From positions 1,426,001 through 1,490,000 of the forward strand of contig NZ_JAMLFW010000002.1 in NCBI RefSeq assembly GCF_024256385.1: a DNA stretch of 64,000 nt, read 5' to 3'. Under the pieces are notes generated by a model. The model made no database searches. It was not told the origin of the DNA and was given only the letters and a program-made list of their open reading frames with translations. The DNA is from Anatilimnocola floriformis. GTDB taxonomy: Bacteria; Planctomycetota; Planctomycetia; Pirellulales; Pirellulaceae. The stretch's first letter is position 1. Each line of letters starts with the position of its first letter. Below are positions 1 to 64,000 of this stretch, piece by piece. Both the position numbers and the translations under genes were made by a program.

Positions 1-2265
1 ACTAATTGCGAGTTCGCGTTTGAGCGAAACCTGCGCGGGAGCGCGGGCGACAATCGCGGTTTGAATTTCAATGGCCTGCCGATAAGCGGCCGTGGCGGCT
101 GGGAGTTGCTGCGAACGAGAAAGTGTCGCGGCCAGATTGTGATGCGTCAGCGCGAGTTCGCGTAGCGATTCGATCGTGCCGGCGGTCGCGCTCGCGGTTT
201 GGAGTTGAATCGCCCGCTCGTACAAGCGAATCGCTCGGGTCGGCTCCTGCGGTGCTAACACACCGGCCAGATTGCTCAGAGCGGCAGCCAACTTCGGTTG
301 ATATTGCGAATCGGCGGTCACGAGACTCGACCAAGCATCGACCGAACTTTGAAAAGCCGTAGCCGCCGCGGCGGTATTCTCAGCATCCTGTTGCACGAGC
401 CCCAGATTGCTATACGACTTGGCGAGTTCGGCCGCGTACGTAGCGTTGTTTGGCGAAGCCGTGTGCAGCGCGTGTTGCGTGCGGATCGCCTGGTCTAACT
501 GATCTTTCGCCTCGGGGAATTTATCCGACCGCCGCAGCGCGAGGGCGAGATTGTTTTGGGCGACGGCCAAGCGCTGCCGCGACTCGGGAGTTGCCTCGCG
601 CGCAGACAACTGCTGCAGAAACCCCACGGCTTCTTGATGCGCGGCGAGCGCTTCCTGGGCTGTTCCCACTTCGTCGAGCAACGACGCCAGGCGGCCGTAA
701 GTGATCGCGAGTTGCGTTTGCAGCGCGGGATCATTCTGGCTATCGGCGATGAACCGCCGGTAATAGTTGCAGGCCGAGAGGAGCAAGTCGCGGCGAACTT
801 CCTCGGCGCCGGCGATTTGCGCAAGGCGTTCAGAAAGTTGCCGGCCGAAGCGATCGAGCATGTCGCGAGCTTCGCTGGCCGATTCTTGCGAACGGGCCAG
901 ATTTTGATTGGCCCGCTGAGTTTCGCGCAGCACGAGCGCCGAGCCGATGGTAAGGCCCACGACCAGCAACACGAGCAAGCTCATCGCCATGGCTACCGCC
1001 CGACCGTGACGAGCAATCCAGCGCGAAGCGCGTTCGACCACCGACGGCGCGCGAGCCGCCGTTGGTTCGCCAGCCAAGAACCGCTGTAGATCGGCGGCGA
1101 AATCGGCGGCCGTGGCGTAACGATCGTCGCGTTGGCGACTCATCGCCTTGTGAATGATGTTGGCCAGGTCGGCGGGAATCTCTGGCCGCAGTTGCCGCAG
1201 CGGCGTGGGATCGTGCGCTTCGATTTGCCGCAGCAACGTCGCCGATTGATCTTCGCGATAAGCCGGAGCCAGGCCGGCGAGTTCGTAGAGTGTGACGCCG
1301 AGCGAATAGACATCGGTCCGATGATCGACGAGTGAACCTTGCGCTTGTTCCGGGCTCATGTAGCGGAGCGTGCCGACAAGATCGCCGGTGCGCGTGAGCG
1401 AAACTTCGCGCTGCACGCGGGCCAGGCCGAAGTCGGTGACCCACAGTTTGTTGGGCTCGCCAGTCCCGCCCACCGCAGAACCAGTTGGCTCAACCATCAA
1501 GTTCGAAGGCTTGATGTCGCGATGGACGATGCCGTACTCGTGCGCCGCGTGTAGCGCTTCGGCCGCTTGCCTGCCGAGGCGGGCGACATTTTCGAAGTGC
1601 TCGCGCGGCAACTGCCGATTGCGTTTGGCAAATCGCGATTCGTTTTGTTCTTCGATCCAGCGATCGAGCGATTGGCCATTCACCAATTGCATCGCGTAGT
1701 AATGCACGCCGCGTTCGACTCCGATGGCAAACACCGGCACGATGTGAGCGTGATGCAATTGTGCGGCGGCTTGCGCTTCGTGCTTGAAGCGGGCAATCTG
1801 CCGAGAATCGAGCACCGATGCAAACGGGAGGATCTTGATGGCGACGCGGCGGTCGAGTGAAATCTGCCGCGCTTCATACACGACGCCCATTCCGCCGCGG
1901 CCCAGTTCGCCGAGCAGTTCAAAATCACCGATTCGCTTTTCGGTGTCGTCGTCGCGTTCTTCATTGACCTGCGAGTGATCGGCCGCCTGGCCAAAGCCGG
2001 CTGCCATCTCGTGCAGATCGGTCAGGCTGTGGAAATATTTTTTTAGCACCTCGGCCAGGTCGGGATGTTCGGCGAGCAACTTGTGCTGCGCGAGCGGCGT
2101 GCCGACCTCGAGCGACATCAGCCAGCGATCGAGCACATCGGTCAGCCGCAGCTGTTGCTCGTCGGTCAGTTCATTGACCGGCGCCAACGACTGATCGACC
2201 GACCAGAGGGACGACGACATCAATGTGCCCGACGCAGACGACGCCAATGAGGAGCCCGATTTCAT
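1..2265 (-). CDS. Membrane Ser/Thr protein kinase with C-terminal TPR-like region (3' end outside window)
   Basis: The reading frame runs from an ATG at 2265 down to the window edge without a stop, so about 755 residues are visible and the C-terminus is missing. The kinase domain covers roughly residues 115-390: the Gly-rich loop LGRGGMGVVY (121-130), VAIK with catalytic Lys144, HRDIKPSN with Asp250, DFG at 278-280 and a SPEQ motif (304-307) in place of APE. One hydrophobic segment near residues 415-437 is followed by Ala/Leu-rich helical repeats with a TPR-like look. That makes a cytoplasmic kinase with an outer sensor or scaffold part. Its ATG overlaps the TGA of the ECF sigma gene upstream, so the two are almost certainly co-translated. 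Substrate unknown. Confidence 0.93.
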   Translation of the reverse strand, partial: MKSGSSLASSASGTLMSSSLWSVDQSLAPVNELTDEQQLRLTDVLDRWLMSLEVGTPLAQHKLLAEHPDLAEVLKKYFHSLTDLHEMAAGFGQAADHSQVNEERDDDTEKRIGDFELLGELGRGGMGVVYEARQISLDRRVAIKILPFASVLDSRQIARFKHEAQAAAQLHHAHIVPVFAIGVERGVHYYAMQLVNGQSLDRWIEEQNESRFAKRNRQLPREHFENVARLGRQAAEALHAAHEYGIVHRDIKPSNLMVEPTGSAVGGTGEPNKLWVTDFGLARVQREVSLTRTGDLVGTLRYMSPEQAQGSLVDHRTDVYSLGVTLYELAGLAPAYREDQSATLLRQIEAHDPTPLRQLRPEIPADLANIIHKAMSRQRDDRYATAADFAADLQRFLAGEPTAARAPSVVERASRWIARHGRAVAMAMSLLVLLVVGLTIGSALVLRETQRANQNLARSQESASEARDMLDRFGRQLSERLAQIAGAEEVRRDLLLSACNYYRRFIADSQNDPALQTQLAITYGRLASLLDEVGTAQEALAAHQEAVGFLQQLSAREATPESRQRLAVAQNNLALALRRSDKFPEAKDQLDQAIRTQHALHTASPNNATYAAELAKSYSNLGLVQQDAENTAAAATAFQSSVDAWSSLVTADSQYQPKLAAALSNLAGVLAPQEPTRAIRLYERAIQLQTASATAGTIESLRELALTHHNLAATLSRSQQLPAATAAYRQAIEIQTAIVARAPAQVSLKRELAIS

Positions 2266-2972
2266 TCGTGGTCCTCGTAGCTGTGGCGGAACTGTTCGAT
2301 CGCGCGCAACCAGAGCATGCGGACCGCGCCCGATTTTCGTTCCATTCGCTCGGCGACTTCCTCGAACGACAAGCCTTGCAGATTGCGAAGGACGATCACC
2401 TCGCGATAGTCAGGCCGTAGCTTGGCTAATTGGTCGGCGATCTCGACCGCTCGTTCGCGAGCGTGAACCGGAGCGCTCGGCGAATGAACTCGATCGGCCA
2501 GGCACGCGCCGAGGCGCATCGCGCTGCGATCGAGCGCCTGGCCGACGTCGTCGAGCGAGACTTCGCGCCGCAGATCGCGCCGGCCGGCTTTGATGTGCGT
2601 TTCGTAAGCGTGATGCAGGCAGTTGATCAGAATCTGCCGCAGCCAGGCGAGAAGTTCTCGTTCGCTGCCACCGCGGAACTGAGCGAAGTCGCGATACGCG
2701 CCGAGCAGCGCATCCTGCACGAGATCGCTGGGACTGAGCCGCCGCCGCAAACGGGCATCGAGCTGGGCCGTGGCGAGGATCGTGAGATAGTTGCGATACA
2801 GCTGCAACAGTTGGCCGACTTCGGAGCCGCCCGCTGGTGAACTCGCGGCGGCAGCCTGTCGCGCCGCGGTGAGCAATTGCTGCGGATTCACGCCGCTGGA
2901 ATCGGAGCTGGAAGTAGACGACGAGACCGGTGGAGGTGCGATGGTAGACAAGCGCTGATCCCTCAAATTCAC
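2262..2972 (-). CDS. ECF-type RNA polymerase sigma factor
   Basis: This 236-residue protein has a Ser/Thr/Pro-rich N-terminal tail (about residues 1-40). Sigma region 2 follows, with LSPSDLVQDALLGAYRDF and the WLRQIL helix. Region 4 is near the C-terminus, where LRPDYREVIVLRNLQGLSFE and a helix-turn-helix ending in WLRAIEQF are visible. No anti-sigma gene is adjacent. The downstream kinase starts inside its stop codon (ATGA overlap), a pairing seen repeatedly in planctomycetes, where kinase-linked control of ECF factors is suspected. The first in-frame start is a GTG at 2972 with only a weak ribosome site, so the N-terminus is uncertain; the long linker may be partly untranslated. Confidence 0.93.
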   Translation of the reverse strand: MNLRDQRLSTIAPPPVSSSTSSSDSSGVNPQQLLTAARQAAAASSPAGGSEVGQLLQLYRNYLTILATAQLDARLRRRLSPSDLVQDALLGAYRDFAQFRGGSERELLAWLRQILINCLHHAYETHIKAGRRDLRREVSLDDVGQALDRSAMRLGACLADRVHSPSAPVHARERAVEIADQLAKLRPDYREVIVLRNLQGLSFEEVAERMERKSGAVRMLWLRAIEQFRHSYEDHE

Positions 2973-3169
2973 GCCGCACTAGCCCGCACGGCGGCCCCTT
3001 CATTGTAATGAGAGGCGCGTCTTCGGCCAGCAAACTGCGGGTTGCCGTGAGGCATTCCGAACGGAAAATTCATTGACGAGATAGCAGTGCAACGCCGGCA
3101 AAGATGGTTTATTGCAGGGCTAGCAAAGAAAAGTGGATCATTACAGTTCAGCAAGCCGAACGCCCGCCG

Positions 3170-3919
3170 CTACCGTATCGTGCCATTCATCACGGCCCGC
3201 GCCATGGTCGCAGCCGCGGCTTCGCTGGTGCTGGAATGAACATAGAACGAGCGATCCTTGCCTGAGGAGCGGAACCAACGCTTCTCATAAACCTGGCCGA
3301 GCGTCGGCAAGCGCAAGAACTGTCCGACATCGGCCACACGCTCGCCGTCTCTCGGCCCGCCCAGGCACAGGATCGGGCCGTTGGCGAGCACGAGTTCGCC
3401 CTCGAAGCCAAAAGACATGCTCGGTATTTTTTGCTGCGCCTCGAAGAGCGTTTTGCGAAACGCCACCGACAGGCCGTACAGGGCTTGGTCTTTGTCCGAG
3501 AGGCTCACTTCGTCAGTGCCTTGAATGGTGTCGCCAGTCATCGCGAAGGTATAGGCGATCACTTGGCCTTCGACTTCACTGGCGAGCCTGACAACGACTA
3601 CGGAGTCGCCATCCAGTCGGATCGACAACACGGCCGCGCCGGCGGACGTCATGTATTCCACGATCGGCGTCAGTTGCAGATCGATGCCGAGGTTGCCACA
3701 CGACTTGTGAGAGACGGACTCCACGTATTCAGAAAGTTCACTGCCGAAGTCATCGGCCTTACGCAACGAATCGAGCGAGATCTCGAGGCCATCGCTCGTT
3801 ACTTCATCTCCCTTGCGATGCAAAGCAAGTTTGAAAGTGTGCGATTCGCTATCAAGACTGAAGTGGAGACTATCAGCTTCGCCCAGCTGAAGTAGCGCCA
3901 ACAGTTGAGTCAGGTCCAT
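3170..3919 (-). CDS. Hypothetical protein
   Basis: I do not recognise this 249-residue protein. From the ATG at 3919 it reads as an acidic, soluble protein of alternating beta strands and helices, with no signal peptide, membrane segment or metal motif. The end is a short basic stretch after an Ala-rich helix. The open frame extends upstream to 4414, but that part overlaps a convincing gene on the other strand and has low-complexity, shadow-like composition, so the internal ATG is preferred. It is divergent from the small gene at 4155. A cytoplasmic protein of unknown role is the most that can be said. Confidence 0.6.
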   Translation of the reverse strand: MDLTQLLALLQLGEADSLHFSLDSESHTFKLALHRKGDEVTSDGLEISLDSLRKADDFGSELSEYVESVSHKSCGNLGIDLQLTPIVEYMTSAGAAVLSIRLDGDSVVVVRLASEVEGQVIAYTFAMTGDTIQGTDEVSLSDKDQALYGLSVAFRKTLFEAQQKIPSMSFGFEGELVLANGPILCLGGPRDGERVADVGQFLRLPTLGQVYEKRWFRSSGKDRSFYVHSSTSEAAAATMARAVMNGTIR

Positions 3920-4154
3920 ACGATTCAGTGCCTGTGGCTGCGAGTACGCGGGCTGCGTGCACGCAGGCTGGAATCCGTTCAGCAAAAAAAGAGTCCACCA
4001 TTGTAGCGGTTTGCGCTGCGGTGTCGTTTGGACTAGACGTGATCGCTCGCGCACCGCTATGTTGCGCGACTCCAAGGCAAGGTTCGGCCAGGCAAGGGGC
4101 TTCGGTCCATCAGGCCCGAACACGTTTCTTTCACGCCTTTGGAGAATCTGTTTT

Positions 4155-4424
4155 ATGTCGATCAACGTCACGTTTGACGATGGCCAGCCCTCGCAAGATT
4201 TTGACAATCTCGAATCGGCCAAAGCTGGATTGCAAGAGAAATGGCCACGCGTCGTATTCGCCTGGGAATGGCGTTCGACGGGCGGTCCCGATAGCAAGAT
4301 TTGGCGCGATGCAGAGCTGGATTTTCTGGGAGCCAGCAATGCTCGGTTGGGCGTGATTGCCAACCGCAGCAACGACCCGCCAGGTTCGCACGCCATGATT
4401 CTGGATCGTCGCAACCGAGTGTGA
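4155..4424 (+). CDS. Small hypothetical protein (89 aa)
   Basis: An ATG at 4155 follows a GGAG ribosome site with normal spacing and opens an 89-residue protein without signal peptide or membrane helix. It contains a DNLESAKAGL segment and a WEWRSTGGPDSKIW segment, and ends in a basic tail. No family is recognised. The frame is open upstream to 3957, but the upstream part is Cys/Arg-rich and lacks a good ribosome site, so the internal start is used. A strong intrinsic terminator follows 14 bases after the stop, which supports a real monocistronic gene. Confidence 0.65.
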   Translation: MSINVTFDDGQPSQDFDNLESAKAGLQEKWPRVVFAWEWRSTGGPDSKIWRDAELDFLGASNARLGVIANRSNDPPGSHAMILDRRNRV

Positions 4425-4438
4425 TTGCGATTCGGTAA

Positions 4439-4469
4439 CGCCCTCGATTCGTCGAGGGCGTGTTGTTTT
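4439..4469 (+). terminator. Intrinsic terminator
   Basis: A 9-bp perfect GC-rich stem, CGCCCTCGA pairing with TCGAGGGCG around a TTCG loop (4439-4460), is followed by TGTTGTTTT. It lies just after the small plus-strand gene ending at 4424 and before the 3' end of the convergent lipase-like gene. Confidence 0.8.
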
Positions 4470-4503
4470 GTGAACTCACCGCAGGCTCAGTTTTTCGCCT
4501 GCA

Positions 4504-6477
4504 CTACCGAATCCACGGTTGCACGCCGGGCAGGGCATAGCGCGGTTGCTGGGCCGGTTGCAGCTGAGCATGCTCCAGCAGAATGCGGCGGACTTCGAGG
4601 ATGCTGAGCGGATAGCGATGCACATCGGTGTGGCCGGCGGGGACGATTTTTTCGGAAGCGGCGCCGGCTAGCATCGCACTTTTTTTGCTGACCACACCGT
4701 CCCCTTCTTCGCTGAGGTAACCGACCCAGGTGTTCTTGGGAACGACGCCGATCACGGTGTGATATTGCACGTTCGGCGCGGCTTGAGCAGCGTTGAGCGC
4801 GCCGAAGATCGGGCAATCGGGAGCGAGCGAGTCGATCGATGTGGTCATCGTCAGCAACTCGGTGTTCTTGAAACCGTTCGGGTTTTCGTGGATTAGCTTG
4901 TTCGTGAACTCGGTCATCATTTTCGGCAGCTTGATAAAAGTCCGGCCGAAATAGCGCGTGGCATCATCGGCAAAGTCACTGCCGTGGTGCGGCGTGCCGA
5001 GCGTGATCACACGACGAACCGAAGGATTGGGATGGAAGTAAAAGCACTTCGCCAGCCTGCTCCGTTCTTCTTCGCTGGCGCTGATCTGCTCGATCGGCAC
5101 CTTGCCCAGCAGATTCCAAAAATGATCGCCGCTCTCGATGGTTTGCATCCGCGACACCAGGCCGCCCATGCTGTGGCCGACGAGCACCATTTGATCGAGG
5201 TTCGGATTCTGGCCGAGAGGATCGAGATCGGCGCGCAGCTTCGCGAGCGAATCGCGCATTTGCGAAGCACTCAACCAGAACGGCTGACCGGTCGGATATT
5301 GAAAGAACCAGAACTGATACTTCTGCCGAATCTCGGGGAAGGCTCGCAGATCGTTGAGCATTTCCATCCAGGTAATGGGACTCGACCACAAGCCGTGCAC
5401 CATCACGACGGGAATCCGCGTGGGGTCGTAGGGCTCAACCATGAACAGCCCTTTGAAGCCCTTGGTTGTGCCGGGGTCAAACAGCGCGAGCGTGGCCGTC
5501 TCGGTTTCCTGGAACTGCGGATCGTCGAGGAAGAACGCGAGCGGCGTGGTGATATCGGCTTCGAGCGGCACGAGGCGGTTGCAAACTTCGACGTTCGTCG
5601 ACAGCAATGGATCGTAGAGCTCGAGCACGCAACGATGGACGTTGGCGTTGTCGGGCGACGTATCGGGCTCGACTCGCATGAACGCCGTCGCCGCGAAGCT
5701 CAAGCCTGGCGGGTAGTACTTTTCGGCCGGCGAATCTCCCACGTTGCGACGCCGCACCGCGATCAGCGGCACTCCCAGGCCGAAACTGTGATGGTGGTTC
5801 GTCAGACCGCTGGAAATCTCATACGTGCTGACAAACTCGAGCGTCGACAGATCATCGGCTTTCCACGGACCCTTGAGCGCGATCTCGAGGTGATATTCCT
5901 TCTTGCCCGTTTTGATGATCGTCTTGACGCCCGGCTTGAGCTGCTCGGCTTTGCTCACGATGCGGAGAGCGGCTTCGAGGGCTTCGTTGTAAATGTCGCA
6001 GGCGCGGCGGAACTCAGGATCGTACGGATTGCGAAAACGATCGAGCCCTGGATCGAACAGATACCAATAGGCGTGCGCGACCGCAGCGCCGTGCAGATCG
6101 AGAGCTTCTTTCGGTTTGTTTTGCAGCTCGAGCTGTTTGCCTTCGAGATAGGCCAGCTCAGCGTAGGCGTAGATCTTGTCCGCCGTGGGTTCGCGGGCCA
6201 GTTCTTTTTGAAAACTGGCCAGGGCGATCAGCGGTTCGTCTTGCACCTGCTCGACGAGGTTATATCGCCGCAGCAGCAGCTCGGTTCGGCCGGTCGGCTT
6301 GGGGCCGGTGTGCGCGAGGAGCTGCAACGTGCCTGTCAGCGGATTGTGAGGCCGTTCGCGAACCGTCACATAGCGATGCCGAGCGCAGCCGGAGTTGCTG
6401 AGCGCGCAGGCCAGCGCAACGCAAGTTGCCAGTAGCAACCAGCGCGACGAACCACGTCGCTCGGCGGCAGTATTCAA
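4504..6477 (-). CDS. Alpha/beta-hydrolase (lipase-like) lipoprotein
   Basis: This 657-residue protein has a Leu/Ala-rich signal peptide ending in SNSGC, giving a lipidated Cys31, so it is probably membrane-anchored on the outside. The first 300 residues are helical, then beta-rich, and unassigned. The hydrolase fold starts near residue 355 with VVMVHGLWSS, the oxyanion-side motif. The nucleophile elbow GHSMGG puts the Ser near residue 435. A likely acid lies in EGDGVVS, and a likely His in GHTDVHRYP close to the C-terminus. The order and spacing fit a DUF676/PGAP1-like serine lipase or esterase. The first codon is TTG at 6477, supported by a GAGGGAAG ribosome site six bases upstream. Substrate unknown. 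Confidence 0.88.
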   Translation of the reverse strand: MNTAAERRGSSRWLLLATCVALACALSNSGCARHRYVTVRERPHNPLTGTLQLLAHTGPKPTGRTELLLRRYNLVEQVQDEPLIALASFQKELAREPTADKIYAYAELAYLEGKQLELQNKPKEALDLHGAAVAHAYWYLFDPGLDRFRNPYDPEFRRACDIYNEALEAALRIVSKAEQLKPGVKTIIKTGKKEYHLEIALKGPWKADDLSTLEFVSTYEISSGLTNHHHSFGLGVPLIAVRRRNVGDSPAEKYYPPGLSFAATAFMRVEPDTSPDNANVHRCVLELYDPLLSTNVEVCNRLVPLEADITTPLAFFLDDPQFQETETATLALFDPGTTKGFKGLFMVEPYDPTRIPVVMVHGLWSSPITWMEMLNDLRAFPEIRQKYQFWFFQYPTGQPFWLSASQMRDSLAKLRADLDPLGQNPNLDQMVLVGHSMGGLVSRMQTIESGDHFWNLLGKVPIEQISASEEERSRLAKCFYFHPNPSVRRVITLGTPHHGSDFADDATRYFGRTFIKLPKMMTEFTNKLIHENPNGFKNTELLTMTTSIDSLAPDCPIFGALNAAQAAPNVQYHTVIGVVPKNTWVGYLSEEGDGVVSKKSAMLAGAASEKIVPAGHTDVHRYPLSILEVRRILLEHAQLQPAQQPRYALPGVQPWIR

Positions 6478-6578
6478 AAATCTTCCCTCGGGATGCGCGC
6501 AGACCTTCGGCGCAGGGGTAATTAGGGAAGACGTCAGCGAGCGTCAAGAGCGGATTTTGCGTGGCGCAGTGCTAGCAA

Positions 6579-7829
6579 CTACTGGCCGACTTCGCCGACG
6601 CACCAAACCGAGTCTTTGGTGCGAAGAATCAGATCTTTTCCCGCGATGGCCGGGCTCGCCATGAAGCCGCCGGGGATCTTGTTTTCGGCCAGCGATTCAA
6701 AAGTCTCGCCTGGCTTCAGGACGTGGCAGGTTCCTTCTTCGGCAAAGAAATAGAGCTTGCCGTCGGCGTAGATTGGCGAAGACATGAAGAGCCCACCCAA
6801 CCGTTTTTGAAACTTCACATCGCCCGATTCGGCATCGACGCAAGTGATGATCCCCTGCTCGTTGCCCATGTAGAGCATGCCATCGATCAAGATCGGCGAG
6901 GCATAGCGCGGATAACCCTTGGCGAGCTTCCACAACACATGCGAACCCGTCACATCGCCGCGGCCGCCGAGCTTCATCGCAAACAAATGAATGCCGCCGT
7001 CGGCAGTGCCGATAAAGGCAGTGTCCTTGAGAACCACCGGACGGCACGAAGCATTCATGCCGCCGCTCTTCACTTGCCACAACTCTTTGCCGGTGCGCGG
7101 ATCGTAGGCCGCGGTGGAGCCGGCGCTGGGACTGACCAACTCTTCTTGTCCGTTTACCTTCACGACTCGCGGCGTGGCATAGGCCTTCATCACGTCGCCG
7201 TTATCGGTGCCGTAATTGAAATTGCGATCCGTCTTCCAAACCGTTTCGCCGGTCGTTTTATTCAGGGCGATGGTGTACTGCACATCAAAGCCATCGAACG
7301 TGAGGATTAGCAAATCTTCCCAAATAATGGGCGACGAGCCGGCACCGCGATGGTGGTTGCACTCCAGGTCGTTCCGCTTCCACAAAATCTTGCCGCTCGT
7401 GGTATCGAGACAAGCAGTTCCATGCACGCCGAAGTGAACATACAAGCGATCCTGCTCGATGAACGGAGTCGCCGAGGCGTAGCTGTTGCGGTCGTGACAG
7501 AATTGCGGCTTTTCGACTTCAAACAGTTTGACGTCGTGAACGACCTTGCCGGTGTTGCGATCGAGACAAATGGCAAAGAGTTCCTTGCCGTCTGGCGGCG
7601 CGGTTGTAAGCCAAATCTGATCGTTCCAGACCACTGGCGAGGACCAGGCCTTGCCGCGGATCGGCGTTTTCCACTTGACGTTTTCCGTCTCGCTCCAGCT
7701 CACCGGCAAACCAGTGGCCGACGAAGTTCCATCCGCATTCGGGCCGCGATATTGATTCCACTGCTCGGCAGCCAGAGCAGGCAGGGCGCAAGCGAGCGTC
7801 AGGAAAAGTGCGAACGGAGAAGTGCGCAT
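6579..7829 (-). CDS. Exported PQQ-like beta-propeller repeat protein
   Basis: The ATG at 7829 opens a clear signal peptide (SPFALFLTLACALPALA), which decides it over the longer frame reaching 7934. The mature protein starts with a QWNQYRGPNADG motif typical of planctomycete outer propeller proteins. It then carries repeated W-x(n)-G-x-V/L-W blades such as GKILWKRND, GETVWKTD and GKELWQVK, the pattern of PQQ-like (BamB/alcohol dehydrogenase-type) eight-bladed propellers. No quinoprotein catalytic Asp-Cys-Cys pattern was noticed, so a scaffold or binding role is likelier than dehydrogenase activity. It is transcribed divergently from the small gene at 8000. Confidence 0.92.
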   Translation of the reverse strand: MRTSPFALFLTLACALPALAAEQWNQYRGPNADGTSSATGLPVSWSETENVKWKTPIRGKAWSSPVVWNDQIWLTTAPPDGKELFAICLDRNTGKVVHDVKLFEVEKPQFCHDRNSYASATPFIEQDRLYVHFGVHGTACLDTTSGKILWKRNDLECNHHRGAGSSPIIWEDLLILTFDGFDVQYTIALNKTTGETVWKTDRNFNYGTDNGDVMKAYATPRVVKVNGQEELVSPSAGSTAAYDPRTGKELWQVKSGGMNASCRPVVLKDTAFIGTADGGIHLFAMKLGGRGDVTGSHVLWKLAKGYPRYASPILIDGMLYMGNEQGIITCVDAESGDVKFQKRLGGLFMSSPIYADGKLYFFAEEGTCHVLKPGETFESLAENKIPGGFMASPAIAGKDLILRTKDSVWCVGEVGQ

Positions 7830-7999
7830 GACAAACAACCAGGCGGGAGGTGGGAGGCGTGCAACCCCTCCAATGTCGCACGGCGGTGCGGAAATATCCA
7901 GTGGCGCGCCTCCTCCGAACAATTCTAGCTGCACGCGCAGGAATGGCTTTTATCACTGCCGCCATGGCAGCTAAGATGAGGCTGAAAGGAAGTTCATCC

Positions 8000-8272
8000 A
8001 TGTCTACTGTTTCAGCCAGCAGCGAGAACGCGATTTGGGCGCGAGTCATCCATCCCGAAGACGGTGAGGTACCTGTCGCCGCCGCCGAATATTTTCTTTC
8101 TTTGCAGTTCGAGAAAAACGATTTGATTCGCATGCATGAATTGACAGAGAAAAATCAAGCTGGCGAATTGACGGCTGAAGAAGAAGGCGAATTACGCCGC
8201 TTTCGACACGTGGGCTTGCAAATCGATTTGTTGCGATCCAAAGGACGACTGGCGCTGCGTGAAGCAAAATGA
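8000..8272 (+). CDS. Small hypothetical protein, partner of the HNH gene
   Basis: A 90-residue soluble protein starts at the ATG at 8000, eight bases after an AAGGAAG ribosome site. It is mostly helical and acidic in the middle (ELTAEEEGELRRFRHVG) and has no signal peptide. The repeated charged helices would suit a protein-protein contact. Its TGA overlaps the ATG of the HNH nuclease downstream (ATGA), so the two proteins are probably made in fixed proportion. A role as antitoxin or accessory factor is an inference from this layout only; no family is recognised. Confidence 0.75.
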   Translation: MSTVSASSENAIWARVIHPEDGEVPVAAAEYFLSLQFEKNDLIRMHELTEKNQAGELTAEEEGELRRFRHVGLQIDLLRSKGRLALREAK

Positions 8273-8691
8273 CAGTTCCCAGCGTGCTCGCTAGATTGGT
8301 GCGAGATCGCGCCGGCTCGCGATGTGAGTATTGCCAGTTTCCACAAGCGTTCTCGTCGATCCCGTTCGAAATCGACCACGTGATTGCTCGTAAGCACCAC
8401 GGACTGACTGAAGCGGAAAATCTCGCTCTTTCGTGTTTCTTCTGCAATAGTGCGAAAGGACCGAATATTGCGGGCGTTGATCCCGAGAGTGGAGCCATCG
8501 TCCCTCTGTACCATCCTCGGCGAGAGAGTTGGTCGGTTCATTTTCGCTGGAAAGGCGCAGAATTAATCGGACTGACTCCCGCAGGTCGCGCGACAATCGA
8601 CGTGTTGTCTATTAACGAGCCGAATTTTCTGATCCTTCGTGAATCGCTACTCGCCGAAGGTCAGACGTTCACAGCGGCTGACCCACCATGA
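8269..8691 (+). CDS. HNH endonuclease
   Basis: A 140-residue protein with a compact zinc-supported HNH (beta-beta-alpha metal) nuclease domain at residues 15-65. Two Cys pairs, C19-x2-C22 and C56-x2-C59, flank EIDHVIARKHHG with His37, then ENL with Asn51, then Asn60 of CFFCNSAKG. All expected metal and catalytic positions are present. The remaining 75 residues are beta-rich and unassigned. Such stand-alone HNH proteins occur widely in planctomycetes and cyanobacteria; whether this one is a defence nuclease, toxin or housekeeping enzyme cannot be told. It is translationally coupled to the small gene upstream. Confidence 0.9.
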   Translation: MTVPSVLARLVRDRAGSRCEYCQFPQAFSSIPFEIDHVIARKHHGLTEAENLALSCFFCNSAKGPNIAGVDPESGAIVPLYHPRRESWSVHFRWKGAELIGLTPAGRATIDVLSINEPNFLILRESLLAEGQTFTAADPP

Positions 8692-8716
8692 TTAAGACAG
8701 GTTGCCGAAATCAAAG

Positions 8717-9091
8717 ATGAACCTACCAATCCCAACAACCAACAAGCCGCCCTACGAACTCGTCGATTTCGCGAGCATTCCGCCCGTCGCGTGTCCCTGC
8801 GGACAAGCTCGCCGCGGGCTAGCCGAGGTGGAGGACTATCCGGGGACGATTCACGTCACCGAGATCTCCGTCAACGCCAAGCTGCACTACCATCGCCGGC
8901 TGACCGAGACGTATTACTTTCTAGAATGCGGACCCGATGCGCAGATGCAGCTGAACGACGAGATTCGCGCGGTGCAGCCGGGCACGTGCATCATGATCCG
9001 GCCCGGTACGCGACACCGGGCGCTCGGCAAGATGAAAGTTCTGATCGTCGTCTATCCAAAGTTTGATCCAGAAGACGAATGGTTCGACTAA
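8717..9091 (+). CDS. Cupin-domain protein
   Basis: A 124-residue single-domain cupin. Motif 1 is KLHYHRRLTETYYFLECG, giving His-x-His and a Glu for metal binding. Motif 2 is the PGTCIMIRPGTRHRAL stretch with the fourth-ligand His. The first 30 residues carry a CPCGQARRG segment whose two Cys residues are an unusual addition. It is probably a metal-dependent small-molecule isomerase, a dioxygenase or a simple binding protein. A TTG at 8702 is an alternative start adding five residues. It converges on the deoxyhypusine-synthase-like gene, with only 22 bases between the two stops. Confidence 0.88.
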   Translation: MNLPIPTTNKPPYELVDFASIPPVACPCGQARRGLAEVEDYPGTIHVTEISVNAKLHYHRRLTETYYFLECGPDAQMQLNDEIRAVQPGTCIMIRPGTRHRALGKMKVLIVVYPKFDPEDEWFD

Positions 9092-9113
9092 CAGATCGGA
9101 ACCACAGCGGGGC

Positions 9114-10202
9114 CTAAATAATCTCGCCCGCTTCGATGAACAGATCGGCGAAGCGCTTGAACTTGCGGCCTTCCCAACCCTTCTTGTGATAGGCATAGCC
9201 GGCGATCAACGGCAGCGCGACCGTCGCTTCGCTGTAGACCATCTGTTCCCACGTCGTATCGACCTTACCCCAGCTGCTCGCTTCTTTCAGCGTGCTGCTG
9301 CTGAGAGCACCGTCGCGCACGTCGGCGATAGTGATTTGCACGGCGTATTTGTGCATCGCGGGATACTCGTGCTCACCGCCGTGTTCTTCCTGCAGCAGAA
9401 TGTCGGCCGCGACCACGATGTCTTGCGCGTAGTTCTTCGGCACACCGCCGCCGATCATGAACAGGCCCGTGGTCGGGTTGTTCATCTTGATCTGCGTCAG
9501 TTCGTAGAAGTCCATCGCGCTGTCGAACGAGATCGGCTGCTTGCCGTACTTCAGACGCTGGTGAATGTGCGCCACGATACCGAGCCCTGCCGAGCAGTCG
9601 GAAAACGCCGGGCAGAAAATCGGCACGCCGCACTGATAGGCAGCACCGATGATCGAATCGGTCTTGGCATTCGTCTCGAGGTATTCGCCCATCTTGTTGA
9701 GGAAGAACCGCGAGGTGTAAGCGCCCGGCGGCAAGCCGTCGGCGATCTTGCGGGTCGTCTCGTCGCAAATCCGCAGCTCTTCTTCGTCGATCAGCGTGTC
9801 ATAAATCCGGTCGATGCCGTGATCGCGCAGGATGTGATCATCCATGCCGGCCTTCAGCCGCTCTTCGGCGATGTAATGCTTAAAGCCGAGCGCTTCGAAG
9901 AAATCCTGATCGACCATGTTGGCCCCGGTGCTGACGATGGCATCGACCATCTTGTTCCGCACCAGATCGATAATGATCTGCTTTAGCCCTGCGCTGATCA
10001 GCGAACCGGCGAGGCACAGAATCACGCCGCAGTCGTGATCGCGCAACATGCGGTCGTAAATACTCGCAGCGCGGCTCAAGTCGCGAGCGCTGAAAGCCAT
10101 GGCTTGCATCGCGTCGACCAGCGGCACGACATTGTGCTGCTTGATGTCGATGTGTTCGATGGTTTTTTGCAAAAGGTCTTGCTTGGAAGGATTCCAGGAC
10201 AT
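9114..10202 (-). CDS. Deoxyhypusine synthase-family enzyme
   Basis: This 362-residue protein matches the deoxyhypusine synthase fold along its length: VSTGANMVDQDFFEALG, the SDCSAG segment of the NAD site, MIGGGVPKNY, and SSWGKVD with Lys313. In the eukaryotic enzyme the corresponding Lys forms the imine with the aminobutyl group of spermidine, so the chemistry of moving an aminobutyl group is probably kept. The eukaryotic catalytic His that follows GGGxxK appears replaced here (PKNY). Bacteria lack eIF5A, so the product is likely a polyamine such as homospermidine, or another aminobutylated amine. It is a single gene, convergent with the cupin; no other polyamine gene is nearby. Confidence 0.9.
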   Translation of the reverse strand: MSWNPSKQDLLQKTIEHIDIKQHNVVPLVDAMQAMAFSARDLSRAASIYDRMLRDHDCGVILCLAGSLISAGLKQIIIDLVRNKMVDAIVSTGANMVDQDFFEALGFKHYIAEERLKAGMDDHILRDHGIDRIYDTLIDEEELRICDETTRKIADGLPPGAYTSRFFLNKMGEYLETNAKTDSIIGAAYQCGVPIFCPAFSDCSAGLGIVAHIHQRLKYGKQPISFDSAMDFYELTQIKMNNPTTGLFMIGGGVPKNYAQDIVVAADILLQEEHGGEHEYPAMHKYAVQITIADVRDGALSSSTLKEASSWGKVDTTWEQMVYSEATVALPLIAGYAYHKKGWEGRKFKRFADLFIEAGEII

Positions 10203-10594
10203 GGTTCAATGAACCTTTCAAGATTGCTGCGGCGTTTTTTGTAAGCGAGCCGTCAGCGAATTTCAGAATGTTACGCAGTCGCCTCAGAAGTTCCCGGCAG
10301 GATCTGCGTACAGGCGAAAATTGTAGCGCTCTGCGCCACTAAGTGAAGAGGCAGGCGCGAAGAATTCACGGACTTGCTGCCAGCAAGTTGCGAACGGTCG
10401 GCCACCAGCTTTCGGCTACCCATCCAGATCGCCATACGGTGTCGCAATTTCGACCGGACAAACCAGCTTGCATGTCGCCAGAAAATCAGCCGCGATTCGT
10501 CAAAGGAGCAGCTGCGTCGCAAAAGAAGTAGTCGTATTCCCGCAAGCGACTATCGAGCCACGATCTCATCGTAGTTTGACGCTCTAGATTGTCT
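10203..10594. other. Intergenic, no feature recognised
   Basis: This 392-base stretch lies between the start of the deoxyhypusine-synthase-like gene and the stop of the TPR gene, both on the minus strand. The few open frames have no credible ribosome site, and no hairpin or tRNA was noticed. It presumably holds the promoter of the enzyme gene next to 10202. Confidence 0.5.
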
Positions 10595-11860
10595 TCAAGG
10601 ATCGCGATTTTCATTCGCTGGCTTTACTGCGGTTGCGCCAGGTCCCACTTCAGCCGCCTCGCGATCGAGTTGCAAGGGCTGTCTGGTTCCTTCAATGACT
10701 TCTACCACGACGGTCCGAAGTCGCTCGTAGGTTGGCTCTGCTCGAAACACTTTCATGATTTCGTGTTTTCCATTTTGCGTCTTAAGTAGTAAAAACGCCT
10801 TATCGGACTCCTTGAAATGCCCCTCTTCAACTAAACCGGCATCCACCTCGGGCCAATTCCTTAGGCTCACGTAGTATTTTTCGTTGACATCGTCCGACAC
10901 ACCAAAACTAAACCTGATTCCCGCATCTTTCAGGTCAAAGTATTCACCAGCAATCACATGCTTGCGTCCCACGGAAAATTCGTCTCGGGCGAAAGAACTG
11001 TCCCTGAATTTTCCTGCTCGGTGAAACTCACGAAGTCGATCGATGTGAGTGGCTGCCAAGGTTGGTTGGCGTGCTTGGGTGGCTAATACGATTAGTTGTC
11101 CTTCCACGACAGGATCTTCCGGATCTAGTTTCTGTAGTTCGAGGGACTCGCGATAGGCCTTCTCGTACCTTTGCTGGCTAGCGAAGCCAGAGACGAGGAA
11201 TTGGTGCAGTACTTTCTTATGCTGGGGATGCGTGTTCATCGCGGAACGTACAATTCGCTCCCACTCATCATATTTGCCGGCGTCGAAAAGAATGCTCGCT
11301 TGGAACCCCGCAAAGAACATCACTGCCCCGGAATCATCCGGCGCGAGCCTGAGCACCTCGCGCGCCTGCGAAAGAGCTTCTTCGGTTTCATCCTGATAAC
11401 GTAAGCAGATGCAAAGATCCACCCTAGCAGCCTTTTGCTTCGGATCCAGCTCCAAGGATCGGCGGAGTGCCTTGATCGCCTCAGAATACTCCTTGGCGTC
11501 AGAGTGAAACCTACCCTTCAGCGCATGCATGGCCGCATTGTTCGGCTCTAGCTGCACTGCTCGTTTCAGATGGACTTCGGCGGTCTCGACTTCATTCAAT
11601 TGCATCTGCAGCTGTGCCAGCGCAAAGTGAGATTGGGCATCATCGGGTTGTTGCTTGATTTGGTCTTCGCAATTCTTCACCGCTTCGCGCAGGTATTTGT
11701 CAGCCACATTTTTTTGGCCTGATTCCCTAAGGGTCTTAGCTTCCTTGACGATCCTGGCCGCGATGATCCCGGCATCGTCGGCCGCATCTGCGGGCGAGTT
11801 GATGAAAAACCCGCACAGCAAAAGAAGTGTCCAACGCCATTTCGCGAGTGTGATATCCAT
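10595..11860 (-). CDS. Exported TPR-repeat protein
   Basis: The ATG at 11860 sits about five bases behind GAGGTGGG and opens a signal peptide (WRWTLLLLCGFFINSPADA) for a 421-residue protein. Residues 40-270 hold at least five TPR units, shown by repeats such as A-x-x-HLKRAVQLEPNNAAMH and AIKALRRSLELDPKQ. The C-terminal 130 residues form a different, beta-rich domain with ISFxF/YYVSLRNWPE-type strands that is not assigned. It probably acts as a periplasmic or surface scaffold. A GTG two codons upstream is also possible. There is no operon partner on either side. Confidence 0.85.
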   Translation of the reverse strand: MDITLAKWRWTLLLLCGFFINSPADAADDAGIIAARIVKEAKTLRESGQKNVADKYLREAVKNCEDQIKQQPDDAQSHFALAQLQMQLNEVETAEVHLKRAVQLEPNNAAMHALKGRFHSDAKEYSEAIKALRRSLELDPKQKAARVDLCICLRYQDETEEALSQAREVLRLAPDDSGAVMFFAGFQASILFDAGKYDEWERIVRSAMNTHPQHKKVLHQFLVSGFASQQRYEKAYRESLELQKLDPEDPVVEGQLIVLATQARQPTLAATHIDRLREFHRAGKFRDSSFARDEFSVGRKHVIAGEYFDLKDAGIRFSFGVSDDVNEKYYVSLRNWPEVDAGLVEEGHFKESDKAFLLLKTQNGKHEIMKVFRAEPTYERLRTVVVEVIEGTRQPLQLDREAAEVGPGATAVKPANENRDP

Positions 11861-11994
11861 ACCCACCTCAACGACTCGTAATGTCCCAGTAGCGCGACCG
11901 TATCGTACTGCTATTGAGGTATGGCGATAAAGATGAAGTTAAGTGAGTTCTCTGAATTCTGGCGAATTCAGCTACTTTGCATGCTAGCAGCATA

Positions 11995-13089
11995 CTACAA
12001 ATAGATCGCAAACCACTCTTCAATCCGCTCCTCCGCAATCGGCGGCACCGCGTGGCCTTGGCGGTGGTTCCATTGGCCGAAAGTGACGCGCGGACCATAC
12101 AGGCGATAGACCGGAAGGGCCGCTGCGATGAATGGCCAGCCGCGGTCGCCGTCGGCACTTTCGCCGCCGATGAGCAGGAACGGCCGCGGTGCGCAGAGGG
12201 CGAGCAGTTCGTGCTGGTCGCGCGCGAAGCCCGGCTCGTCGATGGCCGGGCCGAGGTACCAGGGCGCGTTCCAATTCGAAAAGCGAACGCCGATGCCTCC
12301 TTCGCTGCTGACGGTGGCTTTGATCCGCTCGTCGAAGGCCGCGAGATAGAGCACCTCTTTGGCGCCCAGCGAATGGCCCACCGCGCCGAGTCGCTGCGGA
12401 TCGACGCCATCGAGTTGGGCGAGAATATCGACGGCGACGAGAGAGTCGTACAGCATCTTGGCCATGCCCAAGCTGTTCGGCACGCGGGCCAGATACTTCG
12501 CGGTTTCTTCCTTGGCTTGCAGCTTGTCGTTCGTCGGCCAAGCAAAGCAGCGCGGCGACAACACGATCCGCCCTTGCTTGGCGAACTTCAAACCGAAGGC
12601 TTTCTGCGGATCGGGACCCAGGCCGGCGGGCTGACGAATGGAGTGATCGACCGTCGAGTGAAAACAAACCACACCTGGCGCCTGGCCCGTGAGTTTCTCC
12701 GGCCGGCAAAGATAGGCTTCGGTCTTCAAGCCCGGTTCGACTTCGTATTCCACACGCTGCCGAATCACGCCGTCGATTTTGTCTTCCTCGAGCACCTTCA
12801 GCGCCGGCGGTTTGGCGGGATTGCGCTCGGCGGGCATCTTGCCAAGAAACTTCGTCCACCAGGCGAGGATTTCCGCGCGGCGGGGTTTCCAGGCTTCGAC
12901 CGTTTCGATCCGCTTGCCGGCGGCATCGACGAGCAGGTCCGACAACGTCGGCGCGTTCGTCGGCAACTTTTCGGGTCGTTGCTGAATCTCCTTCAACCAG
13001 GGAACATCTTTTTCCGCAGCCCGCACGTTAGAAGTCAAACAAGCGGCTGCAACCGCCGCCGTCGCGCCAAAAAATTCTCGCCGTTGCAT
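11995..13089 (-). CDS. Exported alpha/beta-hydrolase (acetyl-xylan-esterase/dienelactone-hydrolase-like)
   Basis: The ATG at 13089 gives a 364-residue protein starting MQRREFFGATAAVAAACL, a Tat-like signal; the longer frame to 13194 adds only shadow sequence. The catalytic part has PGVVCFHSTVDHS near the oxyanion loop, the nucleophile elbow GAVGHSLGAKEVLYL, and a C-terminal QWNHRQGHAVPP with the likely His. The acid is probably the Asp in GGESADGD. The layout matches planctomycete esterases of the AXE1/dienelactone group that deacylate plant or algal glycans, though the substrate is an inference. It is transcribed divergently from the DUF4058 gene. Confidence 0.88.
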   Translation of the reverse strand: MQRREFFGATAAVAAACLTSNVRAAEKDVPWLKEIQQRPEKLPTNAPTLSDLLVDAAGKRIETVEAWKPRRAEILAWWTKFLGKMPAERNPAKPPALKVLEEDKIDGVIRQRVEYEVEPGLKTEAYLCRPEKLTGQAPGVVCFHSTVDHSIRQPAGLGPDPQKAFGLKFAKQGRIVLSPRCFAWPTNDKLQAKEETAKYLARVPNSLGMAKMLYDSLVAVDILAQLDGVDPQRLGAVGHSLGAKEVLYLAAFDERIKATVSSEGGIGVRFSNWNAPWYLGPAIDEPGFARDQHELLALCAPRPFLLIGGESADGDRGWPFIAAALPVYRLYGPRVTFGQWNHRQGHAVPPIAEERIEEWFAIYL

Positions 13090-13279
13090 TGCTGTTCTCC
13101 TGTTGGCCTGCTGGAAGGAAAAGCCGGACAAGCCTCCCGAACCGCTCGACCTCGCGGGCAGCGCAAGTGTGATAGTCGCGTGGCGGGTTCGCAAGAGTCA
13201 GCCGCAGAAGTAATCGCGGGTATCGACTAGAATGAAATTGCTTGCGAAGTACCGACAAACAGGCAACCCGAGTCGCGAC

Positions 13280-14047
13280 ATGTCATCTCCGTTTCCAGGA
13301 ATGAATCCCTATCTGGAGCAGAAAGACGTCTGGCAGGATTTTCACAACCGCTGCCTGACGCACATCGCCGATGCGCTCTCACTGCGGACCGGTGGCGGTT
13401 ATGTGGTCAAGCTAGAGACGCGTCTCGTGCTCGAAGAGATCGATTCGCACGAGCGAGCGTTCATTGGTCGGGCCGATGTGGGAATCAGTGGTGGGCCGAG
13501 CGGCGTGGCGTTGGCTGAGCCGCAAGCCGCCACGCAACCGTTGCAATTGCCACTGCCGGAGTTTGATGTCAGCCAGCATCACTTTGTCGAAATTACCGAT
13601 CGCGACCGCCGCGTCGTCACGGTCATCGAACTGCTGAGTCCAGCCAATAAAGAAGCTGGAAGTGATCGCGAAGGTTACACGGCTAAGCGTTTGAATATCA
13701 TGCGTAGCAAAACGCACTTTGTGGAAATCGATCTGCGGCGCGGAGGCAAACGGCCATCACCGCCAGAGATTCCACCAGCCGATTACTACGTCCTCGTGTC
13801 GCGGTTTGAAGATCGGCCTCGCACCTGCGACTGCTGGCCGTTCGGTCTGCGAGATCCGATTCCCCTGGTCCCCATTCCGCTGTCGCGGCCCGATGCCGAC
13901 ATTGTTCTCAACCTGCAAGAAATTCTCCTGCAGACCTACAACGCCGCAGGTTACGCACGATATATCTATCGTGGTGAGCCAGAGCCTCCCTTGGCGCCAC
14001 GCGACGCGCAATGGGCGCAGGAATTAGTCCAACAAATCTCCGGCTGA
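13280..14047 (+). CDS. DUF4058 family protein
   Basis: The ATG at 13280 gives SSPFPGMNPYLEQKDVWQDF, the conserved beginning of DUF4058, so the sixteen upstream codons of the open frame are discarded. The 255-residue protein also carries the family motif VVTVIELLSPANKE and a YYVLVSR segment. The Glu-x-LLSPANK arrangement is reminiscent of restriction-endonuclease-like folds, but a function for DUF4058 is not established. The protein is soluble, with no signal peptide. The lipoprotein gene begins 36 bases after its stop, so the two may share a transcript. Confidence 0.9.
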   Translation: MSSPFPGMNPYLEQKDVWQDFHNRCLTHIADALSLRTGGGYVVKLETRLVLEEIDSHERAFIGRADVGISGGPSGVALAEPQAATQPLQLPLPEFDVSQHHFVEITDRDRRVVTVIELLSPANKEAGSDREGYTAKRLNIMRSKTHFVEIDLRRGGKRPSPPEIPPADYYVLVSRFEDRPRTCDCWPFGLRDPIPLVPIPLSRPDADIVLNLQEILLQTYNAAGYARYIYRGEPEPPLAPRDAQWAQELVQQISG

Positions 14048-14082
14048 GCGAACTACTCTCTCGAACCGAACGTATTGGCAGC

Positions 14083-15480
14083 ATGACAGACCTGCGCCGC
14101 TATCAAATTGTCATTGGCTTGACCTTATTGGCACTGACCGGTTGTCCGCAACCGGCTCCGCCACCGCCGAGTCCCTCTGGCACTGTGGAGACTCCGCTGC
14201 GGGTGATGGTTGTCGACGATCCGCCGCTCGCGGCTGCCTTGGCCCGCGAATGGCTGGCGCATACCGAGAAAAAAATCGATCTGGTCGAAGTGACCACCGC
14301 CAAAGCTGCCGCTGCCGAGCAGTTGCCGGTTGATGTGGTTATTTGTCCGCCGAAGCTTCTCGGTCAGTTTGCCACGCGCGATCTGCTGTTGCCGTTGGAA
14401 GAGAGTGCGCTGACCGATCCGGCCTACGAGCGTGATGAAATCCTCCCCGCGCTGAAGGATGTCGAAACAACCTGGGGCCGGCGCACCGTCGCCGTGCCGC
14501 TTGGTTCGCCGCAACTCGCCTTGTGGTATCGCGCCGACTTGCTCCCTGCCGGCACGCAACCGCCGCGCACTTGGGAAGAGTATGCAGCGCTAGTTGAGAA
14601 GTTTGAAAAGGAGCCAGGCGAGTTGAAGCAGATCACTGCCGAGCCGCTGGCCGATGGTTGGGCGGCCCGACTGCTGCTCGCGCGCGCGGCTGCCGGGGCG
14701 CTTCATCGCGATCAACTCTCGCCGCTGTGGAATCTCGAAACCATGGAGCCGCTCATCGCCAATCCGCCGTTTGTCCGCGCGCTCGAACAACTGGCCAAAG
14801 ACAATCGCGGCGCTGGCGAACGGAAACTCCTCTCGCCGGTTGAGTGCTATGAGAAGTTCCAAGCCGGCGAATGCCTTTTCGCCCTCGGCTGGCCGGGCCA
14901 ATCCGTCGATGGCAAATCAACGACGCTGGCCGATAAGCAATACGGCGTGACACAACTCCCCGGTTCGCGCGAGATGTTTCAACCAACGTCCGCCAAATGG
15001 GAAGGAGTCGAAAACTCCGAGACAATTCACGTGCCGTTCCTCAGTGCGAGCGGTCGAGTGGCGGCAGTGACGCGGGCCAGTGCCCAACCGAAAATCGCCA
15101 CGCAGTTCATCCTCTGGCTGAGCGGCCCAACGGTGAGCGGTCGCGCTGCTGCCGAAAGTCGCGCCACCACGGTCTTTCGCAAGTCGCACTTGCTCGGCAG
15201 TTGGCAAGCACCCGCCGAACTTCGCCAACCCCTCACGATGTATGGTGAAGTTCTCTTCGCGCAGCCGCTCGCTGGTCGGCGGTTTGCTCTGCCGCGCATT
15301 CCTGGCAGCGACGAGTATCTGGCCGCCCTCGATCGCGCGGTGCTGGCGACGGTGAAAGAAGAGAAGCCCGCGCAGGAAGCCTTGCAAACCGCGGCCAAAG
15401 AATGGCAGGCCATCACGGCTGCCCGCGGCTTGGCGAAACAACAGCGAACCTTACGCAGCAGCTTGGGGCTCGGCGACTGA
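14083..15480 (+). CDS. Extracellular solute-binding lipoprotein (family 1-like), no transporter adjacent
   Basis: The protein is 465 residues long. Its first residues include LTLLALTGC with lipidated Cys21, then a Pro-rich spacer (PAPPPPSP) before the folded part. The body looks like a type-1 solute-binding protein for sugars. It has VAVPLGSPQLALWYRADLL near residue 140, a PPRTWEEY loop and ECLFALGWPGQS. Late in the sequence there is an FILWLSGPT segment and FRKSHLLGSW. No ABC permease or ATPase gene is next to it. It may serve a transporter elsewhere or act as a sensor. The ATG at 14083 is chosen because it gives the lipobox; the frame runs up to 14011. Confidence 0.85.
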   Translation: MTDLRRYQIVIGLTLLALTGCPQPAPPPPSPSGTVETPLRVMVVDDPPLAAALAREWLAHTEKKIDLVEVTTAKAAAAEQLPVDVVICPPKLLGQFATRDLLLPLEESALTDPAYERDEILPALKDVETTWGRRTVAVPLGSPQLALWYRADLLPAGTQPPRTWEEYAALVEKFEKEPGELKQITAEPLADGWAARLLLARAAAGALHRDQLSPLWNLETMEPLIANPPFVRALEQLAKDNRGAGERKLLSPVECYEKFQAGECLFALGWPGQSVDGKSTTLADKQYGVTQLPGSREMFQPTSAKWEGVENSETIHVPFLSASGRVAAVTRASAQPKIATQFILWLSGPTVSGRAAAESRATTVFRKSHLLGSWQAPAELRQPLTMYGEVLFAQPLAGRRFALPRIPGSDEYLAALDRAVLATVKEEKPAQEALQTAAKEWQAITAARGLAKQQRTLRSSLGLGD

Positions 15481-15765
15481 TTTGGCTGGCGGCAGCGTGG
15501 CGACCAACTGTTCTAGCGGTACGCGCACCATCGGCACGGGCATCACAAAGTTCGACGCCCATTCGAGCCGCATCTGCGAGCAGCGTTTGAGATGAAACTG
15601 CCGCGGCTCTTCGCGACTCAGGCACAGGGCCATCAGCCGCTCGCCCTTAATCATCCGCACCGGGCTCACCACCCGCCGCGAAACCACCCCCTTCGAATCC
15701 ATGTAGTTGAAAACCAAAACCAGTTCATCGGCTTGTCGCAGGGCTCGGTTAATCAAGGCTTGCAT
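15451..15765 (-). CDS. Small WYL-like domain protein
   Basis: This 104-residue protein reads LVFNYMDSKGVVSRRVVSP, then ALCLSREEPRQFHLKRC. That is the order of a WYL fold (first strand, R-x-V-x-P turn, C-terminal R-x-F-x-L-x-R-C/I helix), but without the helix-turn-helix of the usual WYL regulators. The tail after residue 80 is Val/Pro-rich and disordered. Its 3' end overlaps the lipoprotein gene by 30 bases tail to tail. It is probably a ligand-binding or regulatory module. The assignment rests on pattern only. Confidence 0.6.
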   Translation of the reverse strand: MQALINRALRQADELVLVFNYMDSKGVVSRRVVSPVRMIKGERLMALCLSREEPRQFHLKRCSQMRLEWASNFVMPVPMVRVPLEQLVATLPPAKSVAEPQAAA

Positions 15766-16204
15766 GGCTGTCTCGCAATCGAAAGGCGGTCAGTGGCTCG
15801 TCTCCCGTATTCTCGAAACCGCGCGGACAACTTAGGTCCGACGTCGAACGATTTTTCAATTTTCGATTTCTTCGCGTGCGAACATACAACACTGGTGCGC
15901 GAAAAATGAAATCAGCGTAACTCCATGAGGTAAAAAGTCTTGCGACAGAAATAAGCCACTGATTTCACCAGATCGTACAACACCGGGCCGAATGCCCTGT
16001 TTGCATCTTGCGCAATTATTCGATGCTGTAAGTCGCTTGATAGAAATCACTTGCGGACTGGGCCGATTTCATAAGCTCGTTATTTCGGCTTGCACGGCCA
16101 CAACAACCAATCGGTCGGTCAACAACAATCGATAGCTGAGTTGCATTCGCTGCTCCGCTAGGAAACAAGCGAAGTAATTGAAGTACTTGCAGCCACATGT
16201 TTCT
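15766..16204. other. Intergenic, no feature recognised
   Basis: A 439-base region between two minus-strand genes, visibly richer in A and T than its surroundings. Several short open frames of 60 to 65 codons exist on the minus strand (16016-16198 and 15856-16050), but neither shows a family motif or a good ribosome site, so they are not called. Confidence 0.45.
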
Positions 16205-16495
16205 TCACGGATTCGTGTCGGGGATCGATTCCTTGAGTTCCCTGGCCGTATCTCCCAGAGTCCAATCCTTCGAGCGAACGTTGCGATCGATTTGCTCCAG
16301 CGGCCAATAAATCACGGCTGAAAATTTGCCGCCGATGCGGTAGGGCTCTAAGTTTCCCTCCAATTGGTAATCGTCGTTCTTTTTAATCAAGCCGACACCT
16401 TGGGGAACAGTTAGCAGGAAGTAGCTCCCCACGTAGAGTGCCGCTAAGAGCAACAGGATGCCGATGATGACCGGAGCATGGGATTCGCGCTGCAT
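16205..16495 (-). CDS. Small membrane protein
   Basis: From the ATG at 16495 the frame encodes 96 residues: a short basic start, one strong membrane helix (VIIGILLLLAALYVGSYFLL, residues 9-28), and an outer domain of about 65 residues with YRIGGKFSAVIYWPLEQIDR. The longer frame to 16882 runs into the kinase gene and is rejected. No family is recognised. It lies immediately downstream of the Ser/Thr kinase on the same strand, separated by an inverted repeat. Confidence 0.7.
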   Translation of the reverse strand: MQRESHAPVIIGILLLLAALYVGSYFLLTVPQGVGLIKKNDDYQLEGNLEPYRIGGKFSAVIYWPLEQIDRNVRSKDWTLGDTARELKESIPDTNP

Positions 16496-16545
16496 GGTTG
16501 TCCCTCGCGACTTGTTCAGCCGCTTACATTGACATTGTAAGCCTT

Positions 16546-16640
16546 GCGTAGGACGAACCATTGGTTCGTCCAAGAGCAGCGAGTGCAGAAGATTTGGCTT
16601 GGTACCCGCATCGGGAGCGGACCAATGGTCCGTCCTACGC
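16546..16640. repeat. Imperfect inverted repeat, REP-like
   Basis: Left arm 16546-16571 contains GCGTAGGACGAACCATTGGT and continues TCGTCC. Right arm 16619-16640 is GGACCAATGGTCCGTCCTAC plus GC. The arms pair apart from a few mismatches, and each is itself partly palindromic around the CCATTGG or CCAATGG core. It sits between the kinase and the small membrane protein and may terminate or attenuate transcription between them. Confidence 0.7.
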
Positions 16641-16653
16641 TGATGCAAAGAAA

Positions 16654-18180
16654 TCAGCGTTTGGCTCGCAAGGCAATCAGCGCAATGCCGCTCATCACGG
16701 TTTGCAGAAATAGGAGCACGGTCATCATCGGATAGAACAGGCGATGGCCGCCGACCAAATCCCATTGGGTCACGCCGGCGGGAAACCAGCCGACGACAAA
16801 GGCGAACGCCATCACGAGCATGATCGCACCGCCGATGAAGGAGGCCCAGGCGGCCCAGAGGCGGTTCTGCAACAGGCTCCAACCGAAATAGATAAACGGG
16901 CCGTGCCCAGCGAACATGATGAGCATCACCGTCGGCAGTAGCTTGGGCAGATTGAAATCGGCGGGGCGATCGACCACTGCTCCCGCGTTGACCATATACA
17001 GAATGATGAACATGCTGAGGATGACCGCGACATGGGTAGCCATGATCGTCAGGCCTGCGTCGCGAATGCGCTGCGGCTGCTGACAGATGCGCAGCGCCCG
17101 CCGTGGCAACGATGTCCGTCGCGCCTGAATTTCTTCACCGGCGAGAAAGTGCTGCAAGTCCGCGGCGAGATCTTGCGCGGTTGCGTAGCGATCGGCGGGT
17201 TGCTTCTCGAGGCAGTGGAGGCAAATCGTTTCGAGATCGCGAGCAATCTCGGGCCGTTGTGATCGCAGCGGGCGGGGCGGCGTGTGACGCACGAGGTCGA
17301 GCACCTCGAGCGGTGTCGTGCCGAGAAACGGAGGACGGCCGCTGAGGAGTTCGTACAGAATCGTGCCCAAGGAATAGATATCGGCCGCGGGGCCAGCCTG
17401 CTCGGGATCGCCGAGAGCTTGCTCGGGCGCCATATAGAGCGGCGTGCCGACCACACCGCTAGTGCCGGTCGCTTCCAGTTCTTCTTCGGCGAGGCGGGCC
17501 AGGCCGAAGTCGACAATCCGCGGCACGAAGGGAAACTCCTGACTTTGGCCAGCGATCTTGGCGACGGGAAAGAGCAAGACGTTGTTGGGCTTGAGATCGC
17601 GATGCAACACGCCGCGGTGGTGGCTGTAATGCATGGCTTCGGCCAGCTGCTGCACGATGCGGGCAGCCACGCGCGGCGAAACCGGCACGCTTTGCGCGCG
17701 GAGCCATTCGGCCAGGCTGGGGCCTTCGCAATACGCAAACGCGATATACGACAGCGCATCGCCATCGCCCAGTTCATGAATCGGCACGATTCCCGGATGA
17801 TCGAGGGCCGCCGTCGCGCGACCTTCACGGCGAAACCGCTCGCGCAGACCTGTGCTATGTAGTACATGCCAGCGCGGAACTTTCAGCGCCACTTTGCGAT
17901 CGAGCAGCGGGTCGCGAGCGAGATAGACAATGCCGAAAGCGCCCTGCCCCAGCAATTTTTCGATTTCGAAGCGCCCGATGTTCGTCGGCAACGTGGCTTG
18001 TCCGGCGAGTTCGTTCCGCGGCCACCGCCGTTCGAGTCGCTGCAAGCATTGGGCGAGACTCTCGGAAATGAGGGTAGCGCCGGCTTCGCTATCGGTAGCG
18101 ATGATCTCCAGCCCCTGCCGAAGTTGCTCCGCATAGGCAGTCAGTGCTTCGACGTCGGCAGGAGAAGGATCGAGCTTCAA
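16654..18180 (-). CDS. Membrane Ser/Thr protein kinase with C-terminal multi-helix domain
   Basis: A 508-residue kinase. After a helical lead (1-70) comes the domain: LGQGAFGIVYLA (78-89), VALK with Lys100, LHRDLKPNN with Asp195, DFGLARL, and APEQALGD. The domain ends near residue 345. The last 130 residues hold about four membrane helices, for example VAVILSMFIILYMV and LLPTVMLIMFAGHGPF, instead of the extracellular repeats seen in the kinase at the window start. The signal sensed may therefore be in the membrane. The first codon appears to be TTG at 18180; no in-frame ATG lies before the kinase domain. No sigma gene accompanies it. Confidence 0.92.
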   Translation of the reverse strand: MKLDPSPADVEALTAYAEQLRQGLEIIATDSEAGATLISESLAQCLQRLERRWPRNELAGQATLPTNIGRFEIEKLLGQGAFGIVYLARDPLLDRKVALKVPRWHVLHSTGLRERFRREGRATAALDHPGIVPIHELGDGDALSYIAFAYCEGPSLAEWLRAQSVPVSPRVAARIVQQLAEAMHYSHHRGVLHRDLKPNNVLLFPVAKIAGQSQEFPFVPRIVDFGLARLAEEELEATGTSGVVGTPLYMAPEQALGDPEQAGPAADIYSLGTILYELLSGRPPFLGTTPLEVLDLVRHTPPRPLRSQRPEIARDLETICLHCLEKQPADRYATAQDLAADLQHFLAGEEIQARRTSLPRRALRICQQPQRIRDAGLTIMATHVAVILSMFIILYMVNAGAVVDRPADFNLPKLLPTVMLIMFAGHGPFIYFGWSLLQNRLWAAWASFIGGAIMLVMAFAFVVGWFPAGVTQWDLVGGHRLFYPMMTVLLFLQTVMSGIALIALRAKR

Positions 18181-18242
18181 CGGACCAATAATATTGAGAG
18201 GAAAAAGGGGCAGGGACTTCTTTTAGTTTACTCAAATGCCCC

Positions 18243-18340
18243 GGGAGGGCGAGGCTCCCGCCGAGCCGCGCCGGTCGAAAGCAGTCGCCAACGGCCTTCG
18301 CAATTCCACCTCGGCGGCTCGGCGGGAGCCTCGCCCTCCC
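18243..18340. repeat. Perfect 26-bp inverted repeat
   Basis: Arms 18243-18268 and 18315-18340 are exact reverse complements (starting GGGAGGGCGAGGCTCCCGCC) with a 46-base loop. The element lies in the divergent promoter region between the kinase and the large VWA protein. This GGGAGGGCGAGGCTCC core recurs in planctomycete genomes, from general recollection. Confidence 0.85.
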
Positions 18341-18454
18341 AGCGGCTGCTATTGCTTTAGGCCGCTGGTACAATAGGCCGGAAGATTTCGTCTTCGCGGG
18401 CGAACTCTCCTTGTCATATTGCGCGCACGCTCGTAGCACCTGCAGGATTGGCTC

Positions 18455-21400
18455 ATGGCCTGGCTGGAATCGATCCGCTTCGATGTCATTCCGATCTGGC
18501 TCCTCGTCTGGACCGGCTGGCTGCTGGTAACGGGCTCGATCGGTGAATGCTGGCGGCTGATGTTCGACCGCTACTCGCCCATCCTCGTGCGCATTTCGAT
18601 GCCCCTGGCGATTGTCGGCCTGGCCACGGCAGCGACGTTTGTTTCGCTCAGCGTGCTCTATCCCGTCGGGTTGTGGCTCGGCTTCGGCAAGGCGACGTAT
18701 TACTGGCTGCTAGTCGCGCTATTTCTCGCGCCCTTCGACGTTTGGCCGGCGGTGTGGTCGAGCGAAACGCGGACCGGCTGGAAAGTGACGCTTCGCAACA
18801 TTGGCCTCAAGCTGGCGCTGCCGCTGCTGATTTCATTGGGCGGGTTGCTCACACTGTGGGTTTATTCCTGGCTGACGACGAAGGTGCAGTCGCTCTTCAT
18901 CTATATGCGCTGGGGCCGGTTGTCGGCCTGGTTCGGCGATTGGTTTGTGCTGCAGAAGGAATTCGACGCCGATCAGCTGACGTTCGATCATCCCTGGACG
19001 CTGCTGCTCCTCGTGGCGATTCCGGTGCTGTTTGTCATCAGCTATCGCTCGCTCGCGGCGCTCGGCAAGTATCGGCGAATGTTCGCGCTCGGTTATCGCG
19101 GCCGGGTGCTCTTGCTGATGATTCTGGCGCTGGCCGGCGTGCAGTTGCAAAAGATCAGCGAGCGGATGACGGTCATGTATCTGCTCGATCAGTCCGAAAG
19201 CATTCCGAAGCACGTGCGCGAAGCCATGCTGCAGTACGTCATGCAAGACGTCGCGCTGAATCGCCGCAAAGGGGATTTGAAGAGCGCCACCGAGGATAAG
19301 GCCGGCGTGATTGTCTTCGGCCGCGAAGCCACGATCGAACATCCGCCGTTCGCCGACGATATTCGTTCGGTTGGCAATCTCGAGAGTCTGTTCGAATTGC
19401 GAACCGATGCCACCAACATAAGCTCGGCGCTGAAGCTCGCGCAGGCGGCGTTTCCCGAAGATAGCGCCAAGCGAATCGTGATCATCACCGACGGCAACGA
19501 AAATCTGGGCGATGCCCGCTCGGTGGCCAGCGGTTTGGCAGCGAATGGCATTGGCATCGACGTCGTCGCTGTGACGCTCACCGCTCGCAATGAAATCGCC
19601 GTAGAAAAAGTCGGCTTGCCAGCCGATATCCGCCGTGGTCAGCCGCTCGAAGCCCGTATCGTCGTGCAGAACTACGGCACGGAAGTGGTATCTGGCAGTT
19701 TGCGGCTGGTGCAAAATTTCAACGGCCTCGATAACCTGCTGCAGGAATCGCGGGTCACGCTGCAGCCGGGCAAGAATGTCTTTTCGGTGCAGCACACGAT
19801 CGATCATCCGGCCGGTTACACCTACACGGCGAAGTTCGTGCCCGATGCGTCGGCTGGCGACGCAATGGAGCAGAACAACACGGCGACGGCCTTCACGCAT
19901 GTGCGCGGCAAGGGTCGCGTGCTGATGATTGTCGATGCCGAGAACCCGCGCGAGTTCGATCCGCTCATTCTCAAGCTCGGCGAACTGAACATGGAAGTCG
20001 ATCGCATGCCGAGCGACAACCTGTTTACTTCGCTCGCGCAGCTGCAGGGGTACGACTGCATTGTGCTGGCCAATGTCGCCCGCTCGAGCGGCGGCAACGA
20101 AGAAGCAGCCGCTTTCACCGACGAGCAGATCGCGATGCTGGTCCGCAACACCGAGCAGTTCGGCTGCGGCCTGGTAATGATCGGCGGCCAGAACAGCTTC
20201 GGCGCCGGCGGCTGGGTAAACACCGAACTCGAGAAGGCGATGCCCGTCGATTTTCAAATCAAGAACAACAAAGTGAAAGCGGTCGGCGCGCTCGTGCTGC
20301 TGATGCACGCCTGCGAAATTCCCGACGGCAACAACATTCAAAAGAAGGTGGCCGAAGCCTCGGTGAAGGTTCTCGGCCCGATGGATTACTGCGGCTTGCT
20401 GCAGTGGGAAAACTTCACCGGTGGCGACAACTGGCTATGGTTCGACAAAGGCAAGGGCCTCGTCCGCGTCGGCGATCGGCAAAAGGACATGGTCAATCGC
20501 ATCGGCCGCATGACGCCGGGCGACATGCCGGCCTTCGATCCCGCAATGGGCAAGGCGATCAAAGAATTTGAAGCCAATCCCGCCTCGGTCAAGCACATGA
20601 TCGTGATCAGCGACGGCGATCCTTCGCCGCCGAGCCCCGGTGTGCTCGCGCGGTTTGTGAAAGCGCAAGTGACGGTCAGCACCGTGGCCATCGGTTCGCA
20701 CGGCCCGGCCGAAAGCAGCTTGTTGCAATCGATCGCCAATCAAACCAAGGGAAAGTACTACGCGGTCAACAATCCCAAGGCCATTCCGAAAATCTTTCAG
20801 CGCGAGAGTCGCCGGGTTGCTCGGCCGCTGTTGCATCAAGAACGCTTTCAGCCGTTCGTGGTGCCAGGCGCGCAGGGACACGAGATGCTGCAGAACATCG
20901 ACGGCGATCTGCCGCAACTCGATGGTTTCGTGATGACGACAGTGAAGGAGAATCCGCTCGTCGAAGTGCTGATGCGTTCGCCCGTACCGATCAGCAAGGA
21001 TGAAGACGGGAAGCAAGATCCGCGGAACTCGACGATTCTCGCGGTGTGGACCTACGGCGCTGGCAAGACCTGCGTCTTTACCTCTGACGCCGGCGCGCAA
21101 TGGGCCAAGGACTGGACCGGCTGGGAGAATTACAACAAGTTCTATAGTCAGATGATTCGCTGGGCGATGCGCCCCGTGAACGAAGAAGGGAAGTTCAGCG
21201 TCGCGACGGAAGTGAAAGACGGCAAGGTTCGCGTTGTCGTCACCGCGCTGAAGGAAGACGATGAGTTTTTGAACTTCCTGAATATGTCGGGCGTCGGCGC
21301 CGATCCGGAATTGAAAAACTTGCAGCTCAACATGCAGCAAGAAGCGCCGGGCCGCTACGTCGGCGAGTTCGATGCCGACAAGGCCGGCAGCTATTTGCTC

Positions 21401-22060
21401 GCCATCAACACTGGCACGGGCGGTGCGCCGCTGCTGACCGGCATCACAGTTCCTTACTCGGCGGAATATCGCGAGCGCGAGTCGAACATGGCCGTGCTCG
21501 AAGGTCTCGCCAAGATTGTTCCCAGCGGCAGCACGCAGGCCGGCACGCTGATCGACGAACCGCTCGATCGCGACACCGTGCCGCGACTCGTCAAGAAGCA
21601 CGACAGCTTTCGTCGCACGCTGCAAAAGGCCAACAGCAGTCACGACATTTGGCCGATCTTCCTGATGGTAGCCGGCGTGATTTTTCTCGGCGACGTGTTT
21701 GTCCGCCGCGTACAAGTCAGTTTCGATTGGATCCTGCCGGCCCTGCTGGTTGGTTGGAATTGGCTCCTCCGCCGCGAAGCCGAAGCTGCACCCGACGAAC
21801 GGATGGATCGCCTTCGCAACTTGAAGGCGAGTGTTTCCGGCCAGATGGATGAACGCCGCGCTGCCGCCCGGTTTGAACCGCAAGTCGATACCGACGCGCC
21901 GGCTCGCGACCCGAATGAAGTCCTCGGCGAAGCATCGGCAGCCGGTCCCGCCCAACCGCCACCACAACAACGCCCCACCAGCCAGGCGCCGCAAACCGAA
22001 GAAGAGTCGTACACCGAACGACTCCTCAAAGCCAAGCGGAAGAACCGTCCGCCGCAGTGA
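18455..22060 (+). CDS. Membrane VWA/glutamine-amidotransferase-like protein
   Basis: This 1201-residue protein starts with several membrane helices (about residues 10-235). A VWA domain follows, with metal-site motif DQSES near residue 242 and IITDGNENLGD. Around residue 487 begins a class-I-glutamine-amidotransferase-like fold (RVLMIVDAENPREFD, then GLVMIGGQNSFGAGGW). It has no obvious catalytic Cys at the nucleophile turn, so it is probably a binding fold. A second VWA-like part at about 715 (VISDGDPSPPSP) precedes beta-rich sequence, a final membrane helix near 1075 and a Pro/Gln-rich tail. It heads the MoxR/DUF58/BatA locus. Such clusters are thought to assemble or insert cofactors into envelope proteins; the target here is unknown. 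Confidence 0.88.
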   Translation: MAWLESIRFDVIPIWLLVWTGWLLVTGSIGECWRLMFDRYSPILVRISMPLAIVGLATAATFVSLSVLYPVGLWLGFGKATYYWLLVALFLAPFDVWPAVWSSETRTGWKVTLRNIGLKLALPLLISLGGLLTLWVYSWLTTKVQSLFIYMRWGRLSAWFGDWFVLQKEFDADQLTFDHPWTLLLLVAIPVLFVISYRSLAALGKYRRMFALGYRGRVLLLMILALAGVQLQKISERMTVMYLLDQSESIPKHVREAMLQYVMQDVALNRRKGDLKSATEDKAGVIVFGREATIEHPPFADDIRSVGNLESLFELRTDATNISSALKLAQAAFPEDSAKRIVIITDGNENLGDARSVASGLAANGIGIDVVAVTLTARNEIAVEKVGLPADIRRGQPLEARIVVQNYGTEVVSGSLRLVQNFNGLDNLLQESRVTLQPGKNVFSVQHTIDHPAGYTYTAKFVPDASAGDAMEQNNTATAFTHVRGKGRVLMIVDAENPREFDPLILKLGELNMEVDRMPSDNLFTSLAQLQGYDCIVLANVARSSGGNEEAAAFTDEQIAMLVRNTEQFGCGLVMIGGQNSFGAGGWVNTELEKAMPVDFQIKNNKVKAVGALVLLMHACEIPDGNNIQKKVAEASVKVLGPMDYCGLLQWENFTGGDNWLWFDKGKGLVRVGDRQKDMVNRIGRMTPGDMPAFDPAMGKAIKEFEANPASVKHMIVISDGDPSPPSPGVLARFVKAQVTVSTVAIGSHGPAESSLLQSIANQTKGKYYAVNNPKAIPKIFQRESRRVARPLLHQERFQPFVVPGAQGHEMLQNIDGDLPQLDGFVMTTVKENPLVEVLMRSPVPISKDEDGKQDPRNSTILAVWTYGAGKTCVFTSDAGAQWAKDWTGWENYNKFYSQMIRWAMRPVNEEGKFSVATEVKDGKVRVVVTALKEDDEFLNFLNMSGVGADPELKNLQLNMQQEAPGRYVGEFDADKAGSYLLAINTGTGGAPLLTGITVPYSAEYRERESNMAVLEGLAKIVPSGSTQAGTLIDEPLDRDTVPRLVKKHDSFRRTLQKANSSHDIWPIFLMVAGVIFLGDVFVRRVQVSFDWILPALLVGWNWLLRREAEAAPDERMDRLRNLKASVSGQMDERRAAARFEPQVDTDAPARDPNEVLGEASAAGPAQPPPQQRPTSQAPQTEEESYTERLLKAKRKNRPPQ

Positions 22061-22361
22061 TCATTAAAATTAACTTTGTTCGTTCATCAGCCAGACCCCA
22101 CCGAGCTTGCTCGGTGGTGAAATGATTATGCACCAGTCAGCAACCGCGAAAATCACTGCCCCCACCGAGCTCGTCTCGGTGGAGCAAATGATTTCCACGG
22201 TGGTTCAATCATCCGCTCCACCGGCACCAGGCCGGTGGGGGCGAAGACTGCGACCTTGGAGTCTGGTGCAAAATCAGTGCTCCACCGAGCAAGCTCGGCG
22301 GGGGCAGAATTTTTCATTCATTCAAACAGACAATTAATTTAAGCACCCCTGAGGAGCATTC
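22061..22361. repeat. Cluster of four CCACCGAGC-type hairpins
   Basis: The intergenic region carries four 20- to 21-base palindromes: 22098-22117, 22162-22182, 22218-22238 and 22282-22302. Three share the arm CCACCGAGC (one of them with a mismatch in the right arm); the third has CCACCGGC arms. Spacing is about 40-65 bases. They sit between the VWA gene and moxR and may fold in the shared mRNA. A GAGGAG ribosome site for the next gene lies just before 22362. Confidence 0.8.
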
Positions 22362-23393
22362 ATGAGTATCGGCGAGTCGATGCAGAAGCAGGCCGAGGAA
22401 TTTCGCAATCGGTACAACGCAGTCCGCGAGCAGATCGGCCGCGTGATCGTCGGCCACGACGACATCGTGCATGGCGTGCTCACGGGCATGTTCATCGGCG
22501 GCCATTGCTTGCTCGAAGGGGTTCCCGGCCTCGGCAAGACGATGCTCGTGCGCACGCTGGCCGAAACGCTCGATCTGAAATTCAACCGCGTGCAATTCAC
22601 GCCCGACCTCATGCCGTCCGACATTCTCGGCACGAACATGATCAACGAAAACGCCGAAGGCCGCCGCGTCTTCGAGTTTCAACGCGGCCCGATCTTCACG
22701 CAGATTCTGCTCGCCGACGAAATCAACCGCGCCACACCGAAGACCCAATCGGCGATGCTCGAAACGATGCAAGAAGGCACCGTCACCGTCGCCGGCCAGC
22801 GCTACGAACTCGAAAAACCGTTCTTCGTCCTCGCCACGCAAAACCCGATCGAACAAGAAGGGACCTACCCGCTGCCGGAAGCGCAGCTCGACCGCTTCTT
22901 GTTCAAACTGGTCGTCGGCTACTCGGGCCGCGAAGAGTTGGCCACGATCGTCGATCGCACGACGAAGGGCATCAACATTCGCCCCGAGAAAGTGATGGAC
23001 GGCACGGAAATTCGCACCTGGCAAAAGCTGATCCGCGACGTGATCCTCGCCCAGCACGTGCAGGACTACATCGTGCGATTGATTCTCGCGACGCATCCCA
23101 ACGGCCCGTACGCCCTGCCGATCACCAACCAATACCTCCGCTGGGGCAGCAGCCCCCGCGGCGCGCAAACGATCGCTCTCGCCTCCAAGGTGCGTGCACT
23201 CCTTGAAGGCCGCTACAACGTCAGCTTCGAAGACGTCCGCCGCTCGTTCCTCCCCGCGATGCGCCACCGCGTGATTCTGAATTTCGAAGCCCAAGCCGAA
23301 GGCCTCGATACCGATCACGTGCTGCTCGAAATCCTCGAGAAGCTGCCCGAGAAGGGCGAAGACGCGCCGGTAAAGGCGGCACTGGCGCGATAA
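22362..23393 (+). CDS. MoxR-family AAA+ ATPase
   Basis: A 343-residue soluble ATPase. Walker A is GVPGLGKT (53-60) and Walker B is ILLADEINR with Asp119-Glu120. Sensor 1 lies in VLATQNPIEQEGTYPLPEAQ, and the arginine-containing LDRFLF motif of the MoxR group follows. The C-terminal lid ends with LRWGSSPRGAQT, a family signature. MoxR proteins act as chaperones or remodelling machines with VWA partners, supplied here by the genes at 18455, 24428 and 25321. The start is supported by a GAGGAG site. Confidence 0.96.
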   Translation: MSIGESMQKQAEEFRNRYNAVREQIGRVIVGHDDIVHGVLTGMFIGGHCLLEGVPGLGKTMLVRTLAETLDLKFNRVQFTPDLMPSDILGTNMINENAEGRRVFEFQRGPIFTQILLADEINRATPKTQSAMLETMQEGTVTVAGQRYELEKPFFVLATQNPIEQEGTYPLPEAQLDRFLFKLVVGYSGREELATIVDRTTKGINIRPEKVMDGTEIRTWQKLIRDVILAQHVQDYIVRLILATHPNGPYALPITNQYLRWGSSPRGAQTIALASKVRALLEGRYNVSFEDVRRSFLPAMRHRVILNFEAQAEGLDTDHVLLEILEKLPEKGEDAPVKAALAR

Positions 23394-23404
23394 GGAGCAA
23401 GAGG

Positions 23405-23563
23405 ATGGAAATCAACGACGAAGCAGAGCAACGGAAATCTAAACTCAAAGCCGTCATCGAACGGATGCAGCGAAACCCAATTGCGTTCGACGCGCCGAAG
23501 TTCACGCGAGAGGAACTACACGAGCGGCGCGAGCGACCAACCGATAAACACGATTCCCCTTAG
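23405..23563 (+). CDS. Very small hypothetical protein (52 aa)
   Basis: Directly after moxR an AGGAG/AGAGG stretch precedes an ATG at 23405. The 52 codons give a charged soluble peptide beginning MEINDEAEQRKSKL and containing NPIAFDAPKFTREELHERRE. Composition and ribosome site look genuine, and the distance to moxR (11 bases) suggests co-transcription. The stop codon TAG is immediately followed by a CCACCAGC palindrome of the neighbouring element, so the C-terminus may have been cut or altered by that insertion. No family is recognised; the size and charge resemble small regulators or antitoxins. Confidence 0.55.
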   Translation: MEINDEAEQRKSKLKAVIERMQRNPIAFDAPKFTREELHERRERPTDKHDSP

Positions 23564-23691
23564 CCACCAGCTTTAGCTGGTGGTCGGACGGAGAAAAGGT
23601 TCCCGGCTTTAGCCATTAACAATCGACGTCGATCGTGGAATGGCTAAAGCCGGATCCTTCGAGATCGTGAACCACCAGCTAAAGCTGGTGG
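23564..23691. repeat. REP-like palindromes, left flank of transposase
   Basis: Three nested or serial palindromes occur here. One is 23564-23583 (CCACCAGCTTTAGCTGGTGG). A longer one pairs 23603-23617 (CCGGCTTTAGCCATT) with 23639-23653. The third is 23672-23691 (CCACCAGCTAAAGCTGGTGG). The same two families occur on the right flank of the transposase gene, as expected for REP sequences mobilised by their associated enzyme. Confidence 0.88.
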
Positions 23692-23764
23692 CAAAGAGGA
23701 AGAAAGAACTACTGTCGATCAACACGATTTCACATCATCCACTAACAAACCCCGGACACCTGCC

Positions 23765-24217
23765 ATGTCCAACCATTGCTTCCACGAGATCTTCCTCCAC
23801 ATCACCTGGCACACCAAAGACAGCTATCCCTTGATCACCGCCAGCATCGAATCCGAAGTTCATTCACTGCTACGCAAACGCTGCGGCGAGGCCAAAGGAG
23901 TCTGGCTGCACGCACTCAACGGAACGCCAAATCACGTCCATATCGCGATCAGTATCGAACCGACGGTCACCATTAGCGATTTCATCGGTCAGCTCAAAGG
24001 CGGCTCAGCGTTTGACTTCAACAAGACAGCCCGCATGAAGCGCATGGAATGGCAGCGCGGTTATGGCGTGGTGAGTTTCGGCAAACTGAACCTGCCTTGG
24101 GTCACTCGCTATATCGATAACCAGAAAGAACACCACGGCTGCGGAACGCAGATTGATCGACTCGAGCGGTTTTGCGAATACGATGAAGGAGAGGGATATG
24201 ATGCCCGCAGTTATTGA
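23765..24217 (+). CDS. IS200-like REP-associated tyrosine transposase (RAYT)
   Basis: A 150-residue Y1 transposase. The metal-binding HUH motif is His-Val-His in TPNHVHIAI near residue 60. The catalytic Tyr is probably in RYIDNQKEHH near residue 120. A FKGG-like QLKGGSAF segment lies between them, as in IS200 enzymes. It cuts and joins single strands next to hairpins. The gene is intact, and the REP-type palindromes on both sides make it a resident RAYT rather than a typical insertion sequence with long ends. It lies inside the moxR/bat locus on the same strand. Confidence 0.9.
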   Translation: MSNHCFHEIFLHITWHTKDSYPLITASIESEVHSLLRKRCGEAKGVWLHALNGTPNHVHIAISIEPTVTISDFIGQLKGGSAFDFNKTARMKRMEWQRGYGVVSFGKLNLPWVTRYIDNQKEHHGCGTQIDRLERFCEYDEGEGYDARSY

Positions 24218-24241
24218 GCGTGAACCAATAGCAGGAAGTTT

Positions 24242-24332
24242 CCGGTTTCAGCCATTCGATGGTCGACGTCGATTATCGATGGCTAAAGCCGGAGACTTTT
24301 AGGGATTGCGATCCACCAGCTAAAGCTGGTGG
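24242..24332. repeat. REP-like palindromes, right flank of transposase
   Basis: Two palindromes: arms 24242-24256 and 24278-24292 (CCGGTTTCAGCC against GGCTAAAGCCGG, some mismatches), and 24313-24332 (CCACCAGCTAAAGCTGGTGG, identical to the third palindrome of the left flank). They match the left cluster in order, without its first hairpin. Confidence 0.88.
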
Positions 24333-24427
24333 CTAAGAAGACAAAAACTCAACGAGCGATTAGTCAGCGTTTAAGCGCGCATTCTGCGAAAATCGATTCA
24401 ACAACCATCGGTCAACTCCACCAACCC

Positions 24428-25321
24428 ATGTCCACTGTCAACGAAATCCCACTCCTCAACCCTCAGCTCCTCGCGCAGCTGGAGCGGCTGGAATTGATGA
24501 GCCGGAAGATTTTTCGGGGGCGGATGAAGGGCGAACGGCGGAGCAAACGTAAAGGGCAGAGCGTCGAGTTTGCCGATTTTCGCAATTACGTTCCTGGCGA
24601 CGATCTGCGGTTTATCGATTGGAATTTGTACGCTCGCATGGACCGGCTGTTCCTCAAGCTGTTTCTCGAGGAAGAGGATCTGCACGTGTATGTGCTGATC
24701 GACGCCAGCACCAGCATGACCTTCGGCGAGCCGACGAAGTTGCAGTACGCCAAGCAACTCGCCGCGGCCCTCGGTTACATCGGTTTGACTCGTGCCGACC
24801 GCGTGAAGATCGAATCGCTGGGCACGTCGCATCGCAACCCCGGCCCGATCCTTCGCGGCAAGGCCAGCGTCTGGCGGATGGTCGAACACCTCAACAGCAT
24901 TCAGCCCGGCGAAAACATTTCGCTCGCCGAGGGGATCAAGAACTTTTGCATCCGCAATCAAAGCAAAGGAATTCTCATCCTCATCACCGATCTGATGGAC
25001 AAGAGCGGTTACGAAAAAGCCCTCAAGCTGCTCGTCGCTCAGCAGATGGATTTTTATCTGCTGCACGTCCTCAGCCCCGAGGAGATCAATCCCGAGATCA
25101 AAGGGGACCTCCGCCTGGTCGACGCCGAAGACAGCGATATCGCCGAAGTCACCGTCAGCCGGCCGTTGCTCGACCGCTACAAGCGCACGCTGGCCGCCTT
25201 CGTCGACGGCGCGAAAGATTACTGCACCCGCCGCGGCATGAGTTACTTGATGACGAGCACGGAAACGCCGGTAGATAAACTGGTGGGAACGTATTTGCGC
25301 AAGCGGGGATTGGTGCGCTAA
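24428..25321 (+). CDS. DUF58 domain protein
   Basis: The ATG at 24428 gives a 297-residue protein beginning STVNEIPLLNPQLLAQLERL; the open frame upstream translates the REP palindromes and is not used. The DUF58 core RGRMKGERRSKRKGQSVEF is followed by ADFRNYVPGDDLRFIDWN. A VWA-like LIDASTSMTFGEP follows, then GILILITDLMD. It lacks membrane helices. Members are encoded beside MoxR and BatA genes and form part of the same machine. Its TAA overlaps the ATG of the BatA-like gene (TAATG), indicating coupled translation. Confidence 0.93.
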   Translation: MSTVNEIPLLNPQLLAQLERLELMSRKIFRGRMKGERRSKRKGQSVEFADFRNYVPGDDLRFIDWNLYARMDRLFLKLFLEEEDLHVYVLIDASTSMTFGEPTKLQYAKQLAAALGYIGLTRADRVKIESLGTSHRNPGPILRGKASVWRMVEHLNSIQPGENISLAEGIKNFCIRNQSKGILILITDLMDKSGYEKALKLLVAQQMDFYLLHVLSPEEINPEIKGDLRLVDAEDSDIAEVTVSRPLLDRYKRTLAAFVDGAKDYCTRRGMSYLMTSTETPVDKLVGTYLRKRGLVR

Positions 25322-27357
25322 TGATCCAATTCTTCACCAGCCACTTCCTGAATACCCTCACGCTAGGCCAATGGCTGATCTTGGCGCTCGTGCCGCCGGC
25401 AATTGTCGCGCTCTATTTCTTGAAGCTGCGCCGGCAACCACTGCAAGTGCCATCGACCTATCTGTGGAGCCGGGCGATCGAGGATTTGCATGTCAACTCG
25501 CTCTGGCAACGACTGCGGCAGAGCCTGCTGTTGTTGTTGCAGTTGCTGCTTATCGGCCTGCTGATCTTCACGCTGGTGCGGCCCGGTTGGAAAGGGACCG
25601 AGCTTGTCGGCAGTCGTTTGATTTTCATGGTCGATACCTCCGCGAGCATGAACTCCGCCGATGTGAAGCCGACGCGGCTCGACTCGGCCAAGCAACAAGC
25701 GCTCGCTCTCATCGAGCAGATGAAGCCCGGCGATGTCGCCATGGTCATCAGCTTTTCAAACGTCGCTAAAGTCGAGCAAACCTTCACTGACAACCGCCGC
25801 CTGCTGCGGCAAAAAGTCGAGCTGATCGCGGCGACGAACCGCAGCAGCGATCTGAGCGAAGCCCTCCGCGCCGCGAGCGGCCTGGCCAATCCCGGTCAGA
25901 CCGGCGACCCGAACAATAAAGATGACATTCAAACGGCTGAGGCGCAGCCGGCCACGATGTATCTCTTCACCGACGGCGGTTTCAACGCAGTGCCGACCTT
26001 CCGCCTCGGCAATCTGAAAGCGGAGTACGTGAAGGTCGCGTCGGCCAAGCCGCGGAACATCGGCATCGTCGCCTTCAGCACCGACGCCAATCCGGAAAAG
26101 CCCGGCCAGATCCAAGCCTTTGCCCGCGTCGAAAACTACGGCCTCGCAACCGAGAAAGCCGTCGCGACACTGTATGTGAACGACATCGAGCTCGATTCGC
26201 AAAACGTCGAAGTCGCGGGCCGCGATCCGAAGAACGATTTGCCCGGCGCTGCCGGCGTGAAGTTCGAAATGGACACGATCGAAAACGGCGTGCTCAAACT
26301 CGAGCTCGAAATCAAAGACGACTTGCCACTCGACAATCGGGCCTACACCGTCGTCAATTTGCCACAGCCGGCTAAGATTCTGCTCCTCACGCCCGGCAAC
26401 GATGCGCTCGAACTGGCACTCGCCACCGATGAAGCCGTGAAGATGGCCAAGGTGACCAGGCAGCCGCCGAAGTATATGGAAGATAAAAAGTACCTCGACG
26501 CCGCGGCTGACAGTTCGTACGACCTGATCATCTACGATCAGTGCGCGCCCAAGCAGATGCCGAACTGCAACACCCTCTTCATCGGCACGCTCCCTCCTGG
26601 CAACGAATGGCAGGCCGCCCCAAAAGCGTTTCCCACGATCGTGCGCGATGTCAATCAGCTGCATCCGCTGTCGCAGTTGCTCGCCATGGAAAACGTGAAG
26701 ATCCTCGAATCGACGCCCCTCACCGGCCCGCCCGGCAGCACGCCGCTGATGGAAGCCTACGTCGGTCAGGGCGCCGATACCAAGTTCAGCACCATCTACA
26801 TGATCGGCCCCCGCGCGGGCTACGAAGATGCGGTGCTCGGCTTTGAGATCGTCGGCGTCGATGAAAAAGGAGACGTCGTCAGCAACACCGACTGGATGCG
26901 GCGACGGAGCTTTCCCGTCTTCGTCCTCAACGCCATCAAGTATCTCGGCGGCGTGCGCACCGGCCTAGCCATGCCCAGCGTGAAGCCGGGCGCACCAGCA
27001 GCGCTGCGAGCACTAACCGCCGTGAAGACGCTCACTGTTCGCTCGCCGCGCGGCGAACAATTCGCCATCGATCGCGAAGCCCAGAATCAATTCATCTTCA
27101 CTCGCACCGACGACCTGGGCGTGTACGACGTGCGCGAAGGCTCGGGCGACAAGGTTTCGCAAAAAGTCGCCGTCAATCTGTTCGACCCGCGCGAGAGCAA
27201 CCTCGAGCCCCGCGAAAAAATCGAAATCGGCGAAGAGATCAGCGCTCAAAAGGCCAAGCAAGTCTCGCGTCAAGAACTCTGGCGCTGGCTCCTGCTCGGC
27301 GCCATCGGCCTGCTGATCTTCGAATGGTACGTCTACAACCGCCGCGTGTATTTGTAA
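25321..27357 (+). CDS. BatA-like membrane VWA protein
   Basis: A 678-residue protein. Two N-terminal membrane helices surround the BatA signature ALYFLKLRRQPLQVPSTYLW. The VWA domain has VDTSASM near residue 104 as its metal site, SFSNVAKV, and a later LFTDGGFN. A long outer beta-rich region (about 240-640) ends with one helix, WLLLGAIGLLIFEWYVY. This is the usual BatA layout with the VWA domain outside the membrane. It is the last gene of the MoxR locus and translationally coupled to the DUF58 gene. Confidence 0.92.
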   Translation: MIQFFTSHFLNTLTLGQWLILALVPPAIVALYFLKLRRQPLQVPSTYLWSRAIEDLHVNSLWQRLRQSLLLLLQLLLIGLLIFTLVRPGWKGTELVGSRLIFMVDTSASMNSADVKPTRLDSAKQQALALIEQMKPGDVAMVISFSNVAKVEQTFTDNRRLLRQKVELIAATNRSSDLSEALRAASGLANPGQTGDPNNKDDIQTAEAQPATMYLFTDGGFNAVPTFRLGNLKAEYVKVASAKPRNIGIVAFSTDANPEKPGQIQAFARVENYGLATEKAVATLYVNDIELDSQNVEVAGRDPKNDLPGAAGVKFEMDTIENGVLKLELEIKDDLPLDNRAYTVVNLPQPAKILLLTPGNDALELALATDEAVKMAKVTRQPPKYMEDKKYLDAAADSSYDLIIYDQCAPKQMPNCNTLFIGTLPPGNEWQAAPKAFPTIVRDVNQLHPLSQLLAMENVKILESTPLTGPPGSTPLMEAYVGQGADTKFSTIYMIGPRAGYEDAVLGFEIVGVDEKGDVVSNTDWMRRRSFPVFVLNAIKYLGGVRTGLAMPSVKPGAPAALRALTAVKTLTVRSPRGEQFAIDREAQNQFIFTRTDDLGVYDVREGSGDKVSQKVAVNLFDPRESNLEPREKIEIGEEISAQKAKQVSRQELWRWLLLGAIGLLIFEWYVYNRRVYL

Positions 27358-27509
27358 TCGACGTGGGCTGGCACGATCGGCGAGAAAAGATCGTTCTGCA
27401 GCTCATGCCGGAACAGCGCGGAGTATCGCTCGTTCTGGCCTACGTTGAAAGTTGGCCGCGCCCCACGCATACTGCTCGCTGCCCACTAAAAATCACTCCC
27501 CGGTGCGAT

Positions 27510-29120
27510 ATGTCGAAACTACTCGCTGCGCTGCTCCTGTTCCTCGGCTTGGCCTTCGCTGCTCCTCTGACAGCGCAAGAAAAAACCGAAGCCGCTAAGG
27601 AAGAAGCCAAAAAGGAAGAACCTAAGAAAGAGACGCCGAAGAAAGAGGAGCCCAAAAAAGAAGAACCTAAGAAGGAAGAACCCAAACCCCCAGCGCGCAA
27701 GCCCAACATCGTGTTCTTCCTTGCCGACGACTTAGGCTACGGCGATATCGGCGCTTTCGGTCAGGAGAAAATCCGCACGCCGCGGCTCGATAAGCTGGCT
27801 CGCGAAGGGATGCGGATGGTGCAGCATTACTCGGGTAATGCAGTGTGTGCGACTTCGCGTTGCGTGCTGATGACCGGCGTGCATCCGGGGCATGCGATCG
27901 TCCGCGACAACAAGCAGGTCAAGCCGCAGAGCCAGTTTCCGCTGCCGGAAGGGACCGTCACGCTGCCGAAGCTGCTCAAGGAAAACGGCTACGCCACCGG
28001 CGCGTTCGGCAAATGGGGCCTCGGCGGCGACGACACCACTGGCGAACCGACGAAGCAATACATCGATCGCTTTTACGGCTACTACTGCCAGGCCGTGGCC
28101 CACAATTACTACCCGACGTTTCTCTGGGACAACGCGACGAAGCAGATGCTCGAGAACGAGCCGTTTGCCTCGAATCAAAAGTTGCCAGAGGGGGCCGATC
28201 CGAATGATCCGAAGAGTTACGAACGCTACAGCGGCAAGCAGTTCGCGCCTGATCTGATCGCCGAAGAGGCTTTGAAGTTTGTCAAAGACCACAAGGACGA
28301 ACCGTTCTTTTTGTTCTTCCCCACGACCATTCCACACCTAGCGCTGCAGGTGCCGCAGGATGGACTCGATGCTTACAAAGGGGCGTTCACCGAAGACCCG
28401 CCGTACCCGGGCGGCAAGGGCTATCTGCCGCATCGCACGCCGCGGGCTGCGTATGCAGCGATGGTCAGCCGATTGGATAGTTACGCCGGCCGCATTATGG
28501 ATCTGGTCAACGAGCTCAAGCTCGACGAGCACACGATCTTTGTCTTCTCATCCGACAACGGCCCGCTCAATGATCGCTTCGGCGGCACCGACACCGACTT
28601 CTTCAACAGCAAACGCAACCTCCGCGGCTTCAAGGGCTCGCTCTACGAAGGTGGCGTGCGCGAACCGACGTTCGTTCGCTGGAAGAACAAGATCGAAGGA
28701 GGCACGCTCAGCTACCGCGTGACCGGCTTCGAGGATTGGCTCCCCACGCTGCTCGATCTCGCGGGCCTCGCCAAGGAAACCCCGAAGGGGCTCGATGGAA
28801 TTAGTTTCAAAGCGGCCCTCGAAGGCAAAACGATGACGCAGCGGCCGTTCCTCTATCGCGAGTTTCCCGGCTACGGCGGCCAGCAATCGGTCCGAGTCGG
28901 CGATTGGAAAGCGATCAAGCAAGGCCTCGCCAAGGGCCCCGCCGAGATCGAACTCTACGACCTCCGCGTCGACGAATCGGAAACGAACAACGTGGCCTCG
29001 GCCAACCCAGACGTGGTGAAGCAACTCGCCGCGATCATGGACAAGCAGCACGTCCCCAGTAAGGATTTTCCGATCAAAGGTCTCGGCGATCCCATGCCGG
29101 AACCGATGGGGAAGAAGTGA
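27510..29120 (+). CDS. Exported sulfatase with lysine/glutamate-rich linker
   Basis: The ATG at 27510 gives a 536-residue protein with signal peptide (KLLAALLLFLGLAFAAPLTA) and then eight or so KKEEP-type units (residues 26-64). The sulfatase domain begins PNIVFFLADDLGYGDIG with metal-binding Asp73-Asp74. The active-site Cys113 lies in CATSRCVLMTG. The family consensus is C-x-P-S-R, so Thr replaces Pro. Later motifs (FGKWGLGG, FVFSSDNGP, GFKGSLYEGGVREP) are those of arylsulfatase/AslA-type enzymes. Maturation by formylglycine-generating enzyme would be needed. The TGA shares its last base with the ATG of the next gene. Confidence 0.93.
   Translation: MSKLLAALLLFLGLAFAAPLTAQEKTEAAKEEAKKEEPKKETPKKEEPKKEEPKKEEPKPPARKPNIVFFLADDLGYGDIGAFGQEKIRTPRLDKLAREGMRMVQHYSGNAVCATSRCVLMTGVHPGHAIVRDNKQVKPQSQFPLPEGTVTLPKLLKENGYATGAFGKWGLGGDDTTGEPTKQYIDRFYGYYCQAVAHNYYPTFLWDNATKQMLENEPFASNQKLPEGADPNDPKSYERYSGKQFAPDLIAEEALKFVKDHKDEPFFLFFPTTIPHLALQVPQDGLDAYKGAFTEDPPYPGGKGYLPHRTPRAAYAAMVSRLDSYAGRIMDLVNELKLDEHTIFVFSSDNGPLNDRFGGTDTDFFNSKRNLRGFKGSLYEGGVREPTFVRWKNKIEGGTLSYRVTGFEDWLPTLLDLAGLAKETPKGLDGISFKAALEGKTMTQRPFLYREFPGYGGQQSVRVGDWKAIKQGLAKGPAEIELYDLRVDESETNNVASANPDVVKQLAAIMDKQHVPSKDFPIKGLGDPMPEPMGKK
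27591..27690 (+). repeat. Coding low-complexity KKEEP repeat
   Basis: A run of imperfect 12-base units (AAGAAAGAGGAGCCC and variants) encodes the Lys/Glu/Pro linker of the sulfatase. The DNA repeat is prone to slippage, and the linker length may vary between strains. Confidence 0.75.
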
Positions 29121-31768
29121 TGCGCCAGCTCTTCGCAGTCTGCCTGATTGTCGCCACGACGAAGCTCGCTGTTGCGGCGGAAGTTTCGCAGCCGGTGCGC
29201 AAATTCATCGAAACGAACTGCACGAGTTGCCATGATGCGGATACGAAGAGTGGTGGCTTGGATTTGACGGCGCTCGGTGGCGAACTAGGCGAGGCCGCGA
29301 CGTTCAATCGCTGGGTGAAAATTCACGATCGCGTGAAGAGCGGTGAAATGCCGCCGCCGGAGAAGAAGGCCGAGAAGGCCGCGCCGCTGAAGGATCGCGA
29401 CAATATCGTCAAGCAACTTGCCGATCAACTGGCGGGAACCGATAACCAGCGGCAGCGCTCACAAGGCCGCGTGCCAATCCGGCGTTTGAACCGGACCGAG
29501 TACGAAAACACGATGCGCGATCTGTTTTCGCTGCCGGGACTGCAGGTGAAGGAGTTGTTGCCCGAGGATGGCCGGGCCGATGGTTCTGACAAGGCGAGCA
29601 CCGCGCTCGAAATCTCCGCTGTGCAGTTGCGGAAGTATCTGGAAGCGGCTGATTACATTCTCGACGAAGCCATCGCGCACGAAGACAAACCGATGGTTTT
29701 TCGCGAGCGTTTTCGCCGCATCGGTGGACTGGCGCAGTTTTGCGAATGCACCTTCCCGATCACGAAGGGGCGCGTCGACATGAGCGTGGTCGAAAAGATC
29801 CGCCCGCGCGACGGCAGTCAAGGCATTCACATGCGCGACTACGATCCGTATCTCCGCGCGATGGATTCGCTGGGCATCACGACGCACGCCAGGCCGTCGT
29901 GGGATGCGGTCATCGAAAACTTCTCGCCATTCCACTCGGGCTATTACCGGCTGAAGACTTCGGTCTGGAGTTTCAATTACAACAAGGGCGAAATCGGTCA
30001 GACCGATCGGATGCAATCGATCGCGCTCACTGCCGATGGACGTGTGCTCGCCTATCTCGACGCGCCATCGCAACAGCCGAAGGAATTTGAAGCCGTCGTG
30101 TGGCTCAATGAAGCCGAGGTGCTGGAGCTGAATCCGGCGAGTCTCTGGGCAAACTTCAATTCGGCCTACAACCACGAAGGGCCCGGCGTGGCCGTCGACT
30201 ACTTTGATGTCGAAGGGCCGCTCAACGACATTTGGCCGCCGGCCAGTCATCGCCGTTTGTTCGGCAACTTGCCCGTCGCAGAACTGACGTACGAAAAAGA
30301 TCGCGACTATCCGCGGCAGCCGGCCAAGCCGCAGCGAAAACCCGGTTTTCGACCCGATCATCGCGATGGCAAGGAGTTTCAAAAATGGCAAAGCGTCTGG
30401 TCGGCTGCATCTTCGCGGCCTAAGGATGATGCCCGTCGATTGTTGAAAGATTTCCTGCCGCGGGCCTTCCGCCGGCCGGTGGCTGCTGAGGAAATTGATG
30501 TCTACGTGAAGATCGCGCACGATCTCATCGACGCGGGCGACTACTTCGAAACGGCCATGCGAGCCGCTTATCGCGTGGCACTTTGTTCGCCTGATTTTCT
30601 GTTCATTCAGGAGATTCCCGGTTCGGCTTCACCGTCGGACCCAATGGTGCTCGATCAACATGCGGTGGCTACGCGGCTGTCGTATTTCCTGTGGAATTCG
30701 ACGCCCGACGATGAGCTGCTGAAGCTCGCGGCCAGCAATCAACTCCATTCGCGAGCGCTCACGCAGCAGATTGATCGAATGCTCGCCGATCCGCGATCGG
30801 ATCGCTTCGTCGAGGACTTTCTCGATCAATGGCTCGACTTGCGGAAGATCAACTTCACGAGTCCTGAGGCGCGACTCTATCCCGAGTTTCGGCCCGATCT
30901 GCGCGATGCGATGCTCGCCGAGTCGCGGGCGTTTTTCCGCGAGTTGCTCGCGCACGATTTGAGCGTGAGTCAGATTGTTGACTCGAGTTTTCTGATGCTC
31001 AATCAGCGCTTGTCGGAGCATTACCGCATCGGCGGCATTCAGGGAACGGAGATCCGCCGCGTGACAAAACCGGCCGGCAGTCCGTACGGCGGCCTGATGA
31101 CGCAAGCTGCCGTTTTGAAAGTCACGGCCAACGGCACGACGACGTCGCCGGTGACGCGCGGCGCGTGGGTGATGGATCGCGTCCTCGGCAGGCCGCCGGA
31201 TCCGCCGCCGCCGGACATCAGTGCGATCGACCCCGATGTCCGCGGCACGACAACGATCCGTCAGCAACTCGATGCCCATCGCAACAACGCGATCTGCGCT
31301 GGCTGTCATGCCAAGATGGATCCCGCCGGCTTCGCGCTCGAAAACTTCGACGTCATCGGCGGCTGGCGAACGCTCTACCGTTTCACCGGCGAAAAGCCCG
31401 CCACCGAAGGCACTCCGCGACTCGGCAAGGATCCGCAGAAGCACGATTTTCTCGGTGTGTTGCCGAACCAATGGGTGCACGTCATGAACAACGTTCGCTT
31501 CGGCCAGCCGGTCGATGGGAGCGGCGTGACCGTCGACGGCCAGGCGTTCAAAGACATTCATGAATTCAAACGCCTGCTGTTTGCCGAAGAAGAACAAATT
31601 GCTCGCAACCTGACCGAAAGACTGATTCAATACAGCACCGGCGCTCGCGTGAGCTTTGCCGATCGGCAGCAAGTCGACGCGATTCTCACGAAGACTCGGC
31701 CGGGGCATTTTGGTTTGCGCAGTCTGATTTGCGAAACGATTTACAGTCCTCTGTTCCGCCGGAAGTAA
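29120..31768 (+). CDS. Planctomycetes-type cytochrome, DUF1587/1592/1588/1585 protein
   Basis: This 882-residue exported protein has a signal peptide and a c-type haem motif C34TSCH38 in the PSCyt1 domain. The series typical of the family follows: DUF1587 (VPIRRLNRTEYENTMRDLFS), DUF1595, DUF1592 (ATRLSYFLWNSTPDDELL), DUF1588 (SEHYRIGGIQGTEIRRV), then a second haem-like CAGCHAKMDPAGFALENFD, and DUF1585 at the end (LIQYSTGARVSFADRQ). Role: probably electron transfer or redox catalysis linked to polysaccharide breakdown. The A of its ATG is the last base of the sulfatase stop (TGATG), and the DUF1552 gene begins three bases after its own stop. Confidence 0.95.
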   Translation: MRQLFAVCLIVATTKLAVAAEVSQPVRKFIETNCTSCHDADTKSGGLDLTALGGELGEAATFNRWVKIHDRVKSGEMPPPEKKAEKAAPLKDRDNIVKQLADQLAGTDNQRQRSQGRVPIRRLNRTEYENTMRDLFSLPGLQVKELLPEDGRADGSDKASTALEISAVQLRKYLEAADYILDEAIAHEDKPMVFRERFRRIGGLAQFCECTFPITKGRVDMSVVEKIRPRDGSQGIHMRDYDPYLRAMDSLGITTHARPSWDAVIENFSPFHSGYYRLKTSVWSFNYNKGEIGQTDRMQSIALTADGRVLAYLDAPSQQPKEFEAVVWLNEAEVLELNPASLWANFNSAYNHEGPGVAVDYFDVEGPLNDIWPPASHRRLFGNLPVAELTYEKDRDYPRQPAKPQRKPGFRPDHRDGKEFQKWQSVWSAASSRPKDDARRLLKDFLPRAFRRPVAAEEIDVYVKIAHDLIDAGDYFETAMRAAYRVALCSPDFLFIQEIPGSASPSDPMVLDQHAVATRLSYFLWNSTPDDELLKLAASNQLHSRALTQQIDRMLADPRSDRFVEDFLDQWLDLRKINFTSPEARLYPEFRPDLRDAMLAESRAFFRELLAHDLSVSQIVDSSFLMLNQRLSEHYRIGGIQGTEIRRVTKPAGSPYGGLMTQAAVLKVTANGTTTSPVTRGAWVMDRVLGRPPDPPPPDISAIDPDVRGTTTIRQQLDAHRNNAICAGCHAKMDPAGFALENFDVIGGWRTLYRFTGEKPATEGTPRLGKDPQKHDFLGVLPNQWVHVMNNVRFGQPVDGSGVTVDGQAFKDIHEFKRLLFAEEEQIARNLTERLIQYSTGARVSFADRQQVDAILTKTRPGHFGLRSLICETIYSPLFRRK

Positions 31769-31771
31769 GCC

Positions 31772-33037
31772 ATGAACACTGCCACTCAAAATGGAATTGG
31801 CCGGCGCGCGTTTCTCGCCGGCGCGGGGGTGATGCTGGCCTTGCCGGCGCTGGGTCGAGCTGCCGAAGCGCCGCCACCGCGGCGACTCGTGGCGATTCAG
31901 ACCAATCAAGGGATCATGCCGCATCTGTTCTTTCCGGAGCGTGCAGGCCGCGAGTTCGAGCTGAGTCCATATCTGAAAGTGCTCGAAGCCTTTCGCAACG
32001 ACTTCACGGTCTTCTCGAACGTCTGTCATCCGGGCGTCGACGGCGGGCATGCGAACGAAGTGTCGTTTCTCACCGGTGCGCCGCATCCTGCCGGCGCGGG
32101 TTTTCGCAATTCCGTTTCGGTCGATCAACTAGCCGCCGAGCAACTGGGGAATCAAACGCGGTTTTCTTCACTCGTCGTCGGCGTTTCGAACGGCGGTGAT
32201 CCAAGCATGTCGTTCAATCGCAGCGGTGTGCTGATTCCACCCGAGAAGAACGCCGCGTCGCTGTATCGCAAGTTGTTCGTGCAGGGGACCGCGAAAGAGA
32301 TCGAAGCCCGCGTGAGCGATCTCCGTTCCGGTCGCAGCTTGCTGGACACAGTGCAAGCGCGGGCCCGGCGGTTAGAAAAATCGGCTGCAGCCGGCGATCG
32401 GCAGCGACTCGATCAATACTTCTCTTCCATCCGCGAACTCGAACAGCAATTGCTGCAAGCCGAAGCCTGGGAACAAAAGCCGAAGCCGAAAGTGGCCCAG
32501 CCGGAACCGCCGGAGATCAAAGAGTCGTCGCAGCTGGTCACCAAGCTGAAGCACACGCTCGACGTGATCAAGCTCGCGCTCGAAACCGATTCGACCCGGA
32601 TCGTGAGCTTGTTCATTCAGCCGCTCGGCGTCTTGTCCGAAATTCCGCAGGTCTCGCGCGAGACGCATTCGCTCACGCATCACGGCAATCGGCCGGAGAT
32701 GATCGAAGAGTTGCAAAAGATTGAAACGGCGCAGTTCGCCGCCCTCCGCGATTTTCTGACGAACCTGCGCGGCGTGCAGGAAGCAGGGAGTACGCTGCTC
32801 GACCGGAGTGCGATTCTCTATGGCACGTGTATGGGCAACGCCAACGGCCATACCAACAAAGACTGGCCGATGATGCTGATCGGCGGCGGTTTCAAGCACG
32901 GCCAGCACCTCGCGTTTAGCAAGGACAAGAACGAAAATCTCGGCAAGCTGTTTGTATCGCTGCTGCAGCGCGTGGGTGTCGAGACCGATCGCTTTGCCGC
33001 CGCGAGCGGAACGATGCCAGGGCTGGAGATGGCCTGA
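31772..33037 (+). CDS. DUF1552 family exported protein
   Basis: The 421-residue protein begins with a Tat signal (GRRAFLAGAGVMLALPALG). The DUF1552 body includes RLVAIQTNQGIMPHLFFP, VDGGHANEVSFLTG and the late YGTCMGNANGHTNKDWPMML; this last motif resembles the alkaline-phosphatase-like fold also seen in DUF1501. DUF1552 genes regularly follow DUF1592 cytochrome genes, as here with a three-base gap, so the two proteins probably act together. The family's activity is not established. Confidence 0.95.
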   Translation: MNTATQNGIGRRAFLAGAGVMLALPALGRAAEAPPPRRLVAIQTNQGIMPHLFFPERAGREFELSPYLKVLEAFRNDFTVFSNVCHPGVDGGHANEVSFLTGAPHPAGAGFRNSVSVDQLAAEQLGNQTRFSSLVVGVSNGGDPSMSFNRSGVLIPPEKNAASLYRKLFVQGTAKEIEARVSDLRSGRSLLDTVQARARRLEKSAAAGDRQRLDQYFSSIRELEQQLLQAEAWEQKPKPKVAQPEPPEIKESSQLVTKLKHTLDVIKLALETDSTRIVSLFIQPLGVLSEIPQVSRETHSLTHHGNRPEMIEELQKIETAQFAALRDFLTNLRGVQEAGSTLLDRSAILYGTCMGNANGHTNKDWPMMLIGGGFKHGQHLAFSKDKNENLGKLFVSLLQRVGVETDRFAAASGTMPGLEMA

Positions 33038-33124
33038 TGTGGCATGGTCAGGCGAGCTGGTTCGGGATAACGTAATTGCGTTGTTCTCGCACCGTTTTGC
33101 TTGTGTCCGCCTGGATTGCCACTC

Positions 33125-34159
33125 ATGTTGATCGGCCTGACTTATGACTTGCGGAGCGAGTATCTCGCAGCCGGGCTGAGTGATGAAGAGACAGCCGAGT
33201 TCGATCGCGAATCGACGGTCGCTGCCATCGAAGGCGCATTGCAATCGCTCGGACATCAAACCGAACGGATTGGCCACGCCCGACAGTTGATTGCTGCGTT
33301 GCAAGCGGGCCAGCGCTGGGACTTGGTCTTCAATATCGCGGAAGGTCTTTCGGGGATCGCACGCGAAGCGCAAGTGCCGGCGATCCTCGATGTCTATGGC
33401 GTGCCGTATACCTTTTCCGATCCGCTGGTTCTCGCGCTCACGCTGCACAAGGGGCTGACGAAGACAGTGGTGCGACCCGCCGGCGTGCCGACGGCGCCGT
33501 TTGCGGTAATCGAGGAATTAGCGGATCTGCAAAACCTGGAGCTGCCGTTTCCGCTGTTTGCCAAACCGATTGCCGAAGGGACCGGCAAGGGCGTGACGCC
33601 CGCTTCGAAAGTGAGCGACGCGGCGCAGTTGCGGTCGACCTGCGATCAGCTGCTGAAGCAATTTCAACAGCCGGTGCTCGTCGAAACGTTTCTGCCGGGC
33701 CGCGAATTCACCATCGGCATGATCGGCACCGACGATGCTGCGTATGCGCTTGGCACGTTGGAAATCGTGCTCCTCGCGTCGGCCGAATCCGAAGTCTATT
33801 CGTACGTGAACAAGGAAGAGTGCGAGTCGCGCGTCGAGTATCGCCTGGTCCGCGCGAGCGACGATCCGCTGGTGAAGCAAGCCGAAGAAGTCGCGCTGCG
33901 GGCCTGGCGAGTGCTCGGCTGTCGCGACGGTGGCCGCATCGACATTCGCTGCGATGCCGCTGGCGTTCCTTGTTTTCTGGAAGTGAATCCGCTGGCCGGC
34001 ATACATCCGGAGCACTCCGATCTGCCGATTCTGGCGACGAAGCTGGGGATTGCTTACGGCGACCTGATCGGCCGGATTATTCGGTCGGCAGAACAACGCA
34101 TCGCTGCCACGCCGCGATCGCTGGCGCAGAAGTTTGATGCAGCCGTGAGGAAGAGTTGA
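33125..34159 (+). CDS. ATP-grasp ligase, D-Ala-D-Ala-ligase-like
   Basis: The ATG at 33125 opens 344 residues of the D-alanine-D-alanine ligase type: VFNIAEGLSGIAREAQVP, GVPYTFSDPLVLALTLHKGL, FAKPIAEGTGKGVTP (ATP-binding Lys and loop), and the metal motif CFLEVNPLAGIHPEHSDLP. The loop sequence differs from the usual EGSSxGV of true D-Ala ligases, so the acceptor may not be D-Ala. The TGA overlaps the ATG of the second ATP-grasp gene. The surroundings hold no cell-wall gene, which also argues for a specialised ligase. Confidence 0.88.
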   Translation: MLIGLTYDLRSEYLAAGLSDEETAEFDRESTVAAIEGALQSLGHQTERIGHARQLIAALQAGQRWDLVFNIAEGLSGIAREAQVPAILDVYGVPYTFSDPLVLALTLHKGLTKTVVRPAGVPTAPFAVIEELADLQNLELPFPLFAKPIAEGTGKGVTPASKVSDAAQLRSTCDQLLKQFQQPVLVETFLPGREFTIGMIGTDDAAYALGTLEIVLLASAESEVYSYVNKEECESRVEYRLVRASDDPLVKQAEEVALRAWRVLGCRDGGRIDIRCDAAGVPCFLEVNPLAGIHPEHSDLPILATKLGIAYGDLIGRIIRSAEQRIAATPRSLAQKFDAAVRKS

Positions 34160-35673
34160 TGCCGCGCGTGTTGATCGTTCACAACGCAGTGGCTGCCGAC
34201 GCATCCGCCGCCGAGCGCGATGTGCTCGCGCAAGTTGCCGTCGTGCAGCAAGCCTGCCGCGAGCACGGCTATGCGTGCGAGTCGTTCGCCTGCACCAGCG
34301 ATCTGCAGCCGCTCATCGAGCGCGTTACCACCACTCGGCCTGCCGTTGTTTTCAATCTCGTCGAAGCCCTCGCCGGCCGCGATCAACTGGCTTGGTTGAT
34401 TCCGGCGCTGCTCGAAACCTTGCACATCCCATGCACCGGCACGCCAGCGGTGCCGCTGAACCTGAGCAACGACAAACTGCGCACGAAGCAAAAACTGCAG
34501 CTCGCGGGACTGCCGACGCCGGCCTGGTTCACGGCGGAATCGCTCGCTGATTCGAAATCAGCCAACCAATTCGTGCCTGGTCAATACATTTTGAAAGCCA
34601 TCGGCGAACATGCTTCGCTGGGTCTCGACGACAGCGCGGTAGTGCAAGTTGATTCCGCAACAGCGCTGCAGGAACAACTCCAAAAACAAACAGCCCGCCT
34701 TGGCAAAGCATGCTTTGCCGAACAGTTCATCGCTGGCCGTGAGTTCAATATTTCTGTGCTCGCCAGCGGCGCACTTCCCGAAGTGTTGCCGCCAGCCGAG
34801 ATCGACTTCAGCGATTTTCCTGCTGGTAAACCGCGGATCGTTGGCCAGGCGGCTAAGTGGGATGAAGGAACCTTCGAATTCGATCACACGCCGCGGAAGT
34901 TCGACTTTTCTGCGAATGATGCGCCATTGCTCGAACGGCTCCGTTCGTTGTCGCGCTCTTGCTGGCAGGTGCTGGAGCTCGCTGGTTGGGCTCGCGTTGA
35001 TTTTCGTGTCGACGAGCAAAATCAGCCGTGGATTCTCGAGGTTAACACCAACTGCTGTCTCTCGCCCGATGCTGGTTTCGCAGCCGCTGTCGAGCGCGGT
35101 GGCTACACGCTGTCGATCGCGGTCGAGCGGATCATCGCCGCCGTCCTCGCACCGAGCTCATCTCGGCCAGCGACAACATCGCCAACCAAAGCCAACAAAG
35201 TTGAGCTGCGCACCGATCCCAGCGCCGACGACGAAGCTCATGTTCGCGATATCGTCGACTCGACCGGTCTTTTTCGGCCGAACGAAGTCGACGTCGCCGC
35301 CGAGCTCGTTCGCGTGCGAATGCGCGATGGCCTGGCGAGTGGATATGAGTTTGTTTTCGCCGAGCAAAATGGCGAGGTTCTCGGTTATGCCTGCTACGGC
35401 CTCAATACAGTGACGCTCGCAAGTTACGACTTGTACTGGATTGCGGTGCGGCCGAACCTGCAGGGGCAGGGAATTGGTCGGCAACTGTTGGCCGAAGTCG
35501 AGCAGCGAGTGGCCTCGGCGAGTGGCAAGCAGATCTACATCGAGACTTCGCACCGGGCCGATTATGCGGCTACGCGGGCCTTTTATGAACGGTGCGGTTA
35601 TGCGCTCGAAGGAGTCCTCCGCGATTACTACGCACCGGGCGATGACCGCGCCATTTACGTACGTCGCTGGTGA
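34159..35673 (+). CDS. ATP-grasp ligase fused to GNAT acetyltransferase
   Basis: A 504-residue fusion. Residues 1-335 are an ATP-grasp unit (VVFNLVEALAGRD, IPCTGTPAVPLNLSNDKLRTK, metal motif WILEVNTNCCLSPDAGF). After a Ser/Thr/Pro linker (about 335-350), residues 350-504 form a GNAT N-acetyltransferase with the acetyl-CoA loop VRPNLQGQGIGRQLLAEVE and the ending IYVRRW. The ligase part resembles its neighbour but is clearly diverged. The combination suggests that a peptide-like or amide product is made and N-acetylated, possibly by the pair acting in turn. The product is unknown. A TTG at 34156 is an alternative start one codon upstream. Confidence 0.88.
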   Translation: MPRVLIVHNAVAADASAAERDVLAQVAVVQQACREHGYACESFACTSDLQPLIERVTTTRPAVVFNLVEALAGRDQLAWLIPALLETLHIPCTGTPAVPLNLSNDKLRTKQKLQLAGLPTPAWFTAESLADSKSANQFVPGQYILKAIGEHASLGLDDSAVVQVDSATALQEQLQKQTARLGKACFAEQFIAGREFNISVLASGALPEVLPPAEIDFSDFPAGKPRIVGQAAKWDEGTFEFDHTPRKFDFSANDAPLLERLRSLSRSCWQVLELAGWARVDFRVDEQNQPWILEVNTNCCLSPDAGFAAAVERGGYTLSIAVERIIAAVLAPSSSRPATTSPTKANKVELRTDPSADDEAHVRDIVDSTGLFRPNEVDVAAELVRVRMRDGLASGYEFVFAEQNGEVLGYACYGLNTVTLASYDLYWIAVRPNLQGQGIGRQLLAEVEQRVASASGKQIYIETSHRADYAATRAFYERCGYALEGVLRDYYAPGDDRAIYVRRW

Positions 35674-35859
35674 CAAGTCATGACACTCGCTACGCAAATG
35701 GATTAGCGCAAGGATAAATTTTCGCAGCACCTTGCCCGCATAGTCCGGACGATCGCCACATCAGCCTTGCGGGCATCCGACATTTTGGCGTTGCCGCGTC
35801 TTCTGACGCCCGTTTTTTCTCACGGAATCTAAGTTTGTGTAAGCACGAACGGCAGGCAT

Positions 35860-36336
35860 ATGCCGCTCGGTTGGGGCAAACAATTTCAGGGGCAAGCTGA
35901 AGTGAACGAGAAACATACGATTTTGCATATTGATGACGACCCAGCCATTCTGCGGCTGGTCGCTCAGCGATTGGGTGACGAAGGGTATGAGGTGATTAGC
36001 TGCGGCGATCCAGATGCGATCGAGTCGGTGTTGCACGCGAGCAACGCCCGAGTCTGTCTGCTCGATATCGCCATGCCGCACGCCGATGGTTTGGAGCTGC
36101 TGAAAGAGATCAAGCGTTATGACGGCGGCGTGCAGGTGATCATGTTGACCGGCCTGGTGAGCATGAACTCGGTGCTCGACTCGCTGCGCAATGGCGCTGA
36201 GGCGTTGCACTTCAAACCGATCTTGGACTTTGAACCGCTGCTCGAAATTCTCGCCGATTCGTTCCGCAAGACCGAACGCTGGCGGAAAACCCTGGAAGAA
36301 CTGCGGCAACGTCGGGCGCAAACGGCGCTAGCGTAA
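35860..36336 (+). CDS. Single-domain response regulator
   Basis: The protein is 158 residues long with one receiver domain: acid pocket Asp25-Asp27 (HIDDDP), phosphoacceptor Asp69 (LLDIAMP), Thr97 (MLTG) and Lys119 (HFKPI). After residue 130 there is a short helical, Arg/Gln-rich tail and no DNA-binding domain, so it acts through another protein. No histidine kinase is adjacent. Start uncertain: ATG at 35860, or GTG at 35902 with an AGGGG site upstream, which would give a protein beginning close to the receiver domain. Confidence 0.9.
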   Translation: MPLGWGKQFQGQAEVNEKHTILHIDDDPAILRLVAQRLGDEGYEVISCGDPDAIESVLHASNARVCLLDIAMPHADGLELLKEIKRYDGGVQVIMLTGLVSMNSVLDSLRNGAEALHFKPILDFEPLLEILADSFRKTERWRKTLEELRQRRAQTALA

Positions 36337-36410
36337 TTCGTTCGCGTAATTCGTTCTGCGCTGCGTTACAATCCTCCATCACGTCCTGCCAGTGATGAAG
36401 GAGATTTGTG

Positions 36411-38099
36411 ATGCTCGATTCTCGTCGGCGGATGATGCAAATATCCGCTCTTGCCGCGGCCGGTCTCATCGGCGAATCCGGCGCCGGTTGGCTGCACGCA
36501 GCCGACATGCTCGATGGCCTCGATCTGGCCGTCATCAATGCCAACATCCACACGGTGGATGAAAAACAACCGCAGGCGCAAGCGCTCGGAGTTTTTCAGG
36601 GCCGCTTTCGCATCGTCGGCAGCAATGACGAAGTGAAATCGCTCGTCACGAAGCGAACACGCGTAATCGATGCCGAGGGAATGACGATTGTTCCCGGTTT
36701 CATCGATGCGCACACGCACCCCGCCGCGGCCGGCGCCGAGCACTTGATGTACGTCAATTGCGATCAGCGCAGCGTGGCCGAAATCGTGGCGGCTATTCGC
36801 GCGCAGGCGGCGAAAACCCCCGAGGGAGATTGGATCATCGGCTTTAAGTACGACGATACCAAGCTCGCCGATGGCAGACCGTTGCTGAAGAGCGATCTCG
36901 ATCAAGCGACGCAAAAACATCCGATCCGCGTGACGCATCGCGGCGGCCACACGGCAATCTACAACAGCCTGGCCTTTGAACGCGCGGGAATAACCAAGGA
37001 AACGCCCGACCCAGCCGATGGCAAGTTTGGCCGAACCGAAGTGGGCGAGTTAAGTGGTTTTGTTGCCGAAAAAGCGGTCGATCGCATCAAGCGCCTGCCG
37101 ATTCCTTCGCGCAGCCAGGCCCGTGACGGCGTGAAGGTGATCGCCCAGCTGATGACAGCGGCCGGTCTTACCTCGGTACACGATGCGGATGCGGATAAGT
37201 CGAACTTTCTCGCCTATCAAGACGCGCGCGCGGCCGGCGAGTTACTTTTTCGCGTGTATGTGCTGGCTCACACGAGCCTGTTTGATCATTGGGTCGCCGC
37301 AGGTCTGCGGAGCGGCTTTGGCGATTCGTTTTTGAAGATCGGCGGCTTGAAGCTTTACGCCGATGGTTCTGCATCGGAGCGAACGATGCGAATGAGCAAG
37401 CCGTACATCGGCCGACCGAACGACTTTGGTTTGCTCGTCACCACGCAAGACAAATTGAATGAGCAAGTCCTCGCCGCACACGAGCAAGGCTGGCAAGTGG
37501 GCGTGCATGCCAACGGCGACGTCGGCATCGACATGGTGCTGAACGCCTATGAGTTAGCAAATCGATTTCATCCGCGGCCTGACCCGCGGTTTCGCATCGA
37601 GCATTGCACGCTGATCAACGAACCGCTGCTCGAACGTATGGCCAGGCTCGGCGCCATTCCCACGCCGTTCTACACCTACGTTTATTATCACGGCGACAAG
37701 TGGGCGCAGTACGGCGAGGAGCGCACGCGTTCGATGTTCGCCCATCGTTCGTTTCTCGATCACAAGATCAAAGTCGCCGGCGCGTCGGACTACGTTCCCG
37801 GTCCCTTCGAACCGCTGATGGCAATGCAAAGCATGGTGACGCGCACCGATTACAAAGGTCGCGCGTGGGGAGAGAATCAGCGAATCACGCCAGCGGAAGC
37901 GCTGCGCATCTGCACGTTGCATGGCGCGCATGCTTCGTTTGAAGAAAATCTCAAAGGCTCGATCACGCCCGGCAAGCTCGCCGATTTTGTGATGCTGGGC
38001 GCTGATCCGCTGCAGGTAGAGCCGAGCAAAATCAAAGATATCGCCGTGGTACGCACGGTCATTGAAGGGAAAACGGTACATCCACGGAACGTGGAATAG
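36411..38099 (+). CDS. Exported amidohydrolase (YtcJ-like)
   Basis: The ATG at 36411 follows an AAGGAG site by seven bases. The 562-residue protein has a Tat-like start (SRRRMMQISALAAAGLIG) and the amidohydrolase-3 layout. IVPGFIDAHTHP has the metal His pair. Further His-bearing motifs are THRGGHTAIYNS, VGVHANGDVGID and RIEHCTL. The final part has GSITPGKLADFVMLGADP of the beta sandwich. Members hydrolyse N-acyl, amide or related bonds of small molecules; the substrate is not predictable. It is monocistronic, with a DUF1559 gene converging from the other side. Confidence 0.92.
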   Translation: MLDSRRRMMQISALAAAGLIGESGAGWLHAADMLDGLDLAVINANIHTVDEKQPQAQALGVFQGRFRIVGSNDEVKSLVTKRTRVIDAEGMTIVPGFIDAHTHPAAAGAEHLMYVNCDQRSVAEIVAAIRAQAAKTPEGDWIIGFKYDDTKLADGRPLLKSDLDQATQKHPIRVTHRGGHTAIYNSLAFERAGITKETPDPADGKFGRTEVGELSGFVAEKAVDRIKRLPIPSRSQARDGVKVIAQLMTAAGLTSVHDADADKSNFLAYQDARAAGELLFRVYVLAHTSLFDHWVAAGLRSGFGDSFLKIGGLKLYADGSASERTMRMSKPYIGRPNDFGLLVTTQDKLNEQVLAAHEQGWQVGVHANGDVGIDMVLNAYELANRFHPRPDPRFRIEHCTLINEPLLERMARLGAIPTPFYTYVYYHGDKWAQYGEERTRSMFAHRSFLDHKIKVAGASDYVPGPFEPLMAMQSMVTRTDYKGRAWGENQRITPAEALRICTLHGAHASFEENLKGSITPGKLADFVMLGADPLQVEPSKIKDIAVVRTVIEGKTVHPRNVE

Positions 38100-38106
38100 A
38101 GCCTTC

Positions 38107-39141
38107 TTAAAAATCGGGAATGTCACCGCCATCGTCGCGGTTGGCCAGGCGTTTGAGAATGAGCATGGAAGTCTGCTTCGTGAGCAGCAGCACATGGCCA
38201 TCGAGAAGCCCGACCATCGCGCCGGCGGGATGAGCGGCGAGGAGCGGGTTGTTGAGACCACACCGGCCGATGCCGAGCGTGCCCCAATCGGGAGCTGAGT
38301 CGTGCTTGCCGTGGCGATTATTGCTGCCGATGGGATGCGCGATCGTGATCAGATTGCAAACGCGATTCGCGGGAATCGCCGGGCCATCTTTCTCGACCAC
38401 AAAATCGAGATTCGTCCCCGCCATCCAACCGGCAGCGTCGTGGAACCCGTCACCCGCATCGCCGATGTTGACAGCCGTGTTTCGCCGCTGACCAGCATCG
38501 GTGTAATACCAATCCGAAACTTCGCCGACGATGATGGTGTTCGCCGTGCCGTCTTTGCAGGATTCGAACGTCACACAATCGTTGATTGTCAGCGTCCCAT
38601 TCGCCGCAGCCCAGCCGCCAAAAGGACCGGCGCAGAAACGCTCCTTCGCATCGATCAACTGATCCGGTTCGTCCGTCGCGCCCATGATTCCCGCATAGCT
38701 GCAAACCGTTAATTTGAAATTGCTCAACTGTTGCGTTTCCGGCAACGGACTCGAAGGGCAGAGGAACAACTTGTAATTGCGGTCGTGATGCACACCGCGA
38801 ATCGCCGGGCTGACATAATCGTTCGCTTCGGCTGCCAGACTGGCCGCGTACGTCTTGTCGTAGTCGCTAGCGCATTCCATGAACGGCCTGGTGGACAGCA
38901 GCCAGGATGCACCCCAAGAGACCCGCACATCATCATCCGCGCCATGCGTCCGATTCCGCGCTCCGTAGGGAAGATATAAAAACGTATCGTGATAGTTCTG
39001 CAGCGCTAGACACAGCTGCTTCGTATTGTTGCCGCATTGCATCCGCCGCGCCGCTTCACGGGCAGCTTGCACGGCGGGAAGTAGCGCCGCGGCGACGAGC
39101 AGCACGATGACGGCGATCACGATGTAAGGGGTGTAACGCAT
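38107..39141 (-). CDS. DUF1559 protein, first of a tandem pair
   Basis: A 344-residue protein with an N-terminal membrane helix (YIVIAVIVLLVAAALLPAV) followed by QAAREAARRMQCGNNTKQL, the conserved start of DUF1559. The body carries the family's LFLCPSSPLP, YAGIMGAT, TIIVGEVSDWYY and AGAMVGLLDGHVLLL motifs. Most DUF1559 proteins begin with a prepilin-like G-F-T-L-x-E cleavage motif; it is absent here, so this is a plain membrane-anchored form. It lies three bases downstream of the second copy at 39145. Confidence 0.95.
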   Translation of the reverse strand: MRYTPYIVIAVIVLLVAAALLPAVQAAREAARRMQCGNNTKQLCLALQNYHDTFLYLPYGARNRTHGADDDVRVSWGASWLLSTRPFMECASDYDKTYAASLAAEANDYVSPAIRGVHHDRNYKLFLCPSSPLPETQQLSNFKLTVCSYAGIMGATDEPDQLIDAKERFCAGPFGGWAAANGTLTINDCVTFESCKDGTANTIIVGEVSDWYYTDAGQRRNTAVNIGDAGDGFHDAAGWMAGTNLDFVVEKDGPAIPANRVCNLITIAHPIGSNNRHGKHDSAPDWGTLGIGRCGLNNPLLAAHPAGAMVGLLDGHVLLLTKQTSMLILKRLANRDDGGDIPDF

Positions 39142-39144
39142 TGA

Positions 39145-40230
39145 TCAGTATCCATCGCAGCCCGCGAATGATTCATCGCGACAGGCCAGCTTTTTGAGGA
39201 TCAACAGTGATGTTTGTTTCGTCAGCAGCATCACATGCCCATCGAGAAAGCCAACCATCGCGCCGGCGGGGTGGGCGGAGAGAAGTGGATTGTTGAAACC
39301 ACAACGGCCGATTCCTTTCGTTCCCCAATTCGGTGCCTTGTCGGATGCGCCGCCGCGATTGTTGGCGCCGATCGGTTGATCGATGGTGATCAGGTTGCAG
39401 ACACTGTTGTTCAGAATGGGTGGACCGTCCTGATAGACATACAGTGCGACTTTCTCGGGCAACTCTGCGTTCTCTTTGAAACGCGGGTTGTCGATAAAGC
39501 GCAAGTTGTTCCCCGCCAGCCAACCGGCTTCTTCATCGAAGGCGATGTCGCCGGCATTGCCAATGCTGAGCGCGGGATTGCGCTTGGTTCCCGCGTCGTC
39601 AAAATACCAGTCCGAAACCTCACCAATCACAATCGTGTTGGCCCAGCCGTCGAGGGCCAGCGGCAAACACTCATTGATGACGAGCATGCCGTTTCCCGCA
39701 GCCTGGCCACTGTAGGGTGCGCCGACAATTCGCGAATCGGTAAAACTTTCCCATTTCGTTCCGGATTCATTAGTCGCCCCCATGATTCCCGCATAACTGG
39801 GAACTTGCAGTTTGCCGCCGGTCAGTGTTTGCCATTCGGGTAGCGGACTGGAAGGGCAAACGAAGAACATGAATTTCTTGCCGGAGACAACCGAGCGGAC
39901 CTCGGTACTTGTGTAGCAACTGCCTGCTCTGGTTTGCTCGGCTGCGTTAATTTGCTGGAATTCATCATGTCCGTTTTCGAAGGTCAAGAGCGCGACGAGC
40001 CACGACCGGCCCCAGGAGATTTTTTCGCGATCCGCATCCATCGGACGGTTCTGCGCTCCGTGGGGGTAGAAATGAAATAAGTCGTGATAACTTGCGAGCG
40101 CAAAGCAGTGCGTCTGCATATTGTGGCCGCATTGCATTCGCCGCGCCGCTTCGCGGGCGACCTGAACGGCGGGAAAAATGATTGCTGCCAGAATGACGAG
40201 CACCACCGCCACAACGACGTAAGCACGCAT
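39145..40230 (-). CDS. DUF1559 protein, second of a tandem pair
   Basis: This 361-residue paralogue has the same plan: a hydrophobic helix (VVVAVVLVILAAIIFPAVQV), REAARRMQCGHNMQTH, FVCPSSPLPE, YAGIMGAT, IVIGEVSDWYFDD and AGAMVGFLDGHVMLL. It has a longer loop near residue 250 with ENAELPEKVALYVYQ. Also missing is the prepilin peptidase site. The high similarity to the next gene and the three-base gap indicate tandem duplication. The promoter must lie in the divergent region that holds the 185-bp repeat element. Confidence 0.95.
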   Translation of the reverse strand: MRAYVVVAVVLVILAAIIFPAVQVAREAARRMQCGHNMQTHCFALASYHDLFHFYPHGAQNRPMDADREKISWGRSWLVALLTFENGHDEFQQINAAEQTRAGSCYTSTEVRSVVSGKKFMFFVCPSSPLPEWQTLTGGKLQVPSYAGIMGATNESGTKWESFTDSRIVGAPYSGQAAGNGMLVINECLPLALDGWANTIVIGEVSDWYFDDAGTKRNPALSIGNAGDIAFDEEAGWLAGNNLRFIDNPRFKENAELPEKVALYVYQDGPPILNNSVCNLITIDQPIGANNRGGASDKAPNWGTKGIGRCGFNNPLLSAHPAGAMVGFLDGHVMLLTKQTSLLILKKLACRDESFAGCDGY

Positions 40231-40324
40231 CGCAGGCCGTCCTCGAGATGAGAAGAGAGGATTGAGAAGAGCCGCTCGTTAGTATACTTCTCGCTCACGC
40301 TTGGCGAAGCGCAGCGAGCAAAAA

Positions 40325-40509
40325 GGTAGCCCGAGCCGTGAGGCGAAGGTTTGGGCGATTGGAGATGGCCACCACCAACGTGTGGCAGCACAACGGATGC
40401 GGGGGAGAATCAATACTTTGCTATTAAACCGCCGCCGCGGATGGTGCTGTCGCACGTTGCCGGATCGAGAGTCTACTCGCCCAAACCCTCGCTCACGCAA
40501 CGGGCTACC
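40325..40509 (+). mobile_element. 185-bp MITE-like element, copy 1
   Basis: Bounded by GGTAGCCCGAGCCGTGAGGC (left end) and an end that reads, in reverse complement, GGTAGCCCGTTGCGTGAGCG. The terminal inverted repeats run about 33 bases and stop at TTTGGGCGA. The interior encodes nothing. Copy 2 at 45940-46123 is near-identical in length and order but inverted. No clear target duplication is visible. It lies between the divergent DUF1559 and small-subunit genes. Confidence 0.85.
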
Positions 40510-40613
40510 TTCTTGGCGTTTTCGTCTTCCTTGCTCGGCGCTGCGTGGCGACTTATATTCGGTCGGACTTTCCCGCCTCTCCGCTTCCCACCTGTGTACT
40601 GCGGACCAACTTG
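40510..40613. other. Remainder of divergent region upstream of the symporter operon
   Basis: Together with copy 1 of the repeat this fills 40231-40613. In these 104 bases I see no further repeat; an open frame from 40545 continues into the next gene but begins before its likely ATG. It presumably holds the operon's promoter. Confidence 0.45.
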
Positions 40614-40904
40614 ATGGCAGCTCCTCATCCCATTTTGCAGAGCGCGCGGCGCGAAGCCTTGATCGTGGCCAGTTTGTGGGTGGTGGCAGGAACCTGGTCG
40701 ATCGGGTTCTGCTCCTGGAACGGCTATGGCGCGACGCCCGACAAGTTGCACTTCACGCTGGGATTTCCCACCTGGATTTTTTGGGGTGTGGCGCTGCCGT
40801 GGGTGCTGTGTGCCCTCCTCTCGCTGTTGATTGCCAATGTGCTGATGACCGACGTCGATCTGGGCGTGGAACCGGGCGAAGAAGAGGATCTGTTCGATGC
40901 CTGA
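40614..40904 (+). CDS. Small membrane subunit next to symporter (YhdT/DUF997-like)
   Basis: A 96-residue protein from the ATG at 40614, with two membrane helices (ALIVASLWVVAGTWSIGF and FWGVALPWVLCALLSLLIAN) and an acidic tail (GEEEDLF). Small two-helix proteins of the YhdT kind precede sodium:solute symporters of the pantothenate-permease type in many genomes. Here the stop lies eight bases inside the symporter gene, so the two are translated together. The exact family is a guess from size, topology and position. Confidence 0.75.
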   Translation: MAAPHPILQSARREALIVASLWVVAGTWSIGFCSWNGYGATPDKLHFTLGFPTWIFWGVALPWVLCALLSLLIANVLMTDVDLGVEPGEEEDLFDA

Positions 40905-42708
40905 GTTGTCTCTACTTTTGGGCCAAGCTACCGCTGCTTCCAACGCTGCTGCCGGCAAGGGCGCGAACTATGGCACGCTGATCGCGCTGATGATTTTCAT
41001 TGCGGCGTCGGTCTGGCTGGGAACGCTGGCCCAGCGCGTCGTGAAAAAAAGCTCGTTCGTGAAAGGCTTTTTTCTCGGCAACCGCGGCTTGGGAGCATGG
41101 GCCGTCGCACTGACCGCGACCGTGCAAAGCGGCGGCACGTTCATGGGCTTCCCGTCGCTCGTTTATTCACACGGCTGGATTGTGGCGCTGTGGATCGGCA
41201 GTTATATGGTTGTGCCGATCACCGGCTTTGGTTTGATCGGCAAACGAATCGCCCATATTTCGCGGCACACCGGCGCCATCACCATGCCGGATCTGTTTCG
41301 GCATCGCTTCGGCAGCCCGACGCTGGGGCTGATCACTTCGCTGCTGATCATCGTCTTTATGTCGTCGATGATGGTCGCGCAATTCAAAGCGGGCGCGACG
41401 GTGATGAAGCTCGCAGCGCCCAGCGGTGAGTTTCTGTCGCTCAGCGAAGACGGCGATGCGGTTTCGCCGGAGACGAAGGATCAAGTCAAAGCCCAGCGCG
41501 AAGAGATCCTCTATTGGATCGGCCTCGGAGTGTTTTCGGTCACGGTTGTGGGCTACACGTTGATCGGCGGCTTTTTGGCTGCCGTTTGGACCGACCTGTT
41601 TCAAAGCGTGATGATGTTCATCGGCGTGTTAGCATTGCTGGTTCTGTCGTTGTACGCGGTGGGTGGATTAGAAAATGCCTCGCGCGGTGCGGTGGAGAGT
41701 ACGCAAATTGCCGCGGACAATATTCCCCAGGCACGACTTGCGAAGGGGCTATCGCATGGACCACCCGTCGACGGAAACGCCGGACTGCGGATCATTTCTG
41801 GGCCTGGCTATTCGAAAAATCCCGACCATCAGTACTTGCCGCTGTCGCTGGCCATTTCCTTTTTCTTCTTCTGGCCAGCCACTGGTTTCGCTTCGCCGGC
41901 GAGCGTGACGCGGATCATGGCTTGCAAGGATACGAAGACGCTGCGGCGTAGCATTGTGCTGCTGTGTGCGTACAACCTGGGGATTTATCTGCCGCTGATT
42001 TGCATCTGTTTGTGCGCTCGCACGCTGATGCCGGATCTGGAAAAGTCGGACGAAGTGATTCCACGGATGGCGATGAGCATGACCGAAGGCTTGCCCGGCG
42101 GCTCGCTGCTCGCGGGCGTAATTCTCGCGGCGCCATTCGGGGCGATCATGGCCACGGTCAGTTCCTATCTTGTGGTGATCGCCTCGGGTCTGGTGCGCGA
42201 TGTTTATCAGCGGTTCATCAATCCGCACGCGACCGATCGTGAACTGCAACGGCTGTCGCGGTTCGGCATGTTGGTTGTTGGCGTGATCGCGGTGGCGCTG
42301 AACATCAAGCCGGTCGCTTATTTGCAAACGCTGGTCGTCTTCGCTTCTGGCGGCGCGGGGGCATGCTTCATTGTGCCCTGTTTGATGCTCTGTTATTGGC
42401 GGCGAGCGACAGCAACTGGCGTGGGTGCGGCGATGATCAGCGGCGCAGTGACGATGATTTTCTTTTACGTCCTCGGTGCGCTGCCGCCATCCTGGGTTCC
42501 GTTTCTCCCGCAATATGCCATCGGCCCCGAAGCGGGTTTTCGGCCGTATTATCCGGCCGGTTTGGAACCGCTGATTTTCGGCGTGCTCGTCTCCTCGATT
42601 GTCGGCACGGTCGTGAGTTATTGCACCGAACCGCCGAGCGAGCATATCGTCGCGCCGTTGTTTGATGCTCCGCAAGAAGATCCCCATTTAAAAACCTCTC
42701 CCGCGTAA
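40897..42708 (+). CDS. Sodium:solute symporter (SSS family)
   Basis: A 603-residue, many-helix membrane protein. The SSS hallmarks are KGFFLGNRGLGAWAVALT near residue 60, MGFPSLVYSHGW, a GYTLIGGFLAAVWTDLFQSV segment (family signature, about residue 220), and LAAPFGAIMATVSSYLVVIAS near residue 410. It should import an organic solute with sodium; candidates include pantothenate-like acids, sugars or sugar acids, but the sequence does not decide. The upstream small membrane protein overlaps it, and the secreted glycosidase-like gene starts eleven bases after its stop. Confidence 0.94.
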   Translation: MPELSLLLGQATAASNAAAGKGANYGTLIALMIFIAASVWLGTLAQRVVKKSSFVKGFFLGNRGLGAWAVALTATVQSGGTFMGFPSLVYSHGWIVALWIGSYMVVPITGFGLIGKRIAHISRHTGAITMPDLFRHRFGSPTLGLITSLLIIVFMSSMMVAQFKAGATVMKLAAPSGEFLSLSEDGDAVSPETKDQVKAQREEILYWIGLGVFSVTVVGYTLIGGFLAAVWTDLFQSVMMFIGVLALLVLSLYAVGGLENASRGAVESTQIAADNIPQARLAKGLSHGPPVDGNAGLRIISGPGYSKNPDHQYLPLSLAISFFFFWPATGFASPASVTRIMACKDTKTLRRSIVLLCAYNLGIYLPLICICLCARTLMPDLEKSDEVIPRMAMSMTEGLPGGSLLAGVILAAPFGAIMATVSSYLVVIASGLVRDVYQRFINPHATDRELQRLSRFGMLVVGVIAVALNIKPVAYLQTLVVFASGGAGACFIVPCLMLCYWRRATATGVGAAMISGAVTMIFFYVLGALPPSWVPFLPQYAIGPEAGFRPYYPAGLEPLIFGVLVSSIVGTVVSYCTEPPSEHIVAPLFDAPQEDPHLKTSPA

Positions 42709-42719
42709 GGACTCTTCCC

Positions 42720-44588
42720 ATGCGCTGCTGGCTGGCCAACGTTGCTTGGTTGCTTCTCGTCGTCAGTAGTGTCTCGCCAGCGCAGGGGCAGGCAACCACT
42801 GCTGCGCCGCCGCAGGTGGAGTTCACGCGACTCGTCTCCCATTGGCACGAGTACGATCATCCGGAATATCTCAATTTCATCGCCGAAGCTCAGCCAGAGA
42901 TTGTGCAGCTTGGCGAGTATGGTGCGCACTTCTACAGCCTCGTCCATACGCCCGTTTACAAGGGTTACCCGGCGCATTTTCCGCTGCGGGGCATCAACGA
43001 ATGTGGCGCTTGGTTTGAAGAGAAGAATCGTGAGATTCATGCCCGCGGCGGCAAGGTCATTGGTCATTTGAATGTGGAGTTTCTCGTCGGCGATCCGGAA
43101 TCACCCGACGGGCCGACTGGTTTTTTCAAGTTCTACAACGAGCTCTGGGATGAGAAGGAACTCGGCCCGAAACCGGTCGCCGATCCGCTGCAGTTGCTCG
43201 AGCGCGGCAAAGACGGCATGCCGATCGGCCAAAAGGGTTACGAGATCGGCAAAATGCGCGAGTACTGGGCCTGCCTGCGAAATCCGCATTGGCAGAAGGT
43301 ACTAAAGGCATGGGTCAAACGTGGCGTGGATCGGGGCGTCGATGGCTTCATTGCGAACTATTTCTATCGCCACGATTGCCACTGCGAGCATTGTCAAAAG
43401 AGCTTTCGTTCGTATCTCGCCGAGCGGCACACGCCCGAGCAATTGAAGGAGAAGTTCGCCATCGCCGATCTGGCCAGGCACGAGTTTAGCGAGATCGGCT
43501 ATTGGCACCCGGTTGCGGATTCGACGCCGCTGAAGCGCGAAATGCTGCGCTGGTCGCAGATTTCGAACAAGCAGGTCTTCGACGAGGTCTTTCACCACTA
43601 TGGCCGAAGCTTGAAGAAGGATCTCATCACGGCCCAGTGGAATCACATTAGTTATTTCAGCCAGATCGCCGGCGACGAGCGCTGCCTGCTCCCCGCCGAG
43701 TTGTGGGGCAAGGATGAGAGCTATCTGTGGTATAGCACCGGTGCTGCCGCCTGCTACACCGATCTAAAGGAAGGCTATCTCGGCGAAGGAACGCTGCAGG
43801 CCCGTTACATCCGCGGCATGTTCGACGACAAGCCGTTCACACTCGGCAAGTACGAAAACACCCGCATCCGCGCTGCCATCGCCGAACTGGCCGCGAACGG
43901 CGGTGCGCCGATGGGCTTTTATACGCGGTTCACCGATCCTGCCGCGCGCGAAGTGATCACCAGGTATTTTCAGTTCATGAAGCAGCACAACGACATCTAT
44001 CACGCCGCTCGTTCGCAGGCTGAGGCAGTTGTCCTCTTTCCGCGGACGCAAGTTTTCGACGGCAACGTCGGCGCCGTCGATGATTTCAAGAAGAACGCCA
44101 ATGCACTGCTCGATGCGCATGTGCTGTTCGACGTTCGCAGCGACGAAAAATCGCACGAAGATGCAGTGAAGCAATACAAGCACGTGGTTCGCAATGAAGG
44201 CGATGTGAAAAAAGTTCTCGCTGCCGAACGAAGCAAGTTCAAGGCTCCCGACACCGTGCGGGCATCCATGTCGCAGGTGTTCACCCTCGGCAACAAAGCC
44301 CCCGACCTGGTAGTGCACCTGGTCAACTACAATCGCGAGGAACCGCCCCGCGGCAAGGATGGCAAACCAAGTCCCGGCGGCGGCATTAAGGATGAAAAAC
44401 CGATCGCCTGCGATGAAGTCGAGTGCGATGTGATTCTGCCGCAGAACGCCGAGGTGCGCGAGGTTATCGCCCTGTCACCCGAAGAGTCGGAGGGCAAGCC
44501 GCTGAAGTTTGAGGTGAAAGACCGCAGAATAAAATTCACTGCGCCGGGATTTCTGGTCTATCGCGTCGTGCGGATTGCAGTGAAGTAG
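42720..44588 (+). CDS. Secreted TIM-barrel glycosidase-like protein
   Basis: A 622-residue protein with signal peptide (WLANVAWLLLVVSSVSPAQG). The front 400 residues look like a TIM barrel: QPEIVQLGEYGAHFYS, GGKVIGHLNVEFL, GVDGFIANYFYRH and MGFYTRFTDPAAR. A Cys cluster, DCHCEHCQKSF near residue 220, resembles zinc sites of GH42-like barrels. The rest has a VVLFPRTQVFDG segment and a beta sandwich ending YRVVRIAVK. It probably cleaves a glycoside whose product is taken up by the symporter of the same operon. Catalytic acids cannot be fixed by eye. Confidence 0.75.
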   Translation: MRCWLANVAWLLLVVSSVSPAQGQATTAAPPQVEFTRLVSHWHEYDHPEYLNFIAEAQPEIVQLGEYGAHFYSLVHTPVYKGYPAHFPLRGINECGAWFEEKNREIHARGGKVIGHLNVEFLVGDPESPDGPTGFFKFYNELWDEKELGPKPVADPLQLLERGKDGMPIGQKGYEIGKMREYWACLRNPHWQKVLKAWVKRGVDRGVDGFIANYFYRHDCHCEHCQKSFRSYLAERHTPEQLKEKFAIADLARHEFSEIGYWHPVADSTPLKREMLRWSQISNKQVFDEVFHHYGRSLKKDLITAQWNHISYFSQIAGDERCLLPAELWGKDESYLWYSTGAAACYTDLKEGYLGEGTLQARYIRGMFDDKPFTLGKYENTRIRAAIAELAANGGAPMGFYTRFTDPAAREVITRYFQFMKQHNDIYHAARSQAEAVVLFPRTQVFDGNVGAVDDFKKNANALLDAHVLFDVRSDEKSHEDAVKQYKHVVRNEGDVKKVLAAERSKFKAPDTVRASMSQVFTLGNKAPDLVVHLVNYNREEPPRGKDGKPSPGGGIKDEKPIACDEVECDVILPQNAEVREVIALSPEESEGKPLKFEVKDRRIKFTAPGFLVYRVVRIAVK

Positions 44589-44650
44589 TTCGTATTTGCG
44601 ACCTCCCTCAATTTGCAATCTGCCATCTAAAATCGGCAATCAACCCAGAA

Positions 44651-45760
44651 TCACTTCGCCTTACGGTTCAAGAACCACGTCAGGGCCAGCCAACCCAAGG
44701 CTTCGCCAGCCACCATCAAGCCGGCACAGCTCAAGCTACCTTTGAAGGCAATGAAGCCAGTGAGGGGAGTCACGACTGCCGCCGTCGCCAGGGTGGCGAA
44801 CTTCGACAGCTGCCAGGCCCGCAGCGGATCGAGCGGTGGCTTGGCTTGGGGTTTGACGGTCAGCACGCGTCGGCTGGCGCGATAGGACTCAAACTCCTCG
44901 TCGCTCTCTTGGGGCGAGGCGAAATTCGTCGCGGCGACCGAAACGAAGAGGTACATCATGCCGGCCGCTGTGAAACCCACGATGGCAGGCAGGAGCAACA
45001 ATTCCAACATCTGCTCGCCATCGAAGTTCAGCATCCGGCCGTGAAACGACCCACCAAAGGCCGCGCCGACAATGATCGCCATCACGCCATAAATCGTTTC
45101 CCAGCGACAACGATCGACCGCGGCCAGGTGCATGGTTCTCGCCGTGCGAGTCGACCTGACGATCGGCGTCACGGGCAACGGAGTGCCGATTGGCGCTTCG
45201 GCCTGCTCCGCGCCTGACAATTGTTGGTAGTCAGGCATCTGCCGCACGTAGAGATAAGGATCGTTCGGGCTCGCCTCGGGCTTTTTGGGTTTCCACAACA
45301 GCCAGCGGCCGGCAATCACGACGGCGGCGATCAGTACGCAGAATCCCGCAATGATGCCGATTCCCTCTATCGCCTTGCCGCCGTGCTTGACGTAATCGAT
45401 GGCGCTGAAGATGACGGTGAGACCGATGATGTAGTACGCCGTCGTGCCGATGTCGCCAAGCAACTGCTTGCGTTGTTCGTAGCGAACGGTCGCTCTTTGA
45501 AAATGACCGCAGCGCGGGCAAGCGGCCAGATGCGGTTCGGTGAGCAAGCGTTTTAAGTTGCGAGCCGCGCGTTCTTGGGTCCGCTTTTGCACAAACTGGG
45601 CCGGCAAGATATCGAAGGGGCTCAGCACGCTGCCGACAGCCGTGCGCGGCTCCGTATCGACGAATGCATGCCGGCAAGCATCGCAGGTATACGGCAGGCA
45701 GGGCTCGCCCGTGGCAAACGAGTTGTGACGGACGAAAATGGGAACGCTAAACCCGCTCAT
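44651..45760 (-). CDS. Zinc-ribbon membrane protein
   Basis: From the ATG at 45760 the protein is 369 residues. Two CxxC pairs, C-D-A-C at about residue 28 and C-P-R-C at about 80, form a zinc ribbon at the front. Four or more membrane helices follow (TAYYIIGLTVIFSAI, GIGIIAGFCVLIAAVVIAG, MLELLLLPAIVGFTAAGMMYLFVSV), with a cytoplasmic linker in between. No family is recognised. A TTG eleven codons upstream is an alternative start. It lies divergent to the SHD1 gene, with repeat copy 2 in between. Confidence 0.7.
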   Translation of the reverse strand: MSGFSVPIFVRHNSFATGEPCLPYTCDACRHAFVDTEPRTAVGSVLSPFDILPAQFVQKRTQERAARNLKRLLTEPHLAACPRCGHFQRATVRYEQRKQLLGDIGTTAYYIIGLTVIFSAIDYVKHGGKAIEGIGIIAGFCVLIAAVVIAGRWLLWKPKKPEASPNDPYLYVRQMPDYQQLSGAEQAEAPIGTPLPVTPIVRSTRTARTMHLAAVDRCRWETIYGVMAIIVGAAFGGSFHGRMLNFDGEQMLELLLLPAIVGFTAAGMMYLFVSVAATNFASPQESDEEFESYRASRRVLTVKPQAKPPLDPLRAWQLSKFATLATAAVVTPLTGFIAFKGSLSCAGLMVAGEALGWLALTWFLNRKAK

Positions 45761-46270
45761 ATCGTAGTGCTCAGCCGTCCCCGAATTGGTCAATCGCCGC
45801 CAAGGCCTATTTCTACTCTCACTGAGGAGTATTCATTGTCAATTCGTAGAAGAGGTAACGCAACGTTGCGCCAGCGATGTGGAACCGGTTGTTCCGAATG
45901 AATGGATCACACCGGTGTGAGCTGCAGGCCGTTTGATTAGGTAGCCCGACGCGTGAGCGAGGGTTTGGGCAAGAGGACTCAAAAGATGGCAGCGTGCGAC
46001 AGCACCATTCGCGGCGGCGGTTTATTCGCAAAGATCGATTCGCCCCCGCATCCGTTGTGCTGCCGCACGCTGGTGGCAGCCATCTCCACTCGCCCAAACC
46101 TTCGCCTCACGGCTCGGGCTACCTTTTCGTGCTGCGCACAATGACGTCCAAGGAAAGAATGTTTCCCAGCCTTAATGCATGTAGAATAGAAGACCCTTTA
46201 ATTTGAGAGCGATGTTACTCTTGGTCCTTGGTCACTATTTTTATCTGTCGATCACCTGCCGAGTTATCTA
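45761..46270. other. Divergent intergenic region containing repeat copy 2
   Basis: A 510-base region between the zinc-ribbon protein and the SHD1 gene. The element at 45940-46123 takes up the centre. The remaining flanks hold no open frame worth calling. Promoters for both neighbours are expected here. Confidence 0.5.
45940..46123 (-). mobile_element. 185-bp MITE-like element, copy 2
   Basis: Reverse-complement copy of the element at 40325-40509. Read on the minus strand it starts GGTAGCCCGAGCCGTGAGGC and matches copy 1 through the interior: a CAGCACAACGGATGCGGGGG block, then AAACCGCCGCCGCG and ATGGTGCTGTCGCACG. It then ends in the same type of inverted terminus. Length 184 bases. Opposite orientation argues for transposition rather than local duplication. 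Confidence 0.85.
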
Positions 46271-47326
46271 ATGGGGATGGGAACGGGGTACTGCCCGCAT
46301 TGCGGTTTAAAATTCAATGCTCGCAGCACATCAATTGGCACGATGCGTCGCTGCCAAGGGTGCGGGCAGAAATTTGTGTTGCAAGCAACTTCATCAGGCT
46401 GCCTGCAAGGCATCTCGACGTTGCTGACGTTGGTCGGCATTGGTATAGTGACGCTCTTCGTATGTTGCGGCGGCATTGCTTATTTGTCTTCCGGCAATGC
46501 GCCTCAACCTCGCCCCAGCATCGCTCCTCACCAAGAGAAGTCTCAAGTAATTGTCAGCGCGTCAGAGAGTAAGCAGCCGCTGGATGTAGCGGTCTCGCCA
46601 AAGCCCCCGCCGCCTGACATTGCTACCGAGACTCCTCAGCCAACTCTTTCTCTTGCTAACGAGCCCGCAAGCGCAGAGTTGTATACGAGCCTCGACCGAA
46701 ACTATGGGCTCCCTATTGCGAGTGTTGTTAGCACAGATGTGGTTGCTCAACTGCGAGCGACTGGTTTCACTGGCCCAGAGCCAACGCTGCATCCGAATGG
46801 CCTGCCTGATATCCCAGAAGCAAGGATCATACGCACCTGGCACTTGTCAAAAATGCTGCCCGAACATTCCGTCGAAGTTGACGTTATTGGCGACGACCGC
46901 GGTGCCATGCGCCGAATGGAACTCCACATTACCTCACTCGACGGCCAGCCCGCGAAATTGGTCGCCAAACGGGAAATCGCTGCTGTTACAGTGACACTTG
47001 CGCGGCCGCGCGCTTCGAAGTGGCTAATTGATAACGTTGGCCAAAATCGAACGGATAACTTCGACGGCCACAAGCTTGAATCGATCGCCAACTCTGACTT
47101 GGCATTGTCGTTTACGATTGCTGGTTCGCCCGTACGTTCTGCCTACGACTATCACAGCCCTCGCGAGTGGAAAGACGCAACTGGCGGTTTTAAGGTCACG
47201 GCGTCGTTCGTCAGTCTCACCAATGGTGTCGTCAAACTGCGAAAGGAAGACGGCAAAGTAATCGAGGTCCCTACCGAACGGCTTTCCGTGATTGACCAGG
47301 AATTTTTGAACTCACTGAAACATTAG
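46271..47326 (+). CDS. Membrane protein with zinc ribbon and SHD1 domain
   Basis: A 351-residue protein. The first 35 residues hold two CxxC pairs (C-P-H-C and C-Q-G-C), then a membrane helix (STLLTLVGIGIVTLFVCCGGIAYL). A Pro-rich spacer, an unassigned beta-rich middle, and a C-terminal SHD1-type domain (about 300-345: REWKDATGGFKVTASFVSL, then KLRKEDGKVIEVPTERLS) follow. SHD1 was first named in a yeast actin regulator; in planctomycetes it occurs in exported proteins of unknown role. It converges on a second SHD1 gene only 15 bases away. Confidence 0.85.
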   Translation: MGMGTGYCPHCGLKFNARSTSIGTMRRCQGCGQKFVLQATSSGCLQGISTLLTLVGIGIVTLFVCCGGIAYLSSGNAPQPRPSIAPHQEKSQVIVSASESKQPLDVAVSPKPPPPDIATETPQPTLSLANEPASAELYTSLDRNYGLPIASVVSTDVVAQLRATGFTGPEPTLHPNGLPDIPEARIIRTWHLSKMLPEHSVEVDVIGDDRGAMRRMELHITSLDGQPAKLVAKREIAAVTVTLARPRASKWLIDNVGQNRTDNFDGHKLESIANSDLALSFTIAGSPVRSAYDYHSPREWKDATGGFKVTASFVSLTNGVVKLRKEDGKVIEVPTERLSVIDQEFLNSLKH

Positions 47327-47341
47327 CGAGCGATGCCAAGC

Positions 47342-47944
47342 TTATTGACGTCGTCTGTCGTTGATCCAGGCCTGATCTGCTTCTGAAAGGCGATCGAATT
47401 CAAGTTTGATTGGCGTGCCATCAAGCTTCTTGAGCGTAACCAGCGTTCCTTGCATTCCACCAAAGCGAGCCGTCACGGTAAAGCTGCCGGTGCGGTCGGT
47501 CCATACGCGAAGCAGTGGATCATCGGCAGATGCGGGAATAGGGCGAGTTTGTTTTGGCGGCTCGACTTTCGGAGGAGCACTGCTGCGCGGCAAGGACCGT
47601 TCCACAACGGGCGCCATCATGCTGATGTCGGTAACATCGCCTGTCCAGGCCGAGGATCGCGCCGTCGTACGCGCTGTAGTCCGAACACGAACGGCAGGGA
47701 GTTCTGGAGGGTCGGGCGATAAGACCGCGGTGCCCGGTGCGCTGCGCGTATGCGGCCGCACATAGGTCCCGTCACTTCGTGTATATCCTGAAACGTGAAC
47801 ACCGCCTGAACTCGGAGCAGAACTGCGTGGTTGGCTAGCGTACGTGCTGCGTCCACAGCCGCCCTTAACACCGGAACATGTGCCCCCAGCGACTGCGACA
47901 CTAGGCGATAGCAGCAGTGCCAAAATCACAAGAGCAGTCCTCAT
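47342..47944 (-). CDS. Exported SHD1-domain protein
   Basis: The ATG at 47944 gives 200 residues with a signal peptide (TALVILALLLSPSVAVAGG), a Cys- and Gly-containing start (CSGVKGGCG) and a Ser/Pro/Arg-rich low-complexity stretch. A C-terminal SHD1 domain (about 150-200: VWTDRTGSFTVTARFGGMQG, then KLDGTPIKLEFDRLSEADQ) follows. The start is decided by the signal peptide and by the ATGA overlap with the DUF350 gene upstream. It is probably a small surface or periplasmic binding protein. Confidence 0.85.
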   Translation of the reverse strand: MRTALVILALLLSPSVAVAGGTCSGVKGGCGRSTYASQPRSSAPSSGGVHVSGYTRSDGTYVRPHTRSAPGTAVLSPDPPELPAVRVRTTARTTARSSAWTGDVTDISMMAPVVERSLPRSSAPPKVEPPKQTRPIPASADDPLLRVWTDRTGSFTVTARFGGMQGTLVTLKKLDGTPIKLEFDRLSEADQAWINDRRRQ

Positions 47945-48162
47945 GGATGGATCGCTCCGGCGATAACAATTCCCACGGAGATGATGACGGCTGCCAGAAC
48001 GATGGACATGGCAATATTGCCTTGTTTGATTTCCTGCCATTCGTCGACTTTGGGAGTCGAGAGGTCAAACAATTTCAAGGCAATGATGATTCCGAGCCCC
48101 ATTCCAATCGAACCGACAATCGCCCAGCCAAAAGTAATTGCGTAGGCCGTGAATATCGACAT
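47941..48162 (-). CDS. DUF350 small membrane protein
   Basis: A 73-residue protein with two membrane helices, FGWAIVGSIGMGLGIIIALKLF and AMSIVLAAVIISVGIVIAGA. The conserved DUF350 turn LSTPKVDEWQEIKQGNIAMS joins them. The family's function is unknown; some members lie in operons of envelope stress or potassium-channel-like systems. Its TGA overlaps the ATG of the exported SHD1 gene, so the pair form a small coupled operon. Confidence 0.92.
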   Translation of the reverse strand: MSIFTAYAITFGWAIVGSIGMGLGIIIALKLFDLSTPKVDEWQEIKQGNIAMSIVLAAVIISVGIVIAGAIHP

Positions 48163-48261
48163 AAATCCCTCGGTGGTGGCAGGTCTATTGAGAGGGTTAT
48201 GCTACCACGCGTCCCAAGGAATTCAATAAATTGCATTCAACCTTTCGGTGAATAGTTTCTC

Positions 48262-49701
48262 CTACCCTCTCAACCCTACAATCGCATCGTCGTGATAAAT
48301 ATGATGCGGCCGATTGCTCTCATCGCGCCAGGCGGAGACGGCGGGGATGCCTAAGGCGCTGTAGATGGTGGCGGCCATTTGCTCTGGCGTTTGAGGATCG
48401 CTGTGAGGATAGCCGCCGATGCGGTCGCTGCTGCCGATGATCGTGCCGCCGCGCACGCCGCCGCCGGCGAACCAGACGGTTTGAACCGCGCCCCAGTGAT
48501 CGCGGCCGGGAAGCTTCGAACCGGTTAGGCCGAAGACGCGCGGGGTGCGGCCGAACTCGCCGGCCATCACGAGGAGCGTATCGTCGAGCAGGCCGCGCGT
48601 TTCTAGATCGTCGAGCAAGGCAGAGACGGCTTGGTCGGTGGGCGGGAGGAGGAAATTCTTGAGGTTTGGGAAGATCGATTGGTGATTGTCCCAGGCTTCG
48701 TTGTTGCCGAGGTTGACCTGCACCAGCGACACGCCCGCTTCGACGAGTTGCCGGGCCATCAGCAGCGAGCGGCCGAAGCTGTTGCGGCCGTAGGCGTCTT
48801 GCAGTTTTTCGGGAGCCAGCGTCACGTCGAACGCGCTCTGCGTCTTCGGATCGGCGAGGAGCGAAATGGCCGACTGGCGAAAGCGATCGAACTGTTGCAC
48901 GCCGGCCGCGGCTTCGAGCTCTCCGCGCTGCGTGTCGAGCAGTTTGCGTAAATGCTGGCGATTGGCAAAGTCGGTTTGCGATAGGCCCTGCGGCAGCGCG
49001 AGATTCGGCGCTTGAAAATCAAGCTTCGAATCGGCACGGCCCGTTTCGTGATGAAATTCGTAGGTCGGATAAGCGCCGTACGTCTTCGCATTGAAGGGCG
49101 AAGCGCTGATGAACCACGGTTCGCGCTTTGGCCCCATCAAACCGGCGAACTGCCCGGGTATGACGCGGCCCGTCCGGTGAATCAGCTTCTCTGGCAATAC
49201 GACTGCTGGTGGCAGGTTATTCGCCGGGCGCATCGCGTCGTTCGCAATGGCAGCGATCGACGGCCAATCACTGGGCATCGGCTTCGACGGATTAAAGCCG
49301 ACCGGCATCGGCGAGCGGCCGGTGAGCATCACATGATGACCCTGCGAGTGCTCGTTGTAGGGATGCGTCAGCGAGCGAACGACGGCCCACTTGTCGGAGC
49401 GGGCGGCGAGCAGCGGCAGGTGTTCGCAGATCTGCAAGCCGGGCGTCTTGGTGCTGATCGGTTTGAATTCGCCGCGCACACTTTCGGGAGCGTTCGGCTT
49501 CGGATCAAAGCTATCCTGCTGAGCGAGGCCGCCGGAGAGAAAGATGTAGATGACTGCTTTGGCCCGCTTGGTCTTGGTGCCGGCAGGTGGAAACTCGTCG
49601 CCCGCCGCGATGAGCGGAGCGAGATGATTCATGCCGAGTCCGAGGAGCCCGATGCTGCCGGCCTGAATGGCAGTGCGGCGTGTAAGAGGGTGGACGTGCA
49701 T
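48262..49701 (-). CDS. DUF1501 family exported protein (copy A)
   Basis: The ATG at 49701 gives a 479-residue protein with a Tat-type start (TRRTAIQAGSIGLLGLGMNH). The DUF1501 body includes AVIYIFLSGGLAQQDSFDPK, a VVRSLTHPYNEHSQGHH His cluster, LVQVNLGNNEAWDNHQ, and the late VMAGEFGRTPRV...GRDHWG motif with metal-type His and Asp residues. It resembles the alkaline-phosphatase superfamily, but activity is unproven. It is the last gene of the minus-strand cluster that starts with the DUF1549 gene. The longer frame upstream crosses an inverted repeat and is discarded. Confidence 0.95.
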   Translation of the reverse strand: MHVHPLTRRTAIQAGSIGLLGLGMNHLAPLIAAGDEFPPAGTKTKRAKAVIYIFLSGGLAQQDSFDPKPNAPESVRGEFKPISTKTPGLQICEHLPLLAARSDKWAVVRSLTHPYNEHSQGHHVMLTGRSPMPVGFNPSKPMPSDWPSIAAIANDAMRPANNLPPAVVLPEKLIHRTGRVIPGQFAGLMGPKREPWFISASPFNAKTYGAYPTYEFHHETGRADSKLDFQAPNLALPQGLSQTDFANRQHLRKLLDTQRGELEAAAGVQQFDRFRQSAISLLADPKTQSAFDVTLAPEKLQDAYGRNSFGRSLLMARQLVEAGVSLVQVNLGNNEAWDNHQSIFPNLKNFLLPPTDQAVSALLDDLETRGLLDDTLLVMAGEFGRTPRVFGLTGSKLPGRDHWGAVQTVWFAGGGVRGGTIIGSSDRIGGYPHSDPQTPEQMAATIYSALGIPAVSAWRDESNRPHHIYHDDAIVGLRG

Positions 49702-49723
49702 ATTTTTCAGCTCCTGCGCGACC

Positions 49724-49802
49724 GTAGGGTGGGTCGAGCGTATTCGCGAGGCCCACCGCAAACCATGGTGGGCCTCGCGGAGTACCGCTCGACCCACCCT
49801 AC
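49724..49802. repeat. Inverted repeat before DUF1501 copy A
   Basis: Arms 49724-49740 (GTAGGGTGGGTCGAGCG) and 49786-49802 are exact reverse complements. An inner pair, GCGAGGCCCACC against GGTGGGCCTCGC, extends the stem. It lies between the WD40 stop and the DUF1501 start. A related copy lies at 52283-52392. Confidence 0.9.
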
Positions 49803-49807
49803 ATCTT

Positions 49808-50860
49808 CTACGAAGGGATCGCGAACAGGTGGATCGGGGATTTATTCGACAGGTACTTGCCGTCTTTCACCGGACGGCCGTTGCCGTTGCTGCCGGCGTT
49901 GGTGGCGGCGACCGCGAAGCGCTTGCCGTCCGGGTGCCAGCTGATGCTGTGGGGATTGGCGAGCTTCTTTTCGGTGAGGAACGGGGCTTTCTCTTCGGGC
50001 CGCACGTAGATGAGCTGCCCCTGGCCGGGCGTGCCGTAGGTGATGAGCGAAAGGAACCCTTCCTCGTGGAAGTGGAGATCGCAGACGTTCACATCCTGCT
50101 CGGCGCCGAGCGTAAATTTTGTTTTCAGTTCGCCGGTGGCAACATCAAAGATCAGCAGCGTGGGAATGCCGACCACCGTGCCGCCGTTCTTCGGCGCCAC
50201 GCCACCGACCGCGAGCGTTTTCGCTTCCTTGTCGAGAGCCAGGCATTGCACGCCGCCGCAATCTTGCAACCGCGACAAAACGAAGAGGACACTGCCGTCG
50301 AACTTCTTAATCAGTTCGCCGCTCGGTTTGATCCAATGCACGATCCCCTTCGCATCGCCGAGCAGCAGCGTGCCATCGGGATGAAAGCGGACGACGCGGG
50401 GATCTTCGGCGATGGTGATTTCGTGCTGTAGCTTGCCGTCCGCCGTCGACCATATTTTCAATTTGTGATCGATGGCGGTGCTGGCGACGAGCTTGCCATC
50501 GGCGCTAACGGCCAATTCGCGCACCCAGCCGTCGTGAGCTTGTTCGTTCTGCCAGACGATCTCGGGCTTCTCGCCAACGAGACTTTTCCAGCAGACGAGC
50601 TTGCCCCACGAATCGGCCGTGAAGAGCTGATCTTCATGGAAGGCGATCCCTTCGACCCAGCCGTGATGACCTTCGAGCGCCGGCAGTTCTTTGAACTCTT
50701 CCGTCTCGAAATTCCAGCGGCGAACCTTCGCATCGTAGCCGCCGGCGACGAGCACTTTGCCGCACGGGCTAAACCGCGCAGTAGAAACCTGCGGATCGGC
50801 TTCGAGGACTTTGAATTGCTTCGGTTGATATTTTTTGAGGAGTTCGGGAGTTTCGATCAT
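49808..50860 (-). CDS. WD40-repeat protein
   Basis: A 350-residue cytoplasmic protein of about seven WD40-like blades: VSTARFSPCGKVLVAGGYDA, VRRWNFETEEF, HDGWVRELAVSADGKLVAST, KLKIWSTADGK, VVRFHPDGTLLLGD and HSISWHPDGKRFAVAATNAG. No signal peptide is visible. WD40 genes are commonly placed next to DUF1501 genes in planctomycetes, where they may be interaction platforms. It sits between two DUF1501 genes on the same strand, with hairpins at both ends. Confidence 0.93.
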   Translation of the reverse strand: MIETPELLKKYQPKQFKVLEADPQVSTARFSPCGKVLVAGGYDAKVRRWNFETEEFKELPALEGHHGWVEGIAFHEDQLFTADSWGKLVCWKSLVGEKPEIVWQNEQAHDGWVRELAVSADGKLVASTAIDHKLKIWSTADGKLQHEITIAEDPRVVRFHPDGTLLLGDAKGIVHWIKPSGELIKKFDGSVLFVLSRLQDCGGVQCLALDKEAKTLAVGGVAPKNGGTVVGIPTLLIFDVATGELKTKFTLGAEQDVNVCDLHFHEEGFLSLITYGTPGQGQLIYVRPEEKAPFLTEKKLANPHSISWHPDGKRFAVAATNAGSNGNGRPVKDGKYLSNKSPIHLFAIPS

Positions 50861-50890
50861 GGCTGGGGGTCCTGTGGGGGGCTTGGGATT

Positions 50891-50955
50891 AGGGACTAGG
50901 GGCTGGGGAAATGCGAAGACAAAACTATCTTGTCTTTCCCCAGTCCCTAGCTCCC
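50891..50955. repeat. Long stem-loop between DUF1501 copy B and WD40 gene
   Basis: Left arm 50891-50911 (AGGGACTAGGGGCTGGGGAA plus A) pairs imperfectly with 50935-50955, and an inner AAGACAA/TTGTCTT pair closes it. It could be a terminator or processing hairpin between the two minus-strand genes. Related GGGGCTGGGG sequence recurs near 54135. Confidence 0.65.
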
Positions 50956-50971
50956 AGTTCCCAGTCCCTGC

Positions 50972-52270
50972 CTACGAGAGCAATTCCTTCACTGCGTGCA
51001 TTTCGTCGTGAGCCAGCGGCAACGGCTGGCCCATGTTGTCGTATTCGGTTTTCTTCGAGTCGATGCCGAGAGCGGAATACCACGTGTGGAAGAGGTGGCC
51101 GATATCGTGCTCGTCGCCGTCAACGTAGGTGCCGACGTCGTTTGTTTTGCCGACGCAGATGCCGCGGTTGAGACCCGTCCCCGCCATCGCCACCGACCAC
51201 GCTTCCGGCCAGTGGTCGCGGCCGATGTGGCCGTTGATCCGCGGCGTGCGGCCGAACTCGCTCATGGTGATCACCAGCGTGTGCTCGAGCATGCCCCGCT
51301 CGGCGAGATCTTCGATCATCGCGGCAAAGGCTTGATCGAACCGCGGCATGAGGCTGAGATGGCCATTGAAATTGTCGCCGTGCGTGTCCCAGCCGTAGCT
51401 GTTCACTTTGACGAACGTCACTCCGGCCTCAAGCATTTTGCGGCCTTGCAGCATGTGCCGACCGAATTCGTGCGTGCCATAGCGCTCGATGTCTTTCGGA
51501 TCGAACTTTGAAGTGTCGAACAAATCCTGCCGCTTCATCAGCGTGCGGGCGACGTCGTAGACATATCCCTGCGCATCGCCGACTTGCTTGCGCCGACCCT
51601 CGGCGTATTTCGCGTTGGCGAGCTTGCGAAGTTCGTTGCGCTCTTCATCAATCTCGGGTGTGATCTCGGCGTTGAGGGGCAGATTCTCCGGCGGCTTGCC
51701 GTCGCCGAAGGCAATGCAGCCGTACTTCGGGCCGAGGAAACCGGCGTCGGTGTGAATGAAACCGCTGCTGCCTGGCTTGATCCAAACATAGGGAGGCAAG
51801 CCGCTGTCGCCAGCGCCGAGCAATTTCGCCACCGCACTGCCGAAGAACGGATAAGTCACGCCGCGATTCTTCGGATCGCCGCGCTGAATCCGCGCGACAC
51901 CCGCCGAGTGCGAATTGTCCTTGGTGCAAACACTGCGAATCACCGCCAGGTGATGCATCTGCTTCGCCGTCTTCGGCATCAGCTCGCTGATGTGAATGCC
52001 GGGGACCGAAGTCGGAATCGCCCGGAACGGCCCGCCGAAAAGCGTGTTCGGTTTCGGATCCCAACTCTCCAGCTGACTCATGCCGCCGTCGATCCAAACG
52101 AAGAGAACCTGCTTGTGCTTCTTCTTCACTTCGTCGGCAATGGCGGGCGAGAGCAGGCTGTGGGGACCGATGGTACTTGCGCCGAGCGCCGCGCTTCCCG
52201 CAAGCGCGCTACCGAGAAGTTGGCGGCGCGAGAGGGTGTGTTCCCAGGGCTTGCAGAGGGGGTTTTGCAT
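50972..52270 (-). CDS. DUF1501 family exported protein (copy B)
   Basis: A 432-residue protein from the ATG at 52270, with Tat-type start (SRRQLLGSALAGSAALGAS). Motifs of DUF1501 are VLFVWIDGGMSQLESWDPKP, SHSAGVARIQRGDPKNRGV, FVKVNSYGWDTHGDNFNGH and TMSEFGRTPRINGHIGRDHW. It shares the fold with copy A, but the two are clearly diverged. It follows the DUF1549/1553 gene on the same strand, and the DUF1549-DUF1501 order is the classic planctomycete pair. Confidence 0.95.
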   Translation of the reverse strand: MQNPLCKPWEHTLSRRQLLGSALAGSAALGASTIGPHSLLSPAIADEVKKKHKQVLFVWIDGGMSQLESWDPKPNTLFGGPFRAIPTSVPGIHISELMPKTAKQMHHLAVIRSVCTKDNSHSAGVARIQRGDPKNRGVTYPFFGSAVAKLLGAGDSGLPPYVWIKPGSSGFIHTDAGFLGPKYGCIAFGDGKPPENLPLNAEITPEIDEERNELRKLANAKYAEGRRKQVGDAQGYVYDVARTLMKRQDLFDTSKFDPKDIERYGTHEFGRHMLQGRKMLEAGVTFVKVNSYGWDTHGDNFNGHLSLMPRFDQAFAAMIEDLAERGMLEHTLVITMSEFGRTPRINGHIGRDHWPEAWSVAMAGTGLNRGICVGKTNDVGTYVDGDEHDIGHLFHTWYSALGIDSKKTEYDNMGQPLPLAHDEMHAVKELLS

Positions 52271-52282
52271 AGTCGCGTTTCC

Positions 52283-52392
52283 GTAGGGTGGGTCGAGTGC
52301 ACTCACGAGGCCCACCGGATCGACGTTGATTTGCACTTCATGGTGGGCCTCGCGACAGCATTTTTCAAATGCTGTCACTCGACCCACCCTAC
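52283..52392. repeat. Inverted repeat before DUF1501 copy B
   Basis: Outer arms GTAGGGTGGGTCGAGTG (from 52283) and CACTCGACCCACCCTAC (ending 52392), with an inner pair ACGAGGCCCACC against GGTGGGCCTCG. A small extra hairpin, 52355-52375 (ACAGCATTTTTCAAATGCTG plus T), lies inside. Same family and same position relative to the gene as the copy at 49724. Confidence 0.9.
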
Positions 52393-52393
52393 A

Positions 52394-53992
52394 TTAGTGA
52401 TTGATCCCGAATTCATTCGAAGCGAGCAAACTCCACGCCAACGTGCGAATCGCTTCCGGCCGATTATCGGCGTGTTTGGTTAAATAGTCGGCGACGGCTT
52501 TCTTCTCTTCAGCGCTGGGCTGGCGAGTCAGAATGCTGAGATAGAGTTCGTCGGCGAAAGCATTGCCATCGGTGAGCTTGTCCAAACGGGCGGCGAGGTT
52601 GTCGCCCTGGGGTTTGAGCCAGCCGATGACGCTGGGATCGTTCAAAAGAAACAACGCTGCCCGCACTGACGGCGCGTGTTCGACTTCGGGCTCGCGAGCA
52701 GGCAGGGCGAAGGCCTTGTCGAACTTGGCTTGCAGTTCGGTGAGCGGTTTTGCTTCGGTAACGGTGCTCGCCATGCCGGTGGCTTGCAACATGCTTTGCA
52801 GGAGCTGTTCCGACGAGAGCGGCTTTTCGAGCGCGACGCGATACGAATGCAGCGGCACTTTGTCGGTTTCAAAATTCGCCAGCGTGCTCCGTTGATACGT
52901 TTTCGTGAGGGCCAGCTCGCGAAGCAGCCAGCGCATGTCGAACTCGTGCCCGGCGAGTTCATCGGCCAGCAGTTCGAGCAGGGCAGGATGCGACGCTGGA
53001 TTCGCGCTATGCATCAGATCAAGCGGATGAACCTGACCGCGGCCCATCATCAGCCACCACAGTCGATTGGCGATGTTCTTTTTGAAAAGCGAATTCGTCG
53101 GCACGGGCAATTGTTCCGACAGATTTTTTAGCGCACTGAATTTCACTTTGCCGGGCTTCTTCGTTTTCGGATCGGGAGCCACTTCCCATTCCTGTCCCTT
53201 CTCAAACGTCGGCAGCGAGACTTCTTCGAGCCCCGGCAACTTCGGCCCGACGGTTTTTGGTTCCTTGACAAAGACCGACATGAACTCGACTTTTTTCAGC
53301 AGCGGCTTCTCGACAACGGCGGGATACTTCACATCGGTCCGCAAGCCCACCTGGCTGATGTAGGCGAACATGCCGTGGTAGTGCTCTTGCTTATATTCAT
53401 CGATGAAGAGATGGTCGTGGCACTGAGCACATTGCACATCGACGCCGAGCAGCAGCCGACCAACGTCGCGCACGAGGGCGGGCACATCGACCGGATTCTG
53501 GCCGTAGCTCTCGAGTCGCTTCGAGAGGAACAGCGCACTGCCGCGGGTCGCTTCGTTGTCGGCATCGGGGTTGAGCAGTTCGCGGACGAAGACATCCCAG
53601 TGCTTGTTCGACTTCACCGATTCGCGAAGCCACTTCCGCCATTCCTCGTGATCGCCGAGGCGCTCGGTGAGCATCACGTGCAGCACTTGCTCCAGGCGGC
53701 GAACATGATCGTCGCTGGCGAGGAGCTTGTCGATCAGCTTGGTTCGCTTGCCCTCGTCTTTGTCGTCGATGAAGGCAGCCGCTTCGTCGCGCGTGGGAAT
53801 GCGGCCGGCGAGATCGAGATAAATGCGGCGAACGAATTCGGAGTCGTCGGCGGGGGCAGCCAGCTCACCGCCGGCTGCGGCTTCGATGGCGGCATCAATG
53901 CGCTGATGGAGCGAATCCTGCGCGGCAACGATCGCCGAACAGCAAATGACCAAACCAATAGCCAGCGAACGGCAACAAACCAGGACGGGCAT
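52394..53992 (-). CDS. DUF1549/DUF1553 exported protein
   Basis: The ATG at 53992 gives 532 residues with a signal peptide (CRSLAIGLVICCSAIVAAQ). The front half is DUF1549 (FVRRIYLDLAGRIPTRDEAA, LFLSKRLESYGQNPVDVPAL, and a CAQCHDH motif near residue 190 that could bind haem c). The back half is DUF1553 (IANRLWWLMMGRGQVHPLDL, WLLRELALTKTYQRS, LYLSILTRQPSAEEKKAVADY). It heads the four-gene minus-strand cluster. A likely promoter lies in the 260-base divergent region shared with the kinase gene at 54253. Confidence 0.95.
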   Translation of the reverse strand: MPVLVCCRSLAIGLVICCSAIVAAQDSLHQRIDAAIEAAAGGELAAPADDSEFVRRIYLDLAGRIPTRDEAAAFIDDKDEGKRTKLIDKLLASDDHVRRLEQVLHVMLTERLGDHEEWRKWLRESVKSNKHWDVFVRELLNPDADNEATRGSALFLSKRLESYGQNPVDVPALVRDVGRLLLGVDVQCAQCHDHLFIDEYKQEHYHGMFAYISQVGLRTDVKYPAVVEKPLLKKVEFMSVFVKEPKTVGPKLPGLEEVSLPTFEKGQEWEVAPDPKTKKPGKVKFSALKNLSEQLPVPTNSLFKKNIANRLWWLMMGRGQVHPLDLMHSANPASHPALLELLADELAGHEFDMRWLLRELALTKTYQRSTLANFETDKVPLHSYRVALEKPLSSEQLLQSMLQATGMASTVTEAKPLTELQAKFDKAFALPAREPEVEHAPSVRAALFLLNDPSVIGWLKPQGDNLAARLDKLTDGNAFADELYLSILTRQPSAEEKKAVADYLTKHADNRPEAIRTLAWSLLASNEFGINH

Positions 53993-54252
53993 GGGAGGGA
54001 CCTCGGCCAGGCAATCAAGGCGGGATTTTTGGCGGGCTCGCATCAACTGCGACAGATGCCAGTCTAATGAATCTCGTCGGCTGGGGGAAAGAAGAATCTG
54101 GTGAAAAAGGTGGGGAACGGGCTAGGAGCTGAGAACTAGGGGCTGGGGAGGCAGAAAAAGCAAAAAATCTCTGAAAGGTCCATCCCCGGCAGTACATTAC
54201 ATGTAAGCGTCTTTCCTTCTGGATTCTGACTTCTCACTTCCGCCTTTCCCCG

Positions 54253-56352
54253 ATGGCCGCGACCACTTCACATCCGACCGCCGCAGCGCTGCTCGCCTAT
54301 GGGCAGGGGCGGCTTTCGCCGGGGGAGATGTCGGCCATCGAAACGCATCTGGCCGGGTGCGACAGCTGCTGCGAACTGCTGGCCGCGACGCCCGACGACA
54401 CGCTGATGATTCGGGCTCGCGAAGCGGCGACCAGCGGCTTTCGGGCTCATCAAAAAACGGTTCCCAGCCAACCGGCCAGCCCGCGCGAGATTCCGCAAGC
54501 CTTGAAGGATCATCCTCGCTATCGCGTGCTTGGTTTGATCGGCGCCGGCGGCATGGGGGCGGTTTATAAAGCCGAGCATCGGAAGATGGAACGGCTGGTC
54601 GCGCTGAAGGTCATCAACCCGGCGTTCGTTTCCAGTCCAGCCGCTCTCGAGCGCTTCGAGCGCGAAGTGAAGACCGCGGCCAAGCTCTCGCATCCGAACA
54701 TCGTCGCCGCCCACGATGCCGACGCGGCCGGTGATCTCCACTTTTTGGTGATGGAGTTCGTCGAAGGAATGAGCCTTGATCGGTTCGTTGCCTCCAAGGG
54801 GCCGTTGCCGCCGAATGTCGCGGCGAACTTGATTTGTCAGGCCGCCAACGGACTGCAGCACGCGCATGAAAAAGGAATGATCCATCGCGACATCAAGCCG
54901 CAGAACTTGATGCGGACGCGCGATGGCAGCTTGAAGATTCTCGACTTCGGCCTCGCGCGACTTGCCAGCCAGGCTTTGCAAAGTTCGCCAGGCGTGATCG
55001 AAGAACTACCGGAGCGCCCCGCCGATGCCACGCGCGCGGGTTCGCTCCTCGGCACGCCCGATTACATCGCGCCGGAGCAAGCCACCGACGCACACCTGGC
55101 CGACATTCGTGCCGATATCTATAGCCTTGGCTGCACGCTTTATTTTTTGCTCACGGCCGAACCGCCGTTCATCGGCGGCACGATGCTCGACAAGCTGCAC
55201 GCCCACAAAACGTGCGAGCCCACGCCGATTCGGCTCCGCCGGCCTGAAATTCCCGAAGAACTGATCGCCGTGCTCGAGCGGATGATGGCCAAGGATCCCG
55301 CCGATCGTTTTGCTCGCCCTGCTGATTTGGCGAAGGCATTGAAACCGATCGCGAATGCCCGGCCTGCAGCGACTGCGCCGCAAAACAGTGAAGTCAAAGT
55401 TGCCGTCGCGCCGTCGCCGACCGTTGCTGACGCGACAACCGCTCCTGCCGCCGAAGAGTTTTCGCTCGACCTCGTTACAACTCCGTCACTGTCGCCCAGC
55501 AAGACATTGCCTGCACCGAAAAAGAAAACCGAAGACGTTTCTCCTTGGCTGTGGGTCGGCGCTGCCGGCACGGCAGTGTTGATGATCGCCACATGTGCCT
55601 GGCTTCTCCTTGGCAATAACGGCAAGCAGCCGATTGCCAAGCAAAACGAAGTACCGAAACAGGAAGAGCAACAGCAGACGAAGAACGAAACTACACCGCC
55701 GAAGGTGACGAAGAAAAACCAGAGCAGCACAAAACAGTCGCAGGGAAACAATCAGAAGAATGTCGTGCCGACGCCGACGAGTCCGAAAAGAGTGCTGATG
55801 CTCCTGCCGCAGAACGAACTCTACTATCCCGACTACATCAACACGCGCAACAACCTGCCGCGTTCCATCCAACTCGTGACAGCCGCTGAGAAGAAAGAAC
55901 CCGTCGGCTTTCTACGATTTCCGGGCGATGCCACGCCCGATCCCATCACGCCTGATCTGGCCCTGTCCGATGGGGTGAAGGCCGCCGACTACGCCACGAT
56001 CATCTTCGTCGGCGGCAAAGCTCCCGAGCTCTGCACCGGTTCGGCTGGCCGCCAGGTGCGTCGGCTGCTCACTGAATTTCAGCAACAGAAAAAACCGATC
56101 ACCGCGATCTGCGCCGGCCAGCATGTGCCCGCGTTCCATGGTTACTTCGGCGCCGACCGCCGCGTGGCTGGCGGCCCGCACGTCAACGACCATCCCGACT
56201 TTGCCCGCACGCAAGCCACTCGCAAAGGCATGGGTGTCGAAGCCGAAGACAACATTCGCGACCGCAGTCGGCTGATCACCGCCGCCACAGCGTTCGACGG
56301 CAAAGACTTCGCCTGGAAAATCGCCGAAGCCATCAACGCGCCGTATCCGTAG
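54253..56352 (+). CDS. Ser/Thr kinase - transmembrane - DJ-1/PfpI fusion
   Basis: A 699-residue protein in four parts. Residues 1-60 are a zinc-finger-like element (His32, Cys36, Cys39), as in anti-sigma proteins. The kinase domain follows: GAGGMGAVY (97-105), Lys119, HRDIKPQN with Asp213, DFG at 231-233, then APEQ. A single membrane helix spans 432-453, then a Gln/Lys/Thr-rich linker. Residues 510-699 resemble the DJ-1/PfpI fold: RVLMLLPQNELYYPDYI, ATIIFVGG and PITAICAGQHV with candidate nucleophile Cys620. The last domain should lie outside the membrane. A kinase with a DJ-1/PfpI sensor is unusual. It is divergent from the DUF1549 gene. Confidence 0.9.
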   Translation: MAATTSHPTAAALLAYGQGRLSPGEMSAIETHLAGCDSCCELLAATPDDTLMIRAREAATSGFRAHQKTVPSQPASPREIPQALKDHPRYRVLGLIGAGGMGAVYKAEHRKMERLVALKVINPAFVSSPAALERFEREVKTAAKLSHPNIVAAHDADAAGDLHFLVMEFVEGMSLDRFVASKGPLPPNVAANLICQAANGLQHAHEKGMIHRDIKPQNLMRTRDGSLKILDFGLARLASQALQSSPGVIEELPERPADATRAGSLLGTPDYIAPEQATDAHLADIRADIYSLGCTLYFLLTAEPPFIGGTMLDKLHAHKTCEPTPIRLRRPEIPEELIAVLERMMAKDPADRFARPADLAKALKPIANARPAATAPQNSEVKVAVAPSPTVADATTAPAAEEFSLDLVTTPSLSPSKTLPAPKKKTEDVSPWLWVGAAGTAVLMIATCAWLLLGNNGKQPIAKQNEVPKQEEQQQTKNETTPPKVTKKNQSSTKQSQGNNQKNVVPTPTSPKRVLMLLPQNELYYPDYINTRNNLPRSIQLVTAAEKKEPVGFLRFPGDATPDPITPDLALSDGVKAADYATIIFVGGKAPELCTGSAGRQVRRLLTEFQQQKKPITAICAGQHVPAFHGYFGADRRVAGGPHVNDHPDFARTQATRKGMGVEAEDNIRDRSRLITAATAFDGKDFAWKIAEAINAPYP

Positions 56353-56372
56353 CCCGTCTTCAGGAAGCCCGA

Positions 56373-56430
56373 GCCGTAAGGCGAAGGTTTGAGCGCGAAG
56401 ACGCCAGGTCAACTAACGTGCGGCAGCACC
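56373..56430 (+). repeat. Degenerate half copy of the 185-bp element
   Basis: Just after the kinase gene, GGAAGCCCGAGCCGTAAGGC and GAAGGTTTGAGCGC recall the left end of the element at 40325, followed by CGTGCGGCAGCAC as in its interior. The right half is absent or has decayed. Boundaries are approximate. Confidence 0.6.
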
Positions 56431-56461
56431 AAAAAGCGGCGGGGCGTATGCGCCTCCAAAC

Positions 56462-57127
56462 TCATCGCGCCAACACTGCTGCGAGTTCACCCAGCATCAT
56501 GCAGGTGGCTCCCCAGATGGCGCGATTGGCGATTTGGAAGTGCGGCGCTGTGAAGGCCAGGCCGTGGCGGTCGATGTGAGTCGTGCCGCGGGCGGCGGGA
56601 TCGAAAAGACTAGTGAGAGGGACTTCGACGACCTCGGCAACTTCGCCGGGGTTGGGTTGCCAGGTGGGGGGATCGAAGCACAGGGCGAGGTGCGGGCGAA
56701 CGAGGACGTTGCTGACCCAGACATAGATCGGCGAGAGCTCGCCGACGACGCGCACTCGATGAGACACTTCGCGCGGAGCGAGTTCTTCGGCGTATTCGCG
56801 CAGCGCGGTTTGCTGACTTGATTCGCCGGCTTCGACCATACCGCCGGGAAGGCCGACTTGTCCCGCGTGCGATTTCATGTGCGTGGGTCGCAAGATCGCC
56901 GGCAAGTACCAGGAGTTGTTTTTCGGATAGAGAAGCAGCAGCACGGCGGCTTCGCGAAACTCGCGGGTCGTCGGACCGAAGTGCCGGCCGAAGGAAAGTT
57001 GCGGCGAGAAGGGCGTTTGACTCGCGCGGCCCGGCAAGCCGCGGGCGATCTGCTCGGCTAAGTGATCGGCGAGTTGCTCGGCCGACATCGCAAGTGCGGC
57101 GGGCATGACGAAGTTGCTGTTACTCAT
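56462..57127 (-). CDS. Nudix hydrolase, CoA-pyrophosphatase-like
   Basis: A 221-residue protein with the Nudix box at about 95-117, GGMVEAGESSQQTALREYAE followed by ELA. All metal-binding Glu residues are present, with Ala in place of the final Gly. Upstream, HMKSHAGQVGLPGG resembles the CoA-pyrophosphatase signature, so it may clean up CoA or its oxidised derivatives. Its ATG overlaps the stop of the large membrane protein gene upstream (ATGA), so the two form a coupled operon. Confidence 0.92.
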   Translation of the reverse strand: MSNSNFVMPAALAMSAEQLADHLAEQIARGLPGRASQTPFSPQLSFGRHFGPTTREFREAAVLLLLYPKNNSWYLPAILRPTHMKSHAGQVGLPGGMVEAGESSQQTALREYAEELAPREVSHRVRVVGELSPIYVWVSNVLVRPHLALCFDPPTWQPNPGEVAEVVEVPLTSLFDPAARGTTHIDRHGLAFTAPHFQIANRAIWGATCMMLGELAAVLAR

Positions 57128-58932
57128 GGCCCCACCTTTGGCAGAGGGGGCACGGCGTACACTTCATAGGCCGGGTTCTGAGCGTGGACGGCGGGATAGA
57201 CACGCGGAAAATTCAAGCCGCGTTTGGCTCGCGTCCGATCGAGCACGATGTACTTCACATTGTATTTATGCGCGATGGCGAGCAGCCGCGGCTCGATGTG
57301 CGCGGCCAAGTCATCTTCGAATGTGGCTCGCGGATAAACCTCATCCATGGCGGCTTTCCACTTTGCGAGGCCCGCGGCGTCTTGCGGCACGTCTTTCCAG
57401 TTCACTACTTCAGGCCGCTGGGCATACCACTTAAAGGTCTGCTGCCGCCGCGGCGTGAGGAAACGCGCATCGCTCGGCGTTTCGTACTTGATCCACAAAC
57501 AAACATCCTGCCAGCGCTCAAATAACTCCGGCAGCAGCATTTCGGCGACCGCCTGTTCGTCTTTGGTCGCGGGAGTCTGCGTTGGTTTCGGCTGCAGGAA
57601 CGCGGCTGGCACGCGAACTTCATTGCGCTGCTGCACCGTTAGCGCGACATCTGCACCGACAGCAACAATTGCCAGAAAAACCAAGACCCCAAAGACCGCC
57701 GGCCGTGACTGTTGGCGGCGAGAGATTTCTTGCGCGAGCGCGATGGCGACACTGGCCGCGAGCATGGTGTCGCTGAGGCGAAACCAATAGTAACGGAGCA
57801 ACTTTGCGGCCAGCTCGCGCTGATAGAGGAGCGATTGATCGATGATCGCGCCACAGAGTCCCATCAGCACAGCGCCGAGCGTGAAGATGTGGAGCGCTCG
57901 GAGTCGCACATCGTGCCGTTGTTGCCAGGCGAGCACGGCCCAGGTGATGAGCAGCACCAAGTGGCGGGCCATGAAAAAATGATCGAAGCGGTGAAAGACC
58001 AAATGATGGCCGAGGCGTTCGAAGACGTAGGCGGTGGCTGCTTCGCGAGCGACATCCGATTCGACGCCGCGGTTGAGGAGCACGGCGGGGAGCAGGCCGG
58101 GCAATGAGAGAATAAATCCGCCGATCACAGCAGGAGCCATTCGCCACAGACTGGGCGTTTCGGCCTTCGGCTTCAAAAACAATTCGATCAGCCACACGCC
58201 GCCGAGGAGCAAGCAGCCCCAACCGCCGATCAGCACGTGAAAGGCCGCAGCCGTTCCCATCAGCAGCCAGGCGGGTGTCCACCGCCGGCGCACGAGGCAT
58301 TCGAGCGATAGAAAAAAGAATACGTAGGAAAAGCTCTTCGCTTCGATGCCGCCGATGATCCATTCGCCGGCGAGATGAAACCAGCGCGTGAAGATCAACA
58401 GCAGGCCGCCGCTGAGAATCGAAAACAAGGGCTTTGGCACGAGGGCCACGCTCAGCCGTTGCCACGACCAGGCGAGGAGCAGCCAAGTCACGCCGCGGCC
58501 GATCCAAGCCGTCGCGGTGAGCGAGCAGAATTTCGTCACCCAGCCAAAGCACCAATAAAACGTCAGGTGAGCATCGGCAGATTCCAAAAAGAGATCGCCG
58601 CGGCACCAAGCCGGATCCCAATAGTGTTTGGCCTTCGGCAGGTAATGCGATTCGCCAACGCCCGGCGGCGGCGAACCGGCGATCAGAAAAAACAGCAGCA
58701 GAATGAAGAGTGTCTCGACGGCGGCCAGCTTCCAGCCGTAACTGCGCACCGCGCCGGAATCGATTACTTCCAGCAGCGGGGGAGAAGGGCGCGAGATCAC
58801 AGGAATCAGGAGGGTTTTGGGAAACGAGGTGGGAATCGTCAACGACTGTGCGGCGGAATATTTCAAACTAATCCCTCGCCCGGAAAGTCGCCAGTCAGTA
58901 GGACGGGCTTCGCAGCACTTCGATCCTCCCAT
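57124..58932 (-). CDS. Large multi-helix membrane protein (DUF6798-like)
   Basis: About 600 residues. After a 70-residue lead come roughly ten membrane helices, including VETLFILLLFFLIAGSPPP, GGLLLIFTRWF, AFHVLIGGWGCLLLGGVWLI and AVFGVLVFLAIVAVGADVAL. The last 150 residues are a soluble domain with LLPELFERWQDVCLWIKYET and KYIVLDRTRAKRGL. The overall plan recalls glycosyltransferase-like planctomycete membrane proteins; the DUF6798 name is given from memory. Start uncertain: ATG at 58932, with TTG and GTG alternatives further in. The stop overlaps the Nudix start. Confidence 0.75.
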   Translation of the reverse strand: MGGSKCCEARPTDWRLSGRGISLKYSAAQSLTIPTSFPKTLLIPVISRPSPPLLEVIDSGAVRSYGWKLAAVETLFILLLFFLIAGSPPPGVGESHYLPKAKHYWDPAWCRGDLFLESADAHLTFYWCFGWVTKFCSLTATAWIGRGVTWLLLAWSWQRLSVALVPKPLFSILSGGLLLIFTRWFHLAGEWIIGGIEAKSFSYVFFFLSLECLVRRRWTPAWLLMGTAAAFHVLIGGWGCLLLGGVWLIELFLKPKAETPSLWRMAPAVIGGFILSLPGLLPAVLLNRGVESDVAREAATAYVFERLGHHLVFHRFDHFFMARHLVLLITWAVLAWQQRHDVRLRALHIFTLGAVLMGLCGAIIDQSLLYQRELAAKLLRYYWFRLSDTMLAASVAIALAQEISRRQQSRPAVFGVLVFLAIVAVGADVALTVQQRNEVRVPAAFLQPKPTQTPATKDEQAVAEMLLPELFERWQDVCLWIKYETPSDARFLTPRRQQTFKWYAQRPEVVNWKDVPQDAAGLAKWKAAMDEVYPRATFEDDLAAHIEPRLLAIAHKYNVKYIVLDRTRAKRGLNFPRVYPAVHAQNPAYEVYAVPPLPKVGP

Positions 58933-58957
58933 TTTCGCCGGGCGCTGGGAGTTCGCC

Positions 58958-59593
58958 TTACCGAATGCCCGCGGCGACCGACAGGGGCGGGGTTGCTGAC
59001 TTGCGAGCAAAGAGTGCTCTCAGCCGCCAGCCGAGCGTAACAGCGGCGGCCGACATGGCGATGGCCGCAATCAGATTCATCCACCAACGCGACTGAGGTG
59101 GCGGCACCATTTCGCGATCCGGGAGTTCGGTTTCGACCGCCAATTTTCCGTCCTTCAGCGTAACCGCGTATTGCGTCGTCTTGCCTGATTTACTCTTCTC
59201 GACGATCGTGCTGGGAGGATTGATTTTCACGCTGAGGACTCCCTCGGCTTCGTCGGTCAGCCATTTCAGCGAAGGATCTTTCTTGACTCGGCTGGCAAAT
59301 TCTTCGCGCTTCATCGCGAGGAGTTGAAAATCTGTGATCCGCCGTTCTGACCTCAATTGAAAGGATTCTGAATCCTTAATCTCGACGTATGTGTGCGGGT
59401 GAACTGGACCGCCGTGGAAAGTCAGGAACCGCAGGTGGAACACGTACTCCTTGTTCAATTCGTCAACGCCCGTGAATTTGACTGATGGCTGGGTGTAAGT
59501 GAAATTGTTCGGGAGGGGGAGATCTGCCCAGGCGATCGGTTGCGAGCAAACAGCCAGTAGGAGTGCGACCAGAAGCGTAAATCGAGAGCGCAT
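58958..59593 (-). CDS. Exported protein with C-terminal membrane anchor
   Basis: A 211-residue protein with signal peptide (FTLLVALLLAVCSQPIAWA), a beta-rich outer domain (VFHLRFLTFHGGPVHPHTYV; FQLRSERRITDFQLLAMKR) and a C-terminal membrane helix (WWMNLIAAIAMSAAAVTLGW) with a basic cytoplasmic end. No family is recognised. It precedes the large membrane protein gene by 25 bases on the same strand, so the three genes down to the Nudix hydrolase may form one operon. Confidence 0.8.
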   Translation of the reverse strand: MRSRFTLLVALLLAVCSQPIAWADLPLPNNFTYTQPSVKFTGVDELNKEYVFHLRFLTFHGGPVHPHTYVEIKDSESFQLRSERRITDFQLLAMKREEFASRVKKDPSLKWLTDEAEGVLSVKINPPSTIVEKSKSGKTTQYAVTLKDGKLAVETELPDREMVPPPQSRWWMNLIAAIAMSAAAVTLGWRLRALFARKSATPPLSVAAGIR

Positions 59594-59958
59594 AGCGGCT
59601 GCCTTCCTAAATGAACTCGCGCGAGGGTGCTATCGATCACTATACCCGTTTGCGACGGTGCGGTGCTGTTGACGTGCTGCCCTGTGACTTAGGGACAAAA
59701 TGGCCAGCCGTTGTTGCAGTTCCGGCTTTTGTTGGCTGCCTCAGGTGGCAGGCAGAAGACCGGCTAAAGTTGGGACTCCAACATTTCCACTACTAATTCT
59801 GTCGCGCTCGTCATTTACCGCCGCTTCACTTACCGGGGGTTTCAGCGGTATACTGCGGAAACGGGCGCGGCGGCATCGATGAGTAGCAGTTTAATCGGGT
59901 ACTCCCGGCATTTTTCGGGTACTCCCGGTATTTAACGGGTGGGACGAAAGGGAATCGC
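59594..59958. other. Divergent promoter region upstream of citrate synthase
   Basis: A 365-base region between the minus-strand membrane protein and gltA. Apart from the direct repeats at 59896-59940 I see no gene or hairpin; open frames here are short and lack ribosome sites. Confidence 0.5.
59896..59940 (+). promoter_or_regulatory. 20-bp-period direct repeats upstream of gltA (candidate operator)
   Basis: Two units, CGGGTACTCCCGGCATTTTT (59896-59915) and CGGGTACTCCCGGTATTTAA (59916-59935), and a third partial CGGGT (59936-59940). Each unit is also a short inverted repeat (CGGG-TACT-CCCG). The period is about two helical turns, fitting a protein bound to one face of DNA. The block ends 18 bases before the gltA start codon. 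Confidence 0.5.
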
Positions 59959-61293
59959 ATGGCAGAAGTTGCCAAGGGGTCGGACAAGCCAATCGACGGA
60001 ATCAAACTAGCAGAGCCAGCCCATGTGCGCCTGGGAGGCAAAGAATTCGACCTGCCGGTTGTCATCGGGACGGAAAATGAACGGGGCGTCGACGTTTCGA
60101 AGCTGCTCGCCTCGACCGGGCACATCACGCTCGACGACGGCTATGCGAACACTGGTTCGTGCACCTCGGCGGTCACGTTTTTGGACGGCGACCGCGGCAT
60201 TCTGCGGTATCGCGGTTATGCCATCGAAGAACTCGCGCAGGGCTGCGACTTTTTGGAAGTTGCCCACCTGCTGATCTACGGCGAATTGCCCACGCAGGCG
60301 GAACTCGAAACGTTCCGAAATTCGATTCGCCGCCACACGATGATTCACGAGGAAATGCGGGCCTTTTACAACGGCTTTCCGCGCGACGCCCACCCGATGG
60401 CGATTCTGTCGTCGGTGGTCAGCGCCCTCTCAACCTTTTATCAAGACTCGCTCGATCCAATGGATCCACGGCAAGTCGAAGTTTCGATCCACCGCCTGCT
60501 CGCCAAGCTGCCAACGATCGCGGCTTATAGCTATAAGAAATCGGCCGGTCAGCCGTTCATCTATCCGCAAAACGATCTGACCTACTGCCAGAACTTTTTG
60601 CAAATGATGTTCGCCGTTCCTTGCGAACCGTATGAGTTCGATGCCGATGCGGTGGCCGCGCTGAATCTGCTCCTCATCGTCCACGCCGATCACGAGCAAA
60701 ACTGCAGCACCTCGACGGTGCGGATGGTTGGTTCGTCGAATGCCAATCTCTTCGCGTCGATCTCGGCAGGCATCAGTGCGCTGTGGGGTCCGCTGCACGG
60801 CGGAGCCAACGAAGCCGTGGTGCAAATGCTCGAAAAGATCATTGCCGACGGCGGCGACGTCGGCAAATCGGTCGCCATGGCGAAGGATAAGAAGAGCAAC
60901 TTCCGCCTGATGGGTTTTGGCCATCGCGTTTATAAGAACTTCGATCCCCGCTGCAAAATCATCAAGCAAGCCTGCGACAAACTGCTGGCCAAGCTCAAGG
61001 TCGACGACCCGCTGTTTCACGTTGCTCAGCAGCTCGAACAAGTGGCCCTTAGCGACGAATACTTCATCGAGCGCAAGCTGTACCCCAACGTCGACTTCTA
61101 CAGCGGCGTGATCTATCGGGCCCTCGGCATTCCGATGCAGATGTTCACGGTGCTATTCGCCATGGGCCGGTTGCCCGGCTGGATTGCCCACTGGGTGGAA
61201 ATGCACAAGAGCCCCACGAAGCGGATCTATCGCCCCCGGCAGATCTATACCGGTGCGCCCGAACGCGAGTTTAAGTCGATCGAGAAGCGGTAA
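59959..61293 (+). CDS. gltA: Citrate synthase
   Basis: A 444-residue enzyme condensing acetyl-CoA and oxaloacetate to citrate. The active-site residues of the hexameric bacterial type are visible: His in LHGGANEA, His in GFGHRVYK, and Asp in VDFYSGVIYRALG. Also seen are YANTGSCTSAVTFLDGD near the start and FVxA-like NLFASISAGISALWGPL. The ATG at 59959 follows an AAGGGA site. A ferredoxin and P-II gene follow on the same strand with gaps of 157 and 108 bases, hinting at shared carbon/nitrogen control. Confidence 0.97.
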   Translation: MAEVAKGSDKPIDGIKLAEPAHVRLGGKEFDLPVVIGTENERGVDVSKLLASTGHITLDDGYANTGSCTSAVTFLDGDRGILRYRGYAIEELAQGCDFLEVAHLLIYGELPTQAELETFRNSIRRHTMIHEEMRAFYNGFPRDAHPMAILSSVVSALSTFYQDSLDPMDPRQVEVSIHRLLAKLPTIAAYSYKKSAGQPFIYPQNDLTYCQNFLQMMFAVPCEPYEFDADAVAALNLLLIVHADHEQNCSTSTVRMVGSSNANLFASISAGISALWGPLHGGANEAVVQMLEKIIADGGDVGKSVAMAKDKKSNFRLMGFGHRVYKNFDPRCKIIKQACDKLLAKLKVDDPLFHVAQQLEQVALSDEYFIERKLYPNVDFYSGVIYRALGIPMQMFTVLFAMGRLPGWIAHWVEMHKSPTKRIYRPRQIYTGAPEREFKSIEKR

Positions 61294-61353
61294 TCGGGCT
61301 TAACCCGTAAATGGCAGCGGGGTATGATGGCTGAGGCGATTTGAGCCGCCAGT

Positions 61354-61395
61354 CCCTCACCCCTGCCCTCTCCCCGGAGGACCGAGGAGAGGGAG
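61354..61395. repeat. CCCTCACCCC repeat, copy 1
   Basis: CCCTCACCCCTGCCCTCTCC, then CCGGAGGACCGAGGAGAGGGAG. The ends pair as an imperfect hairpin (CCCTCTCC/GGAGAGGG). A similar sequence lies at 61898-61940. Confidence 0.7.
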
Positions 61396-61450
61396 TTCGG
61401 AATTTGATTTCCTAATCTCTTCATCTCTAACCTCTAGCCCCTTCCCCGCC

Positions 61451-61852
61451 ATGCCCCTCGTTAAGTTCACCAAAGAGAAGAAAGAAATCGAAGTTCCCGT
61501 CGGGGCCAACCTGCGGAACGAAGCCATCAAGGCCGGCATCAACCTGAACCAAGGTTTGAACGGCATTGGCGCTTCGGTCAATCGGTTTATGAACTGCAAA
61601 GGGATGGGCATGTGCGGCACCTGCCGCGTGCTGATCACCGCCGGGATCGAAAACACCAACAAGCTGACGATGGCTGAGTGGTTGAAGTTCAAGACGGTTC
61701 TTCCCACGCCAGTGCCGGATCCGATCCCCGCCCTCGCTTACATCGGCCACGAAGAAGAAATGCGGCTCGCCTGCTGCACGGTGGTCCAAGGCGATATCAC
61801 GGTTGAGAGCGGGCCCGAAGTGAATCTGTTCGGCGAGAACTTCTTCAGCTAG
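61451..61852 (+). CDS. [2Fe-2S] ferredoxin
   Basis: A 133-residue plant-type ferredoxin. The cluster ligands are Cys49, Cys55 and Cys58 in NCKGMGMCGTC, and Cys108 or Cys109 in RLACCTVVQGDI. An insert of about 25 residues between the third and fourth ligands (WLKFKTVLPTPVPDPIPALA) is longer than usual. It likely carries electrons to an oxidoreductase elsewhere in the chromosome. It sits between citrate synthase and P-II. Confidence 0.93.
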   Translation: MPLVKFTKEKKEIEVPVGANLRNEAIKAGINLNQGLNGIGASVNRFMNCKGMGMCGTCRVLITAGIENTNKLTMAEWLKFKTVLPTPVPDPIPALAYIGHEEEMRLACCTVVQGDITVESGPEVNLFGENFFS

Positions 61853-61897
61853 GTTCGTTTACGTTTCACGAGACGCGGGGTTAAACTCGCAGCTCGG

Positions 61898-61940
61898 CCC
61901 CTCACCCCAACCCTCTCCCCGGAGTACCGAGGCGAGGGAG
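61898..61940. repeat. CCCTCACCCC repeat, copy 2
   Basis: CCCCTCACCCCAACCCTCTC, then CCCGGAGTACCGAGGCGAGGGAG; same family as 61354-61395 and likewise placed just before a gene of the gltA cluster. Confidence 0.7.
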
Positions 61941-61960
61941 TAATACAAACGGTGAGTTGA

Positions 61961-62272
61961 GTGAAGCAAGTCCTCGCTGTCGTCAAACCGCATCTGGCAG
62001 AGCCTGTGATCGAAGCGCTGCTGCGAGCGCCGGTCGAGGCTCTCACCGTTCGCGAAGTCCGCGGCTATGGCCGGCAAAAGGACTATCTGAACCAATACGG
62101 CGAGACAGAGTACGCGCTCGCCTTTCTCCCGAAGCTCGAAATCGAAGTTTGGGTCGACGACAGTCGGCTGCAAGAAGTGCTCGAGCTCATTCAGCAAACC
62201 GCCAGCACCGGCCGTTTAGGCGACGGCAAGATCATGGTGCTGCCAGTTAAGGCATTTCACCCGCTGGGCTAA
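61961..62272 (+). CDS. P-II-family nitrogen regulator, C-terminally altered
   Basis: A 103-residue P-II protein starting at GTG 61961. Numbering follows E. coli GlnB closely: EVRGYGRQK (32-40), the T-loop with Tyr51 in GETEYALAFLPK, and the B-loop GRLGDGK with Lys90. After VLPV the usual C-terminus with the nucleotide-binding arginines (101 and 103 in E. coli) is replaced by KAFHPLG and stops. ATP binding may therefore be changed. Partners usually include AmtB or glutamine synthetase regulators; none is nearby. It is preceded by a CCCTCACCCC repeat. Confidence 0.9.
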   Translation: MKQVLAVVKPHLAEPVIEALLRAPVEALTVREVRGYGRQKDYLNQYGETEYALAFLPKLEIEVWVDDSRLQEVLELIQQTASTGRLGDGKIMVLPVKAFHPLG

Positions 62273-62291
62273 AGCGACCTGCGGATAGCAT

Positions 62292-62477
62292 CGATTGCTT
62301 CAGCAATCGACGTCGCGCCAGCGAAAAGAGGCACAGCTATATTCGTCAGTGCCGCAAGCGAACCCGGCTTTAATTTCCAGCCTGAAAAGTTCGCCGATGG
62401 CGAACGTCGCTCAAGCTGCGACGTTCAACAGGATGCCTCTTGTCGCTGCGCGACATGGATTGCGGGGCGCAATCCAT
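62292..62477. repeat. Series of four hairpins after the P-II gene
   Basis: Palindromes at 62292-62309 (CGATTGCTTCAGCAATCG), 62402-62426 (GAACGTCGC ... GCGACGTTC), 62441-62455 (TGTCGCTGCGCGACA) and 62455-62477 (ATGGATTGC ... GCAATCCAT). They lie between convergent genes and may act as terminators or be a decayed repeat cluster. Confidence 0.65.
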
Positions 62478-62482
62478 GCTAA

Positions 62483-62950
62483 CTAGTCGACCGGTCCGCG
62501 ATCACGATAGACCGCTTCCTGCAACCACGTGCTCGCCGCGGTTTGCAATCGCTTGAGATCGGTGAGGAGTTCGGTCCCTTGACGTTCGACCTTCGCACGC
62601 TCGTCACCGATCTTGGCTTCGTCGCTGCGAACTCGCGAAGCCTTCTCGGCGAGCAAGTGCAGATTGCGGCGAAAGTCTTCGTGTCGCTGCAGCAGCTTCT
62701 GCTCGCATTCGACCATCTGCTGCACGTGCGATAGCAGCTCATTATCGGACTTCGCGATTTCCGTAAAATCGGAATGCAGCCCTTCGAAGAAAGGACTCAA
62801 CTGCTCGGCTACATCGTCGGCCGTGTCTTGAACCGCATTGATCCAGGCGACTAACTCGCCAGACAACACTGGAGTGAGCAGTGCGGTCTCGAGTTTGTCG
62901 ACGTGTGATTTCAGATCTACATCGGACTGATGCTTCAAATCTTGCGTCAT
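62483..62950 (-). CDS. Coiled-coil protein, hypothetical
   Basis: The ATG at 62950 follows an AGGGAG site; the frame extends to 63112 without ribosome site support. The 155-residue protein is almost wholly helical with heptad patterns (LETALLTPVLSGELVAWINA; LLQRHEDFRRNLHLLAEKAS; RVRSDEAKIGDERAKVERQG) and no Cys clusters, signal peptide or membrane helix. It may be a structural or partner-binding protein. Family not recognised. Confidence 0.65.
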   Translation of the reverse strand: MTQDLKHQSDVDLKSHVDKLETALLTPVLSGELVAWINAVQDTADDVAEQLSPFFEGLHSDFTEIAKSDNELLSHVQQMVECEQKLLQRHEDFRRNLHLLAEKASRVRSDEAKIGDERAKVERQGTELLTDLKRLQTAASTWLQEAVYRDRGPVD

Positions 62951-63145
62951 GTTGCATCTCCCTTCCTGCGAAAAAGCAGCCTGGCAGACATGCAGCCAAG
63001 CTGGCTTGGTTGCGGCCAGAACACTCTCCACGCTGCGTGCGAGGTTAGCCTCACACGCGGAGAATGTTGCCGGACGCGAATCGCTGAGGAGGAGTTGCAA
63101 CTCGTGGGCCATTCCGTGGCGAGTCAGGGAGTGACTCGCCTGCGG

Positions 63146-63637
63146 TTAGCGACGCAGCGTCTGAATCCCTTGCGAGGCGCTCTCAGCCGTCGGCGCAGGA
63201 TAGAAGGGCTGTTGCTGGGCATTCGCTGGTCCCAGCTGCTGGGCCGCGGGCCGCGGTTGCTGCGCCGCGTTCACGTGATACGAGAAGAACGACGTGGGCT
63301 CGTGCATCTCGGCGTGCCACGGATAGTCGAACACGTTGCGATAGTTGTACGGCCGGCGATAGTAAGTGCCCGAGAACGCCGGATAGCGGTTCATGTGCCG
63401 ATCGGCGCCGTAGCAACCGTATTTCGGGTTGTAGCAGCTTTGCGGCATCATCCAGTGCGGCTGCTTGTATTTCGAATTGCCGCCGCCGCAGGAATCGCAG
63501 CCGCCGCCATGAAAGCCAGCCTGCGCGACTTGCGAATCGATCGCGGGCTGCGCGGCCATCTGCGCGTTCATGTGCGTGGACATCGGATAGCCGTCACCGC
63601 CAGCGAGTGCGAGCACGGTCAACAACAAAGCATGCAT
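63146..63637 (-). CDS. Small exported Tyr/His/Gln-rich protein
   Basis: From the ATG at 63637, 163 residues. The first 18 residues (HALLLTVLALAGGDGYP) resemble a short signal peptide. The rest is low-complexity: GFHGGGCDSCGGG with two Cys, a Tyr-rich NPKYGCYGADRHMNRYPAF, YYRRPYNYRNVF, then a Gln/Ala/Pro-rich tail. Such proteins occur in planctomycete envelopes, and the composition suggests surface attachment or a structural role. The frame upstream to 63787 is unlikely to be translated. Confidence 0.65.
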   Translation of the reverse strand: MHALLLTVLALAGGDGYPMSTHMNAQMAAQPAIDSQVAQAGFHGGGCDSCGGGNSKYKQPHWMMPQSCYNPKYGCYGADRHMNRYPAFSGTYYRRPYNYRNVFDYPWHAEMHEPTSFFSYHVNAAQQPRPAAQQLGPANAQQQPFYPAPTAESASQGIQTLRR

Positions 63638-64000
63638 GGATGAACTCCGCAGCGAGAGTCGAAAGCGGGATCCGGGACGGGACCCGTTGGTTGGCAATAA
63701 GCAATACTCAGCACTCATTGCATCGACCCGCGAAGACGGAGTTTCGATTTTCTTTGGCAGGACCTGCGAAAGCGGCAAGGGCTGCAAAGTTTCACAATCT
63801 GCCTGCTTTCAGCGGAGATCAGGCCTGTGATAGCACTTGAGGCGTGAACGTTTTCGCCCAAACGTTAAACCTTAAACCTCAAACTTTGAACAAATTGACT
63901 CGGCTTTTAACAGCCCGAGACACTCGCGCAGCAACGGTCCGCTAGGCCCATCGGCACAGCCGTTACAACCGGACGCGTTTCACAAGATTTCCCGGCGTTA
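63638..64000. other. Intergenic to window end, no feature recognised
   Basis: The last 363 bases hold only short open frames overlapping the untranslated part upstream of the previous gene. No hairpin, tRNA or promoter was identified with confidence. Confidence 0.45.

Follow-up and report, generated by a model that had tools for sequence, protein, structure and literature searches.

NAGGN synthetase of rhizobia and pseudomonads, in which a GNAT acetyltransferase is fused to an ATP-grasp domain, makes an N-acetylated dipeptide osmolyte, and in the beta-lysylation of EF-P beta-lysine is known to be attached to a protein. The name 'MXAN_4097-like amidoligase', in use for ligases that resemble the D-alanine-D-alanine ligase (Ddl), reportedly and probably stems from Iyer et al. 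2009, who may already have described part of the operon treated below. In PMC5987646, a 'D-Ala-D-Ala ligase operon' with a 'MXAN_4097-like amidoligase' is reported for a lichen Nostoc and a modification of peptidoglycan is suggested. N-acetyl-beta-lysine, in turn, is a recognised compatible solute (PMC3543383). Finally, PDB structure 2r7h (DDE_3044, Desulfovibrio) is labelled 'putative D-alanine N-acetyltransferase'; searches for DDE_3044 and its neighbour genes found no literature. In the open literature we came across no paper joining ATP-grasp ligases with a lysine 2,3-aminomutase in the manner reported here, as queries for ATP-grasp together with aminomutase returned only unrelated papers and, with beta-lysine added, none. 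We regard the prior art for this gene cassette as partial.

In a window of 64,000 nucleotides from Anatilimnocola floriformis, two genes, further called A and B, encode predicted Ddl-fold ATP-grasp amidoligases. Gene A (positions 33125 to 34159, forward strand; ATG at 33125, TGA at 34157-34159) encodes 344 amino acids and gene B (34159 to 35673, forward strand; ATG at 34159) 504 amino acids, with stop and start overlapping in the TGATG read from the sequence at 34157 to 34161. The ligase part of B (34159 to 35151, approximately residues 1-331) is followed by a GNAT acetyltransferase domain of the 2r7h family (35191 to 35670, approximately residues 345-504) that contains the acetyl-CoA motif QGQGIG. 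A domain search found PF07478 in both ligases (93.9 bits in A and 53.5 bits in B, cut-off 24) and a GNAT match at approximately residues 397-482 of B. The AlphaFold models have a mean pLDDT of 93.3 for A and a pLDDT of 88.5 for B, with a low-confidence linker at residues 332-344, and structural comparison of these predicted models revealed the complete three-domain Ddl ATP-grasp fold in A and, by Foldseek, likewise in B. D-Ala-D-Ala ligases are the best structural matches of both over the whole ligase length (for A, 8evz with VIA Z 32.8 and an rmsd of 2.6 over 293 residues), and the GNAT tail of B matches 2r7h both in structure (47% identity, rmsd 1.1 Å) and in sequence (E 1e-41). These results bear out a preliminary description of this DNA, which had reported an overlapping Ddl-like pair, an acetyltransferase at the C-terminus of the second enzyme and an altered omega/ATP loop in the first, reading EGTGKGV at the position of EGSSxGV in Ddl. 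The A-B pair is no chance reading, since it is conserved as a gene unit across many genomes.

The same description rightly noted that cell-wall genes are lacking nearby, which holds for the neighbours scanned. The sulfatase/cytochrome operon that it gave as context is incidental: a functional tie to the upstream sulfatase, DUF1592 and DUF1552 genes was considered and rejected, because a locus from the same genus (L026) has DUF1559-type and other genes there instead. At the 3' side of B lies a response-regulator receiver gene (window 35860-36336), and a similar gene is also found downstream of B in L026.

Scanning 84,980 species genomes with A yielded at least 578 A-like loci, of which the best 80, with 58-67% identity to A, are the basis of the gene-order counts. 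Their recurrent gene order is KamA (lysine 2,3-aminomutase)-(CxxCxxCC protein)-A-B-(GNAT-deacetylase)-GNAT. KamA is located upstream of A on the same strand in 74 of these 80 loci, at a median gap of 36 bases, while B follows A in 66 and a 2r7h-type GNAT is present in 54; some of the 26 loci with no GNAT are cut by contig ends. The CxxCxxCC (PF03692) gene stands between KamA and A in several loci, and in some, one protein combines a GNAT at its N-terminus with a deacetylase domain whose closest match is acetylpolyamine amidohydrolase. The GNAT is a separate gene in most relatives, again matching 2r7h (E 3e-45), and is fused to B in five further loci (L060, L078, L090, L091 and L104). Beyond these parts, no neighbour is constant among the best 80 of the more than 578 loci. 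The GNAT family on its own is not diagnostic, as GNAT matches on Nostoc, Deinococcus and Aquisphaera plasmids have neither a ligase nor KamA near them.

The gene pair, for which the preliminary description had proposed a search in relatives, is found in planctomycetes as well as in other phyla, where orthologues of A have 59-67% identity, and in relatives such as L027, L028, L030, L031 and L036 KamA lies just 5' of A-B. Going by their record titles, the loci come from Planctomycetota, Desulfobacterota (among them several isolates), Acidobacteriota, Gammaproteobacteria, Alphaproteobacteria, WOR-3, Fibrobacter, Bacteroidales and Sumerlaeota; this breadth is a lower bound, because the best 80 of more than 578 loci are biased to close relatives of A, and claims for any single phylum are soft, because many records are MAGs.

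All four cassette parts (KamA, A, B and GNAT) are present in the genome studied here (G000), with KamA (contig C2, 1889609-1890718) not adjacent to A. It forms a pair with a CxxCxxCC gene (C2:1,889,397-1,891,317, corresponding to L056:8397-10317) approximately 430 kb from A-B, and the same-genus genome G001 has an identical split layout and a KamA of 94% identity. Among 195 planctomycete genomes, scored at E <= 1e-80 for A and E <= 1e-90 for KamA, both genes occur together in 30, A only in 2, KamA only in 7 and neither in 156. KamA is hence present in 30 of 32 genomes with A compared to 7 of 163 without it (Fisher p 2.6e-26, a value inflated by shared ancestry), and in one of the two A-only genomes (G061) a KamA fragment adjoins A at a contig edge. 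That G000, G001, G123 and G136 keep both A and KamA although these are unlinked argues for a function rather than mere hitch-hiking; in G123 and G136, no GNAT was seen near A-B. On contig C1, an EpmA-like gene (seen by eye) lies close to a second KamA-like gene (L051:10503-13988), which is probably EpmB, the two then being the EF-P beta-lysylation pair.

Other Ddl-like genes were encountered as well. Distant Ddl-like ligases that adjoin a lysine 2,3-aminomutase occur on plasmids of Bradyrhizobium and Thioflavicoccus (L025:3937-8963 and L023:4467-9948), accompanied by a gamma-glutamyltransferase and a 7TM protein or by diaminopropionate genes, and we counted this second family in favour of the KamA-ligase link. 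In planctomycetes, KamA was absent from the vicinity of the other Ddl-like genes that we inspected. One different Ddl-like ATP-grasp clade (~343 aa), found without KamA nearby in several members of the family (L034:6915-9181, L037:8122-10313, L042:7030-9167 and L045:7099-9188) and directly 3' of a conserved protein of 355-413 aa, possibly a peptidase, is a second, separate ligase system.

In our preferred reading, which we consider reasonably probable, A and B serve as the ligase pair of a conserved cassette that makes an acetylated beta-lysine amide or peptide by means of KamA, the ligases and the GNAT. KamA would convert L-lysine into beta-lysine, which we infer to be a substrate of the ligases. 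A and B, using ATP to form an acyl phosphate as in Ddl, would then couple one or two further amino acids or amines with beta-lysine or with a derivative of it, making two amide bonds or alternative ones, and the GNAT would acetylate a free amine, so that the product would be a small amide or peptide of N-acetylated beta-lysine. In the many relatives where an acetylpolyamine-amidohydrolase-like domain is fused to a second GNAT, the likely task of this protein is to trim or recycle the acetylated product, and in such deacetylase-bearing cassettes acetylation may be reversible or protective; this genome lacks the fusion, and just one HDAC-like gene, plain and unlinked (35% identity), was found in it. 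Against our preferred reading stand the unlinked KamA of this genome, the genomes with just one of A and KamA, the loci with no GNAT and the narrowly missed TIGR03820 cut-off described below. By analogy with N-acetyl-beta-lysine or NAGGN, one could guess at a role as compatible solute. More tentatively, the products might constitute an uncharacterised class of metabolites, N-acetylated beta-lysine amides or peptides made in many phyla by two Ddl-derived ligases acting after a lysine 2,3-aminomutase, with turnover by a deacetylase in many of them. The preliminary description had proposed a small amide or peptide made by two ligases and N-acetylated in the same putative complex. Its core, two non-cell-wall ligases with an acetyltransferase, stands because of the gene order, the several B-GNAT fusions, the changed substrate residues and the true ddl found alongside elsewhere; KamA, the CxxCxxCC protein and the GNAT-deacetylase had been overlooked.

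Alternatively, the cassette could modify a polymer: a protein, a cell-surface polymer or a peptidoglycan stem would receive (acetyl-)beta-lysine or a short peptide. EF-P beta-lysylation offers a precedent, and EpmA/EpmB-like genes are also present in this genome. Modification of peptidoglycan peptides is moreover what PMC5987646 proposes for the related Nostoc ligase operon. We nevertheless find polymer modification unlikely, as the Ddl fold works on free amino acids, the GNAT/deacetylase pair resembles small-molecule chemistry, and the cassette, in the best 80 of the more than 578 loci, has no recurrent gene for a glycosyltransferase, sortase, transporter or exported protein. The 2r7h-type GNAT could also replace AblB, since a lysine 2,3-aminomutase is present and AblB (TIGR03827) has no match in this genome, so that both would form a route to N-epsilon-acetyl-beta-lysine, N-acetyl-beta-lysine being a known solute (PMC3543383). 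This we judge improbable, given that next to KamA it is A that is constant and the GNAT that varies, and that the GNAT is fused to a ligase and not to KamA.

Our preferred reading further depends on the substrate of KamA. The KamA of this genome strongly matches the lysine 2,3-aminomutase 2a5h (E 7e-142) and retains both aspartates that contact the lysine amine. It also scores higher as a lysine mutase than as a glutamate or arginine mutase. Its 500 bits against TIGR03820 just miss the cut-off of 525, and for that reason the substrate is not certain; this near miss would fit a homologue that uses a substrate other than lysine, with a product devoid of beta-lysine, an option to which we give little credence in view of the 2a5h match, the kept aspartates and the lower scores of the other mutase models.

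To compare substrate residues, 88 A, 72 B and 15 usable canonical Ddl sequences were aligned (canonical row L147, read in a wrong frame, was left out), with E. coli DdlB numbering and residue roles that we assigned by motif and took from general knowledge of the enzyme. The equivalents of the ATP/Mg residues K97, K144, E187, K215, R255, D257, E270 and N272 are kept in both A and B. At the D-Ala recognition/catalytic positions, E15 has become D in both, H63 has become E in all A and B, A has T for S150 and E for Y216 where B has A and W, respectively, and S281-L282 reads S-D in A and A-G in B (L282 replaced by D and G, respectively). These replacements, of which the EGTGKGV loop of A forms part, are lineage-specific and near-uniform across the 88 A and 72 B sequences. 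The acidic residues that A has gained (E at 63, E at 216 and D at 282) would fit a positively charged substrate, for example beta-lysine. In a phylogenetic tree, B (support 0.94) and canonical Ddl (1.0) each form a single clade, while the A clade (0.61) holds 25 of 28 A rows; the remaining three are distant relatives at order level. Against TIGR01205, A scores 116.6 and B 80.2 bits, both far under the curated cut-off of 245.65.

A whole-genome model search found no other ddl in this genome, a situation that the preliminary description had taken to point to ordinary cell-wall ligases. That conclusion fails: the lack of a second ddl is not telling, because mraY and murG have no match in model searches of this genome either and because most family members are without ddl, with or without A-B. 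With the NCBIfam models for ddl, mraY and murG, nothing exceeds the cut-off here and in nearly all family members, and murF model scores are below cut-off in this genome. Co-occurrence with an ordinary ddl, also raised in that description, was found in 16 of 19 cassette genomes retrieved via the A scan (mostly other phyla), which have a separate ddl above cut-off; among the remaining three, one has a ddl that scores 245.0, right at the cut-off of 245.65, another has a split ddl and the third lacks it. Rhodopirellula baltica belongs to the same family as this genome. That A and/or B supply D-Ala-D-Ala for peptidoglycan is very improbable, despite their Ddl fold, the genome having no other ddl and the cryptic wall that may exist given the peptidoglycan reported for Rhodopirellula baltica (PMC5147048), when set against the low scores, the D-Ala residues replaced in all orthologues, the missing mraY and murG, the many family members with neither ddl nor A-B and the separate ddl of most cassette genomes. 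Judged by their sequences, A and B are not cell-wall ligases.

Hundreds of genomes carry A-B-type genes, and family models and plasmid annotations call such ligases 'D-alanine--D-alanine ligase', a label that the beta-lysine reading would correct. It would also warn against inferring a planctomycete cell wall from A-B-type ligases, and would give context to the orphan structure 2r7h. A testable prediction follows from it as well, namely a new small molecule in planctomycetes and sulfate reducers.

Compared with the known systems, the tail of B and the separate cassette GNAT belong to the same family as 2r7h, whereas that structure was solved alone and its function is putative. With the 'MXAN_4097-like amidoligases' the cassette shares a Ddl-like amidoligase in an operon, and LAM stands in the abbreviation list of PMC5987646, but the accessible part of that paper leaves the product unnamed. 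As in NAGGN synthetase, an acetyltransferase is fused to an ATP-grasp ligase; the cassette differs by its two Ddl-like ligases, its C-terminal GNAT and its KamA, and neither a NAGGN-type model among the 25 families listed for B nor an asparagine-synthetase-type partner among the annotated neighbours of A-B was seen. The AblA/AblB pathway to N-epsilon-acetyl-beta-lysine likewise combines a lysine 2,3-aminomutase with a GNAT, but here the GNAT belongs to the 2r7h type, no AblB is present and two ATP-grasp ligases come in addition. With Ddl (TIGR01205), A and B have in common the whole fold, the predicted ATP-grasp chemistry and the ATP/Mg residues, while their D-Ala residues are replaced, their scores lie far below the family cut-off and, untied to peptidoglycan genes, they have KamA and the GNAT as partners.
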